NCBI GenBank assembly: GCA_030568195.1
Contig: JAJLTO010000005.1
Coordinates: 310,001 to 374,000, forward strand
Source of the DNA: Dipodascopsis uninucleata var. uninucleata
Lineage: Eukaryota; Ascomycota; Lipomycetes; Lipomycetales; Lipomycetaceae
DNA: 64,000 nucleotides
Reading direction: 5' to 3'
Made by a program: the position numbers and the translations under genes. Under the pieces are notes generated by a model, which saw only the letters and a program-made list of their open reading frames with translations, ran no database searches and was not told the origin of the DNA. This document shows, in pieces, positions 1 through 64,000 of this stretch. Each line of letters begins with the position of its first letter. Within the stretch, counting starts at the first letter, position 1.

Positions 1-1098
1 TTATTATTTACTTCGTCATCGAGAGAGTTCACACCTGACGATAATGAATTTTTTGATAAGAGGACCGGGCACGATGGCGAAACAATAGATGAGTGCTGTC
101 GAAAATGTGGTATCAGTGCCAGCATTTTAGTGGAGCGCACCAAGATAAAAGAAGAACTAACCGTAAAGAAAAAGCAATGGGAGCTCTATTTCTCTGAAGA
201 TGAAGCAGAGAAGATGCGACTTAATACCGAAATTGACAGGTTGACGGATCAAAAGGATGAAATGCGTAATGTCTACGAGTCTGAACTAAAGACTCAAGCA
301 GAGGAACTGCGCTCTCAGAAAGAAATCGTCGAAGATCTCAAAAAGAAACTTGAGCTATGTCAATCACAACTGAAGAATGCTGAGTCTGCTCTAGCTAACA
401 CTAGTGTAATATTGAATGGGCATCTCAGTTCGACTATTGATGCATTATCTGGTGCGGTTGTAAATAGTCCTCCCGCAACATCCGCGAGCTCAATATCAGA
501 ATCTTCAGAGCTTGGCAATAGCAAAGATGAACTACTAGAACGTGATAATCGGGTCCGATCAAGCACACCGGTCCCTACTATCTCGTTTGACAAGAGGTCT
601 GAGAATAGCGACCTAATTTCAGGAGTTTCCACGAAACCTGATTTTGAGGTTAAACTAGGATCCGATACTATGATTCCTAAAACTATTATCGACCCTGTAA
701 TGTTCAGGCGGTCTGTAACATTTACTGCTAGATCACCTCTTCCTTTCCTGAATGCGAAACTATCAGAACGGCTATCTAAAGGCGGTTTACCTAGCTCAGA
801 TACTGGCTCAAAGCAAACAGCTCGTCCTGGAAGAAAGAGTATTCCTAGAATTTTATTCGATGGGTCGAATTTGAAGTCTATGCATGTTCATAGGGTTGGA
901 AAGTTTGGCGTTAAATCAGCTACAATATCTGAGCCGTTAGATGATCCTTTTGGTCTTTGCCCTAAAAATGTGGTACCAGTTATTAAGGATTATACCTTGG
1001 GATTTCGCGAAGGAATTGTTGATTCACGATCAAAACGACTGAAGCGTGGTGTGCAGGTTTTCAAAGTTGGTCGAAAAATACCTGGTGAACTCATTTAG
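1..1098 (+). CDS. Coiled-coil protein of unknown function, 5' part missing (runs off left edge)
   Basis: The frame is open from the first base of the window to a TAG stop at 1096-1098, so the true start lies upstream and about 365 residues are visible. A Cys pair (CRKC) lies near codon 35. A charged helical segment of about 80 residues rich in E, K and L follows and is a probable coiled coil. A Ser/Thr-rich disordered stretch comes next, then a basic C-terminal third with many R and K. No catalytic motif or known domain was recognised. The gene converges on GRX5. Any cytoskeletal or scaffold role would be a guess. I am sure it is coding, because of its length and amino-acid composition, but not of its job. 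Confidence 0.7.
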   Translation, partial: LLFTSSSREFTPDDNEFFDKRTGHDGETIDECCRKCGISASILVERTKIKEELTVKKKQWELYFSEDEAEKMRLNTEIDRLTDQKDEMRNVYESELKTQAEELRSQKEIVEDLKKKLELCQSQLKNAESALANTSVILNGHLSSTIDALSGAVVNSPPATSASSISESSELGNSKDELLERDNRVRSSTPVPTISFDKRSENSDLISGVSTKPDFEVKLGSDTMIPKTIIDPVMFRRSVTFTARSPLPFLNAKLSERLSKGGLPSSDTGSKQTARPGRKSIPRILFDGSNLKSMHVHRVGKFGVKSATISEPLDDPFGLCPKNVVPVIKDYTLGFREGIVDSRSKRLKRGVQVFKVGRKIPGELI

Positions 1099-1597
1099 AC
1101 GATAGATTCGTCATGAGTACTTATTGAAATTCGATGCTCCATATAATGTACTTATAGTAATCTTGTATATTCTTTCTTGTATAACTCGTACTCTAGAATC
1201 CATTGATTTATCAACAACAAATTAATCTTGTACTTTAGAATATATATATATATATATTTGTTTTCTATTACTTACAAACAGGACCTCAGATTTTCCGAAA
1301 CGATTTGACTACTAGGAAAGCAACTCAATTTTTACATTCTTTCTTAATATAATATAGTATAATATATACATAGAGCTGGTAAGGTAACTCTACCAGAACA
1401 AAAATTTAAGATTAAGTTTAAATCACTTCCTAAGTATAAATTTACAACTAAAGACGATCAGCTATCTCAAATATGATAAACAAAAAGATGTCGCAGCCAT
1501 AAAAATAACTTAAAATCGGCAATTTGGAGAAAATGTTAAATAAAGAAACGAATGAAATGCGAGTAATCAACATGTATGTACGTTTATAAAACCGAAT
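1099..1597. other. Convergent 3' intergenic region
   Basis: This AT-rich spacer lies between two convergent genes. It holds a (TA)n run at about 1240-1257 and no plausible coding exon. It probably carries the two 3' UTRs. Confidence 0.5.
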
Positions 1598-2392
1598 TTA
1601 TTCGGATGTTGGCTTAGCAGTCTCGCCGTCTGCAGATTCGGCATCTTCCGCCAAAACTCCTGCACTATCCAAAAGTTCAGCAAGCTCGCCACTATAACAG
1701 ACAAATATGTTAGTCATTGATAGATTGAAAATATATGGAAGGTACAGCTATATGATACTCACGATTGATGCATGGAAATAAGAATATCGCAACCACCAAC
1801 GAATTCTTTCTGTATCAAATGTTAGCACTGTACGCACATATCATATACTATGTGTCTTACATTAACATAAAGCTGTGGAATAGTAGGCCAATCACTGTAC
1901 TCTTTAATTCCCTGTCGAAGCTCATCGTCTTCCAGAACGTTAAAGGCAGCAAACTTCTCTGGATCAACACCTTGAAGACCCAAAATCTGAATGGAGGCTC
2001 GTGAAAATCCACATTGGGGGAACTCTGGGGTACCCTTCATGAAAAGTACAACAGGCTTAGAAGCAACAGCCTGGTCTATGGCGTGCCGTGCTTCCTGGGA
2101 AAGATATCGAAGCTGCTGTGCACGCTGGATCTGAAAAGAGAGTGGCAGATTGCACCCGAAAGAGCTTCTCAGAGTCTTAGCTCCTGCAGATATCTGCCGC
2201 TATATTAAAAATAGATGACATTAGTATCATCTGTCCACATCAAGCTAAAGAGAATAAATCCGTGGCCCTAGAGTATTCAAGAATAACTAGTTTGGACACG
2301 CGAAATCTTGTTCCGGTTATCTGTTAAAAAATTTCTGCATCGAATTTGACACTTACGTTACCAATATTAACAACCGAACGAAGAAAAGACAT
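1598..2392 (-). CDS. GRX5: Mitochondrial monothiol glutaredoxin (Grx5), 4 exons
   Basis: Exons are 2357-2392, 1861-2199, 1763-1809 and 1598-1691, 516 nt in total, giving 171 aa with phases that match at every junction. The protein has a basic, hydroxylated N-terminus consistent with a mitochondrial presequence, then the glutaredoxin fold. Visible motifs are [17 protein letters not shown] with the monothiol CGFS active site (about residues 75-78), the cis-Pro segment WPTIPQLYV and the glutathione-binding GGCD. These are diagnostic of the Grx5 class, which passes [2Fe-2S] clusters from the Isu scaffold to acceptor proteins in the matrix. Exon 1 holds only the first 12 codons. The C-terminal tail is acidic. 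Identity is very secure; the exact presequence cleavage site is not visible. Confidence 0.95.
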
Positions 2393-2542
2393 ATTTACTT
2401 CAAATATTAGCAAGGAAAATGTATAAATTATGATATAACTTCTGTTAAAGAAACACGACTCTTATATGATTCGTGCGTAAGCTATAATAAAAATGTCCGA
2501 ATGTCTTATGTAGGATCTCAAGAAATATATCCCTATTACTAA

Positions 2543-2850
2543 TTAAGATCCCGACATCGTTCCAAAAGATTTACGTTGTGTAGCAACTTGTATTATATAA
2601 TTGTGTTCAGTGCTATTAGTAATCCAATTTTTGTCTTTGCAGCGATAGTACGTTGCAAGTTGTAACTCGATAATCTCACTATCACAGCGTAAATGCCTAC
2701 TCCACATAAGAAATGTATAATATGTAACAGTATTTAGTGATGAGAAGATCTTAATGAAATATAGAATTGAGGTTAAGATGAGCAGATAAATGAATAAAAG
2801 GATTAACATACGCACTTTGCTCTCGCGTCCTCTCGAAGCCGCACCATCTC
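2543..2850 (-). CDS. Possible small spliced gene, about 60 aa, unrecognised
   Basis: On the minus strand an ATG near 2850 opens a short charged exon (MVRLREDARAK). A GTGCGT donor follows near 2815, and a CTAA-type branch and an AG acceptor lie near 2698. The downstream exon then runs in frame to TAA at 2543-2545. It contains Cys residues spaced 13 apart and the segment DKNW. The size and charge recall small mitochondrial assembly factors, but I cannot assign a family. An unspliced reading of the same strand gives a longer frame with a membrane-like stretch encoded by what I take to be the intron. Either reading may be spurious. Confidence 0.25.
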
Positions 2851-3091
2851 GGTTCCACAAGCTTACCACAAGTTAAACTAGAAAGAGAATACGTTCTATT
2901 TTTTATTCCGATCTAGAATTCAGATGTTTAGCATCCTCAAATATATCTTATTGCACAATTTTATTAGTCAACTTATGGAATAATATTTATAGATGTAAGC
3001 TATTTCGAGAAATTTGAACGATCGCTACTAATATCCTACACCTATACAGCTTGCTCACGATTCTATATAGTGTATTTCTCTCTTCGACGTG

Positions 3092-5641
3092 ATGGATCGT
3101 TTCAGTGGCACACAAGAGTTTTCTCAGGACACTTACACGCCTACACGCCCATCAGGTCGACTTCCTTCATTTGAGCTGAATCGAGGATATTTACTACGCC
3201 TCCAGTCGATACAGGAATCACCTATTTTGTATAATAGAAGCCAAAGTCAAGTAACAGTTAATAGTCCATATATACTGTCGCCTCGTATTCCTCAAAGCTT
3301 GCGCCCAGCAAAATTTAAGAATATATTTTCAAACAATGATCAAAACAGCAAAATAGAGAATCGTCACGATTCGTTTAAGTCGTGGATTGATGATATGAAG
3401 CTCAGAGCTCGTCGTGCTCTAGAGGAGAACGAACAGAACGAACTAGAGTTTAACGATTGGGTCGAGACTGAGGACCGCAAGAGGCGCATTATGTTTGAAT
3501 TGTCATCCTCAATTATAGACGAACAAGCTGACGATGAGAAGGGTGGCGTGGTTTACTCGGCAGCCTTTGAGAAACTTGAAAAGGTGCTACTTGGCAGAGA
3601 AGAGAAAATAGACCCTCAAGTATCAGATACCGAAGAAGTAGAATCCGAGCTTGCACAAGATGAAATGACACAAGACGATGCGGATCTTGTGAAAAACGAT
3701 GAATTAAAAGACAAGCAATACGAAGAGTTTGAAAATGAACAATATGAAGAATCTGTAGAAGAAGACGAGGAAGACTTGGTTGTGGGTTTTAAGCAGAAGG
3801 ATGAAGACGAAGATATGTGTATAGATGGTCAAGAAAATGAAAATGAAGATGACGACGCAAGAGCAACCAGCAAAGTAAGTATTGGTAGGTCACAGACTGA
3901 ACTTACCGTTTCTGACTCTAAAAACGATCTGTCAGTTTTGTCTGAGCGACACGAGATTCCTGAAGTTGAGCTCTTGTCGTCTAACAAAGATGCCATTGTT
4001 ATTGCAGAAGATATTAGCTCTGAGAGAAATTCAGAGATCTCTGAAAGCAGCGTGTCAGGTTCTCTTGAATACGAAGTTGAAAGCACGCAGTTAAGCAATG
4101 AAAGCAATAAAAACGACTATACTAGTAGTAGCTCTGATGATGCTACGGATGAGAACTCATATAATAATTTATCTCATTCAACTGTTTCGACTGTATTTCC
4201 AGTAGATCCAGTACTTTTAAAAGTCTTTGAAGAAGGCTTCCGGATACAACAGAATCATTCAGTACTGGATATAGATGGAAGTCAATATCAGAGCATGGTT
4301 GCAACAAATGATACTATTGTACCCCAGTCAGAGCAGCAGAATATCCTTATAGATAATAGTATATTGCAAAAGCAACTGAGCAGTTCTCATTCAAGTAACG
4401 TTCCAAACGAAGATAGAGTAGGTATCCCTATAGAGATAGTTCATGGAGAATATGAGCAGATGGCTGGAAGCTCGTTTACTGCTTATAATGCCGCGTCAAT
4501 CTCGAGAAATCTGGTGGCTGCACCGACTCATCTGGTTGAATTTGCTTCGTCGTGCCTATCACACAGTGATCACATTGTATCTGAAGGAAGTTCCCTGTTA
4601 AAGAAAGGATTTCAAAACGAGCCGAATCTTCAAATACAAGAGCAAGCACTCATACAGAATGTTGGATATAGAGAGCCTGAAGAAAATGGTCTGTTGGATT
4701 CATCAAATGCATCAAATTCCCGAATTAGTACCTTAAAGTTAGGGGGACTGAATGGCACTGAAGACAGCAAAGTGAATGGGGTTTATCGCGATGGTCCCGA
4801 TAACGCTGAGAGAGGTCAAAGGTGCACGATAAACTCGCTGAATGACGGAGCTTCGTCTCCTGTAATTGAGATCTCGGATTCTGGAACCGATCATGATAGA
4901 CGTGCATCAGAAAATGAAATGTCAAATGAAGACGATTGCGAGGCAGAATACGCTGATAGTATAACAGATGAAGGCGACTCACCAAAAAGATCGTCTATCT
5001 GGACACCAAGTATACCTGGATCACGGTTTCAAAAGCACACAAATATTTTACAGCGAAGTAATGGTATTCTTGGATCTAGTAAGCTTTTTAGTAAATGTAT
5101 GTACGAATATAGTGAAAGCGAATCAGATTCTGAAGACTCTCCTACGGGTAGAAAGTGTCCGTCGGATTTAGGAGAGGAAGATACGGAGGAGGAGGAGGAG
5201 GAAATGAAAGAGGAAATGGATGTGGATGTGGGAGAGGAAGAAGAAGTGGAAGAGGAAATAGAAGAGGAAGAAATGGAAGAAGAAGAAGTGGAATTGGGAG
5301 AGGAAGAGGAAGAGGAAGAGGAAGAGGAGTCCGAATTTGCTCGCCAGCTACCTAAGTCAACCGGCAAATATAGAGCTGGTTCTTACGTTATAAAAGACTA
5401 CGACAATAATTTTAAAAGGTCTTATGTTGAAGAGAGTATTGAGCAAGCTGAGTCCATAAATTCAGATGCCACGTCCACAACCGGGTCTTCCGTAGTAGAA
5501 AACTTACAGAAACCAGCTGTACATCAGTCGCACAATGAAATAGACAGCTGTGTTCCTGATGAAGTTGATGAAGCACCAACAAAAAATGAGAATGGAGAAC
5601 TGGATAATAGAGTATCTCATCACAGATCTGATAATTCATAG
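3092..5641 (+). CDS. Highly acidic, disordered protein with SUMO-interaction motif
   Basis: A single exon of 849 codons starts at ATG 3092; an in-frame GTG lies just upstream. The N-terminal 90 residues carry SP and TP sites. The middle is dominated by D, E, S and N. A stretch around residues 693-747 is almost pure Glu with a few Met, Val and Gly. Around residue 590 lies PVIEISDSGTD, a hydrophobic core followed by acidic and Ser residues, which is the classic form of a SUMO-interaction motif. No enzyme domain was recognised. The composition suggests a nuclear, chromatin or nucleolar protein, but that is inference. The poly-Glu tract is encoded by an imperfect GAR/GAG repeat and may be length-polymorphic. 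Confidence 0.75.
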   Translation: MDRFSGTQEFSQDTYTPTRPSGRLPSFELNRGYLLRLQSIQESPILYNRSQSQVTVNSPYILSPRIPQSLRPAKFKNIFSNNDQNSKIENRHDSFKSWIDDMKLRARRALEENEQNELEFNDWVETEDRKRRIMFELSSSIIDEQADDEKGGVVYSAAFEKLEKVLLGREEKIDPQVSDTEEVESELAQDEMTQDDADLVKNDELKDKQYEEFENEQYEESVEEDEEDLVVGFKQKDEDEDMCIDGQENENEDDDARATSKVSIGRSQTELTVSDSKNDLSVLSERHEIPEVELLSSNKDAIVIAEDISSERNSEISESSVSGSLEYEVESTQLSNESNKNDYTSSSSDDATDENSYNNLSHSTVSTVFPVDPVLLKVFEEGFRIQQNHSVLDIDGSQYQSMVATNDTIVPQSEQQNILIDNSILQKQLSSSHSSNVPNEDRVGIPIEIVHGEYEQMAGSSFTAYNAASISRNLVAAPTHLVEFASSCLSHSDHIVSEGSSLLKKGFQNEPNLQIQEQALIQNVGYREPEENGLLDSSNASNSRISTLKLGGLNGTEDSKVNGVYRDGPDNAERGQRCTINSLNDGASSPVIEISDSGTDHDRRASENEMSNEDDCEAEYADSITDEGDSPKRSSIWTPSIPGSRFQKHTNILQRSNGILGSSKLFSKCMYEYSESESDSEDSPTGRKCPSDLGEEDTEEEEEEMKEEMDVDVGEEEEVEEEIEEEEMEEEEVELGEEEEEEEEEESEFARQLPKSTGKYRAGSYVIKDYDNNFKRSYVEESIEQAESINSDATSTTGSSVVENLQKPAVHQSHNEIDSCVPDEVDEAPTKNENGELDNRVSHHRSDNS
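5156..5332 (+). repeat. Purine-rich GAR-codon repeat coding poly-Glu
   Basis: The sequence is an imperfect trinucleotide GAG/GAA/GGA repeat lying inside the acidic protein gene. The opposite strand reads as poly-Ser, which produces a spurious antisense frame. Confidence 0.8.
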
Positions 5642-7106
5642 GTGAATTTAGTAATGGATATCGAGAGCAATACTTTGAAGAGCAGTAGCAACACTGATAC
5701 TCTACAGTAGATCTTGATAATTAAATATTTCATAGCTATGGTCAGGTGAAAGAAGTTGCTATTTTGCGTTGTTTTTTGGAATATTAAAATGTTCTTCTCC
5801 AATTTAGTAGATTATAAGTTGTTGATACTTTCTTGTGTAACTGTGGATAAAATACCTAGTGGTGCTTGGCAATACTTTTAAATATTTTTATAGAGACGTG
5901 TTTGTTCGTGTAATATATCTAAATCTACTTGCTAACTGATAAATTATAATAATCTATAAAGGAAACGGTAATAATATAAATAATCATGAAACACGGTCTC
6001 TTATTAAATTACTTCTTAAAGGCTTGTCATTAATTTACTACAAGAACTATCTATAGAAATTGAAAAAATATCTCTTATAAATCTATAACATATAATAAGT
6101 TAGTATTACTCTGATGCGAAGTTCACATAGTAATCATCAGTAGCATATGACTACATAGCTATGACACAAACATTTATTAACTTTATGAGAACTCAGACAG
6201 CCATGTAAGTTCTACAAAAGTTATGGTCGTCATTTTACTGACTAAACTCGTCTGCTTTTAATGTCCATGAAATGACTAGATTGTAGAGATACAGTGTCTA
6301 ATAAAAAGTTATCTTCTCCTTGAAAATGATTTAAACGCCTGATCATCTCTTTTTAATCGAATTGATAAATTTTACATATTTGATGTGACCTCTTGCCATT
6401 GAATGTTATAGTCTTGAATTCATATGACGTAGCATTCCCATGAAAGAGTTCTTCAATGCCCCTTTGATTGCAGAATCAGATACGACCAGAAATCATAAGG
6501 AGCACTATTTGATGTCACCATAGAAATCATGTGTCAATTCAGTTCTCTATCAGAAAAATGAACCAACCATCAAAAAAAGATGCTATGGAAAATGATCAAT
6601 CGAGATGAGCCGGTTAAAATTAGATATTCAATAGTGATCCACTTTAAATCCCAATGAACAACTACAATTTACTCTAGTATTTCTCACGAACACGGCGAAC
6701 TCGACAAATTACCAACTTAAAAGATATAATCTGAAAATCTAATCATCAAAGTTCTCTAATTAAATAAGAACAATAGAAAAGAATTTGTAATTCTAATCAA
6801 ATAATAAATATAGCAAACAACACTTACCTTGAAAGAATAAAGAACATATAAAAAAAATATACTATAACAGAAAATTTTTTGCTTTGCTTTAGTTTTGGAT
6901 AGGCCATTTACCCTACCTGATATACACAATATTTTTGTCTCAAGCTCCAGAGTAGACAAAAGCAAGAGAACGAATATTCCTGCATGTCAATGGGGAAACG
7001 CTTCGACGCTACATTGAATTACACCGACAATACATAGTATATCTTTCTTATTCGTATCTACCTGAGCACTAAGCAACTCTGGGAAGTCTAGAAGTCGATT
7101 TTCTGA
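5642..7106. other. Intergenic region upstream of LST8
   Basis: About 1.4 kb of AT-rich sequence follows the acidic-protein gene and precedes LST8. No convincing exon, RNA gene or repeat was seen. The short frames in it lack family signal. Confidence 0.4.
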
Positions 7107-8143
7107 ATGTCTGTTATATTTGCTTCTGCGGGGTATGATCATACCATCAGATTCTGGGAAGCATTGTCAGGCATCTGTCAACGAACAATCCAACATCCCG
7201 ATTCTCAAGTTAATAGGCTTGCGATCACTCCAGATAAGAGATTTTTGGCAGCAGCAGGAAGATTAAGTGTCAAATTATATGATATACGTGGATCAAATCC
7301 TAATCCGGTAAGCAAGTCGTTCTTTTATTATTGTCGACTGTTCTTCGCGGCATGATAAGTAATACCTAGTAAAAACTATGTAGTAATGCGTGCTTATTTA
7401 ACTTACTATGCTGACAAGTTATAAATAACAAATAGGTAACGGTATTCGAGGGCCATACCAATAATGTGACTGCAGTAGCTTTCCAAAGTGATGGAAAATG
7501 GATGGTGACGTCTTCTGAAGACGGAACAGTGAAAGTGTGGGATATGAGGGCACCGATGGTCCAAAGGAATTATAAACATAGTACACCAGTTAATGATGTT
7601 GTAATCCATCCCAACCAGGGAGAACTCATAAGTTGTGATGAAGGAGGCAATGTTCAAATTTGGGATCTTGGAGAGAATACATGTACTCATCAGCTGATTC
7701 CTCAAGATGATGTACCTGTAAGATCTGTGTCTGTTGCGACGGATGGCTCAATGGTTGTTGCTGGTAATAATTGGGGAAATTGCTACGTATGGAAAATGGT
7801 TAATAGTAGGGACACAACATCACTACACCCAGTTACCAAGTTTCGAGGACATACGAAGTACATTACCAGAGTGCTCTTGTCGCCGGACGTGAAGCACCTG
7901 GCCACTTGTTCCGCCGACCATACTGCTAGGATATGGTCAACAGATGGCTTTGGTATCGAAACAACTCTGAAAGGCCATCAAAGATGGGTCTGGGATTGTG
8001 CATTTAGTGCTGATTCAGCATACCTTGTTACAGCTTGTTCTGATCACTATGCTCGCTTGTGGGAGTTATCATCAGGACAGATTATTAGACAATATAATGG
8101 CCATCATAAAGGTGCTGTCTGTGTTGCTCTAAACGACGTTTAA
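7107..8143 (+). CDS. LST8: TOR complex subunit Lst8 (mLST8/Wat1), 2 exons
   Basis: Exons are 7107-7307 and 7436-8143 and encode 302 aa, close to the usual Lst8 length. The protein is a seven-bladed WD40 propeller throughout. Visible repeat cores include [49 protein letters not shown] and [11 protein letters not shown], and the family-specific [20 protein letters not shown] appears near the C-terminus. Lst8 binds the kinase domain of Tor in both TORC1 and TORC2 and stabilises the active site. The 128-nt intron begins GTAAGC and ends AATAG and is in phase 0. The ATG directly precedes the first blade, so the start is secure. Confidence 0.95.
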
Positions 8144-8798
8144 ATTCGACAGTTCTGCTGCTTCTAGACAGCATAATCAGTTTAGGCATACTCCTTTTTT
8201 GTGGTTTCTATATATTTAGTTCATTTATTTTATTGGAGTTAACTCGGGTATTTATTGTTTTAATTAGCATGTCCATATATCTTATTATAAGTTTGGTAAT
8301 TTATCATCATCAGAATTGGACTCACTAATGTATTATTATTCAATTATATCTATAGTCTCAGATCTAGTTTTCTTATATTATTTGAAAACATTTTTATTGT
8401 ATGATAGGCACTAAATTTCAATTTAAGATAGGAAATGTTTAAATTCCCTAGTAGTCGCCCCATCCCACGAAATTACGGTATCTTTATGGTACCTTCTCTT
8501 TGTCTCTAATGAACTTGGATTTACATAAAGAAAGCATTTGTGGACTGAAGTTCTTAGTATATTTTGGCATGATTCGTGAATTAGAGTGAGCCACTATATA
8601 TAGAAAGAGAACAATAAATTCATAATATGCATTAGATAGCGGTTAAAACTTTTTGATAACTGTTCCTTTCATCACTATCTTTGTAGCATGCAATATTTTC
8701 ATGATCTAGTAGTTGTATATGTATGAGTCTACAACATTCGTCCATATGACTTTGAATATAACAGAAAGTACTAATTTTTCCCCTGCTGCTGGTATTTG
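8144..8798. other. Convergent 3' intergenic region
   Basis: AT-rich spacer between the stops of LST8 and NAA10. I see nothing coding in it. Confidence 0.4.
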
Positions 8799-9649
8799 TT
8801 AGTTACTATCCTTAATTAGTTCACCATTTTCATTAAGTTTAAGATTCTGAACAGCTTCAATTAAATATGCGTCATCCTCATCAACCTGAGCGTCTATATC
8901 TTCAAGCTCGGTTAAATCTTTTCTAAAATTTATGGTATTAGTAAATAAGAATTTCATTCTGAACGATCAGAATATAACAAATATAACTTACTTCATAGCA
9001 TAAGCATCTTCTCCATCTGCATAATAGGATTTTTCAATATCTGTAACTCTATAAAGATAAAAGATTAGTATATCTTCTTCATATGTTCAGCAAACTCTTT
9101 ATAATTGTTAACGTGGATTCTCGTTACAATTATATCGTAGTCACAACATCATATAATACTCACTCAAATTTGAGAGTATCTCTGTAAAGATGCAAGGCAG
9201 CACGGTTAGATTTTCGAACGTGTAAACTAACATATTTGGCATTGTAGCATTCTGCTAGACCTCGCACTATAAAAAATACGCAATGATATAGTGGTTAGCC
9301 TATAGTATCAGATAATGTGCTTTTGTCTGGTCTGCATTCTGTATAAAGCAAATATCTTACATGATAGTCGCATCAATTTTGCGGCAATACCCATTCGTCT
9401 GTACGTTCGCATAACTGATAAACTGGTAACATGGCCATGCTCTATTCCATCCTTCGGATCTTCTTCCATTTTTGCAAGAACATATCCAACTATGCGGCGA
9501 CCAGAAGCATCAGTCGCAACATACGAAGCTTGCGGCCAAGTCAACGCATGGTAAAGATAGTATGTGAGAACGTAATTCTCCGGAAGATTAGTAAGATTCG
9601 CATTTTGCATGCCAGGTAGATCATAAACAGTGGCCGGTCTGATATCCAT
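8799..9649 (-). CDS. NAA10: N-terminal acetyltransferase A catalytic subunit (Naa10/Ard1), 4 exons
   Basis: Exons are 9361-9649, 9164-9266, 8992-9048 and 8799-8922, 573 nt giving 190 aa with consistent phases. The GNAT fold starts at the extreme N-terminus ([20 protein letters not shown]), as in all Naa10 proteins. The [16 protein letters not shown] block is present. The acetyl-CoA P-loop RRMGIA lies in [11 protein letters not shown], and [17 protein letters not shown] and [12 protein letters not shown] are diagnostic. Together with Naa15 it co-translationally acetylates Ser, Ala, Thr, Gly, Cys and Val N-termini on ribosomes. The tail after the GNAT domain is acidic, as is common in fungi. 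Confidence 0.95.
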
Positions 9650-10188
9650 TGCGTAATTTCTATCAATTGAATGAGTGATCTCTGTTTAAATGATATGCAA
9701 AAGTTTGATTTCTGTAGAGTACTCTACGTCTGAAATGAATTAGTGCTCGAAAGAAAAATTTGGTAATAATTTGTCTTAACTCCCATTTTACACACACAGA
9801 TTCCCACGAAAAAGTCTTACATCTTTAATTCTCTTTTGAGATCTTACTTACATTCAAATAATTGAACCATTGACAATAAAAAATGATTTTATTTTCCGAT
9901 CAACCTATAGCTCTAATGTTAAGAGATAGCACGTAAATAAAGAACCTTAGCTCCCGGATCAAGCTGCTGGTAGCGTTCTCTAAACTCTTCTATATTAAAA
10001 CATCCACGTTTTTCAGTGGTCGAAAGGAATATATTCATATTTGAACAGTCTTCTATACAATACTTGATATAAGAATGTAATTAATATATTTGAGTAAGAG
10101 TAGATATTTGACTGTGCAACAAATATCTAGAGGACAAAACAAAATGTAAGATACATCATGCGAAATTTCTGTCAAAATTATAGTAAAT
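9650..10188. other. Intergenic region between NAA10 and tRNA-Ala
   Basis: This stretch holds the NAA10 5' flank and AT-rich spacer. No exon or RNA gene was recognised. Confidence 0.35.
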
Positions 10189-10262
10189 GGGCATGTAGTG
10201 TAGTTGGTTATCGCGTTCCCTTCGCATGGGAAAGGTCTCCGGTTCGATTCCGGACTTGTCCA
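10189..10262 (+). tRNA. tRNA-Ala, anticodon CGC
   Basis: This 74-nt cloverleaf has no intron. The acceptor arm GGGCATG pairs with CTTGTCC and keeps the G3:U70 wobble that is the identity element of tRNA-Ala; position 6 looks mismatched. The anticodon arm is TTCCC/GGGAA around loop TTCGCAT, giving anticodon CGC (codon GCG). The T arm is CCGG-TTCGATT-CCGG, so the A and B box promoters are internal. A run of six T follows at 10264-10269 as a Pol III terminator. Confidence 0.93.
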
Positions 10263-10263
10263 A

Positions 10264-10269
10264 TTTTTT
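10264..10269 (+). terminator. Pol III terminator of tRNA-Ala
   Basis: T6 run two bases after the discriminator base. Confidence 0.8.
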
Positions 10270-11088
10270 AACTTTCAATAGTTTGCGTCACAAATGTAGG
10301 CTATTTAATAAATATTTAATATTTTTATATAACAGATCAAGTTAGGCAGATATGTTTTTGAATTGGTAGTTCAGTTGCGTTATGTAAATGATTTTAAGAA
10401 TACAAGAATAACTGGTGAGCTATCAATCATCAGTTAGGTGGGAAGCTGTACATAGACTGTGAATAGCATTATCCATCTATGCTTAACTCTAGACGCAGCC
10501 ATTTATTAACCTGTTCTAAATTTTTTGTACTAGCAAGTGTTCTAAAGATAGTTTAAAAAGCATTATGTATAAAATTTGCTGAGACAACGAAAGAGAAGGA
10601 AAAATAGAATATGATGATAATCAAGGAGGCTACCGCGCAGTGGTCGCATAGATTACAAACATCCTAATCACCATTGTAGCAATATATATCAATCGTAGTG
10701 TAAGCACGACATAAATATTGAGATTATAACAAATGCCGAGTAACTTGACCGCTAAACTGAAAATTTGTGGGATTCTATAAAGATAATCAGCTTATAGCTT
10801 AAAAAAATAAAGTAAAAATTGAGAAAAAGGAGGAAGGGATCATTCATTCCCAGTGAGCTTTTTTTTTGTTGCATGAACATATTGAACTAATACAGAAAAA
10901 AGCACCAAACAAAAGATTTCATAACGTTTCAACACTACTATATGTGAAGGTGGACGAAATCAGTATCAAAAACTTCTTGATAGCTCGGCTGATGAATCTC
11001 GACTAGTTGACATAGAAATAGTCGTCTAAATAATACATATATCGCACAAAATTGATCACCGATCAGGTGCAGTAGAGGGGGTGTTAGA
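10270..11088. other. Intergenic region upstream of KH protein gene
   Basis: AT-rich, with no exon found. A TGATGA near 10613 with a distant CTGA was considered as a C/D snoRNA and not accepted. Confidence 0.35.
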
Positions 11089-13402
11089 ATGTCACGAATA
11101 CTGGGATTGTTGGCCGATATGACAAGTAATCAGTCTAGTGGTATGCAACACCCATCTAAACAAGTAGGAACTGAATATGACTCTATGCCACCGTCACTTT
11201 CGAGCTCAATTAGACCTATAGGTGCACCGTTGGTAAGAAGTGCCGGAGATGAGATAATGACAACGGCAGTGACGGTACCGTACATGATCCTCACGGAGCC
11301 TGAAAGATCAGATCTTTTGTTCATTTCTTCAGATGCTTTTAAGTATTGGAATGATCCTATTCAGTCCCAACGGATCGGAGAAAAAGCGCCTAGGTCATTC
11401 GATAACATTGGCGCCGTACAGAATATCATCGAGAAGATCAATTTAGAAAACGAGAGCGAGGCTGCCATTACAGTTGATAGAAGGTCAGGCAAAACTGCCA
11501 CGATTACGATTAGTGGGACCTCCACTACTGTCGTTAATAATCGAGCAAAGATATTAAAAAAGTATTATAAGATTGTAAGATTTATTTTATTTTCTTCTGT
11601 ATAGTAGCGAAAAGCTTCATTTTCATGATAATTGTTATATTTGGAGTTGGAAGCTTTGGTCTGAGCATGCTTTTGCAATTAAATTTTTTTTGAAATATCT
11701 CACTAACTCGAACACAGGGAATTGATCATGTTGGAATAGATACTTTTTTGTTTTTAGACACAAGTAGTAATGTGCGTCAGCATGTTGCTGAACAGCTGAA
11801 TGCAATTGCTTCATATTCATCGACTGCGATTTTTATTAGTAAGGTTCTTGATTCTTCATTAAGACCACAGAACCCGACACCGTTAGAAATAGAAGATATA
11901 TGGAAGCCGTACCATGTTCTGATATACGGAGATTTGGATAGTATATCGTTTGCCAAAATTAGAATTTCGATCATGATTGATGATTTGGTACGTATTTAGC
12001 ATATTTATAATGATATGAAGGAGACTACGTATGGACGTGCTAAACGATAGAACTTTTTACTTTAGAATGGCTTGTTTGTCGATAGAATGGCTGTTCCACT
12101 CTCGTTACATCCATTACTTTCGGGAAGAGATAATTTCACATTATCTGATATCACCCAAAAAACAAGAACAAAGATATATACACCATCAACGTTTCCCTGT
12201 GTTCATGCATCGATGGACGAAGACCATGCCAGAAGGGACTACAATGAGCTATACATTGTAGGCGATGAACGCGATGTAGACGCTGTTAGAGAAATGATCG
12301 CGGATCTTGTAAGTGGTCCAGATTTATGTTTGAAGTTCTCATGAAAAGTGTGCTCTGGATATTATGACTAACCAATCCTAATTTGTAGCTTTCAAAAATA
12401 CCTATATTCACTAAAGATTTTGTTGTTCAGTTCGCAAAGATTGATTACCTTCTTCTTCATATGCTAGACAAACTTGAGGAGTTATCTCGCCATAACGGTG
12501 TATTCATACAGTTTCCGAGTCTTGGAGGAGCACGTTCACTCATAAGAGTTCAGTGCACTTCAAAAATCTTCGTTGAAGAGACAATTAAGTCGGTAGCTAA
12601 AATGACCTGCGATGTTTATTCTGCAGGATATTGGATACACGAAGACCGTACCGATGAAAATGGGTTTCTTATTCAACCTCCTGGTAGTCCGCCTTTAGGT
12701 GCTATTAGAGAGGCTCTTGAAAGAATTTCGTCTTCAACAGGAGCTGATATATCTTTTTTGAAATGTACTTTCGAATTGTCTGGTAATGCTGAGGCTACAA
12801 AAGCAAGCATACCTCAGATTCGAGGACTGCCGTTTTGGCAAACGGATGCTCATCAAGTCCGCTTTAGAGTCGAATTATCTGTAGAGCAGAGCTCCTTTAT
12901 TTCGGGGAAGAAGAACGGCAAGATAAACAGAATAATGAATACATCACATGCGTGGGTAAAATTTGAGCCATTTAGCGAATACAACTTTTTTGTGGACCTT
13001 GTGTCATCCAACTATTCTTCTGCATTATATGGTATTCAGCTACTAGAAGAAGAACTGCCAGCAGAGATTTCATTCTACATACCGGAAATGTATCATCGAT
13101 CAATGATCGGCGCCAAGGGCGAACAGATTCAGAGACTAATGAAAAAGTACAACGTGTTTGTGAAGTTTTCTTCCAACTCCCAGGACGCCAGCTCATCTCA
13201 GCCAAAGATAGATAATGTGGTTGTAAGATGCCCCGCAAAGAACGGTGATTCATTGGAACCAGCCAAGCGAGAAATTTTTGACTTGATGCACCATATAGAG
13301 GCCCAGCAAAATACGCATCACGGACACAGTGGACATGGACACAGTCACTCATCCAGTACATCATCATCAGCTCCATTCTACTCAACAGGATCGCGAAGAT
13401 GA
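11089..13402 (+). CDS. Multi-KH-domain RNA-binding protein (YLL032C-like), 4 exons
   Basis: Exons are 11089-11574, 11718-11987, 12066-12308 and 12389-13402, all joined in phase 0, giving 670 aa. An in-frame TGA lies upstream of the start. The clearest KH module is at about residues 553-600 (LPAEISFYIPEMYHRSMIG then the loop GAKG), with an intact GxxG. The preceding module has SGKKNGK, an irregular loop, and earlier modules appear as KH-like folds without GxxG. The C-terminus is a His/Ser/Gly-rich tail. The architecture resembles the fungal YLL032C group, in which most KH units are degenerate; those proteins are ribosome- or RNA-associated with unclear roles. The exon 2 acceptor was placed at 11717 because a CTAAC branch precedes it and only this choice keeps the frame. 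Confidence 0.85.
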
Positions 13403-16186
13403 TCCAATATCTTTTTATGATTTTGTTTCTCATTAAGATGACTGTCTAATAAGTTTTGTCGTGTTATATATATTACAGATATCTACAGTTTTAATTTTTG
13501 TTTATACTATTGACTTATGTTCCCGCTTGCCTCTTTCTCTTCCTCGTTCTCTCTTCTTTCTGATGGATCTGTCTGTTATTTCAAATCAGCATTTATAGTT
13601 CCTTAGCGAGACTTCGAATTAGAGGCATTTACCGTATACTGTTTTGTTATAAGTTTCGGAAGCTCCCAATAGTATGGCGGTGCAGGTATGTTGCTCCTAT
13701 CTTCATCTAGTCATCATTTAATCGGCATTTTAGCCACCATTACGTTATCATTAAATTTTCGTTATTTGTTTTGTTGTAATCACTCAGAAGTTATATTAGA
13801 AAAATAAAACAAATAATTCTGAATGATTCTTTTGAAAGGCTCAGTCGCTGACTTTAGCGTACTAAATCTGCAAAGATGCCTTGTTTTACTCAGCTGCATT
13901 AAGTAAAGCTTACTTAGCATCGGGTAGGGGTATTCAAAGTGGTAACTGCATATACCGAAAAAGCTGGTGCGGTGCTCTAACAAGGCACAAGAAGAGTATA
14001 GTCTAACTAGTACGTTTTGCGGCGGTACCAGGCGAGATACATGATAATGATAAAAGGATCAGGTGGCTCTAACCAATACGTATGTAGTAAAGATTGTGGA
14101 AAATACGCAGATATCACTTGAATCGAAGATGCTGACAAATTTGAGAGCTCTGTTAGAAGAACGATGAGAAGAGTTGCCGGTTGTACCTCGGCGTGCAAGT
14201 TCTATCTGCTGGCATTGATATATTCAGATTGACTCACTTGGACACGTTTTGTCATGTAAAGCCATAGCATAGTAGTGCTATCTTAATACAGGAAAAGAAG
14301 CATTTGATATACTGGGTTGTCTCGAGTGAGAGACAAGTATGCTGATGGAAATTTGTCAGTACTACGGTAACACGGCATACGAAAACTTACAAGCGTGTGG
14401 CTGATTAAATAGTGGCTGACAAAAGAACAAGGTAGCTTCTAGAGGAAAAAATTTTATTTCCCCTCTGGCCGTGGAACAGTGAACAATATAACTAGAGTAG
14501 CTAAACATTAGGACCTCCTATTTAAAAACCGTGAGACAGTCAATCCAAAGGAACGCTACCAATGCTGCTCGAGTAATGATATCTTTATGCTGGTGTCCTA
14601 GTTTGTGAAAGGTGTATAAACTATGTGCTCTTACAGGTAGTGGGATGGGGGATGCTGTTAGCAAGCTGCCAAAACCTGTTCACAGGTGACGTCATACGCC
14701 ATTAATTTTCGCATCCAACCTAACGTATAACCTTCTATGCAACTTCAAGTCGGCCCTCGGAAGTGAGCAACTGCCGAGGATGAAGCCATCGAAAATTATA
14801 CCCAGAACGCATCCTATCAGCACCATACTATGAAAGATACTAATTAGTGCTGTAGCGACGAAAGATTACATAACTAAAACAGACATTTATGCACACTTGT
14901 TTGAATGCAGCTGTGTAGTTGTTTCTATGAGCCAATTCTCTACCAAATTGTCATTCGATCTGCGGTGATTTGACTCGTTCCATTCACTATTTATAAAATT
15001 TGCCTCTCGTTCATAGAGCTGTCAGATAGCTTGAGTTAAAGCAGCTGACTTACGAAGGGTTTGAAGAGTGTCAAGTGGCTGTTAAAAATGCTTTTTATTT
15101 TGTGCATGATTACTTGACGCGGATGTGCATATATGAGTCCCGTGACAGCTTAGAAAGGAATCTAGTACTACCTAGAATCGATAATGAGAAACATAGAACC
15201 AGAATAAGTAGATAATTAAAATAAATATTATTTAAAAACCTAAGTGCAATGGGCTGGATTTAAGAAAGCGACGGACGGAGAGGAATAAGAACATTATGGA
15301 CTAAGCGGCAATTATCGGAATTACTGGCGTAAAAATTTATACTCTCACACTCGGCAGATATTATATGAAATGTAATATTATTTTTTATACGCTGTGCTTA
15401 CGTTTCCACGTAATACATATTATACATATTATATAAATATGTATATTTCACTCAATGCTTATTTTCTGAATTCACATCAACTTCGCGTCCACAAGGTCCT
15501 TATTGTCTGAACTTCGTGGGGTAGACTTGTTTGTTACGGAGTACCTTTATTATCATATATTTTTATAGACAAACGCCGAGCTGGCCCTTGCGAAAAGTTT
15601 GGTCACTGGACCCTCATTTTACAACTTCAAGGATTGTGGAGTAAATTAACCACCATCCACGGATACAGTCAAAGCAGACAAAAACATTAGCTCTCAACAA
15701 CTTTTATAAATATTTCGATTTCCAAAAGTAAGGCTGATTAGCTATTCCGGGATTTGTTAGAAGTTTGTTATATTAACGGATCTGGCTTCAAGGACTGTTT
15801 GGATGTGTACATATTCGCGTCAAGACACACCCATAATTAGTCTGCTTTGTGTGTTATAGTCAGAGCTGGACTGATTTTTATGAAACGGGATCTGTTAGTT
15901 GTCTTGAGTTAGTTATCGCTACGAAGAAACAATGTTAGTAAACTAGTGACTTTTCATATCAAGATATTGGTATCACATAGGTAGAAAGTTGTGTCAATAA
16001 CACGTTTGAAGTCAACATTAAGTATTGTTTACAAATGAAAATTACCATATTTACGGCAAGATCACGATAATTTTTTTTCTACTTGTTTTTACTGCATACG
16101 GCTCTGGCAAATGAAGAGTTCGAACCAAAAGATCTAATTTGTAATTGAATCAGCATTGAAGTGAGGTAGTCTGTTGAGCAACTATA
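13403..16186. other. Long gene-free region (about 2.8 kb)
   Basis: No frame of useful length or spliced gene was found on either strand. It lies upstream of the CAAX-box protein gene and is somewhat less AT-rich than other spacers here. It contains a perfect CRE octamer at 14687-14694 and one CCCCT stress-type element at 14460-14464. It may be a large promoter, a long 5' UTR or a noncoding transcript. Confidence 0.5.
14687..14694. promoter_or_regulatory. CRE palindrome (TGACGTCA), candidate Atf/CREB site
   Basis: This is a perfect 8-bp CRE about 1.5 kb upstream of the CAAX-protein start. Fungal Atf1/Sko1-type bZIP factors bind this sequence. Function is inferred from the motif alone. Confidence 0.4.
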
Positions 16187-17452
16187 ATGACTTCCACCAC
16201 AGTAAGTGCATCGTTCTCTCTAATTATAGTTATCTTCGGGTCTTAATAGTGTTCTAATTATAATTTGTCATTCTCATAGTATTATCCTGACGTTGAATCA
16301 TGGTCGAGACAGGTTTTGCAGCCTTCAACTCTGCTATTGCGCAGGACACAAACATCATCGTCAACATCATCTAGTGGTACTGGCATGGGTATTAGATCTT
16401 CCTCTCATAACTCTGACGCGTCACCGATTATGACGTCCAACACGCATAGTAGTAGCTGGTCTTACCAGCATTCGTCTGTCGCTTTACAAAATCAGTTAAA
16501 CAGGAGTGCATCTTGGGCAGCGTCTAAATTATCACAAGACGAATTTCATTCGCATCCAATGATAGCATCTAGAAATAGTGAATCAGACGATGCAGGAAAG
16601 GCATATGCTGCTGCTGCTGTTGCTGCTATTGCACATGTAACTGCTATGTCTGACGACGATTTCAGATCGGCCCGGTTTCGATCATCTTATTCTGACGGAG
16701 ATCAGTCTGGAAAGAAGTGCGCACATAGTCCTAACAGTAAATACAAGCGTCACCATCACAGACACCATAAGCAAGCACGCCAAGATGAGCGTCATCGTGC
16801 ACATGCAGATTCAGAGACTCTTAGGGATAGAGCTTCCAATAGATCCAACTCTCTGGAAAAATCACGTTCAATTTCTTTGGCCCTCGACGCTTCGAATGAA
16901 AATCCCGATAATCATGTTAGCAATGGCGATTCTGATGATCATAGCAGAGATGAACATCGAAATAGCGTCTACTCATATGATTCTATCGAAGAAGAGGAGA
17001 GTCCACGAGCGGAAGATGTATCCGAGAGGCTAGATCAAGAGCGTGGTCGTTCGCTTTCATCGTCGCATAGCAGAAATAATTCTGTGCATCGTGATTGTTC
17101 CCCAAGACGATCACCTTCTCAAGAGACTGTTTCGCATCACAAAGAATATGCTCGAACAATTGCATCTACAAATTCCTCAATTGATTTGCCAATAGCAAGC
17201 GAGAAACTACAGAAGACCTGTCGCAAGGTTACACCACAATCGCAGTCAATGTTTAGCGTTACAGGTGTTTTAAATAAGTCTTCTGGATCACAATGTCGTT
17301 CTATGCGCTCCGAAATGCGAGCCGAAAAGAACACCACAGCCAAAGGAAGTTCTAGGCCTTCTTACGTGTCAATACGGCCATCTATCAACAACATATCGCG
17401 CGATCCACAGCTTAGAGAAAAGGATTCTTGCGGAATATGTATCATATCCTAG
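16187..17452 (+). CDS. Ser/Arg-rich protein with C-terminal CAAX prenylation box, 2 exons
   Basis: Exon 1 is 16187-16201 (five codons) and exon 2 is 16280-17452, in phase 0, giving 395 aa. A GTAAGT donor and a TCATAG acceptor flank a 78-nt intron. The body is low in complexity: Ser-rich, with SR and SP dipeptides, His/Lys clusters near residue 155 and a short Ala run. No folded domain was recognised. The last residues are SCGICIIS. The final CIIS is a farnesylation-type CAAX box identical to that of yeast Ras2, and two further Cys lie just upstream and could be palmitoylated. This points to a lipid-anchored, probably phosphorylated membrane protein. The family is unknown to me. Confidence 0.75.
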
Positions 17453-19216
17453 GCGATTTCATGACGAAAAACTTTAGTCGTGACGGCAATAAAATGAGAA
17501 GAAATCAAGTTGTAAGTGAGTTCCCTACATATTGTATATATCAAATCTAGATTATACCATTCTTTAAAGATAAAGACATTTAATCATATTCTGAGGGACC
17601 ATCGCTTTAATTTCGCTATATTTACCTGTACATCTATTATACGACGAATAGTCAATATAAATTCACTAGTTAGTTCTTTACTAGTTCTGTGCCGTAGACA
17701 ATGGTTCTACAATAGTCTCCTTTACATCCACAATGTGCAAATGTGTATAGTTACTTGATAGCGTTCTCTTAAGATTAGCATGAGGGTAGTTTTAGGACTG
17801 TATTTGCTTGTAAACCTAAAACAATGAGTATTTGAAGGCAAAAACCTCAAATTACGGCAGTCACTTTCCTTCCATTTATAGACAATCGAATGTCGATTTG
17901 TGGACTACTGCTGTGCTTCGTAGGTGCTGTAGTGTCGAAAGAGCCCTAACATCACAGTGCGACGACTCTGCGGTTTGGTAATTTGTGTATGTAAATTAGT
18001 TAGAAAACTTTGGCAACAAAAGTTAGAGTTTATGCCCAATGCATTCGACAGTTCCACTTCGACATTTGGATCACAGGTTTCCTATCTGTTACATAGCGAG
18101 CATCTTGGTCACTGTATTTTGGAGTTGATGATACGTAACAAGCTTGGTTGTACGATCGCAAAACCACGATTCGTATTTATGTGCCGTAGTTAACCAGATA
18201 TTAGTAACTATTATCCCTGATATTAAAGCACTCTCTACAGGGCAAATATTCGTCTTGGTTTCTTATTTTAGCTCACTTTTTCATCGTCTTTTGCTTTTGT
18301 CCAGTCAATAGTGGCTTTTAGAATTTTGCATTCAGTTCTTTTCTCCGCAGAGCTAGAAATAAAGTATAGAGTATAAAGGACTTATTTTAGTTCTCTGAGA
18401 AGCTTTTGATATTGAATCTTTTTCATTTGGCCCGCGTTCACTTGTCCAGTTCGAGAAATACGTTTACTGGGTGATAATTAATGCGTTTGGTGGACTATAG
18501 GTACACAGGAATCGAATGTGTGCTTTTTGTTAACCTATGTCATATAAGTTCAAACGATCTTAGGCTATTGTTACAGCTCCAAGGAGTTTAATTATTGTTA
18601 TTTGATAAAGAGACGAGAGAAGGATATCGAGAGTAATATTATCGGCAGCTTAATTGCGTGTGGGGAACTCATTATTCTGAAATCAGCACCATTAGAGAAC
18701 TTCTCTTGCGCTGCAACGGCCATTTACCTGACGTATCCATTTAATTTTCATTTATTCCATTATTTCCAACCGTCAGTATATGTAGATTAGGTGCGCGTTT
18801 GTAACAGGTATGTTGATGGATTGAGCTTTTTGATTTTAAGTTGTGTATGTATGGCGGATATTACTACGTGACTATGTCAATTACATGCTATAGTAATAGA
18901 TACCGAATATCTCAGGTTATCATTGCTATTGGGAAACTTTCCTAATAGCGCATTGAATTCGATTGGTATATTCATGTCTTCTATTTACTATGATTATCAT
19001 ACTATAACGGGACAGATTATCTTATTTGGACTGACAGAAGCTGACGACAGGATTCATTAGACTGCCGAGACCGTCTTGTATATTAGCTACGTTTATTATA
19101 TATTAAAAGAACTATCCATCAGTTGTTTACATATCTCTTAGTAACAAATCGCGAGTTATTTGAATATTAGTTCGGCAAAGTGAAATATATTTCCTGGGGT
19201 TGTTTCGAAAGAGCTC
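17453..19216. other. Long intergenic region upstream of GCR1-like gene
   Basis: About 1.76 kb. The short frames inside lack recognisable protein features. It probably holds the 3' flank of the CAAX gene and a large promoter. Confidence 0.4.
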
Positions 19217-20875
19217 ATGGCCAGACGAAGTGATGTATCACCCTGGCAGTCTCAAGCCGCCGCAACCACCACTACAACTACAACTGCGGCGACTACAACA
19301 GTGCATCGCATGAATAACAGCTTGTCGCTTCCTCCTCCTCCAACGGCTTCTAATGGCACTAATGCGAGCGGAGGTGATCCTCGACTCGAAGATATGATAT
19401 CCTGGATTAGTACGGGAGTTCAGTACTTAGCCGGTGAGCTAGCCTCTTCGCGCGATGAACGACAATCTAACTTTGAGACGCTTCACCAAAAAATCAATAT
19501 GCTGCAGAACAGTATTATATCAATTGAGCGTGACCTGTCAAACTTCAGACAAGATCTTCATCGTGAAATTACAGCTAGGCGTGATGAAAAGAAGCGCGAC
19601 TATGATGAAATTATCCAATTGATTAAGTCTCAAGACACAGCTGCTTCTAATATATCCGAGATTGTTCGGGATGCCTCTTCTATTGTAGATGCAGCTTCGA
19701 GAATGCACCATTCTGCTTCTAGGCTTTGTGCTATTGGTGCTACTAATTCATCTACAAATATTTCTGGTTCGAATAGTAGTAGCTCGACTTCTAGTCTATC
19801 TGGCATTGTTGACAACAACTGTACTACAAATGGCTTACTTTCCGCTAGACAAACCCCTGGGATATCGCCTTTTATATCAAATGAGTTTAACTCAACCTCT
19901 TCTCTCGGCTTGATGAGGTCTCATGGTCCTGTTAATTCGGGCCAAGCTAATGGCCATGCTAATATTAATGGAAGTTTATCTGAGTCAGGAAACTTAGTTG
20001 ATGGTGCTGGTGCCACATCTAGCCCTCACAACATACATGACCAAGGTCAATTGACAGAAATGCGCATGGCAGATCCTTCACAACTATCGCATGTGTCACA
20101 TCATCAAGTTCAGCGCATAGTACGACATAGCGTTGGGCAACAGAGCCAGCCTGATTTCTCACTGCAAGAACATAGCCAGCAAAGCCATATTTCTCAGCAG
20201 CCTTCCCAGACCTCTTCTCTTCAGATATCGTCCTCCCGGCGTCAGAACCACCTAAGATCTCAAGTGCAGACTTCAGATCAGCAACGACAGCAATTATCCA
20301 ATATCTCTGATCAAACTGGTACGCCAATGAACAAAGAGCAAGACCACCATGACCCAAGGTCTAATCAGCAGCATAGTGAATCGGTACAATCTAGATCTCT
20401 GATAAGACCAATAGATGACGTGGAGTCTGCCGAGTCGAGACCTCATCGGTCGAGTCGACAAGAATCTGGACAAGACTTGAGAAACGTACGTCAGAGGCGT
20501 AGTCCTTCCGATAGTCGAACTGGCAGTGCCTATATATCTAGTAGTCAGCAGGGTGTTAGTTATATTATGGCCCAGGATCTGGGTTCAGTCAAAGAGATAT
20601 GGACGGAGTACTCGCAAGGGCTTGATGGTGGACCTGCAATTCGAGATCTCGAGCGCGAAGAGGGAACTGCTTGGAGAGGTGGACCTCGCTCAGCACAGAG
20701 TCGAAAGTTTCAGCGACGAAAGGCTCTTTATGATGCTATAGAGAGTGGGATTGCAAATGGTAAAACAATAGATGAATGCTGCGATGCTTTGGAGCGAATT
20801 AGAGTAAGAGAGGATGGCACTATAGCATCTATGACCTGGCTTTTGCAACATATTCCAAGAGATCTCTTCATGTAA
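19217..20875 (+). CDS. Transcription factor with GCR1_C DNA-binding domain
   Basis: A single exon encodes 552 aa. Poly-Thr/Ala and poly-Pro tracts occupy the N-terminus. Residues about 85-135 form a charged helical segment that is likely a coiled coil for dimerisation. The middle is Ser/Gln-rich and disordered. Residues about 450-545 match the GCR1_C (Gcr1/Msn1/Hot1-type) DNA-binding fold, with the hallmark KEIWTEYSQGLDGGPAIRDLE, then a Trp-containing linker, RKFQRRKALYDAIES and a final helix. Family members activate glycolytic genes (Gcr1) or osmostress and starvation genes (Hot1, Msn1). Which of these roles this protein has cannot be read from the sequence. Confidence 0.85.
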   Translation: MARRSDVSPWQSQAAATTTTTTTAATTTVHRMNNSLSLPPPPTASNGTNASGGDPRLEDMISWISTGVQYLAGELASSRDERQSNFETLHQKINMLQNSIISIERDLSNFRQDLHREITARRDEKKRDYDEIIQLIKSQDTAASNISEIVRDASSIVDAASRMHHSASRLCAIGATNSSTNISGSNSSSSTSSLSGIVDNNCTTNGLLSARQTPGISPFISNEFNSTSSLGLMRSHGPVNSGQANGHANINGSLSESGNLVDGAGATSSPHNIHDQGQLTEMRMADPSQLSHVSHHQVQRIVRHSVGQQSQPDFSLQEHSQQSHISQQPSQTSSLQISSSRRQNHLRSQVQTSDQQRQQLSNISDQTGTPMNKEQDHHDPRSNQQHSESVQSRSLIRPIDDVESAESRPHRSSRQESGQDLRNVRQRRSPSDSRTGSAYISSSQQGVSYIMAQDLGSVKEIWTEYSQGLDGGPAIRDLEREEGTAWRGGPRSAQSRKFQRRKALYDAIESGIANGKTIDECCDALERIRVREDGTIASMTWLLQHIPRDLFM

Positions 20876-21443
20876 TTTATACTATTTACTTTCTGTAAAT
20901 TATTAACGGTGACTTGTACTATATGTCATATTCTGGTAGCACAATAGCCGAATTTAGTATCTGCTCTCTTGCAACTTGAGTTGTTATCGTAAAAAATAGT
21001 ATGTACGCTAACTGGTTTGTGCTACTTGATATTTGTAAAACCAATGTTTATTGCTTTTTTATTTCTAGTGAACTTTTTCTTGTTTCCTTATATTATTATT
21101 TATCAGTCCTGCAGATTATGTTGTTTTGGCTGTCTCTTATGTGTATACAAGGGACTCGTGGAATGATAATTAAATAATTACGAGCTCCAACTGTTTTCTA
21201 ATTTTGGTTGAGTCGTTTGCATACTACACGAAATCTATCTTTTGGGGAATTGCCTTTGCAAGATGTAAAGACAATCGGAGAGCGATAAGATGACGGAATG
21301 CTGCGTTAGATATCTATATTGTAAAATATTTTTTTTATTTGCGGGCGCTTCTAGGAGCTTATATTATATATATACATCTATGTCTATTCAATAGATTTAC
21401 CACCAATTATAATTCAGAAGCTTCGCATTGTTATCTAATATCC
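20876..21443. other. Convergent 3' intergenic region
   Basis: Spacer between the GCR1-like gene and the HAD gene. Nothing recognised in it. Confidence 0.35.
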
Positions 21444-22486
21444 TCAGCAAGCATTACACTTAGCTGACTTGAATAGCTCAGGAACAATTTGCTTTATCTC
21501 TTCGAAGTCACGAATTTCGTAATCACCAGCCTTGATCTTGGGACTAGGATCGTTGGCATCTAAGAAATGAATTGTAGTTTTCCAACCAAATTCCTTAGCT
21601 CCCTTGATGTTATTATAACTATCGTCAATAAATAAACATCTAGACTTTTCACTGATGCCAGCGTCTCTCATGGCACGCTCATACATCTCTGGCTTTGGTT
21701 TGCAAATAAGAATAGGTTCCCTATAGTCACAGAAAGTGACACCATCGAATATGCCCTCTATGTCAAGAGCTTTGATGACCCTGCTAGCGTGCGTTTGATA
21801 TGCATTTGTGAAAAGCCAAAGCTTTACTTTGGATTTATCAAAAGATTCCAAGAACTTCCTCAATTTTGGATCTGTAATTCAACAATATTGATAAATTAAT
21901 CCAGATGAAACTCACAAAAATGTAGAAACTCAGAAACGTAGAAACAATTTACATACCTGGCTTCAGCACATCTGGAATTGGGAGAGCATCATCTACCTTA
22001 CTATTGTACTCAATGGGATCTTCAAATAGCCAATATCATTGACAGAAAATTAGTATAGCTTTCAATGGTGTATTTCTGACGAGCGATGCTGTCTTCAAGA
22101 TCTTGAATCCCAGCTCCCGTTGATACTGTAAACTTACCAATCTCATGATGTCGTACCAAACCTTCAATTGCGAGACCATATTCCTATAAGAGTTCCGAAG
22201 TATTAATAAAAGCACAGAATCCAGAGTGCCGTACTACTTCATACCTTGTAATATCGTTGATGCAGGCGGCTTGCCTCGTCGAAGTCAAGGTTAAGTTTCT
22301 CCATAAAATAATCATCGATGAGCTTTGCCATGATGTCGTGAATCTTATAAGACCTTGCATACAAACCTATCCAATAATAAGCCAATCTTTAGCTCCTTTA
22401 GTTTGCTCAGGTTGCGTTACCTATGTGCCATACTTACAGTTGTCAATATCGAAGAAGAACACGCTCTTCTCTTCTTTCTCAGTCAT
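21444..22486 (-). CDS. SDT1: HAD-family pyrimidine/nucleoside-monophosphate 5'-nucleotidase (SDT1/PHM8-like), 5 exons
   Basis: Exons are 22438-22486, 22245-22366, 22138-22183, 21957-22019 and 21444-21871, 708 nt giving 235 aa with all phases matching. HAD motif I is FFFDIDNCLY (nucleophile and acid Asp), motif II is the Thr in LFTNA, motif III is the Lys in CKPKPEMYERA, and motif IV is FIDDS. The DIDNCLY form and the 'KYYKEYGLAIEGLV' cap region are typical of the yeast Sdt1/Phm8 pair, which hydrolyse UMP/CMP or other NMPs and salvage ribose and phosphate. The sequence does not separate Sdt1 from Phm8, so the symbol is a family label. Confidence 0.88.
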
Positions 22487-23139
22487 AGTGTCAGAATACT
22501 CTATATATATAATATTTAATATAAATTAGCGTCGAATTCAACTTTGTCTATGGTAAATGAGTAATATTTATATAACTGCTTAGAATACAATGCTTTAGTA
22601 TTTAAGCCGCCGATTGTAGATACGATTATACGGAGTCAAAATGCCCGATGATAGAATAATAGCTGATTGCGATGACTTCTGGTTCGTCTAATTAAATAAG
22701 ATTATGTTTAGTCAACAGTCTTCAAGATGCATAAATGCAACACATACATGACTCTCGACTGTAAGAAGACAAGCCATTTTTAATTACTTCCATGCGTGAT
22801 TCTTTCACGATTTGTAAAAGCTACTGCCCGATTTCTAGAAAACAAATACCGATTACGCCCTTAAGGAGCGATATATTTTCTGTGGACTGAGTACATTTGG
22901 TAAATTTTGGTATGACGGAGAATTTATTCATGGAAGATTTGAAAACAAGCGAGGAATAATTGAGAGAGTTTACTCACATGTCTGTCTGACATTCTCTATC
23001 TTATTAGAGTGGTATTGAGTGCCTTATCATTCAAGATATACGAAAAGAAAATTAGCTATAGTGATAGTAAGACTATTCACGAGAAATAGGATTGAAAAAT
23101 TAGATATTGAGCATTTTCAACTGAGAAAAGAGATTACCA
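22487..23139. other. Divergent promoter region
   Basis: About 650 bp between the HAD gene (-) and the next gene (+). No exon was recognised; it probably holds both promoters. Confidence 0.35.
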
Positions 23140-24252
23140 ATGCCCCCATTGTATGTAGCAAATGGTGGACTAACAGGCATGGGGTCGGGGATGACTGTAT
23201 CAACAATAGCATCACAAATGGCGGCATCGCCAGCATCTTCATCCTCGTCTATTGGTGTTTTAGGAGGATCATTGGCGAATGGATTACCTTTTGATCCAGT
23301 AGTCGAATGTCAAAAGCTAATTGACCTAAGAAACAGAGTTGCCTCTGGAGTATATCCCAAATTCAGTCTTCCAACAAAACCTGAGGAAGCGGCACAGAAA
23401 GAAGAGTATGATGGCTATAAACCAGCACCTTATGGATATCCTCAAAATAATAGCCCGCATGGTGATTCAGAACTGAAGAGAAAACGGGAGTGGGAGACTA
23501 ATATACCCGTTGACGATGCAAGGTTAAAGAGGCGTGATCCCAGTCAAGTCGGCTCACCAGAGTTACGAAACCGAGACTCTTTATCATACAGTAGTGAACT
23601 TACTCGGCATCCACCTTATTCACCTGGTGCTCCAATGCAATTATCTGCTCAGACAAATGCTTCATATCAGCAATTGTCATCTTCACAGCGTTACAATGAT
23701 GAATATGGTCGCTCTGTGCATTCAGTTGATTCCCGTCAAAACCAATACTCCTCAAATTATGGAAATAGAATGACATTTAGCTATTACGATCAAAATCCTA
23801 CCCGAGTATCATCGTCTAACTCTATGCCAATGTCCTCTAATATTATGCCTCCTGGAGTGATTGTTGAAGACGGATACACTAGGGATACTCAACGCGGATA
23901 TGAACTATATATTCCTTCTGCTTCTAGAAAACACAACTATAGATCTTCTAATTCTTATTCATATAATTCATACCCAGTTAGACAACCATCCAATACAGCA
24001 CAGCAACCGCTTATTTCACATTGGCCGCCATATGCACCTCCTGCTACTGCTGGCTCATCGTCGTCGTCTTCTCACCCATCTGATCAGCGCTCGGGGCATT
24101 CATCTTGGGATCGTGATCATCGGGCGTCTCCCCCACCACACATTGGAACACCAATTTGGGAACGTGATCGTGAGCGTGAGCGTGATCGTGAATCGCGACA
24201 GCATTACTATGACGACAGAGCAGTATATTATGACCAACGACCTCCGCCGTAA
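23140..24252 (+). CDS. Low-complexity protein of unknown function with RE/RD-rich tail
   Basis: A single exon of 370 aa starts at ATG 23140. The N-terminus is small-residue rich. Residues about 50-95 are the only segment that looks folded (DPVVECQKLIDLRNRVASGV, then Pro/Lys/Glu and a YDGYKPAPYGYPQ motif). A basic KRKRE patch that could serve as a nuclear signal follows. The rest is Ser/Tyr/Asn/Gln-rich, and the C-terminus has alternating Arg with Glu/Asp (about residues 345-355) and a YYDQRPPP end. The Tyr-rich disorder and RE/RD run resemble RNA-processing proteins. This is compositional only; I do not recognise the family. Confidence 0.65.
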   Translation: MPPLYVANGGLTGMGSGMTVSTIASQMAASPASSSSSIGVLGGSLANGLPFDPVVECQKLIDLRNRVASGVYPKFSLPTKPEEAAQKEEYDGYKPAPYGYPQNNSPHGDSELKRKREWETNIPVDDARLKRRDPSQVGSPELRNRDSLSYSSELTRHPPYSPGAPMQLSAQTNASYQQLSSSQRYNDEYGRSVHSVDSRQNQYSSNYGNRMTFSYYDQNPTRVSSSNSMPMSSNIMPPGVIVEDGYTRDTQRGYELYIPSASRKHNYRSSNSYSYNSYPVRQPSNTAQQPLISHWPPYAPPATAGSSSSSSHPSDQRSGHSSWDRDHRASPPPHIGTPIWERDRERERDRESRQHYYDDRAVYYDQRPPP

Positions 24253-25425
24253 GGAAACCTCATTTTACTGGTGCTGAAGACCGATGCATAATTTCTATGT
24301 CACCTGGATTTCATATATATGTATATATATTTTCAAATCTAATGATACACCCATGTTTTTTGACCTTGTTCTATTTTTTCTAATGTTTCTAGGACTACTC
24401 TAAGTACTTATAGACTATAGCGGAAACTAATTTGCAAATCTGTGGACTAGCCTTCCGATATATTGGCTATACTGGTACTTAGTCTGTATCTGTGTTTGGT
24501 CATAAAGAATTTACGCTTTATCTATATATGCGGCATATTATACTCGTATATTACATTATATTCCAAATTTCTTGATTATAGGATTGCTCAGCTCTAGTTT
24601 ATTTTATTTTATTTTATTTTTCTGTTTTCATATCAAAAAGTTCTAGAATTGCTGCTCAGACTTCCCCATCGCCAGTTTCAGAGAAAAGCTGGACGAGTAG
24701 CTCACATAGCAGGTATTTATATTAGGTGCTGTTAGCTACTGTTTAGTGTTCGTGGTATCCATTATATGTTCATATATTGCAAGCTATTTTTTCCTTTCGT
24801 TGTTCTTATTTTATCGTATGATATAGTCTTTCTTATCTCTTCCCTCTATCTCTCTAGCATGACAAAGATTTCTACAGTATACTCATTTCTCTTTGGATAT
24901 TCGTGTTTTGATTTCCCAGGTATATTTATGCTTGATATTGTCAATTTTATGTTTTATATGGTGTAATTTTTCAGTTGGTATATATAACGGAGTGTACCGA
25001 GCAGGGAATACTGTCAGGACGAAGGATACTTGATAGGAGGAATCATTGAAAGAAATATCATAATTGCCGTTAAATATCAGTCTAGGCACGTCAGCTAGGT
25101 AGGTTAAAAGAACATGACTATCATGTGTAGTATATTATTATTTAGATAGTAACGAAGATCTATTATAAATGACGAAATTCAAAGCCCATTTTAAATTATA
25201 CTCAAAAGCATATTGGATAAATGCGTTCCAACAAGCTGGCATCTACTATGACACTAAACTTACATTATTGATGGAAGTAGTGGACATCATAATTTAATCA
25301 GATCTCATCAAATACGATATTAATAGTACCATGTTTTTTTGATTCTTGTAGTAAAACAAACAACAAAGTGTACATTCCCGTACATGACATACGCATATCT
25401 ACATAACCACCCAATTTTTGTTTTT
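24253..25425. other. Convergent 3' intergenic region
   Basis: About 1.2 kb between two convergent genes. It includes an ATTTT pentanucleotide microsatellite at 24601-24620. Nothing coding was recognised. Confidence 0.4.
24601..24620. repeat. (ATTTT)4 microsatellite
   Basis: Four tandem ATTTT units flanked by further T-rich sequence. Confidence 0.8.
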
Positions 25426-26267
25426 TTACTCTTTAGTCTTCTGTGTACCTCTAAGCAGACCAGTTCTTCTGGCAGCAATAAGACCAGCCTTCTGTCCAGC
25501 AACAGCACCTCTGCTAATGGTAGAAGCCTTACCAATATGCTGATGGTTACCACCACCATGTGGATGGTCAACTGGATTCATAGCGACACCACGAGTCTTA
25601 GGCCAAGAGTTTCTCTTGACCTTGTATTTATGGTAAGCACGACCAGCCTTAAGCAGCGGCTTGTCAATACGACCACCACCTGCAACGACACCAATGACAC
25701 CACGAGCTGAAGAAGAAACAACCTTCTTAGCACCAGAAGGAAGTTTCAGACGTGTTTTGCCTTCATCAGGATTATGTCCAATGACGATAGCATAATTTCC
25801 AGAAGTTCTAGCAATAGCACCTCTATCACCAACCTTCTCTTCAACATTGCTAACAATAGTACCCTCCGGAACAGAACCTAAAGGAAGGACATTGCCGACA
25901 TTAAGAGCAGCCTTCTTACCAGCATAGATAAACTGTCCAGTGTAGATACCCTCGTTGGCAATAAATGTCTCCTCGACCATCTTATACTTGTAAGGGTCAC
26001 GGAATACAACCTTTGCGAGAGGAGCTCCTCGACCAGGGTCATGAACAATCTGCTTAACAACACCACGAATGTATCCGTGTCGCTCGGCATAGTCTAAAGT
26101 TCGCAATTTAGCAGCACCCTTTCGAAGACGAGTGTGCGAAGTGAAGATCGAGCCTGCACCCTTTCTCTGGTTACGGATAACACGACCTGAAAATCATGGT
26201 GTTAGCAGCCTTATGAATAAAAGCACTCTTATCTAAGTCCTTTTAACATTATTCAATACATACCCAT
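25426..26267 (-). CDS. RPL2: 60S ribosomal protein uL2 (Rpl2/L8), 2 exons
   Basis: Exon 1 is only 4 nt (26264-26267, ATGG). Exon 2 is 25426-26186. Together they encode 254 aa, exactly the usual yeast length. The start reads [20 protein letters not shown]. The conserved [15 protein letters not shown] loop, which lies near the peptidyl-transferase centre, is present close to the C-terminus, as is [14 protein letters not shown]. The gene is divergent to eL42 and shares its 436-bp promoter with it. Codon choice is strongly biased compared with neighbours, as expected for high expression. The start was deduced from the GTATGT donor directly after ATGG and the TTCAG acceptor before GTCGTG. Confidence 0.96.
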
Positions 26268-26412
26268 TGTGAATATATCCTTTAAAGGTATTTAATATTT
26301 TGTAATGAAGGGAAATAATCACCGAGATCTCTTCTACCAGGAGAACGTCAAAGTAAAGCTGCTGGTGATATGGGATCTTGCGCTTCTAGCAGTAAGTTGT
26401 ATAAATAAAACG

Positions 26413-26420
26413 CAGTCACA
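26413..26420 (+). promoter_or_regulatory. Homol-D box (CAGTCACA) on the uL2 side
   Basis: An exact match to the Homol-D core promoter element of fission-yeast ribosomal-protein genes, about 145 bp from the uL2 start codon. In that system Homol-D replaces the TATA box. Confidence 0.75.
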
Positions 26421-26533
26421 AAGTATTCTTCAATAGGGCTATGGATATTATAGGGTTATCATTGGCGTCAAGGTTATATTCTATCAGGCACATAGGATTG
26501 CGGGTGTCACTGAATAGATGTTCATTTCGACAA

Positions 26534-26549
26534 TGTACCCTAGGGTACA
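26534..26549. promoter_or_regulatory. 16-bp palindrome with ACCCTA/TAGGGT half-sites (Tbf1/Homol-E-like)
   Basis: TGTACCCTAGGGTACA is a perfect palindrome. ACCCTA-type sequences are bound by Tbf1 or act as Homol-E boosters next to Homol-D in ribosomal promoters. It lies between the two divergent genes, six bases before the second Homol-D box. Confidence 0.6.
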
Positions 26550-26554
26550 AAAAA

Positions 26555-26562
26555 CAGTCACA
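26555..26562 (+). promoter_or_regulatory. Homol-D box (CAGTCACA) on the eL42 side
   Basis: A second exact Homol-D octamer, about 140 bp from the eL42 start. The distance mirrors that of the uL2-side box. Confidence 0.75.
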
Positions 26563-26703
26563 CGGAAAGAACTCCTTACCGTGTATGCCCAAAGTGAGAA
26601 ACACTACGCCAGATTACGGTCAGAAAATATACTACCGAAATCTCTATTTGTATATTTTGTTAGGTGAAATTACTCTTTTGATTTATCATCAGCAATAGAC
26701 ACA

Positions 26704-27254
26704 ATGGGTACGTCTGATCATTATTGCTTAATGTTGGAAATATAAGAGATGTTTAAGAACATTAAAACAAGATTATAACTAATATATTATATTTAGTTAA
26801 TATTCCAAAGACTCGACGAACGTATTGCAAGTCAAAGGAGTGCAAGAAGCACACTCAGCACAAGGTCACCCAGTACAAGGTACGTATTTACGAGATACTC
26901 ACGGATATAATTTCAATTTATGTTAAGAATGTGTGATGGCTAATATGATTAAATATAGTCTGGTAAAGCTTCCCTTTATGCTCAGGGTAAGCGTCGTTAT
27001 GACCGAAAGCAGAGAGGTTATGGTGGTCAAACCAAGCAGGTTTTCCACAAGAAGGTATATGATCATTGAACATCTTGTCAATATAGGATAATTTTTGTGC
27101 TGACTGATGTATTTAGGCTAAAACCACAAAGAAGGTAGTTCTTCGTCTCGAGTGTACTGTCTGCAAGACTAAGGCCCAGCTGCCTTTGAAGCGATGCAAG
27201 CATTTCGAGCTTGGCGGTGACAAGAAGCAGAAGGGACAGGCTTTACAGTTCTAA
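26704..27254 (+). CDS. RPL42: 60S ribosomal protein eL42 (Rpl42/L36A), 4 exons, Gln at residue 56
   Basis: Exons are 26704-26707 (ATGG only), 26797-26879, 26959-27054 and 27117-27254, 321 nt giving 106 aa, the standard length. The sequence begins [20 protein letters not shown]. It has the four zinc-ligand Cys (two in YCKSKEC, two in [14 protein letters not shown]) and ends [10 protein letters not shown]. eL42 sits at the ribosomal E site. Residue 56, coded by CAG at 27037-27039 in [11 protein letters not shown], is Gln where cycloheximide-sensitive fungi have Pro. The gene is divergently transcribed from uL2. Confidence 0.96.
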
Positions 27255-27892
27255 GAAGAGCTATCATTTATTGATTGTGATTTTATAAATTGTTTAGGCT
27301 TCATTTTGTGATATTATATGTGAATACTCCAAGGCAAATAAAAAGACATCCTCTATCAAGAATGTAGCTTGAGTAATTTATCTCTTTATTTTAATTATGA
27401 GACTTGTGATACCAGAAGATTATTTATCTTACGAAAACGAGGTGTATGTTAAATGCTACAAGTCTTTTACATTCTCATGCTCTTTTCTCTACGTAAATTG
27501 GTGTGGGTGAGATTTCATATTCAATAATATGCCAAGTTCTGGAGGTCTTTTGTTTATCTGCATCTAAGTTCAGTAATCTACGCAACTTACAAATTTTATT
27601 ATGCAACCAATCCCGTTACAATACCAAATTATGTATAATACTCTTAATACTATGGTCCAATCTTACAAAAATATCCCAGTAAACCAAAGAAGATTGTAAA
27701 GTTGATCAACTGTTACAAGCTGTTTAACCCAATTTGCAAATGAAATGAACTGAATAAATGACCATCAATATAATTCCGCAAGGGGAAGCAAGTAGTCCTA
27801 TATATGATACAAGCTAGACGTTTATGGATAAATATTTCGTAGTGAGGCCAAATAGATATTATCCGAAGGAACAGCAGTCGCCAATCACGCCC
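27255..27892. other. Convergent 3' intergenic region
   Basis: AT-rich spacer. Nothing recognised in it. Confidence 0.35.
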
Positions 27893-29296
27893 TTAAATCG
27901 TTGAAGTTGTTCCCGCTACTTCATCATCATCCGCGGCAGAAATAGTGTTACTTGGTGAGTTTTCATCACTGATGTCACAGCCATTAGATCCTACAAGGTC
28001 ATCGGCGCTGATGAGACCTGTAGATATCACTCTTGCGTGTGGTGATGATAGGCTTGAAACAGGACTGGGACTCCTGTCGCGATCACCAAGGCCATCAATA
28101 GGTAGTGGAGATAGAGATGAGATGCTAGGAAGTACTCGATCGCCTGGAGAATTAGTATGAGTGTCATTAATTGAACGAATAATAGAACCCATCGAATTAG
28201 CAGGCGGACTAGGATTTAAACGATCCAATAGAGAATGCGTCGAATTAGACCCGTGTGACTCTGTTGGAATACGACGCACAGACGGATGAAGTCGCCGTCG
28301 TCTAAAAAGTCTACGTCTAGACAGATCAATTCTCGTAGCTTCGTCATCCATAATATTTACTGGCGGCCTTGAGTGTAATGAGCTTGAAGACGGTCGTGTC
28401 ATCGACGAATACATTAGCCTAGCATAATTGTAATCTTCCGGAGTTATAGCATTCTGATTATCATTCGAAGCACTCAACCTGGAATCTAAATTCGGTTCAA
28501 AAGAAACTCCGTTTTCGCCCCCAAAGAAGTCCTCATTGTCACCAGCATAAGTAGAAGATCCAAAATTACGACCATATCCTTGGGGATCACTAGTGCCAAC
28601 ATCTCTACCAGCATCATCGAGTGATTCATCATTAAGTTCTCTATCGTGACTAAATGTACTTATCAAGGTCGGGCTAAATGGTGACGATACTCTGCGACTG
28701 TCATCAGCACTTGCACTACTTTGTAAAGGAAAACGGCCAAGAGAAAGTGCGCTTTGGTCATCCGTCACTTGCGATGTATCTCTGACGGATTCCACGAATC
28801 TCGAAAATGTAGCTCTTCTACTTAGAGGGCCAGCGGTGATCTCTCTAGGTGGAATAATATCATTCGTGCGTGTCTGAGCCCTGAGCATCTCCAAAAGTGT
28901 ACTTGATGATGACGGCTCAGTCTGAGGTGAAGTGTTAAAAGAAAGTGTTTCAGAACCGCTAACATTATTGTCAGAATGTTGATTTCTCCAGAGTGAAGAA
29001 GAGCTTTCAGGAGTACTGTTGCTTAAGTTATCATGTCTACCGGCCGATATTCTATCGCCTAAAAATAGAGCATTCCGCGTGGTTGATCCACTTCCGCTAC
29101 TATCTCGAATGAGGTCATTAACTGAGTCTACATATTCAGGATCTATATATCGCTGAGTTGAATTTAGAGATGATAGAGATCCTATTGAAGATCTGGAAGT
29201 AGATGCTCTAGACACTCGGAATGGCGGAGCAATCCTCTTCAATACTCTTGTGTCCTCCTGAACTGGACTCGGAGATCTGTATAGTGGTCTACCCAT
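27893..29296 (-). CDS. Ser-rich disordered protein of unknown function
   Basis: The frame is open from about 29385. The first in-frame ATG is at 29296 (MGRPLYRSPSPVQ), giving 467 aa; an upstream exon cannot be excluded. The protein is dominated by Ser, Asp, Arg and Asn, with many SP, RSS and SRR sites that suggest phosphorylation. A basic cluster (LSRRRLFRRRRLHPSVRR, about residues 325-345) could be a nuclear signal or a membrane-binding patch. No folded domain, transmembrane segment or catalytic motif was recognised. The steady coding composition over 1.4 kb without a stop supports a real gene. Confidence 0.65.
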   Translation of the reverse strand: MGRPLYRSPSPVQEDTRVLKRIAPPFRVSRASTSRSSIGSLSSLNSTQRYIDPEYVDSVNDLIRDSSGSGSTTRNALFLGDRISAGRHDNLSNSTPESSSSLWRNQHSDNNVSGSETLSFNTSPQTEPSSSSTLLEMLRAQTRTNDIIPPREITAGPLSRRATFSRFVESVRDTSQVTDDQSALSLGRFPLQSSASADDSRRVSSPFSPTLISTFSHDRELNDESLDDAGRDVGTSDPQGYGRNFGSSTYAGDNEDFFGGENGVSFEPNLDSRLSASNDNQNAITPEDYNYARLMYSSMTRPSSSSLHSRPPVNIMDDEATRIDLSRRRLFRRRRLHPSVRRIPTESHGSNSTHSLLDRLNPSPPANSMGSIIRSINDTHTNSPGDRVLPSISSLSPLPIDGLGDRDRSPSPVSSLSSPHARVISTGLISADDLVGSNGCDISDENSPSNTISAADDDEVAGTTSTI

Positions 29297-30416
29297 TAAT
29301 CGACTTTCTGTATAGTATATTGACTTAAAGGATGTATCTGTGTCTTCGTGCTGCCGCAAAGCATGGATTGATCGAGTTCTCGATCTTCACTTCAAGATGC
29401 TGATCAAGCGCGGTTACGCATCAAATCAAATATCCTACTATAGCAAAATATTGCACCACACCCGCAGAAAGACAATCATATAAATTCTGTGTAGTTGTAA
29501 ATTTTCCTAACTTAGTTTCGTATATTCATCTGTAATATTTATCGTGGAATGCTTTCCGCTTTATAAGTTTATGTTGTCAGTGTTAAAGCTACATCCATAA
29601 GTGCCAGCATCCAATAGCAATATTAAATTACATTTCATTCACAGTAATCAAACAGGTATAATGTGCGATGATTCATGTCTTTGAGATATGTTTCCAGATA
29701 GTAATAACTAATGCATCTTCTGATAAATAACTGGAGTGAAAAAAATCTTACCTTCTCCTCTTCCGAACCTTGACTGTAAACGATAATTTGAAAATGATCG
29801 TAAATAATCACTTTGAAAGGACTATAGCACGGTCCTTAACCCCTTCTAGCAGAGAATACTTTTGTAATTATACTAGATTATTTAAATGCAATACCATCCA
29901 AACACGATTTATAAGCATTTGAATACACTTATATTCAAATGCTAAAATATCGATAGCATGTTTAAGAAGTCCATATATACGCATACTCTAATGAGAGTGC
30001 TTCTGCGGATCTCCCAAGTAAATAATTTACCCGGATATAGCTTCTGTAAACCAAAGTTCAGATTAGGTACATTATCTATGATGAGGCCCGAGAACTATGT
30101 ATATATAATAGTATTAGGAAAAATAAGAAAATTCTTACCATAACATCTCGATCTAATTGTCAAATATTTTCATTGCCATATTTGAAAAGAAAGAAAAAAT
30201 CTTATTTACAAGAGAGCCACTCAAATAAAAAATACTCTTGTAGCTAGCTTACAAAAAAGTGGAATGCATAATGATAAATGAGTATACCCGTAAAACGCCA
30301 TTCTTACATAAATACAAAATAGAGATAAAAATGAATCGAGAAAATCTAACAGAAGTGAAAAGCTTAACTTCTTCCTTATCCGCTTGTCTGCACAATTTAT
30401 ATTTCAGAAGCAATAA
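29297..30416. other. Intergenic region between Ser-rich gene and PPR gene
   Basis: About 1.1 kb of AT-rich sequence: promoter of the Ser-rich gene and 3' flank of the PPR gene. No exon or RNA was recognised. Confidence 0.35.
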
Positions 30417-32454
30417 TCAATAAGTAAGAAAGCCCTGTTTAGTAAAATTGCTCTTCGCTTTATTCCTTCTCATTCGCTTCTTCTCTGCTTCTAGGCTGTA
30501 AAGAGACCGTTCAATCCTCATGTATAGTCTTTGATGATCACGTAACTCACGTTCGCGAAGTCTAAACCACTTGTTAATCCGTTCTACAGTTCTACTGGAG
30601 TACTCCAACGGATAATTGTGTGATTTCATCATAAATCGCTGGAATCTTCCATGAAGCATATTAAGCTTCTTAGGTTGACGTATGGGATTAAAGGCGGTCC
30701 GCATCACAATGAAAACTGCAGCCAACGTAGGAGTAATAACAGAACGAGTACCGTCGAAATTTTGTATTTTATGTGATCTAAAATATATGTAAATGTCTCG
30801 ATCGTGTAGATACTTCCTCAAGCCTAATTCAGCGAGAGGATATCGCCCAAAAAATATGATATATTCTGCGATCAGCCTCTTATAGCTGTAAACCTTGCTA
30901 ATAAGATGTAGATAGTCGGTAATGAAAATGTTGTCGAGAGCATAATTCTCATGTATGATAAGATGGAATATCTGAAGAGCTTCCTTATACATTTTACGCA
31001 TTTTGTAACCATGAAAAAGAAGAGTGTAGCTTCTATAGTCTAACATTATACCGGATTTCACGAATCTCTCTGCGATTGCAACGGCATCTTGCATAGTACC
31101 AAATTTTATAGAAGCATAGAGCAATACATGTAAACCCTCTAAACCGAGAGCTTTCGGCTGCGTTTTCATCAACACCTTGAAATATGACTCAACTGTTGTA
31201 CGATGAATAGTTCTTGAAAAACATTTGATCACCTGGAAAATAAATTTGTTCGAGAACTTCTCTATGTCTAGTGTCTTCTCAAGTTCAAAAAATATATTTC
31301 TCCCTTTCTTTGTCTGAAGCATATTGGTAAGCATTCTTTCGAACATAGGCGACCATCGTTTCAATTGATTCAAGCGTCTTAATTCCAAAAAAACAATAGC
31401 CGCATATCTCTGGTCAATATTTTTGACAAGAGAGTAGAGTGTGGACCTAGGCAATCTCAGATGTTCATGGGCGTCCATGGATCTCAGAAGATCAACAACA
31501 TATACAGACTTTGAATAACAAGAGCAATGCTCACAGAACCTTTCGATTGCATTACAGATTCTATAAATATATTGTGTCCTCAGATTATAGCTCTGCCAGT
31601 TGACTGCATCTTTAATCATCACATTCAAAAGCTGATAAGACGCATTATACATTTTCCTAGAGGCTAAATCATTGATGAGAGGCACACAGAGATCAATTTG
31701 ACACCTTATGTTATGCATTAAACTCCAGATTCCTAGTAGGAAATCAATACCAAATTTGTCAGTGCTAATCACTAGCAGAGACACAAGTCTGTTCTGTGAA
31801 CTGGTCGTTATGTAAAGTGGGAGAGTAAAATCAGTTACAACAATATTACCTTGCAGCTTTGCAGCTTCTCTATCTTGATATCTCAGAGATGTGAATTCCG
31901 GATGTGATGCAAATATGCTCTTCCATATCTGCAATGCAGTCGCTCTATCGTCAGATAATATAGCAGCGACAAGGGAATTCCACTGGTCTCTAGACTTGAA
32001 TAAGTCGGTTTGGAAGTCGCGATAATCGACCAATAACTGATTCACTTCCTGCACTGATGAAGAACCATCCGGGACCGCCCCCGTTATATTGTGTAATATC
32101 TTATCATTTGCTTGCAATTCTAAGCTCGCTGCGTCCTTTACTATTGAGAAAGGAGACTAGAAAACCAGGTCGTTCGATTTGCTGTTAGTTATGCAGACTA
32201 CATAGCAGTTCACGTTTTTACGTTTTAATTTAATTTCTTACCTCTGATGTGCATTCACTGATTGAATTTCGAAACGACGACAGCCAACGTTTTGCATCCT
32301 TGTGATAACCGGAGCTGCGAGGTTTGCTGTGTATTTCTAAGAGTTTACTATACGTGTAAGCTTGTTGAAGCTGCCATGGCCGACTAGTACGAAAAGTACG
32401 AGTCCATAAAGCTGTTGCTAGATCTGTACACAGTTGTCTCAGACGTGAACTCAT
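30417..32454 (-). CDS. Mitochondrial pentatricopeptide-repeat protein, 2 exons
   Basis: Exons are 32242-32454 and 30417-32156, in phase 0, giving 650 aa. The intron has a perfect CTAAC branch site. The N-terminus (MSSRLRQLCTDLATALWTRT) is rich in Arg, Ser and Leu without acids, which is a strong mitochondrial presequence. The body is all-helical. At least two PPR motifs are visible in the middle third, in the stretch beginning LEGLHVLLYASIKFGTMQDA and continuing through DYRSYTLLFHGYKMRKMYKEAL. The C-terminus is very basic. Fungal PPR proteins of this kind stabilise or activate translation of individual mitochondrial mRNAs. The specific target cannot be inferred because these proteins diverge quickly. 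Confidence 0.8.
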
Positions 32455-32725
32455 TTCCCACTATATACAGTCAAGTATTACTTGATGAGTTCATTTCCTA
32501 TGTTCCAATAAGGAAGGTGCGACCATGAAACTGTGTCTAATAAAACTGTCAATAATTTCTTTGGACTGGTTGTCGCTTGCTTAAATCAAAATTTGTCAAC
32601 TACCCATATTTGGTCTAAACTTGTTCGCTATATTAGGGTTCTCTCTTAATTCTCTACAGTTGAATTGGCTTCCTGCATTTACAACCGTTTTATTTTACTT
32701 ATATACATAGCATCCTACTGTTAAC

Positions 32726-35434
32726 TTAGTTTTCGCTAATGGAATAAATTCTTACAGACGAATCTTCACTTCCAACTGCGAATTCATAAACGCCTTGACG
32801 TGTCTGCATCGGTCGCCATGCTATCCGAGATATTGTTTGACAAGGCACAATGTCAGAGTCAAATTTGCTTAATGAGACGAGTTCAAGACCACAAGTTGTA
32901 TCTTTGAGCTCCATGACCGAGAGATTACCATTATCGAGACCAATAGCCAGCAATGCTCTCTTTTCAGAAGATCTTTCATCTACAGAACTTCTAATACTCA
33001 GAATCTCAGGGTAAAAGTCAATAGCAGTAACAGCTTCAGGAAATTTAGCCGTAGCTTGCAGAATCCATGGTTGCTGATCTACCGTTGCCTCAGTATTGTA
33101 AGCCCATATTTTTAATGATTTATCTCTGGATGCAGTAGCGAAAATGTAATCCGATAGCGAAAACCCTTTTGGTGCCCATGCCCCATCCCAAATAATTCTA
33201 CTATGACCCTTCCGACCTTGAAACTCGATATCATAGAGAGGTTTCGATGCAAGGCTGTTGACTACTGCATCAGATGCGCGCTCCCATATGAAAAACAATC
33301 TATCGCGGCTAGTAGATAAGAGAAATCGATCATCCGTAGAAAAGCTAAGACGAGTGATTGTGAGACCATGAGCTTGTGGTAATGATGGTGTTATTTCTTG
33401 CCAAGTGGAAGTGTCAAAAAGACGAATTATCGCATGAGTAGCACTATTAGCACGACACGCAGTTGCTAGAAGTTTTCTATCGTGCGATAACGCAATACAA
33501 GAAACCTCATAGCCATGACCATACAATTTATCAATTTCTGGAAACAGCGTATGGCGCTGTAGATGTGCCTCAAGAGGAGGGTATTCAAGATCTGCAACAT
33601 TATTCATGAGTAAATGAGTCTCCAAATCTTGTTGATTAGAGCTGTCATTATTGTCTCCGCTAGACGTGCTCTCTGATTTACTATAAGTCACTGCTTTATT
33701 AGATAGACCCAGTGATGGCACACTCGCTGCTTCCGCGGTATCTGCATCTAGAGTAGCCTTAAATCTGATACCAGAAAGCCTTTCCAGCAACTTTTTGACG
33801 CCACGAGGCATCTCAAACACTCTAATCACCTTTTCGTCTCCGGCACTAACAAAGACATTTTCCGACAAAGAAATCACCGTAATCATGTCATATCCATGAA
33901 TCTGCGGTCGGGCAAATTCGTGCCACGTGAAATTTGACTTCTTTGGAAGTTTCCACTCCGCAAAGAGCCTAGTTGTTTGATCAAGAGAGGTAGTTAGTAG
34001 ATACTCTCCTGATGGTGACCACGACAAGTCAGTCACTTCCCGCGTATGACCCGTTATAGCGTACTCAGGTACAAATCTGGAAGAACTAGTGGACCCTTCC
34101 TCAGTCAATTCGGACTCTAAAATGCGCCAGACACGCCAGCCTCCCGACCGTCCAATTGTCGCTATCCAAGATGGTGATTCATTTTGGTCCCATAAAGCAA
34201 CCCAGAAGCCGCCTGATGAACCAGTGGCCGATGATGAACCTTTGATACTAAGATCACCAAGTCGAGCTTGTGATACCCAAATTCCAGATACCGGATCTGG
34301 TGCCCAAAGCATTAGAGATGAATCAGCAGACGCAGATAACAGATGAAAATCTGTTTCCGATGGAGACCAAGAGAGTGATAATACCCAGTCATCATGTCCG
34401 ATCAACAGTGCATCAAACACAATCACGAACTCAGAATTGTCAACATTATTACTCTTCAAGCTATTACTAGAAGGAACGGCCATACTAGGTGCTGAGAATG
34501 GTGATAGCATCATCTCATCTGAATAGTCAAGAGACAATATCGAAAACCTATAGACAGTAGAAGCCAACACCGGATCGGAGTCTGCGAGAAAGCTAGACTC
34601 GTGTGTTGTTTTATAATTCTGCATGGATAAAACCTTCCAGAGACGAATATATCTGTCTTGACTTCCCGAAGCGAGATATAGAATAATTTCACCATCTGTC
34701 GACGTCTTAAGTTGCTTAAATGCGAGACTATGGACCCAATCATCATGGCCCTTCAGAATTGCAACCTGCTTGTATGCTGTATGTTCGATATTCGCAACAA
34801 ATACAGGTATCTTAGAGTTAGTAGTACCTACAGAAACTATATCCGAGCATCTTTCCGAGGTCTGTATTTGCGATACTGCCAAAGCAATCGGAAACGAACC
34901 TTGTCCTAGCCGCATAGTGTCAATCAAATGAAGACTCAAATTATCTAAAGCAAGGTCTATGTCGATATTCCAGATCGAGACGGTAGCATCATTTGATCCT
35001 ATAAATATGCGCTTCCCATCGATAGACTTCGATATACAGTTAATAACCCTCGAGTGATATTCTAATGTTGCTCGGCATTCGAATTTCACAGAGTTCGATT
35101 TTGAAGTAGAAAACTTGTCTGCTGATTTCCTTGCTGCTGCTGTGGGCCCCTCATTTGGATCATAAGTTATATCTTTTGTGCATCTCATCCATATCTTCAC
35201 AATACCGTCGGCACTACCAGACACAATAACATTTGGAGTCATAAATTCTACTGCAGTAACAGCATCCTGGTGACCCTTCAGCAAGTATTGCAGGCCATTG
35301 TCAGTGTCACCAGGACTCCAGATTGCAACGAATCTGTCCGCAGCAAATGCGATCTCTCCATTCTTTGACACTGAAGCTGCGCCGGGGAGACGATTGGCAC
35401 CTATAAATACATGTCGACAATTAACAAGCATCAT
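32726..35434 (-). CDS. ELP2: Elongator complex subunit Elp2
   Basis: A single exon encodes 902 aa, somewhat longer than yeast Elp2 (about 790). The N-terminus has the family signature FIGANRLPGAASVS. WD40 repeats fill both halves and form the double propeller; visible cores include LLKGHQDAVTAVEF, GHDDWVLSLSWSPSETDFHL, GHTREVTDLSWSPSGEYLLT, KLYGHGYEVSCIALSHDRKL and GRKGHSRIIWDGAWAPKG. A Ser/Asn-rich linker of about 60 residues separates the two. Elongator modifies wobble uridines of tRNAs (cm5U); Elp2 is a scaffold of the Elp123 core. Two ATG codons start the frame; the first was used. The gene is divergent from the ERI1-like gene with 358 bp between. Confidence 0.94.
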   Translation of the reverse strand: MMLVNCRHVFIGANRLPGAASVSKNGEIAFAADRFVAIWSPGDTDNGLQYLLKGHQDAVTAVEFMTPNVIVSGSADGIVKIWMRCTKDITYDPNEGPTAAARKSADKFSTSKSNSVKFECRATLEYHSRVINCISKSIDGKRIFIGSNDATVSIWNIDIDLALDNLSLHLIDTMRLGQGSFPIALAVSQIQTSERCSDIVSVGTTNSKIPVFVANIEHTAYKQVAILKGHDDWVHSLAFKQLKTSTDGEIILYLASGSQDRYIRLWKVLSMQNYKTTHESSFLADSDPVLASTVYRFSILSLDYSDEMMLSPFSAPSMAVPSSNSLKSNNVDNSEFVIVFDALLIGHDDWVLSLSWSPSETDFHLLSASADSSLMLWAPDPVSGIWVSQARLGDLSIKGSSSATGSSGGFWVALWDQNESPSWIATIGRSGGWRVWRILESELTEEGSTSSSRFVPEYAITGHTREVTDLSWSPSGEYLLTTSLDQTTRLFAEWKLPKKSNFTWHEFARPQIHGYDMITVISLSENVFVSAGDEKVIRVFEMPRGVKKLLERLSGIRFKATLDADTAEAASVPSLGLSNKAVTYSKSESTSSGDNNDSSNQQDLETHLLMNNVADLEYPPLEAHLQRHTLFPEIDKLYGHGYEVSCIALSHDRKLLATACRANSATHAIIRLFDTSTWQEITPSLPQAHGLTITRLSFSTDDRFLLSTSRDRLFFIWERASDAVVNSLASKPLYDIEFQGRKGHSRIIWDGAWAPKGFSLSDYIFATASRDKSLKIWAYNTEATVDQQPWILQATAKFPEAVTAIDFYPEILSIRSSVDERSSEKRALLAIGLDNGNLSVMELKDTTCGLELVSLSKFDSDIVPCQTISRIAWRPMQTRQGVYEFAVGSEDSSVRIYSISEN

Positions 35435-35792
35435 ATAATTACTGCTTTTGGCTATTTAATAACTTCTCGAATCAGTCAAAATTGAAGGTTCCTATTATCG
35501 ATCACAATGCTGGTGATAACATTTCTTTCGACGAGCAAAAAAAATTGACCAAAAATTTTTAAGCCTCACCGACTTCAAATGCTTCTGAATTTAAGTTACT
35601 AAATCATGGAACATTACAATTCTCTAATAGGCTCTAGTTACTACTGCATCATGGGCAGTAAGATCAGGAGACGGGGTAGAAAGCCATATTACAGGAATAC
35701 CAATAAATAAGCTACTTATAGGATTAATACTATATTTGTGTTTTTGATGTATTGAAATCGACAAGCAGGAATCTTCGGTTAAGCACACGGCC
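35435..35792. promoter_or_regulatory. Divergent promoter ELP2 / ERI1-like
   Basis: A 358-bp AT-rich spacer between two divergent starts. No specific site was recognised. Confidence 0.4.
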
Positions 35793-36811
35793 ATGCGAAA
35801 ATCCAAGAAGCAATCCTTTCTAGGAAAAATGGAGAAGGCGATGGCCGACCTTGACCTACAAGACAGGCAGACAGAGTCCAAAGATTTGAAAAAATGGTAA
35901 GTCTTAAAATAATCGTAAGTAATTGAATTACATCCATCATCTGTGCAGCATTGGCTTCCACCTGATATGGAGCTGTATCAGGTATATGTTATAAACGACG
36001 TTAGATACTTGCAGATACTCAATACTTAAGATAATGTTATCTAATTTTCATATATAGTAAATACGTGTTATGCCTAGATATTGAAGCTACCTGCTCTGAG
36101 GAAGTAACTTTTCTCGAAGATACACACGAAGTGATCGAACTGCCTGTAATCCTTGTAGATATCGAGCAAGGAAAAGTTATTGATGAATTTCATACATTTG
36201 TTAAGCCAACAAATGCAATTACTCTAACCGAAAGATGCACAAATTTGACTGGAATTACACAGGTATGTCGTAATTTACGTAAATTGAATAAATCACTGCT
36301 TGAAAAACTAACATATGCGCAGTCTATGGTAGACGAGGCTCCGTCATTTATAGAAGCCATTCAATTACTTGATCAGTTCATCGAAAAGTACAAAGATATC
36401 TTAAAATATAATCCTCATGGCCACAAGAAGGATAGGGACTTTTTGGTAGTTACGGATGGTACCGCAGATATTGAGCGCTTTTTATGTCGTAGATCGTGCA
36501 GAATAAACCAAATCAGACTACCTGATTATTTGGATGGCGACTATATTAATTTAAAAGTTTTTTTCAAAGATCACTTCAGAGAAACGTTTAATCGCACTCT
36601 CAGCGATATTCTCAACCATCTGCATATAGAGCCTCTTGGTAGACTCCACTCTGGACTGGATGATGCTCGAAATGTAGCTCGAGCTACATTGCGACTACAT
36701 GAGCTTGGTGTTCCACTAATCCCGAACCGAAATATCCACATGACCAAAAGACTGAAATATGAATATGGCCCGGCTAAAGGTGCAAGTCATTGGAGCACTA
36801 GTGTTGTCTAA
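35793..36811 (+). CDS. ERI1: DEDDh 3'-5' exoribonuclease, ERI1 family
   Basis: Clear exons are 35793-35896, 36058-36262 and 36323-36811. An optional 33-nt exon at 35949-35981 keeps the phase, so the protein is about 264 or 275 aa. The DEDDh nuclease core is complete: CLDIEATCSE (Asp, Glu), TERCTNLTGITQ, DFLVVTDGTADIERFL (Asp), and GRLHSGLDDARNVARA (His, Asp). Eri1 nucleases trim 5.8S rRNA and histone mRNA ends and degrade siRNAs. Fission yeast has one and the common baker's-yeast lineage lacks it. The last intron (36263-36322) is 60 nt, stop-free and a multiple of three, with a CTAAC branch. The N-terminal 35 residues are Lys-rich. Confidence 0.88.
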
Positions 36812-37360
36812 ATATAAAAATCTCTATATAACAAGAAAGGACGATAAGCGGTAAATTCCGCTGTAGATATGAACTTGACCCCGAGAATACACGATATGTT
36901 GACGTTGTCTCGAATCAGAGTAACATAAACTTTAAAAGACAAAGCTGTTATTTTATCTTTCAAGCATTCAATAGACATGAATCGCAACATTTAATACTAC
37001 AGTGTAAAAGTATAAATAATAATCTACATAATACACTATCGACGAATCGATTTTATACAATTAACAAAATAAGTGTTATTAATATGAATATTACCATACA
37101 TCATCTGTGCCTATTCAAGTTCATTCACATAAACTTAAAAGCATTTATATGAAGAAAAGCATCCTATGCCATGTCATGTTATTTTGGCACACAAAAGAAA
37201 AGTCATTCAGCTTATGTATTTCCATTCGCAAATACAAATTATTTGACATAGAAGGATAGACAAGAGAGTAAATCAAAGTAAGTTAACGTTAATAAAAAGA
37301 CATAATTATAAATAAATCATATCACATTTCCTATTAAGGATTTTCTTGTATCACTTCAAT
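36812..37360. other. Convergent 3' intergenic region
   Basis: AT-rich spacer between the ERI1-like gene and ACO1. Nothing recognised in it. Confidence 0.35.
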
Positions 37361-39960
37361 TTACTTTTTGGACATATTGTTCAGAGCGGAACCAGCCTTG
37401 AACCACTCAATCTGCTCAGCATTATAGGTCTGAGTGAGCTCAGTCTCCCATGACTCACCATTGGCAGGATGGACAACAAGCTTAAGGTTCTTACCCGGAG
37501 CAAGAGTAGTAACACCAATAATATCAACTCTATCAGATGGGTTAATCTTGTCATAAGCAGCTGGATCTGCGAAAACAAGAGGAAGCATACCCTGCTTCTT
37601 CAAGTTGGTCTCATGAATACGTGCGAAAGACTTGGCAATAATGGCAAATCCACCAAGGAAACGTGGCTCAAGAGCAGCATGCTCACGGGAAGAACCCTCA
37701 CCGAAGTTGTCACCACCAACAACAACCCACTTCTGGTGGTGGTCACGGTAGTAACTGGCGACTTCTGGAACACCGGCATACTCACCAGTGAAAACGTTCT
37801 TAATCGTGTTAGCCTTGCCGTTCTCAGCGTTAATAGCACCAATCATATAATTGTTAGAGATGTTCTCAAGATGACCACGGTATTTGAGCCATGGACCAGC
37901 CTGAGAAATGTGATCAGTGGTAGTCTTTCCCTTGGATTTGATCAAGATTGGGAGATCAAAAGCATCCTTTCCATCCCATGGCTTGAATGGAGTAAGGACC
38001 TGAAGACGATCAGATGTAGGTGAAACAGCAACCTCAACAGAGGCACGATTCTCTGGAGGAGCCTGATAAGTGTTGTTACCAGGATCGTAACCGAGAGGTG
38101 GGAGACCGAGACCAGTTGGCTCAGCAAGCATAAACTCCTTTCCTTCAGCATCCTTAAGCTTGTCAGTTATAGGATTAAAAGTCAAATCACCGGCAATAGC
38201 AAAAGCGGTCACAATGTCTGGAGAAGTTACGAAAGCATGGGTGGCTGGGTTAGAGTCGTTTCGTCCAGTGAAGTTACGATTGTAAGAAGAAACGATGGTA
38301 TTCTTCTCACCCTTCTTAACATCACGACGATCCCACTGACCAATACATGGGCCGCAAGCATTGGCAAGTAAAAGACCTCCAAATTCCTGGAAAACCTTTA
38401 GCTGGCCATCACGTTCAATGGTAGCACGAATCTGTTCAGAACCTGGGGTAACAGTGAAGAGAGTCTTAGCCTTAAGACCATGATCAAGAGCATCCTGGGC
38501 AATGGAAGCAGATCGTGACATGTCCTCGTAAGAGGAGTTAGTACAGGAACCAATTAAGGCAACCTTAACCTCGAGAGGCCAGCCATTCTCCTTAGCAACC
38601 TCCTTCATCTTAGAGATAGGAGTAGCAAGATCAGGTGTGAACGGACCGTTAATATATGGCTCGAGAGTATTCAAGTCGATCTCGACAAGCTGATCATACT
38701 CAGCACCCTCATCAGACTTGAGAAGCTCAGTAGCATACTTGTCAGCCTCAGTAGCGACAAAACCTCTCTTGGTAGCGATCAAATAGTCCTTCATGCGAGA
38801 ATTATATGGGAAAGTAGAAGTTGTAGCACCAATTTCAGCACCCATATTGCAGATGGTAGCCATACCGGTACAAGAGAGAGACTCAACACCATCACCGAAA
38901 TACTCAACGATCGCACCAGTACCACCCTTAACAGTCAGAATACCAGCAACCTTGAGAATGATATCCTTAGGGGCGGTCCAACCAGACATCTTACCGGTCA
39001 ACTTAACACCAATAATCTTAGGAGCCTTAAGCTCCCATGGGAGACCAACCATAACATCAACGGCATCGGCACCACCAACACCGATAGCCGCCATACCGAG
39101 ACCTCCTGCATTTGGAGTATGAGAGTCGGTACCAATCATCAAAGCACCTGGGAAAGCGTAATTCTCAAGAATAATCTGGTGAATAATACCAGAACCTGGC
39201 TTCCAGAAACCAATGTTGTACTTCGCACAAGCAGTAGCCAAGAAGTTGTAAACTTCCTTATTGATATCGATAGCACGGGCCAAATCTTTCTCACCACCTA
39301 CCTGGGCCTCGATCAAGTGATCACAGTGAACAGTAGCTGGAGTAGCAACAGAGGGAATACCAGCAGACATGAACTGAAGAAGAGCCATCTGGGCAGTGGC
39401 ATCCTGGCAAGCAACACGATCAGGTCGGAGCTTGAGGTAAGAAACACCACGCTCAATAGATTGGCCATGAGGATCATCCAAGTGACCATAGAGAATCTTC
39501 TCAGCGTAAGTGAGAGGACGCTTTAGTCGTTCTCTGACAATCTTAACATTCTCCAGATTTTTCTTGTAATTAAGAAAGGAGTGCTAGTAAATGACTATCA
39601 TTAGCGAAAGCTCATAAATAAATTCAATCACAACTTATCAAGCAAACAAGGACCAATATCTACACTTTATATATCTACAATATTGATTCAGATAAAAAAA
39701 ATACTTACATTTTCCCAGTTGTTCTGCTTGACCTTGTCATCAACAATGGTAGCAAGTCCACGAGATGGAGTTAATCGAGCCAATCTGGCATTCTAAAATT
39801 CAAAACATGTCAGCTAATCTAGTTTCAAATCAACAATTCGTGAAAGAAACAGCCCTCTCTCTATACACAAATACTAATATGCTTCTATTCACTATGTTTG
39901 AAAAACTTCTATACTTACCGACTTAATAGTGGCAGCGGAAGCACGGGATGTAAGCAACAT
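37361..39960 (-). CDS. ACO1: Mitochondrial aconitate hydratase, 3 exons
   Basis: Exons are 39919-39960, 39709-39792 and 37361-39562, in phase 0, giving 775 aa, matching yeast aconitase. The first exons encode a typical matrix presequence ([14 protein letters not shown], then [14 protein letters not shown]). The 4Fe-4S ligands are present: the Cys of [10 protein letters not shown] and both Cys of [11 protein letters not shown]. The substrate site [16 protein letters not shown] and the conserved [11 protein letters not shown] are intact. It isomerises citrate to isocitrate in the TCA cycle and, in fungi, also helps maintain mitochondrial DNA. Codon bias is strong. A cluster of CCAAT boxes lies 280-590 bp upstream. 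Confidence 0.97.
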
Positions 39961-41439
39961 TGTTACTAGTTTTGTGCTTCGTTCTCAAAATTATGCTGTT
40001 GACGGATCTGCAAGACAGCTATGCGCCTCACAATTATCTCAATGAAATATACACAACTCACGCTCACACGAACAGCAAAGAAATGAACTGCTATAAGGAG
40101 AGAGGAGAAGGAAGTAAAGAGATTTTAAAAAAAATTGAGATTTTGAAAAAAAATAAAAATACGTCGATGACAAAACACAAATAAACCAGAGGAGAGTTTC
40201 GCGATGGACGAACGGGTTTGATTTATTAGTGGACGGTGCCGGCCAATAGACATCAATCACTAACCGATTATGGATTAGCCCATTTGCAGAATGGTCTGCA
40301 GGTCAAATAGAGCCATATCATCTGGACACTTATGCAAGCTTTGATTACCTCCTCCAATCAGACCGCGTCAGTTCTATGATCTTCTCATATGAATGCACTG
40401 ACCCGTGCATTCCCCTAGCCTGACACCGAGCCAGTGCCGGCCCAATCACTAACTCTGTATTTGCGAGCTACTTCATGAAGATCCATTGGGCAGAGATAGA
40501 TTTTTCCTGACCCATGAATACTTCAGGCATATTTGCACATGCCTCCAATCTTCAGGTCAGATTTGTTGCCTACATGTTTGCCCTTCTGTTACAAGAAGTG
40601 CATTATTCTGTTTTCTTTTTTGTTATGCTCGTGCTATTTTATTTGGTATAACCAGAGACAATCACTTCTTCCTAAACCCTGACGACATCTTTCGGAGAGT
40701 GAAATGATCTAGGAGTGTCGATATATCGTAAGGCTTGATGAAGTATTTTACATTTTAGAGATAAATAGAAGAGCAAGGTAGTTTGATATCTATAATTTGT
40801 TGTAACACGGATACTGTGACGAAGCTGAAAGAATGGAAAATTTACTAATACCAAAAGTAGCCTGCGATTCATGCATTACTGTAATAACTACAGAGAAAAT
40901 TATTAAATCTGCTGCTGTATATGACAATGACTGATAACTTAATGGAGCTGTGCATCTTTTCGTCGGATGTTTGCAGCTCTGCCTATCTGAGATTTGCATA
41001 TATGTTGTAACCCGCTGCCATGGCCGACCCGAAGTTCCGCCCCCGCTATATATGTCTGACCCCAGACATTAGAGACCAGTGGGCTCTCTTCGGGAGTAAT
41101 ATCCGTCCTTACCCGCTCTCGTCATAATGGCTTCGGACCGCTGTCGTAGTTAATGTTTCCTTTTTCTTATCCTACTTTAAAGAGGTTTTATTAATAGCAC
41201 GTGATTTACTTATATAATGCCAGGAAATTTATTATTTAAGGGTCTATTATCTACTGACCGGAGATTTGCGGTACCTCGAGGATAAAACTTAAGATGGGGA
41301 TAAGACTCTAGTAGGCATCTCTATACATCTATTATGAAAAACAATATTTCTGGCTGAATATCTCCGATTTTATGACGTGCCTTTTTTTTCAATGTATCAT
41401 ATTGCTTCTTTTCGAGATACTTTGATTTTCTGCAGCCGA
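39961..41439. other. Long upstream region of ACO1
   Basis: About 1.5 kb between the ACO1 start and the 3' end of CAF16. The half next to ACO1 holds the CCAAT cluster, and a GC-rich patch of unknown role lies at about 41015-41145. No supported exon was seen. Confidence 0.5.
40243..40549. promoter_or_regulatory. Cluster of CCAAT boxes upstream of ACO1
   Basis: CCAAT occurs at 40243-40247, 40354-40358, 40442-40446 and 40545-40549, and its complement ATTGG at 40485-40489: five in 307 bp. The CCAAT-binding HAP/Php complex controls aconitase in yeasts through carbon source, haem or iron status. Regulation here is inferred from motif density. Confidence 0.6.
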
Positions 41440-42315
41440 TCATCGCGCCCGCGAGAATTTGAAATAGGAATCAAACTTGCTCATCCCTCCGTCCTTTTCG
41501 GAACCCTCTACCTCAACCCATTTTGGCTTATGAACGTCTTCGCGACGACCCCGGTCAGCTAAATCGTTCGACAGCCATTTCAGTGCAATCGTAAGAAGAA
41601 TACTGTTTCCTTGTCGAATTGAAACATCTAAGGAATTAGAGTTATCTTCAGCCGTTTCGCTCGCAATAATTTCGGCAGTCTTGCCAAAGTTGATGATTCT
41701 ACCCATGTGAATATGGACAATATGCGTAGGCCAGTCGGCAAGACCATCGAATATATGTGTAGCATACATTATGGCACAGTCACGACTTTCCGTCTCCCTT
41801 CGCAAGAAATTTAGCAATCTTGCCCTCACCAGTACGTCAAGATCTACAGTAACTTCGTCTAGTAGTAGTATGTTCCACGGTCTAACAAGTCCCATGGCAA
41901 GTTGAACGCGCCTACGTTCACCGTCAGATACAGCATGCATATGCCAGCGTAGATCGATGTCTAAAATATCTATTAGTTCAGCTAAGCGATCTTGGAAAGC
42001 CTCGCCGCCTACTGAATTCAAAAGGGTGGGAACTGGCATGTCTCGTCTCACAATAGCATTGGAAGCCCATTCAGTTCCTAAGTACGTCACTCCAATTAGC
42101 CCTGTTCTGAACGGGTCCATCCCTAGTACCTTCACACTTCCAGCCTTAGCGAGGGTCTTGCCTGCAAGAATTCTCAATAATGTAGATTTTCCTGCTCCAT
42201 TGGCTCCTATAAGTAATGTTCTGGAGTTTAGAGGAATGTCTAACTTTAGGTCTTGAAGACCAATACTTCCATCTGGAAATGCATAGGTGAGATTTTCAAG
42301 CTCAAATGCACTCAT
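41440..42315 (-). CDS. CAF16: ABC-type ATPase of the CAF16 family
   Basis: A single exon encodes 291 aa with one ATP-binding cassette and no membrane segment. Walker A is GANGAGKST (about residues 38-46), the signature is VSDGERRRVQLAMG, Walker B is ILLLDEVTVDLD, and the switch His is in ATHIFDGLADWPTHIVH. These are diagnostic of Caf16 (CCR4-associated factor 16), a soluble ABC protein linked to the Ccr4-Not complex, with relatives in plants and protists. It is divergent from HSH49, with 261 bp between the starts. The active-site residues look complete, so ATP hydrolysis is expected. Confidence 0.92.
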   Translation of the reverse strand: MSAFELENLTYAFPDGSIGLQDLKLDIPLNSRTLLIGANGAGKSTLLRILAGKTLAKAGSVKVLGMDPFRTGLIGVTYLGTEWASNAIVRRDMPVPTLLNSVGGEAFQDRLAELIDILDIDLRWHMHAVSDGERRRVQLAMGLVRPWNILLLDEVTVDLDVLVRARLLNFLRRETESRDCAIMYATHIFDGLADWPTHIVHIHMGRIINFGKTAEIIASETAEDNSNSLDVSIRQGNSILLTIALKWLSNDLADRGRREDVHKPKWVEVEGSEKDGGMSKFDSYFKFSRAR

Positions 42316-42576
42316 CGTAGCTCTATTAGTATATTATAGACTCAAAATAAAATTAGTAGAGCTATCGAGTCCAATTCTTGTCAATGGTCATCGCAGAATT
42401 AAGACGAATCTTTGACGTTAAGCTTCCTCTTTCATGTTTGGAAGAAGGAAAGTATTAGTCAATAATATTTCCGGGTAACATTAATAATGTCCTCTTTTAC
42501 GATATTCAAATATTCTCAAATTTTCGAATTTTGCATCTGAAAAAATCATCAGAAACTATATGATTTTACTGTTCTG

Positions 42577-43426
42577 ATGGCTAATCGACCGCCTACAGAA
42601 AGTGAACGGAATCAAGAGGCGACCGTATATATTGGTAATATCGATGAGCAGGTTACTGATGCAGTGGTAAGTTTTGAAAATTAAGCTAAAAAGTGGTTTT
42701 TTGTCCTAGGCACTACCTGATTTAATATTTTGTCCTTACGATGAGCTCTTTTCGGATACAGACCACTTGATTTCTCGTGACTAACACAGGTATGATTTCT
42801 AGATATGGGAGCTTATGTTACAAGCAGGTCCAGTTATTAATGTACATCTTCCTAAGGATCGAGTAACCCAACGGCACCAAGGATATGGCTTTGCAGAGTT
42901 CCAGAGTGAGCAAGATGCAGATTACGCGGCGAAAATTATGAACCAAATACGACTATTTGGAAAGCCGATTCGTGTTAATAAGGCATCGGCTAATAAACAG
43001 AGATCTTTGGATGTTGGTGCAGAAATCTTTGTTGGAAATTTGGATCCTTTAGTGGATGAAAGAATGCTGTTTGAGACCTTTTCACGGTTTGGTCCATTAG
43101 TGTCGCAGCCCAAGATTGCTCGAGATGAGCTCTACGCATCAAAAGGTTATGGCTTTGTCTCCTTCGACTCTTTTGAGGCTGCAGATGCTGCAATTGAAAG
43201 TATGAATGGACAATATTTAATGACTAAGCCTTGCACAGTTACTTACGCCTTTAAGAAAGATGGTAAAGGTGAAAGACATGGTGATGCAGCTGAACGTCTA
43301 CTTGCATCACAGGCTCGTAAAAACAATTACTCGCTACAACCAACATCACAGGTTCCTCCAGCACTACCACCTGCAGTACCTATACTGACGTCTACTACTC
43401 AACCTATACATCCCAATGGATACTAA
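42577..43426 (+). CDS. HSH49: U2 snRNP SF3b subunit SF3B4/Hsh49, 2 exons
   Basis: Exons are 42577-42666 and 42803-43426, in phase 0, giving 237 aa. The 136-nt intron interrupts the first RRM. RRM1 has RNP2 VYIGNI and RNP1 GYGFAEF; RRM2 has IFVGNL and GYGFVSF. The order, the spacing and [11 protein letters not shown] identify SF3B4 (Sap49/Hsh49), which contacts pre-mRNA upstream of the branch site in the SF3b complex. The C-terminal tail is short and Pro/Thr-rich, as in yeast, unlike the long Pro-rich tail of animals. Confidence 0.93.
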
Positions 43427-43589
43427 TTTCATCAATAACTTAGCTACAGGCATTTGATATAAACATTGTATATTATTATATATATATTTTCCTTTCTTAC
43501 CAATAACTGTGTACAAAATAAATAAAACGTATTCCATTCATATAAATGCTAACTTAACAAAGACTTAGCAATGCCATTTGAGCTAATTA

Positions 43590-45646
43590 TTATAGCTGAA
43601 ACCGTTGGATCATCTGCTTAAAAAACCATGGCACTGTCGTTGACTTGTATCGAAGATTTTCTGATACTTTAAACGGCACAGGACTAAAATTGACGAGCAA
43701 ATATTTTAGTTTTCAAACTGAAATGAGTTCCTATGTATGTAAATCTAGAAATACTTACATTGACGATTTTCTAAATACATCATCGACTGTCCATTTGGTA
43801 CTATCTGAAGACGTATAACGTGTGTTGACTACTGGTGTTGATACAGGTAAAAGCACTCCACACTCCCAGTTTCTAAAAAATTTGTTAGATAGAGAATCAT
43901 TAGAATGATTCTTTAGCTTCTTGGCTCACCTCACGTGTATTTTTGGTTCGTTAACATTTGCATTTAATTTGCCCCTGCCATAGTTAGCACGCATCTAGCA
44001 AGTCATAAAAGGACTAACCTACCATGCAGACTCTGATATATTTGCACTTCCCACATAAGCATAGCCAGCAATATTATTTATAGGATTGTCTATTCGTACT
44101 AGCAGCATCTTGCTATGCATCTGACAGCCATTGCGTGCTGATTGTGCATCAAACATGATCTCTCGTGGAAATCCTGGCTTGGACCAGTAGGATTCTTGAA
44201 AACAGATAACACCTGCCGTATCTTTTCCGCCTTTCGAAAGAACTATAGTTTCATGTGAAGGAAAATAGAGTCTAAATCGATTGACGATCGCAGGAAATGA
44301 GATACTCGGCGCCCTATATCCCGCTGTGGATACTTCTCCACTCGCCGCTTTATACAAATTTGTCAGGTAAGTACTCGTAAGTGATCCTACTGACGATGCT
44401 AGATAGTCCATACGAATGCGTCCATTAATCTTATTATTAATTCCTATTAAGGATCGCACACTTGTAGCAAGACTGAACAAGCCTGTAAATGTCGGATTTG
44501 TTGAGAGCGTATATGATCCGGCTATAGAATGGACAAACCGTACATTTTCAGTATTTCTCCACACGACTCCGTTCTTGAGTAGCTCTATGATATCATCAAA
44601 TACACCTTGATGTCTCATGAAACAAATAAGCTGATCAGCAAATTCTGACTCCACAATTTGATCACTGCGAGCTTTTCGCTCAAAGTCCTGGACATATACA
44701 ATATTTTCGATTATTCCTGTTTCTCCCCAGTCGTACGCTTCCAAATTTGCGCTAGGAATACATACTCGTACAAACTTGTCAAACACAAGTATTTGAAGCT
44801 TCGAATGCATGCATCCACCGGAATTACGAGGTACACATACCCTAAAGGGTAGCTTTTTGTAAATGTTTGGATCTTGCCTATCTGAAGGGTTGTGAATGAC
44901 GAACGAGAGCTTTGTTCGACTGGGGTCAACCTTTTCTAAAATCCAGTTATAGTCAATTTGAAATGCAGATAGCAGTGCCATCCGTAGGTGATCCTTATGG
45001 AAGTTAGTACGATCAATAAATTCAGTATTCTTCGTGATACTATTGCGTGATCAGTGTGACTTACAGCTTCTAATATCTCGTCGATTGTGATATCGTCGCC
45101 CTTTCTGTCATAGCCTGCAACCGCGGTCTTCTTTACTACTCCCAATGGAAACTTCATATTATTTGCAGTTTCCATCTTGGAGCGTTTAGATAGTTCAAAC
45201 TCATCGGAGTCTACTGTATCTTCTATCATGGTATCATCAACTTGCACGACGTCAATATCGGATTCATCTGGTTCACGCTTTCGTTTCGGACGCATGCCAC
45301 CAGCCTTTCTTGCTATTCTAGCAAGCCTCTCTTTTTCCATGGCAGCACGATCAAGTAGTGCCAAAAACGGCTTAGGTCGATCCACTTCGGACGTGTCAGT
45401 CTTATCCTGTTCATGTCCCATGTTTATAGTCACCCTAGGCACGTCGCTGTTGGATGCAATTGGTGGATTTATGTAGTCTTGATTTTCTTTATTGTCTATG
45501 TTTCGAGCGATATCAAGTCGATTATGTCCTTCTATATTACTCCCGTCGACTCCAAATACTTTCCTATCTGCGTTTTTATTATTACTACCGAATTTCTCTG
45601 TATCTGATTCCGAATCTGATATGTTTATAATGTCCTGACTAGCCAT
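43590..45646 (-). CDS. TDP1: Tyrosyl-DNA phosphodiesterase 1, 5 exons
   Basis: Exons are 45065-45646, 44023-44993, 43930-43974, 43759-43872 and 43590-43683, 1806 nt giving 601 aa, close to human TDP1. Both HKN catalytic motifs are present: MHSKLQILVFDKFVRVCIPS with the downstream NLEAYDW, and MHSKMLLVRI followed by YVGSANISESAWG. The end IPVPF...VPWFF is typical. Tdp1 removes topoisomerase I peptides and other 3' adducts from DNA. The N-terminal 190 residues are disordered and open with IINISDSESD, a likely SUMO-interaction motif, and contain a KRKR nuclear signal. The first ATG is at 45646; an upstream TTG in frame was not used. Confidence 0.93.
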
Positions 45647-46059
45647 CGTACTTTGTCCTCTAATACGTGGCAACTAATGCTAAACACGATTCCAGATTAA
45701 AATACTGATTTTCTTTTCGCTATAGCGATAGATATTTAAAGGCAGCTACTTGTAATTCTCTATAATTCTAGTGAGTTGATCTTGTAATCATTGCATGTGT
45801 TTTTTAAACTGTTGTATTATGGCAGCTGCATATTTAGAAAGTGAAGAGGTAATTTTACGCCGCTCTAGTTCGTCAAAAAGCCGCATGAATTCAGTATCAG
45901 TATTTGAGCTATTCAACATAGGACATTTGTTTCTCATAAAAATATCAAACAAATAAATCCATACATATCTCTATTATGATATAGATAAGAGTACATTAAG
46001 CATACAATTTTGCTCTTGATTATTTGTTAATATTAATATAATATAATACATGCAGGGCC
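45647..46059. other. Spacer between TDP1 and the SDR-like gene
   Basis: It holds a 45-codon plus-strand frame at 45819-45956 that starts MAAAYLESEE. It has no recognised family and its coding status is doubtful. Confidence 0.3.
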
Positions 46060-47536
46060 TTATTCTCCGGCAATCTCTCTTTTCTGAGAATCACTCAATG
46101 GTTCTGTATTGGCAGAATAGCTTATCTCGAGAAGATCTTCCATTTCTTCGCTCACTGTCCTTAGTTTATCCTTGGTTTGCTCTATCGCGTCGACTCCTGC
46201 TACTATACGGCCTGGAGGATTTGTAATACCCGCAATATTCATTATAGCCCACGTGGTCTGTTGTTATTCACGATTAATTGTTAATAAAGTAAAGATACAG
46301 GCAACGTTAGTGAGTGAACTTACATCCTTCACTAAATATTCTGAATTAGCTTCTGCGCTATTAAATAAAGTCCTAACTTTAGCATTCACTGTATGCTTGT
46401 AATGTTCCATTTGCTTTGCAGTAAGTATTGGTGCGGTTAATACTCTGTTAAATTGACGAATATATTAGTAACGCGAAGACTACACAAATTGTATATGAGT
46501 ACATACGTTGCTTCGAGAGAGGGTTGGACGATAGTAACTTTAATATTAAACGGTGCAACCTCGAAAGCCAGTGCCTGAAATAATGTTAGTACAAATTCGT
46601 ATGCGTCGGAGAATAACTAGATGTACATACCTCGCAATATCCTTCAAGTGCGTGTGTTGCAGATGAAAGTAGTCCTAAGCTAGGAGTTCCCATTGCACCA
46701 CCTACAATAATAAGTCTATTAGTAATAATTATTAATCAAAAGATGTTAGTATACTGCAATCTAAAGGATGTCATACTTATACCTGTGACACAGATGATGT
46801 GGCCGGTCATTTGCTCGCGCATGTATGGTAATACTGTAGATATTATATTACAAGGACCGTAAAACACGGTCTCTAATTGTTCTCGAAATTGCCACTCCGT
46901 GACTTCTTCAATCGCGCCTATGACAGCTATTCAAAATCTGCTTAGTAAACTGACATCGCATACAGGCACAAGACACTACTATATAAAAAACTGGAACCTA
47001 CTTTTGAGTGAACAGCTAAAAAGAATACTATAGTCAATCCCGATACCTCCCATATCTATCAAGGAATGCTACTCACCTTATAAGAACATCTATCCTGTTC
47101 CATTTTCTCATTAAGATGACTAGTGAGCTCTGACATAGTGGCTTATTTCTGAAATGCAAATCAAATTGTCAACAGTCAGAGATCCAATTATATTCTGATT
47201 TGAGTTTATGCTTAAACAATGAACTGACCTCGTGTCCAAATCTAGTATCAGTAGATTATTCTGATAGACATTATATAAGTCCGCTAAAGGGCCTACTGCT
47301 TCCGTTTTGCATCCAGCTGCCACTTTGTGACCCTTCTTCAATGCTTCGACCGCAACTGATCTGCCAATAGGAGTATCACAGTCTGTGATGAACCATACTT
47401 TGGGCACAAACTTGTTCGCTTGCACAACTGGTGATTTTCCTGAATCTGCTGTCGATGATTTCCACCCAAGTGATCCCAGTAAATCAGACGTCGAAGACGC
47501 GTGTGCCTGGTTATCCACGGGTCTTGATTTGGGCAT
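46060..47536 (-). CDS. Short-chain dehydrogenase-like protein with degenerate active site, 8 exons
   Basis: Exons are 47229-47536, 47077-47148, 47002-47015 (14 nt), 46783-46926, 46631-46701, 46507-46574, 46324-46444 and 46060-46257, 996 nt giving 331 aa with matching phases. The fold is that of classical SDRs of the Ayr1 type: VWFITDCDTPIGRSVAVEAL, WNRIDVLI, VIGAIEEVTEWQFREQ, GPCNIISTVLPYMREQMTGH, ALEGYCEALAFEVAPFNIKV. The functional residues are missing. The TGxxxGIG nucleotide loop reads TDCDTPIG (51-58), the NNAG position reads SCSL, and the YxxxK pair is Leu191 and Thr195. Catalysis as a dehydrogenase is therefore unlikely. A structural or regulatory role is inference. Confidence 0.8.
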
Positions 47537-48112
47537 TCCAAATATTATAGACCTTGTTTGTTTACGTCTCGCTCTTATATTCCAAAGTCCGCAACAAACT
47601 TAGCTAAAAGAAATAGCTCCCTTATAAAGCTGCCACACATTAGCCGTATGTACTGCTTGTCTGTGTTTCATTAATTTGATCGCAATCCTAGAGATAGTGT
47701 TCGAAAGCTTTGTGTCTTTTTAGTTGATTGTACTCTACGACGGCAAGATTTCGGTGAAAGAGGTATAACTTTTTTGAGCCGCACTTACAATTGAGAGGAT
47801 TTTCATTTACAGAAAATTTAGTCGGCAATGACATCGTACTCAATTACTATAATACGAAGATTTTATACAGTAATATACATCACACTATAAGCACACTTTA
47901 ACAAAGTCATACATAAAGATCTTCCTATGCCTCACGAACATTCATATACAAAGAGCGTTCGTTCGTGTTAACATATGCTCTTTGTATCAACTATGTAATA
48001 TTTTATTCAGTCCGGTAAAAATATATGTAATAGCTTGTCTACTGTTTGCTGGAGTTCTGCCACACTAGTATTTGTTTTGCTTTGTAAATGATTACGCTAT
48101 AAGAAACTAGAA
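47537..48112. other. Intergenic region between SDR-like gene and SLD7
   Basis: About 580 bp of AT-rich sequence. It contains an inverted repeat around 47945-47992 (a 13-14 nt arm, ACAAAGAGC/GCTCTTTGT) that could form a hairpin in the 3' flank of SLD7. Confidence 0.4.
47947..47990. repeat. Short inverted repeat (hairpin), possible 3'-end signal
   Basis: ATACAAAGAGCGT and ATGCTCTTTGTAT form an imperfect stem of about 13 bp around a loop of some 17 nt. It lies 120 bp beyond the SLD7 stop codon, in the 3' flank. Confidence 0.45.
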
Positions 48113-49327
48113 TTAGAAAATATTTTCTTCAGCACAAAAAGTTGCGTATTCTTGAAAGAATTTAGGACTTACAAGAGCAAACACTGATGCCTTATATGTA
48201 TGATGATATAAACTCTTAAATTCAACATGTTCTCGGTGTATTCCTCTAATCCTAAGAGCTGCAAGGACCATTCTTTGTAACATAATATTACTTTTTCTAG
48301 TCTGTGGTTGACCGTCAATGTAACTGAGATCCGATTTATCGCGAGTATCACTGTCATCCTCAATTTTTATTACGTTTATAACATTTGAATTGTTTTCTGA
48401 GAGTGATGGCCGTTGTTGAAATTTATGGTTATCATTTTGCTGTTGTAATTTCATTGAAGTTCTTCGTTGAAGGAGCTGATCCAGTTTTTCATTGCGTCTC
48501 ATAGCATTATTTGCATCTTTGATGTCTTCGTCAGAAGGATCAAGGAAGACGCCTTGGATGTTACTAAGGAATTGCAGATCGCCTAAAGTGTCAAAGTTAG
48601 GTATGATGTCAGTGAAATTATTTGGTATATATAAAGGAATTGCCACTATAGATGCACTGTACTTCATCTGAGCACTTGTATTAAGCGATGACAGGTTAGA
48701 AGATGAAGAATTTGGAGGAGTAGGCAAACCTGCTCTGTTGGATTCCCTCGATATTAATTTACACATGAAGCATAAAGTCGTAATTTTTGTAGATTTTGGA
48801 AAGATATCTACTATGAGAGCTCTAGATCCCAATCCCTCTTCGATAGATATCTGTAGATATTAGAACTCGGGTTATTATGGTCCTTGAAATAGTTGCTGAA
48901 GATTAACTCACATCGTTAAGAAATACTCGCTTCATGAATATCATTGTCTCTGGCAACGTAGAATATCTAACCAGCTAATTAGTAACATTATAACGCAGGT
49001 CATTTGATGTGATACATACATATCAAGTAATGGACCAGATACCGTCCAGAGAGGTATTTCACCCGCATCAATATAGGCTGCGATTGAGAGAGTAGCATCC
49101 GGTGAGATGATCTCATTTGATTTAAATTTTGTAGCACTCCAAATTTGAACGTCTTCTATCGACGCCAGTCCAGATCCTAAAAACCTAGAATCAATAGAAC
49201 CTGTCCAAATCTGTCTATATTGGTGGTTTAAAGGCGGCATGACGGCCTGATTACCGCGGTTATTTGAGATGCTTGATTGTTTAATATTTACCAGTTCTTC
49301 TACGCGTCCACTATAATATCGTGCCAT
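48113..49327 (-). CDS. SLD7: Sld7-like DNA replication initiation protein, 3 exons
   Basis: Exons are 49020-49327, 48912-48966 and 48113-48850, 1101 nt giving 366 aa in phase. The C-terminal 70 residues match the Sld7/MTBP C-terminal domain: LQRMVLAALRIRGIHREHVE then EFKSLYHHTYKASVFAL, the dimerisation module. The N-terminal half, with IWTGSIDSRFLGSG and SIAAYIDAGEIPLWTVSGP, fits the Sld3-binding domain. Sld7 partners Sld3 in CDK-dependent loading of Cdc45 at origins. The protein is longer than baker's-yeast Sld7 (257 aa) because of a Ser/Asn/Gln-rich linker. The C-terminal match is the main evidence. Confidence 0.75.
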
Positions 49328-49432
49328 TCAATTACCACAATGACCGCTTTGGAGGAGGGTATTATCCTGAGCCACATAATATGCGGCTTGATTTTCAATT
49401 TTCTGCAGGGTATAGCCCTAGATACAATAAAG

Positions 49433-49440
49433 CAGTCACA
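49433..49440 (+). promoter_or_regulatory. Homol-D box of uL23 gene
   Basis: An exact CAGTCACA about 135 bp before the uL23 start codon. It is preceded at 49406-49420 by AGGGTATAGCCCTA, which holds inverted AGGG/CCCT half-sites like those in the uL2/eL42 promoter. Confidence 0.75.
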
Positions 49441-49572
49441 GAAATAGTTTCGAGCTAGATGGGAATTTCCAACGACACTGCGTCGGCAAAGTCAGAATGA
49501 TAGTACTTCCGTAAGGAACGCTGCGAGAGGATTCTTTTACTGTATAGACAACAGACATATACACCAGCAATA

Positions 49573-50365
49573 ATGGCTCCAAAGGCTAAAAGTAAGTTGT
49601 TTCTACATCTCATCAACGTGTAACACTACAATCATAATGAATAGTTTGGTTTTAGTAGTGTATAAGAAGTTATATTATAGAGAGGATTTTTATGAGTAGT
49701 GTGCAGTATTTGAAGTGCAAGCAACTCAGTCAGTTAATTATTGAAGTTAGAGAAGCATTTTTCTCATATTATGACAAGGAATTTGAGAATGTTAATGTTA
49801 CTGCTACTTGAATTAATTGAAATATTTTGAATATATATGAGGGTGTAATATAAGGATACAAGATCAGTTGTCAGAATTTGTTATTTGGTTTGTGTATTAT
49901 GCAAGATATTTCAAGAACTAATAGTGATATGTTATAGCTCCTGCTACTCAGAAGGCGGTTGCCGCTAAGAAGGCGGTTGCCAAAGGTATTAATGGCAAGA
50001 AGGTCCTCAAGGTCCGTACTTCTGCTACCTTTCGTTTACCAAAGACCCTTCGTTTGCCAAGACAGCCAAAATATCAACGCAAGTCGATTGCTCATGCTCC
50101 TCGTCTTGATCAGTATAAGGTCATTATTGGACCTCACAGCAATGAGACTACCATGAAGAAGTTGGAAGAGTCAAACACCATTGTTTTTATTGTTGACATT
50201 AAGGCTAACAAGAGACACATTAAGGATGCATTCAAGAGCCTTTACAATGTTGATGTTGCTAAGGTTACTACTCTTATTACTCCTACTGGTACTAAGAAAG
50301 CTTACATAAGACTTGCATCTGAGTCAGACGTTTTGGATGTTGCCAACAGAGTTGGTTTCATTTGA
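49573..50365 (+). CDS. RPL25: 60S ribosomal protein uL23 (Rpl25/L23a), 2 exons
   Basis: Exons are 49573-49591 and 49938-50365, giving 148 aa. The N-terminal extension is Ala/Lys-rich ([15 protein letters not shown]). The globular part is intact: [39 protein letters not shown], and the end [20 protein letters not shown]. uL23 surrounds the polypeptide exit tunnel and docks SRP and other exit-site factors. The 346-nt intron is the longest in the window. Convergent RAM1 ends 186 bp downstream. Confidence 0.95.
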
Positions 50366-50551
50366 ATTGTCTTTTTTCCATTTCAACAAGAGTTAAAAAA
50401 GCAAGGATACTTGTGGGTTTTGTATTTATGTAATCTAGTTGTCGGAAAAATTGAATTGAAATACATAGTTATATATACTTAGAAATATTTTTGACATACT
50501 CATTGTTCAAATTCAACTTCCATGATTCTTTTGATAGAATTAAATATACGT

Positions 50552-51946
50552 TCACTTCAAAAAAAACTTATACATTTCTTCTGCTTTGCCCCAAGGAAGG
50601 ACATAAACGGGATTTACTGGTTCTACCACATTCTCGGGTATAATCTGATTTACATCTGGCATTTCGGGCTCATAATCCCACATGAATCCCCATTCACCCA
50701 ACTCCTGAGGGCACATGTAATTCTCAGTGGAAAAAATATAGCGGTATTGACATTCAGATAAACCAGCTAGATTATATACTGAATGATAATAATCTGGTGA
50801 CTTACCAGGTTTGTCACGAAGCCCACCACGAGATGCCTGACAGCAATAAAGGATGTATTTTTGAAGATCCGGCTTAGACCATAAAGGACGTATAGGAGCT
50901 GATAGTATTCTAGGTAAAATTCCTTCCAGGATCGCCCAAGATCCTCCAACCCACCAACTGTAACAGCCGTCTACCAACTTATTAGAACGACCTGAGAAGC
51001 CGCCTTCGGGTTGATACTGTCTCGCTGACAGCCATGATAAAAGCAGGTCAATGTTCAGGTGCTTAGGAAAGAGCTCAATTGGTGACCCAAGTAGCGATAA
51101 CGCTGCGAGTCCACAGAAGGTGTAACCTCCATGGGCCTCGTTATTAGGGAACCCACCTAAGCCTCCTTCATAAGTTTGACATCTGGAAATCCAATTCGCT
51201 GTGCCTTCAACAAGTTGTGGTGTTAATATACCCAAGAGAGACGCGCTGGCCATCGCACAATAGACAGCTCTAATATCTTCTTCTCCTCCTTCGGTCATTT
51301 TAAATCCGCCGTCTGGTTGCTTCAGAGTGAGCATCCATTTATAAATTTCGACTCTATTGAGCTTGGCAAAGGCCACCTTGTTTCCTGCAATTGCTAATAC
51401 ATTTAATGCAGCATAGGTTGGTGCCAAATGTGCCTTTTGGCCATTACCTCCACCGAAGCCACCAGACTCAGCATCCCAGCAAGCAAAAACTGAGTCGACA
51501 ATCCTGCTGCTTAGTTCTGCCGTAATTGTGTCAGGATCCAGTAGATATGACGCTAATAACGGCCAATACATGAGCCAGGTTTTAGAAGCATCCAATCCAG
51601 TGAAATTACTCGGCAAAACCTCTGTTAATGGATAGCTAAGAAAGTCAAGATGTTGCTTTCGGTGGAGTTTTGGGAGTTGTCCATATGTAAAGAGTTTACT
51701 GCATGCTTCCGCGGTTTCATCCTGTATCTTGGAGGTTTCCGTCGCAAAACTGTCTATGATCTTCGGACTGTCGTAGTGTAGCTTATTGAGCTCTCGGCTT
51801 ATTTCCACTGCTTCTATGTTACTGCTTGAAAACTCCGTAGCCATTTTCCTAGGAAGCGAAGAAGATGAAGCTTTAGATTTCACTAATAAATTCTTATTGA
51901 TGAACTTCTTTGACCTGAAGACTACAACAGGTTTGCGAGTTCTCAT
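50552..51946 (-). CDS. RAM1: Protein farnesyltransferase beta subunit
   Basis: A single exon encodes 464 aa from the first ATG (51946); a second ATG at 51844 (MATEFSSSN) is an alternative start. The alpha/alpha-barrel prenyltransferase repeats are visible: GGFGGGNGQKAHLAPTYAAL, PDGGFKMTEGGEEDIRAVYC, YEGGLGGFPNNEAHGGYTFC, PEGGFSGRSNKLVDGCYSWW. The zinc ligands are the Asp and Cys of VDGCYSWW and the His of SPDYYHSVYNLAGLS. With the alpha subunit Ram2 it farnesylates CAAX proteins such as Ras and a-factor-type pheromones. The active site appears complete. A candidate substrate with a CIIS end lies at 16187-17452. Confidence 0.94.
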   Translation of the reverse strand: MRTRKPVVVFRSKKFINKNLLVKSKASSSSLPRKMATEFSSSNIEAVEISRELNKLHYDSPKIIDSFATETSKIQDETAEACSKLFTYGQLPKLHRKQHLDFLSYPLTEVLPSNFTGLDASKTWLMYWPLLASYLLDPDTITAELSSRIVDSVFACWDAESGGFGGGNGQKAHLAPTYAALNVLAIAGNKVAFAKLNRVEIYKWMLTLKQPDGGFKMTEGGEEDIRAVYCAMASASLLGILTPQLVEGTANWISRCQTYEGGLGGFPNNEAHGGYTFCGLAALSLLGSPIELFPKHLNIDLLLSWLSARQYQPEGGFSGRSNKLVDGCYSWWVGGSWAILEGILPRILSAPIRPLWSKPDLQKYILYCCQASRGGLRDKPGKSPDYYHSVYNLAGLSECQYRYIFSTENYMCPQELGEWGFMWDYEPEMPDVNQIIPENVVEPVNPVYVLPWGKAEEMYKFFLK

Positions 51947-52630
51947 AGTAATCACAGTTAGCCACTCTTCACATCAAGTTCTCAGACTAAATAGATGTAA
52001 AAAAAACACTTCAGGAATATGGCTCCGCAACCCTTCAATTCAGATGATCTCCAGTCTATAAGTATTCTATTGAAATAAGATGATCAACCTCAATTGAGAT
52101 TTTTACTTTACGTTACAAGTGCTGTTGTTCTTTTTACTATTGTTCCCAAAACTAAATAACCATCATCAGTCAAAACGCTAAATTTTTGCTCAATAGTATT
52201 AGTAGCCTTTGGATAGTAGAACCTGAAATTATGAAGACAATTTAAGACTAGGAAGAAGTACTAGCATGAGGATTATATAATAGATCTAATCAATAACCAA
52301 ATCGGCAAGCAATCAATGTTTAGTCAATGAAATGTTGATAATTAACCTAACGCAGTCAAGGCAGCTAACAGTAAGGTATATTGCATAGAATACAAAGCTA
52401 TTTACTAGTACACACTATAAGAGCAAACCGGATATAAAAGTATTAATAAAATATCATAAACTTGATTGGAACGGACTTTTGAAATACTAATTGTCCATAA
52501 GCTACAAACTATGAAATGAGTAGAAGCGTTATGATAACTATAGAGGTCGTTATATGCAAGCTCACAGAAGGCGAAACCATAAAAAAATGAATGTTAAATG
52601 TATGACTTCGTATGTCACATGCTCTCATCT
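51947..52630. other. Intergenic region RAM1 / CAX4
   Basis: About 680 bp with no recognised feature. It should contain the RAM1 promoter and the CAX4 3' flank. Confidence 0.35.
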
Positions 52631-53507
52631 TCAGTTGAATTTTTTCTCTTCCACATAGAAGCGAGGAGCAGCATAATACCACACATAATATATGCGTTCT
52701 CGAGACCATTCTCTAAACTCGTCTTTCACATAAGACCGGTAAAGAGACGTGTCTTTTATGCAAAAATACCGTGATGGTTCTGTATTCAAGATTGCTTCCA
52801 GGATTCCCAATTCCCTTATTAAGACGCATGCGAGAAACCAGAGACTGCCTGTGCAAACTCCTAGAGTCATCCCTACCAGCACTTGCTTCCATGAGTGATA
52901 GAAGAGATATACTCTTGAATACGAGACAAGGATAGTTAGAGACAACAATCCTAAAAACCTTGACTTTCGCTTGAATCTTGAGAAGTGCTTCGCTCTAAAG
53001 TACATCCACAATGTTACGTATGTAGTAAAATATGCAAGAAATTGTGCATGCGATGAGGGAAGACCATATCCCATATTTTTGTCACCATCTAAGTCACGAT
53101 ATTAGTAATGGATCACAATAGCGCTCCAGTTGGTTTAACTTACACATTGGTCGCTCTTCTCTTATAATAATTTTTAAAAGTGACGTAAGTCCCTCTGAGA
53201 GTATCTGGCCTCCCAGTAGCAAGATTGTTTCTGCTTCACGTCGTGAGAATATTAACGTCAAGTACATAACGCACATAAACTGAGGCACGAGAGACAGCCA
53301 TGCCATAAAAAATGCTATGATATCTTTTTCGTCGTAGTAGACATTTGTGAATTGTAATGAATATGGCGAAGGTGGTGGACAAGAACAACTAGATCTTGCA
53401 GCTTCTCCTGTGGGCGAGGAGCTCGTGTTGAGCGCCTTAGCGGTGGCCGTAGAGTTCAAAATACTAAGAAGAGCCAGTCCTATATTTTGAACTATCATTT
53501 TGAGCAT
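52631..53507 (-). CDS. CAX4: Dolichyldiphosphatase (PAP2 family), 2 exons
   Basis: Exons are 53144-53507 and 52631-53088, giving 273 aa. Several hydrophobic helices are visible. The phosphatase motifs are KIIIREERP, GYGLPSSHAQF (catalytic PSSH) and YSRVYLFYHSWKQVLVG. The Gln where other PAP2 enzymes have Asp is typical of dolichyldiphosphatases. The enzyme acts on the lumenal face of the ER and recycles dolichyl-PP released by N-glycosylation. The first 30 residues form a hydrophobic segment that may be a signal anchor. It lies in tandem with glucosidase I on the same strand. Confidence 0.9.
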
Positions 53508-54000
53508 CTTATCGTGAATTAAAAGAAATTATAAGATGAATTCTCCTGTGTCTAGAAATAAGCTGTTATAACGTCACAGGAATGAATATATTTCACGGAT
53601 GCCGATTGGACAACAGCATCTAAAGCTGAACCAAGGCTCTCAACTTCTCTATCAGGTTGTTACAAATTGGCCTGAATTTTGATCTTTGAAGAGGGTTTAT
53701 TAACATCAAAAAAATGAAGGATAGGATGAATGACAAAAATGAACTGATTTCAAGCCAGTTGCTCTTAACGGTGGACAGATATTTTTGTAAGCCAATGTCA
53801 CCTAAACTAGTTTAGTTTCTAGCGCGCGTGCTAGGTAGAAAATTTGACAGATACGCTACGGCACATTTAAGGAATAAAAACTTTCAAAACCATTGTAGAG
53901 CCATGAACAAAACTAATGCTTTTCTCTATTAAGTAATGAGACTATTTACATAGAATTAAGACAATCATATGCTAACTAGGACTAAAAAGAAAAAAAATAC
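53508..54000. other. Intergenic region CAX4 / glucosidase I
   Basis: About 490 bp with no recognised feature. Confidence 0.35.
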
Positions 54001-56628
54001 TCACTTTAGAGTATCAGGCATGTTCATTATGACAGCCACAATGGAAGTCCAACCAGCAAAGTGCTTAACTCCTTTGCCTGTACCGTCAGCCTCGTTATAT
54101 TGTTCCCACATGAAGTTAGATCTCACGTATTCATTATAAACAGTATCTATAATATCCTTACGTAGCCCCGAATATACATCACTAAGTAGACTTTGTAAAT
54201 TAGAGTCGCCTGAAGACATAGAATAGTAGTCACTCATAGATTTAAGCGCCAAGTAATTCATGTTTATCCAGATACTACCTCGCCAATAATTTTCATCTTT
54301 ACCAAAATAAGGATCTCTTTTAGAAAGACTGCGAATGCCAAATTTAGACCGCAAACCATCCGCATCGACAATCTTGGATAAGAAACCAGTTTCAACCTTA
54401 TCCAGCGGAGCTATACCGAGTAGAAAAGGCATCAAAGACACATATCCTTCATGACACTCATGAACACGTTTGCCAGCAATTGCATCCCAGCCAAGATCGC
54501 AGTAGAGACCCTTTTCCGAGTTCCAGTGCAGCGCATCAAGGTTCGCTTGCAAATCTTGCAAAATTTGATCGTATTTTTCCAATTCTCCGGAAGAAGCATG
54601 CATAAACTTCGCGACTTTCTTAATGGCACTCGCCATGCTCCCAATCCAAGCCATCAAATCTACATGCATCTCGGCAGGGTGAGGAATCAAAGATCTAGGA
54701 TAATCGTCCAAACCAGATGTCAGACAATGTCGTGGAGTTCTTCCGCGCCATCTATATCCCTCTCTCCAATTAGGTGGGTGACCATCGCTATCTTCAAAAT
54801 ACCATGCTCGAATGTCAGCCGACTGTGTCCTTCTGAACCAGTTGAAATGCTCCACTAGCCGGGGATAAAGCTTCTTAAGAGCAGCACGAGAGAGCTCTGG
54901 TGAATGAAAATAGGCATCACGAATCTTGTCCTCGGAGACAAATGTCACCTCAGGCTTATCAAATACTGTTTCAACGTGTTCGTAGAGCTCCTCAGCCTCA
55001 GCTTTACATCCAGCTTCAGCAAAGTCAGCAATAGCAATAAAAAGCGTTGGTGGATTAGCGAAAGTTGGGAATTGAACTTGAAATTCTTCGGGAACCTTGC
55101 TACGAGCCTCAGGGCCAAGAATTTGCTCACGGGCAATCCAACCATCATCGTCCATAAGTGCGAACCAACTCTTCATGATCTCAAAGGCTAACCCAGGATC
55201 CCAGCGAGCAATTGGTACAAGATGGAAGCCTTCGTCCCAGTAAAACCCACGAGGAAAAAATGGACGCGAAGGTACAGCAGTGAAGAGTTCGAAAGGTCCT
55301 TCTTCATGTGGACTCGGAGTTACTCTATGTTCCCAAAACTGTTCCTCCTCTTCATCGTCGTAAGAATTCTCCGATCGGTCTACAAGAGATGAACCATAAA
55401 AGTATCCAACACCACCCATAAGGTCGGACACAAGCTTTTTACCGAACGATTTGTATTCAGGATCCGAATAGCTTACAGAATGCTCAAAAGTCGATTCGTA
55501 ACGTTTATCGAAATCATTAACAACATTTTTAATTTGAGTAGCTATATCGGTTTCGGTGGGGACTTGAACATTAGGACTACCAAACACGATATCAAATTGA
55601 AACTCTCCCGCAAAAACGCGTTGTATGAAATGAATATTACCCTCTGCCTCATCATTGTGCATATTAAACATGAAAACTGGCGGAGGCATATCGTCACGAG
55701 CAAATTCGCGCTTCGCGGCATCCACCTGGCCCTGCAAAATATTCATGTAATAATCTTTGGCATGCCACATGGTACCTTGCTCGACAAAAAGAGATCGCAT
55801 ATGAATGTTCTGACTGGGATATCTCTGGGAAAGAGAATGCTTGGCAATTGGATAAGTATTTGAAGCAGATCCTTTAGTCACAACCAGTCCAAAATCTCCA
55901 ACATCTTGTGATTCTCCGCGGAATCTGAGAGTTCCGCTATAACCATGGGAATTGTACGGATCCACTCGCCAGCTGCGAGCAAAGCCGTCAAGACCGAAAT
56001 AGAAGACCACTGAAGTCACGGTATGCGTACGCTCGTTCTCATCGTCTGACCGAGGTACACCTCGCACTCGCAAAACCCATTCCGGAGAACTGTCGTTGCC
56101 GCTTGCCCAAGAAGGATTTTTGACGAGCTCAGTGTAAATGTCCACCTTATTTGCTACATCGTGCATAACTTGTCTACCACCGACTCTTGGATCGAATTCC
56201 GTCCATCCGTAACCATCCATTTCATCACCCTGCTCACAGCTGTGGCGGATTTTATTAACACCTCGAAAGTCGTTGACGTTGTACCACATAAGACCGGAGA
56301 AGAAGGAGTTGAGTCCTCCTCGGGGCCGCATGCCATAGTATAGATTTGATCTGTAGGGACCCCACTTAAGCGATTCATTTGTGACCCGTGAGTATTCGGA
56401 TTGCAGAATACGGACTGTGCTGCTTTCACAATCTGCTTCAAGATTCAGTTCGAAGTCATCGTCAAAGTAATCGTCTAGTGACTTTCCATCAAGAGATGAT
56501 TCAAATCCTTCAACAGGAGATGCCAATATCAAACCAGCCAATATCGTGACGATACCTATGCTAGCCCATACTAGTTTTGGTAATCGCCGCGATCTAGCAG
56601 ATAGAAGGCCGCTGCTTTGTTTGGCCAT
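54001..56628 (-). CDS. CWH41: Mannosyl-oligosaccharide glucosidase I (GH63)
   Basis: A single exon encodes 875 aa. It is a type II ER membrane protein: short Arg/Lys-rich tail, then a transmembrane helix at about residues 17-37. The GH63 N-domain follows (WGPYRSNLYYGMRPRGGLNS, CEQGDEMDGYGWTEFDPRVG), and the (alpha/alpha)6 catalytic domain contains FPRGFYWDEGFHLVPIARWD, FANPPTLFIAIADFAE, and the C-terminal WRGSIWINMNYLALKSM and KHFAGWTSIVAVIM. It removes the terminal alpha-1,2-glucose from Glc3Man9GlcNAc2 right after transfer to protein. It is divergent from the TPT transporter gene. Confidence 0.95.
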   Translation of the reverse strand: MAKQSSGLLSARSRRLPKLVWASIGIVTILAGLILASPVEGFESSLDGKSLDDYFDDDFELNLEADCESSTVRILQSEYSRVTNESLKWGPYRSNLYYGMRPRGGLNSFFSGLMWYNVNDFRGVNKIRHSCEQGDEMDGYGWTEFDPRVGGRQVMHDVANKVDIYTELVKNPSWASGNDSSPEWVLRVRGVPRSDDENERTHTVTSVVFYFGLDGFARSWRVDPYNSHGYSGTLRFRGESQDVGDFGLVVTKGSASNTYPIAKHSLSQRYPSQNIHMRSLFVEQGTMWHAKDYYMNILQGQVDAAKREFARDDMPPPVFMFNMHNDEAEGNIHFIQRVFAGEFQFDIVFGSPNVQVPTETDIATQIKNVVNDFDKRYESTFEHSVSYSDPEYKSFGKKLVSDLMGGVGYFYGSSLVDRSENSYDDEEEEQFWEHRVTPSPHEEGPFELFTAVPSRPFFPRGFYWDEGFHLVPIARWDPGLAFEIMKSWFALMDDDGWIAREQILGPEARSKVPEEFQVQFPTFANPPTLFIAIADFAEAGCKAEAEELYEHVETVFDKPEVTFVSEDKIRDAYFHSPELSRAALKKLYPRLVEHFNWFRRTQSADIRAWYFEDSDGHPPNWREGYRWRGRTPRHCLTSGLDDYPRSLIPHPAEMHVDLMAWIGSMASAIKKVAKFMHASSGELEKYDQILQDLQANLDALHWNSEKGLYCDLGWDAIAGKRVHECHEGYVSLMPFLLGIAPLDKVETGFLSKIVDADGLRSKFGIRSLSKRDPYFGKDENYWRGSIWINMNYLALKSMSDYYSMSSGDSNLQSLLSDVYSGLRKDIIDTVYNEYVRSNFMWEQYNEADGTGKGVKHFAGWTSIVAVIMNMPDTLK

Positions 56629-57308
56629 AGAAGTGATACTCCAACTGCTCTAATACTACTATTTGCTATTTTATTACTATAACTATTCTGATAATAGCTC
56701 ACTTTTGCTTAGTGCCCCTTTACACCTATTCTACTTCTACTTACTGTATCTCTTTCTGTAATATCAATTGCAGGCTATTCGAAGTAGCTGATCCAACTTT
56801 GAGCTTGCCAACATTTACTCTTTCCTTCTTGTATCTCTCTATCGTGTCAACTATCAATTCTTGATAATTATCTAGTTGTGACCGTACTAGCTTTTTTGTG
56901 CCTTGACTATGCTATAGCCCTATATGACACTTCAGACGGACAGGCATTGCCAGGTCATTGCATTATATATCAATGGGTAAGGGTATTCGCACGTGTCGAG
57001 CAGGTCTCGTTCCTGATGATAATTTAGTCGCGTGAGGCAGCCGTACAAGTGCATTGTAAAACCCCTTACGCTGAGAGTGATTTAGTTTCTCGTTTCACCA
57101 CAACTGAAAGGACGGTAAATTTTATTGCTACAACCAATTGGCAACGCAGATTCACTGATTATTTGTCGTCAGAAGCTGTTTAAGTACAGAACTGCGTCAA
57201 AATCGGCGCTTTCATCAGATTGAGGGAGTCAGGTAATGTGCAGTATAGATATAAAAAATCATTAAATCAAGATAGGTGAAAGATATAGAAGCTCGAGAGC
57301 CACATATA
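56629..57308. promoter_or_regulatory. Divergent promoter region CWH41 / TPT transporter
   Basis: About 680 bp between the two divergent starts. No defined element was recognised. Confidence 0.4.
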
Positions 57309-58889
57309 ATGGGTTCTACTCTGACACAGCAGCCATCGCTATCTACGCTGCTAGGAGGCCTGGCTAAGGCTAGTTTCAACAAGGACAGTAGTGAGGGAGC
57401 TATTGGCGGAAAGATGATCTCTGGACTTAGCATGGGCTCATCAATCACAGGGCTCAGTAGTGGCAGCAGCGCAACCACTAGTGCATCTCCTGGAGCTGGC
57501 CTGCCTCTTGAATCCCGCGATCGACGAGTCAACAAGAATGGAAATCCAGTATTATATGTCTTGTAAGTATTGCATTTATTTCTTTAAGATATATATACTC
57601 TTAGAATCGTCTCTTGGTTCTCTTTGCAGCCCATAAAATGATATTACCCAAATTGTTCGATGAATCGCGCACTGTGACTAACACACCACATACAGCGCCT
57701 GGATGACAATATCGTCGTTTGTAATCCTGTTTAACAAAGCAGTTCTTTTCAATTCTGAATTCCGTAAGTAGTTTTAAGAAGAAATTAACATAGTTCTACA
57801 ATATTGTGATATTATCTTAACAGTTCCTTTTCGCACTACTAACATGGCGTGTCAACAGCTTATCCAATATTTCTCACTACATTTCATTTGACATTTTCGG
57901 CCTTAGCAACACGAATTTCAGCTCATACGACAGATCTCTTTAAAGATCGTAATCTTTTTTTATCTCGCAGGGTGTATTTTCAACGAATTGTTCCTGTCGC
58001 GCTGTTTTACTCCTTATCACTTGTATGTAGCAATAAGGCTTACATTTACCTTTCGATTTCATTCATTCAAATGTTAAAAGCTACTACACCGGTTTTTGTT
58101 TTTGTGATTTCATACATTCTCAAGGCAGAGACATTTTCGCTGGATACATTATTGAACATCTGGATCATCGTATTTGGAGTATTTATAGCATCTATAGGTG
58201 AATTGAATTTCAATCTTCCGGGCGTATTTTTTGAGCTTTGTGGTCTTACTTTTGAAGCTATCCGATTGGTTTTGATGGCCAAGCTTCTGAATCCTCTAAA
58301 AAGCCAAGCTGCAGATGCGCTTGATTCTGTTTATAACAAGCGCTCTAGGCAGAATGCTCCTATGGATCCTCTTGTCTGTCTTTACCATTTTACCCCAATT
58401 TGTGCGGTAATCAACCTTCTTTTGTTTCTGTTTTCTCCGGAGCGGTCTGAGCTATCTTTGGATGCTGTTAATCGAGTCGGATTTGGGTTGCTATTTCTAA
58501 ACGGATTAGCAGCGTTTGTGCTCAATGTATCTGTTGTCGTTCTCGTTGGAAAGACGTCATCCCTTGTCTTGACGCTGTGTGGCATTCTCAAGGATATCAT
58601 CCTAGTATTGATATCTTCTTTGATTTGGCGTACAGCGATCTCTCGGCTACAAGCGATTGGATTTTGTATCTCGATCATTGGACTCTTTGGATATCGAGTT
58701 GGCAGGTCGCCTCTCTTCATACTTGCACGTGCTGTTGATCGGGAGGGATTCAAGAGATATTACTCTGCCCTTTCACTGAAGTCTCGTAAGCGTCTAATTG
58801 GTGCAGTATCAGGCTTATGTTTTCTGTGTGTATATGCAACTTACCACTTTCAGGGTCAGTCTATCATTCCAGTCCCAGTAATGATATGA
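57309..58889 (+). CDS. TPT-family (triose-phosphate/nucleotide-sugar) transporter, 3 exons
   Basis: Exons are 57309-57562, 57696-57763 and 57859-58889, 1353 nt giving 450 aa. After a Ser/Gly-rich cytosolic N-terminus of about 75 residues, about ten hydrophobic helices follow. Family motifs are WMTISSFVILFNKAVLFNSE, FPYPIFLTTFHLTFSALATR, YLSISFIQMLKATTPVFVF and KTSSLVLTLCGILKDIILV. The exon 3 acceptor at 57858 was chosen over the nearer CAG at 57826 because only it restores FPYPIFLTT and it follows a TACTAAC branch site. These fungal homologues sit in the Golgi or ER. The substrate cannot be read from the sequence. Confidence 0.9.
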
Positions 58890-60022
58890 GACGATGAGCT
58901 GAATCATCAATTTAGTTTTTTATTCCTTCATATTTTCTGGTGATAATGGGTATATGGTGTTTTAAAATTGTCTTCAAATGGGTTTTCTTTGCTTTGTATG
59001 TGTTTATAAACAGTTTCTCGATGGTACATAGTTTCAGAATCAGTTAAAAATCGGTTACCGAACAAGCTTTCGTATGTTTTTTTTACACTTTCCTCCTTTA
59101 GCAGCTTGTAATTGATCTTTCATGATCGCTTTATAGCTTGTCACATTCCTTTCACGTTAGATCTGCGTTTATATATTATATCTATAATCTATGATGTGGC
59201 TTCTGAACCTCAAGATGACGCAGTGTCCGTATCTTTACACTTTTCTCTTCTATTACAAATAACATGAGAGGCACATTCCAACGCAATTTATACCTTTTTC
59301 TGACTATTTGTTATTTGGTAGCCATTATATATTGCCTTGTCTGATCTTTACTGCCTCTACCATTCTCATAATCCTACTTGGCCCTGAAGAAAATCAGTCA
59401 CCCATTTACTTGAAATATATCAGGCTGGATTCTAGAATTCTTATTTATGATATCAGACACTAGCCTAATATCTATCAGAGGTTCTCATTTTCTTTTTTGT
59501 TAAAGCGATAGGAATGTTCAACCTATGGATCAAATCGCATGCGATGTGGTTTCATACTCATCTCTCAGTCCCCGCATTGGAGTTAGCGGACCGTAGCTTG
59601 CATATTCGTATATTTTGGTATTCAGTATACTGACTATAGAGTTTGCCTCATTAAAATATCGGTTTAGGGTAATAACTAAACTGGTATACATGAAATAGGC
59701 AGTGGTCAATTAGATATCATTGGCAGAATAGGGTAACAATAAGGGTTTGGTAGTTTCGGTATTGGATATCTAACAGGAAGATTATTCACTGCTTTGAGAA
59801 GAGAAATCCGTTTATCTCGACTGTACTAGATTTGCCTTCTTATGACAATACATATGTATTGACTGTTAGCACAATCTAGTAATATTACGTTTAATCATTA
59901 AAATCAACATTCTGAACCATATAAAGTAGCTTCTGAGTTGCTGTTTTACTGGTTTTGTCTAATTTCAGCCATCTTCATCAGATCTTAAGTAGGAGTACAA
60001 AAGAATAATCATTCAAGATAAA
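58890..60022. other. Intergenic region TPT transporter / VPS68
   Basis: About 1.1 kb of AT-rich sequence between two plus-strand genes. Nothing recognised in it. Confidence 0.35.
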
Positions 60023-60550
60023 ATGTCGAATCCTGGAGAGAGCTTATTCAGACTGCCGATTCCATTGCCATCGCTACCATCTTCGGCAAATGTTAGAGCT
60101 GCTGGTGTATATCTGTCAGGTGGTCTTTTTGCGCTAGGTTTCTGGTTCTTTTTAGACTCAGCTATCTACTCACACTCTTACAATGCATCCATAGTTCACA
60201 TTAAATTCGTTGATTGGATTCCAGCCATTGCTTCTATTCTTGGAATCATTGTCATCAATTCTATCGATAAAAGTAGACTACAATCTGATTCTTCTTTTTC
60301 ATTTGGAGGAACTAACGTTGCTTGGAGAGCACGATTAGTGCTCTTCATGGGATTTGCTCTACTAGCCGGAGGATTTGCGGGTAGTATTGTTGTTTTGACT
60401 CTTCGATACATCGTCCCTCAGTATCCGTGGCCTACAGTTTATTTTGGTATTTCTAACGTCATTGCAAATGGACTGTTGATGTTGTCATGTGTTGTTCTCT
60501 GGGTTTCACAGAATGTTGAGGATGAATATTCCTACAACTTAGCCTTGTAA
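60023..60550 (+). CDS. VPS68: Vps68/TMEM50 family vacuolar sorting membrane protein
   Basis: A single exon encodes 175 aa with four predicted membrane helices: GVYLSGGLFALGFWFFLDSA, WIPAIASILGIIVINSI, ARLVLFMGFALLAGGFAGSI, and the last beginning VYFGISNVIANGLLMLS. The short N-terminal cytosolic region, HIKFVDWIPAI and the C-terminal WVSQNVEDEYSYNL are typical of the UPF0220/TMEM50 family, which includes yeast Vps68. Vps68 acts with Vps55 in endosome-to-vacuole traffic. Length fits the family. Confidence 0.92.
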   Translation: MSNPGESLFRLPIPLPSLPSSANVRAAGVYLSGGLFALGFWFFLDSAIYSHSYNASIVHIKFVDWIPAIASILGIIVINSIDKSRLQSDSSFSFGGTNVAWRARLVLFMGFALLAGGFAGSIVVLTLRYIVPQYPWPTVYFGISNVIANGLLMLSCVVLWVSQNVEDEYSYNLAL

Positions 60551-61488
60551 AACAATTATGGCGTCCAATAGAGCATTAATACTTATTGTCATTTCGTGAA
60601 AATGCTCGATGATATTTTATACAACTCATACATACATTCTTTTTTTCTTTTTGCTCTTTATCTTACTGTTCTTTGTTTATTATATTGCGTTGTGCCTTTT
60701 TTACTTCTTAATAGTTTGGTTTTAGTTGGCTGCTTTTCATATGGATAGACTACGAAGATGATTAATGGTTTTGATAGCTGGAAGCACGAAGTTAGCGTTA
60801 TCCATTCTTTTAATGCTCGTATCATATATAACATCTATATAGCTCCTTTTTACTAACTTTGGAGGGCTAAGAAGAGAAAGACAGTCGAGAGAACAGCGGT
60901 GCGACAGAATTATATTGGCGGGAAACCAATCCTTCAAATATCTAAATACATTTAAGTGACTGCCAACTTACTACCACATCTTGTATTTGTGATATATGTA
61001 TAGTCTGATGTTTTTTGTTTTACTTTGAGTTATTAGGATTGACTTTCTACAATATATATAGTGAATGTCATATTATGACCTCTACTATTCTTGAATACTT
61101 AACCAGAGATTAGTTGCCATAGGTTCATGGACCAAATTAAATAACAATCGATATCGAGGTTATGGCGGATAAAATGAAAATTTTAGAATCCTATCATGAT
61201 TTATTAATAAAGAAAAATTTGGCAACTATCGAGGATATGTTTACTAATATTTCTATGTATTTCTGTATATACCAACTATGCATTGTATAAGCTTTGCTTT
61301 TTCTTAATACCACTAAATGATGAAGGCATTGAAGTCTCTGGTCAATCAGTATTTCATATTCAGACACGTATGGAATTTAATTTGGCTTATCATTAATTAA
61401 TTATGATAGACTGCTAAGTATTTATCTTAGTCCTACATCATCAACAGAAACTTCTACTTAGATGCATTTTAGTTCATGAAGATAGCCT
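60551..61488. other. Convergent 3' intergenic region
   Basis: About 940 bp of AT-rich sequence. Nothing recognised in it. Confidence 0.35.
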
Positions 61489-63228
61489 TCATATTACCAA
61501 AGACGTATTCGTTGACTGATCTTCGTAGTACTCTTCTATAGGAATACGCATGACTTTGTTTTGGTATGCAGAAGGCGTTATTTCGACAATCTCAGTTCGA
61601 TCAAACTCAAGTTTTGGAATATCAAATGGCAGGCAAGCCATCAGATAGCCATATAATACTCGCAGAACGCTAACATGGGCAACGATCAAAATATCATTAG
61701 GAATGCGCTCCATTTCCAAAATCACTGGCTCTAGTCGCACGGCTAGATCGTGATACGACTCCGCCCGTGGAAATCTGTGTCTATAAGGATCTTTCTCATG
61801 CGCCACAACATCCTCAGGAAACTGACGCTGAATCTGATCAGGAGCCAATCCATCACACATTCCAGGATGCATCTGTGAGAGCTGCGGTCGCTGATAACAT
61901 TTATATCCTAGATTTGCAAATTCGGATACCGTTTCAGTTGTTCGCACCCGGGTAGATGTCCAAACCACAAGTTCACGTTCAGGAGTTTCATAACCTTGAG
62001 CCGCTCTTGCCTCATACTCTGCATGCCTATGCGCTAATAATGTATTTGCAAGCTTCTTGGCATATTCTCTTCCAGTGTCAGATAAGTGAGGATCAGACTT
62101 GTATACAGGACGAATCTCCGTAGATGGTCCAGCACGGGCGAAGTATACACAACCGGCTTTAATATGAATGTTCATCAAATAGAACACAATTCTATTAGCC
62201 AAATATCCAGAATTTAGCTTATTTACAAGTATCCTTTCACCAGCATTGAAAAGTTTGATGTATGCACTTTCTGACTCCTCCACAGTCTCATAATGTGGTA
62301 TCTTGTCGTTGATTCGACGGAGGTAATCTTCAATAGCGTCCTTTTCCTGCCAACCTACATAATCTGGAGATGAGATCTTAACACTTCTAACATTCTCCTT
62401 GATAATATTCCCATTATTACAAATAGATTCTATTTGAATCGTACGTATACCATGCTGATTAAACTCTTTCACAAGAGCTTTGCGACCGGCAACCGTAGGA
62501 TTAACTGCATCGTAAATAGCGACCTGTCCGCGGTCAATATCAAAGAACTTAAACACATCCTGCTTACATGCCGCCATAACTTGCTGCCTCATAATCACCG
62601 TTGAAGGAGACGCATTAACAAGGAAATAGTCATCAGGTACGTCAGTATTGGGGTGTAGATAAGCTCTGCGGTAATCGCCTAAATGAAATGCATGAGTTTT
62701 TACACCAAGCCAACGAAGATATCTAGTGAGCGAGACGGCTATATGAGTCTTTCCTCGAGCAGGTAAACCCACTAAGACAATACATATCTTTCCCGCATGG
62801 AAAAGTCGGCCTGACTCTGTAGAATAAAGCTGTGCAGGAGACAAATGCGTAGACGAAAGTTGATCATGAATACCATCGATATCAACCGACGTAACCCGTC
62901 TTCCCAAAGTGTAATTTGCGCTTGGACTGCTGCTGTTACTGCTTCCACTACCCAGACTGAATGCACCACCTGATGCTCGAGATACCGTGCTTCGTGCCAT
63001 CATGCCGGAATTAAGATAAGATTCCAGTCCACCAGTGATAGGTGACGTTGCGAGATCTGCATGATAGGTGGATAATCCTATATTCGTTCCTGGAGGAGAA
63101 AGCGAGCTAGAACCTATTGACTGCGATCTGGTGGAAGAACTAGAACGATTGTCAGTTTCATCTTGAAAAGAGGCGATGGACGAGAGTGAAGGCGAGGGTG
63201 AAGGTGAGGAATCCGAAAGCGACAGCAT
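61489..63228 (-). CDS. PFK26: 6-phosphofructo-2-kinase with inactive-looking bisphosphatase domain
   Basis: A single exon encodes 579 aa. The Ser-rich N-terminus of about 140 residues is a probable phospho-regulatory tail. The kinase domain follows, with Walker A GLPARGKT (154-161), YLRWLGVKTHAFHLGDYRR and FFDIDRGQVAIYDAVNPT. The C-terminal histidine-phosphatase fold is present, but the catalytic RHG reads RAG: Ala366 replaces the phospho-acceptor His (codon at 62131-62133). The acid Glu of the usual EINAG motif reads Gln452. The second His is kept (VAHVSVL, His518). The enzyme should make fructose-2,6-bisphosphate without degrading it, like baker's-yeast Pfk26, where the same His is Ser. Confidence 0.93.
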   Translation of the reverse strand: MLSLSDSSPSPSPSLSSIASFQDETDNRSSSSTRSQSIGSSSLSPPGTNIGLSTYHADLATSPITGGLESYLNSGMMARSTVSRASGGAFSLGSGSSNSSSPSANYTLGRRVTSVDIDGIHDQLSSTHLSPAQLYSTESGRLFHAGKICIVLVGLPARGKTHIAVSLTRYLRWLGVKTHAFHLGDYRRAYLHPNTDVPDDYFLVNASPSTVIMRQQVMAACKQDVFKFFDIDRGQVAIYDAVNPTVAGRKALVKEFNQHGIRTIQIESICNNGNIIKENVRSVKISSPDYVGWQEKDAIEDYLRRINDKIPHYETVEESESAYIKLFNAGERILVNKLNSGYLANRIVFYLMNIHIKAGCVYFARAGPSTEIRPVYKSDPHLSDTGREYAKKLANTLLAHRHAEYEARAAQGYETPERELVVWTSTRVRTTETVSEFANLGYKCYQRPQLSQMHPGMCDGLAPDQIQRQFPEDVVAHEKDPYRHRFPRAESYHDLAVRLEPVILEMERIPNDILIVAHVSVLRVLYGYLMACLPFDIPKLEFDRTEIVEITPSAYQNKVMRIPIEEYYEDQSTNTSLVI

Positions 63229-64000
63229 CGCAGTCGACGGTTAATAATCAGTGGCTGAGATAATTTCTCCGTTTTTCCTGCTTATGTGAATATGAGGACC
63301 GGCCGCTATGAGTTACAGTACAGAGGGGCGCAATAGACTAACAGATGCAATGATTTGGTTGTCAAATCACGTTTGTTAAACTGAAAATTATACCACGAGA
63401 TAGATCGATAACGCGCAGCCGAGCACTAAGCATATCACAGCCCGAAATGTGAGTATATTTGACGGACAGAGTTACTGCGAGCAGAAACTAATACGATTGG
63501 GCAAGGAAAATAGACAAGACGCTTATAGATCTTATCGAGAACCAAATGGCGGTAAAGGTGCCTTACCACATAAAATTTGGTGATACTGAGAATGATAGGA
63601 TTGAAGATACGATTCGAGATGCGGAGGTTTCGGTTAAAAGAGCTCAATACTGTTTTTGTGGAGTAAATGTATTTTTCCCTTTTCTCCTAAAGTGAGACCG
63701 ACCAACTGTAGGTGGGATGGATGGACTAGGGATTTTTTTTTGCGGAGCATACAGATAGCAGGTATTGGCTGATCGGTCTGAAGGACAACAACGAAATTCC
63801 TTAGCAGCGCATGCCTGCATATGCACACTAATAGACCGAACAGAAATACAGATACATTTGAGATTGATCGATGTGATCCACTACAGGCATATACGCCGAG
63901 CATAGAAAGATGCATTTCTACAGCTTTATTTACACTGTATTTGCGTATGCGTGGATGCAGTAGATTAGGCTTGCATCTGTGCGCGCACTTTGACCTCATC
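63229..64000. other. Upstream region of PFK26
   Basis: About 770 bp to the right edge. Short frames inside have no family signal. It probably holds the promoter and 5' UTR of PFK26. Confidence 0.4.

What the first reader, a model, noticed from the sequence alone, without database searches (positions are those of the whole stretch)
27037..27039. Natural Gln56 in eL42 predicts intrinsic cycloheximide resistance
Residue 56 of eL42 is Gln (context [11 protein letters not shown]) where cycloheximide-sensitive yeasts have Pro. The Pro56-to-Gln change in eL42 (L41/L36A) is a known determinant of cycloheximide resistance, for example in Candida maltosa and Kluyveromyces. The gene is complete and has the ribosomal promoter elements, so the residue should be present in most or all ribosomes if the gene is single-copy.
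Basis: partly seen in the sequence, partly recalled or inferred. Interest (0 to 1): 0.7.

Follow-up and report, generated by a model that had tools for sequence, protein, structure and literature searches.

The report
Yeast ribosomal protein with cycloheximide-resistance residue
A yeast's gene for the ribosomal protein eL42 carries glutamine at position 56, a long-known change that makes ribosomes less sensitive to the antibiotic cycloheximide, so this is probably one more naturally resistant yeast rather than a new mechanism.

Summary
A complete four-exon eL42 gene lies at 26704-27254 (+), and codon 56 (CAG, 27037-27039) reads Gln. The other classical protein position, residue 38 of uL15 (Cyh2), is the ordinary Gln. 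eL42 is divergent from uL2 across 436 bases that hold two HomolD boxes, so the promoter claim largely holds. Gln56 is not new: of 16 distinct PDB eL42 sequences read (of 58 found), two have Gln (7pzy, recalled as Candida albicans; 6uz7, Kluyveromyces lactis) and 14 have Pro. Pro-to-Gln at this residue gives resistance in fission yeast, a choanoflagellate (modest) and CHO cells. Best reading: a normal ribosomal protein whose Gln56 weakens cycloheximide binding in the 60S E site. Phenotype, species and 25S rRNA could not be examined. Low interest.

The parts
26704..26707 (+). eL42 exon 1 (ATGG)
   Evidence: the protein search does not match so short an exon, it is placed by the start codon and GT...AG
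26797..26879 (+). eL42 exon 2
26959..27054 (+). eL42 exon 3, holds codon 56
27037..27039 (+). codon 56, CAG = Gln
27117..27254 (+). eL42 exon 4 with stop codon
26268..26703 (.). 436-base divergent intergenic stretch between the uL2 and eL42 start codons, the presumed shared promoter
26413..26420 (+). HomolD box CAGTCACA
   Evidence: consensus as in PMC10253590
26555..26562 (+). HomolD box CAGTCACA
26537..26546 (.). ACCCTAGGGT, HomolE-like palindrome (half-sites only, not the tandem consensus)
   Evidence: consensus
25426..26267 (-). uL2 gene, two exons (ATGG at 26267-26264; exon 2 26186-25426), 254 aa, neighbour in divergent orientation

Best explanation
This is the organism's ordinary eL42 gene, found at one locus only. 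Its protein lines the E site of the 60S subunit, where the CCA end of the leaving tRNA and cycloheximide both bind. Gln instead of Pro at residue 56 alters the loop beside the drug and lowers drug affinity while tRNA binding is kept, so essentially all ribosomes should be less sensitive to cycloheximide. Shown here: the residue, an intact gene, one locus in the assembly, ribosomal promoter motifs, ordinary uL15 residue 38. Inferred from other species: weaker drug binding and a resistant phenotype.
For: Gln56 in an intact frame; no second eL42 locus in 16,219,245 bases; HomolD boxes in the shared promoter; Tyr43 and Phe58 kept; the two other Gln56 sequences seen are 7pzy and 6uz7. Pro-to-Gln at this residue gives resistance in S. 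pombe on 100 ug/ml, in S. rosetta and in CHO cells at the equivalent residue 54. Chlorolissoclimide, which shares the site with cycloheximide, bonds to the backbone of Pro56 and Phe58 of eL42.
Against: No growth or binding data for this organism. In S. rosetta both strains were inhibited above 10 ng/ml, and in CHO cells the mutant ribosome was judged still sensitive for protein production, so the effect may be small. 25S rRNA (searches gave nothing) and efflux pumps were not examined. Residue 57 is Val here but Ile in both other Gln56 rows; its meaning is unknown.
Confidence: 0.8

Rival explanations
1. Gln56 is a lineage-specific state with little effect on the whole-cell phenotype; other parts of the site, or drug uptake and efflux, set sensitivity.
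For: Engineered Pro-to-Gln gave only a modest gain in S. rosetta. In the yeast Crinitomyces reliqui, growth with 0.01% and 0.1% cycloheximide is scored variable between strains of one species (its eL42 is not known to me), so cell-level resistance can vary for other reasons.
Against: The same change gives growth at 100 ug/ml in S. pombe and selectable resistance in CHO cells.
Confidence: 0.15
2. The Gln codon is an assembly or base-call error, or a second eL42 copy with Pro56 is missing from the assembly.
For: A conserved LSU rRNA primer pattern is not found in the assembly with up to 2 mismatches, so at least the rDNA may be missing; the completeness of the assembly is not stated.
Against: Two searches give only this locus; contigs are long (three of them 1.36 to 1.85 Mb); the reading frame around the codon is intact.
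Confidence: 0.05

Closest known systems
eL42 of PDB 7pzy (Candida albicans; organism recalled, the tool printed none)
   Same: Gln56, Tyr43 and Phe58; ordinary Gln38 in uL15; 97 of 106 residues identical
   Different: residue 57 Ile instead of Val; C. albicans reads CUG as Ser (recalled), whereas CUG looks like Leu here
eL42 of Kluyveromyces lactis (PDB 6uz7; KLLA tag on its uL2 chain)
   Same: natural Gln56; 92 of 106 residues identical
   Different: 6uz7 has Leu at uL15 residue 38, here it is Gln
Candida maltosa L41 (natural and inducible cycloheximide resistance)
   Same: Gln56 linked to resistance (recalled; reference entries only)
   Different: C. maltosa has several L41 genes, some inducible (recalled); here one locus was found
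Engineered rpl42-P56Q of S. pombe
   Same: Gln at residue 56 (PMC5982833 passages)
   Different: a laboratory change, here the residue is the natural state of the sequenced genome

Membership tests
eL42 ribosomal proteins (Pfam PF00935) | profile score above the curated cut-off | tested here: met
   115.1 bits against 25
eL42 ribosomal proteins (Pfam PF00935) | full-length, ungapped alignment to eL42 of solved fungal ribosomes | tested here: met
   106 of 106 positions aligned, 87 to 97 identical in six rows
natural Gln56-type cycloheximide resistance | Gln at residue 56 of eL42 | tested here: met
   codon CAG, 27037-27039
natural Gln56-type cycloheximide resistance | no Pro56 copy diluting the ribosome pool | tested here: met
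   one locus in the assembly; unassembled copies not excluded
natural Gln56-type cycloheximide resistance | ribosomes and cells resistant to the drug | not testable with these tools
   no culture or assay; species not identified
Cyh2-type resistance (uL15 residue 38 changed) | residue 38 of uL15 other than Gln | tested here: not met
   uL15 in L006 has Gln38, codon CAG. The other PF00828 hits read to me as a mitochondrial uL15-like protein and eL18

The most novel reading that the evidence does not exclude
Gln56 arose independently in an intron-rich, CUG-Leu budding yeast lineage and is fixed there: a further convergent gain of ribosomal cycloheximide resistance, reflecting long exposure to glutarimide-producing Streptomyces.
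Probability: 0.2. Interest if true: 0.3.

Novelty: new member of a known kind. Interest (0 to 1): 0.15.

Why it matters
If the prediction holds, cycloheximide would be a poor translation blocker in this yeast (ribosome profiling, protein-turnover chases) and a poor agent for selecting against it, and the usual Pro56Gln eL42 marker could not be used in it. It adds a case to a well-known story and opens no new question by itself.

Tried and rejected
Second eL42 copy: none found. Cyh2-type change in uL15: residue 38 is Gln. A first scripted splice of uL15 was out of frame by my own off-by-one error and was corrected; only the uL2 and eL42 CTG counts and the motif distance are used.

25S rRNA of the drug site: the conserved LSU primer gave 0 matches with up to 2 mismatches; Rfam searches of the own genome gave no usable answer three times. 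Untested, as are efflux pumps.

Species: not identified; no eukaryote collection is held. GCR1_C and Sld7_C domains (that these are budding-yeast domains is recalled) and the best PDB matches of eL42, uL2 and uL15 point to Saccharomycotina (for uL2 the very first row was a 345-aa chain with a repeated domain, 11he, whose main domain scores below the yeast rows). CUG codons: of seven in eL42, uL2 and uL15, four fall on residues that are Leu in the printed yeast rows (eL42 83, uL2 179 and 245, uL15 105) and three do not (uL2 148, uL15 11 and 107). A paper search with a guessed genus name did not help.

Papers not held: Kawai 1992, Takagi 1986, a C. albicans E-site paper that I recalled by DOI. 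Nine paper searches were made; from the titles and abstract starts listed I saw no survey of residue 56 across yeasts, in this open-licence library only.

Full report
Observation. The stretch 26704-27254 (+) splices into a complete 106-residue eL42 from four exons with GT...AG introns of 89, 79 and 62 bases. Pfam scores the protein at 115.1 bits for Ribosomal_L44 against a cut-off of 25. Phmmer finds 58 distinct PDB homologues at E up to 0.001. Six fungal rows align without gaps, so the column is the Pro56 column of the S. cerevisiae row.

Copy number. A PF00935 search of the window's own assembly (16,219,245 bases, 25 contigs) gives two matches, exons 3 and 4 of this gene. A search with the whole protein at E up to 10 gives three matches, exons 2 to 4 of this gene. 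The tool does not state completeness and warns that only the best candidates are scored and that withheld stretches read N.

Promoter. The uL2 gene (25426-26267, minus strand, 254 aa) lies head to head with eL42. The 436 bases between the two start codons hold two CAGTCACA sites (26413, 26555), of four in the window on both strands. Shuffled windows give a mean of 2.05 for the whole window, and 14 of 100 reach four, so the total is unremarkable; the clustering is not, since about 0.014 would be expected in 436 bases by proportion. CAGTCACA is the HomolD box of fission yeast ribosomal protein genes (PMC10253590, passages). Before the second box lies ACCCTAGGGT, which resembles HomolE half-sites but is not the tandem consensus, and the same paper reports that orientation matters. 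In this genome the octamer, in reverse, also begins 177 bases before the uL15 start codon.

Other parts of the drug site. The uL15 gene (L006, four exons, 149 aa) has Gln38, codon CAG. Four of the 39 uL15 rows were shown as alignments: 7pzy and 3j6x have Gln, 6uz7 has Leu and 4v7r has Glu at that position. In eL42, Tyr43 and Phe58 are kept; Tyr43 positions the tRNA CCA end in S. cerevisiae (PMC10123126, passages). The 25S rRNA could not be read.

How common the residue is. I read 16 of the 58 distinct PDB sequences. Gln56 occurs in two: 7pzy, which I recall to be C. albicans, and 6uz7, which is K. lactis by the KLLA tag on its uL2 chain. Pro occurs in 14: 9spj, 3j6x, 7olc, 7r81, five human-like rows (residue 54 of that protein) and five plant-like rows. 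The five human-like rows are nearly one sequence, so the independent number is smaller. The other 42 rows were not read; no frequency across eukaryotes follows.

Mechanism. PMC6451132 (passages) puts lissoclimides and cycloheximide in the 60S E site and describes hydrogen bonds of chlorolissoclimide to the backbone of eL42 Pro56 and Phe58. Changing this Pro to Gln gives resistance in S. pombe (growth on 100 ug/ml; PMC5982833, passages), in S. rosetta (better growth below 10 ng/ml, both strains inhibited above; PMC7314544, passages) and, at the equivalent residue 54 of human L36a, in CHO cells, where the authors still judge protein production to be drug-sensitive (PMC10172305, passages). It follows by inference that this organism's ribosomes are less sensitive. 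How large the effect is in the cell remains open; whole-cell resistance can vary within one yeast species, as in Crinitomyces reliqui (PMC8953626, passages).

Verdict. The finding is real and its interpretation is sound as a prediction, but it is a further instance of a determinant known since the early 1990s (Kawai 1992 and Dehoux 1993, seen as reference entries, not read). The organism is probably a budding yeast that reads CUG as Leu; its species is open. Interest is low.

Noticed in passing
window 25426-27254: uL2 and eL42 are a divergent pair, and both have a four-base first exon (ATGG) followed by an intron.
   Followed up: partly
PDB row 6uz7 (K. lactis by the KLLA tag): K. lactis uL15 shows Leu at residue 38, where S. 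cerevisiae has Gln, in addition to Gln56 in eL42; two changes at the drug site in one species.
   Followed up: no
own genome, 25 contigs: A conserved 24-base LSU rRNA primer site has no match with up to 2 mismatches, so the nuclear rDNA seems absent from the assembly, withheld or diverged there.
   Followed up: partly
window 19217-20875 (+): A 552-aa frame ends in a GCR1_C domain (74.8 bits), a regulator of glycolytic genes in yeasts; its neighbourhood was not studied.
   Followed up: no
window 7465-7472 (-) and 49433-49440 (+): Two further HomolD-type octamers whose neighbouring genes were not examined; chance is a fair explanation.
   Followed up: no
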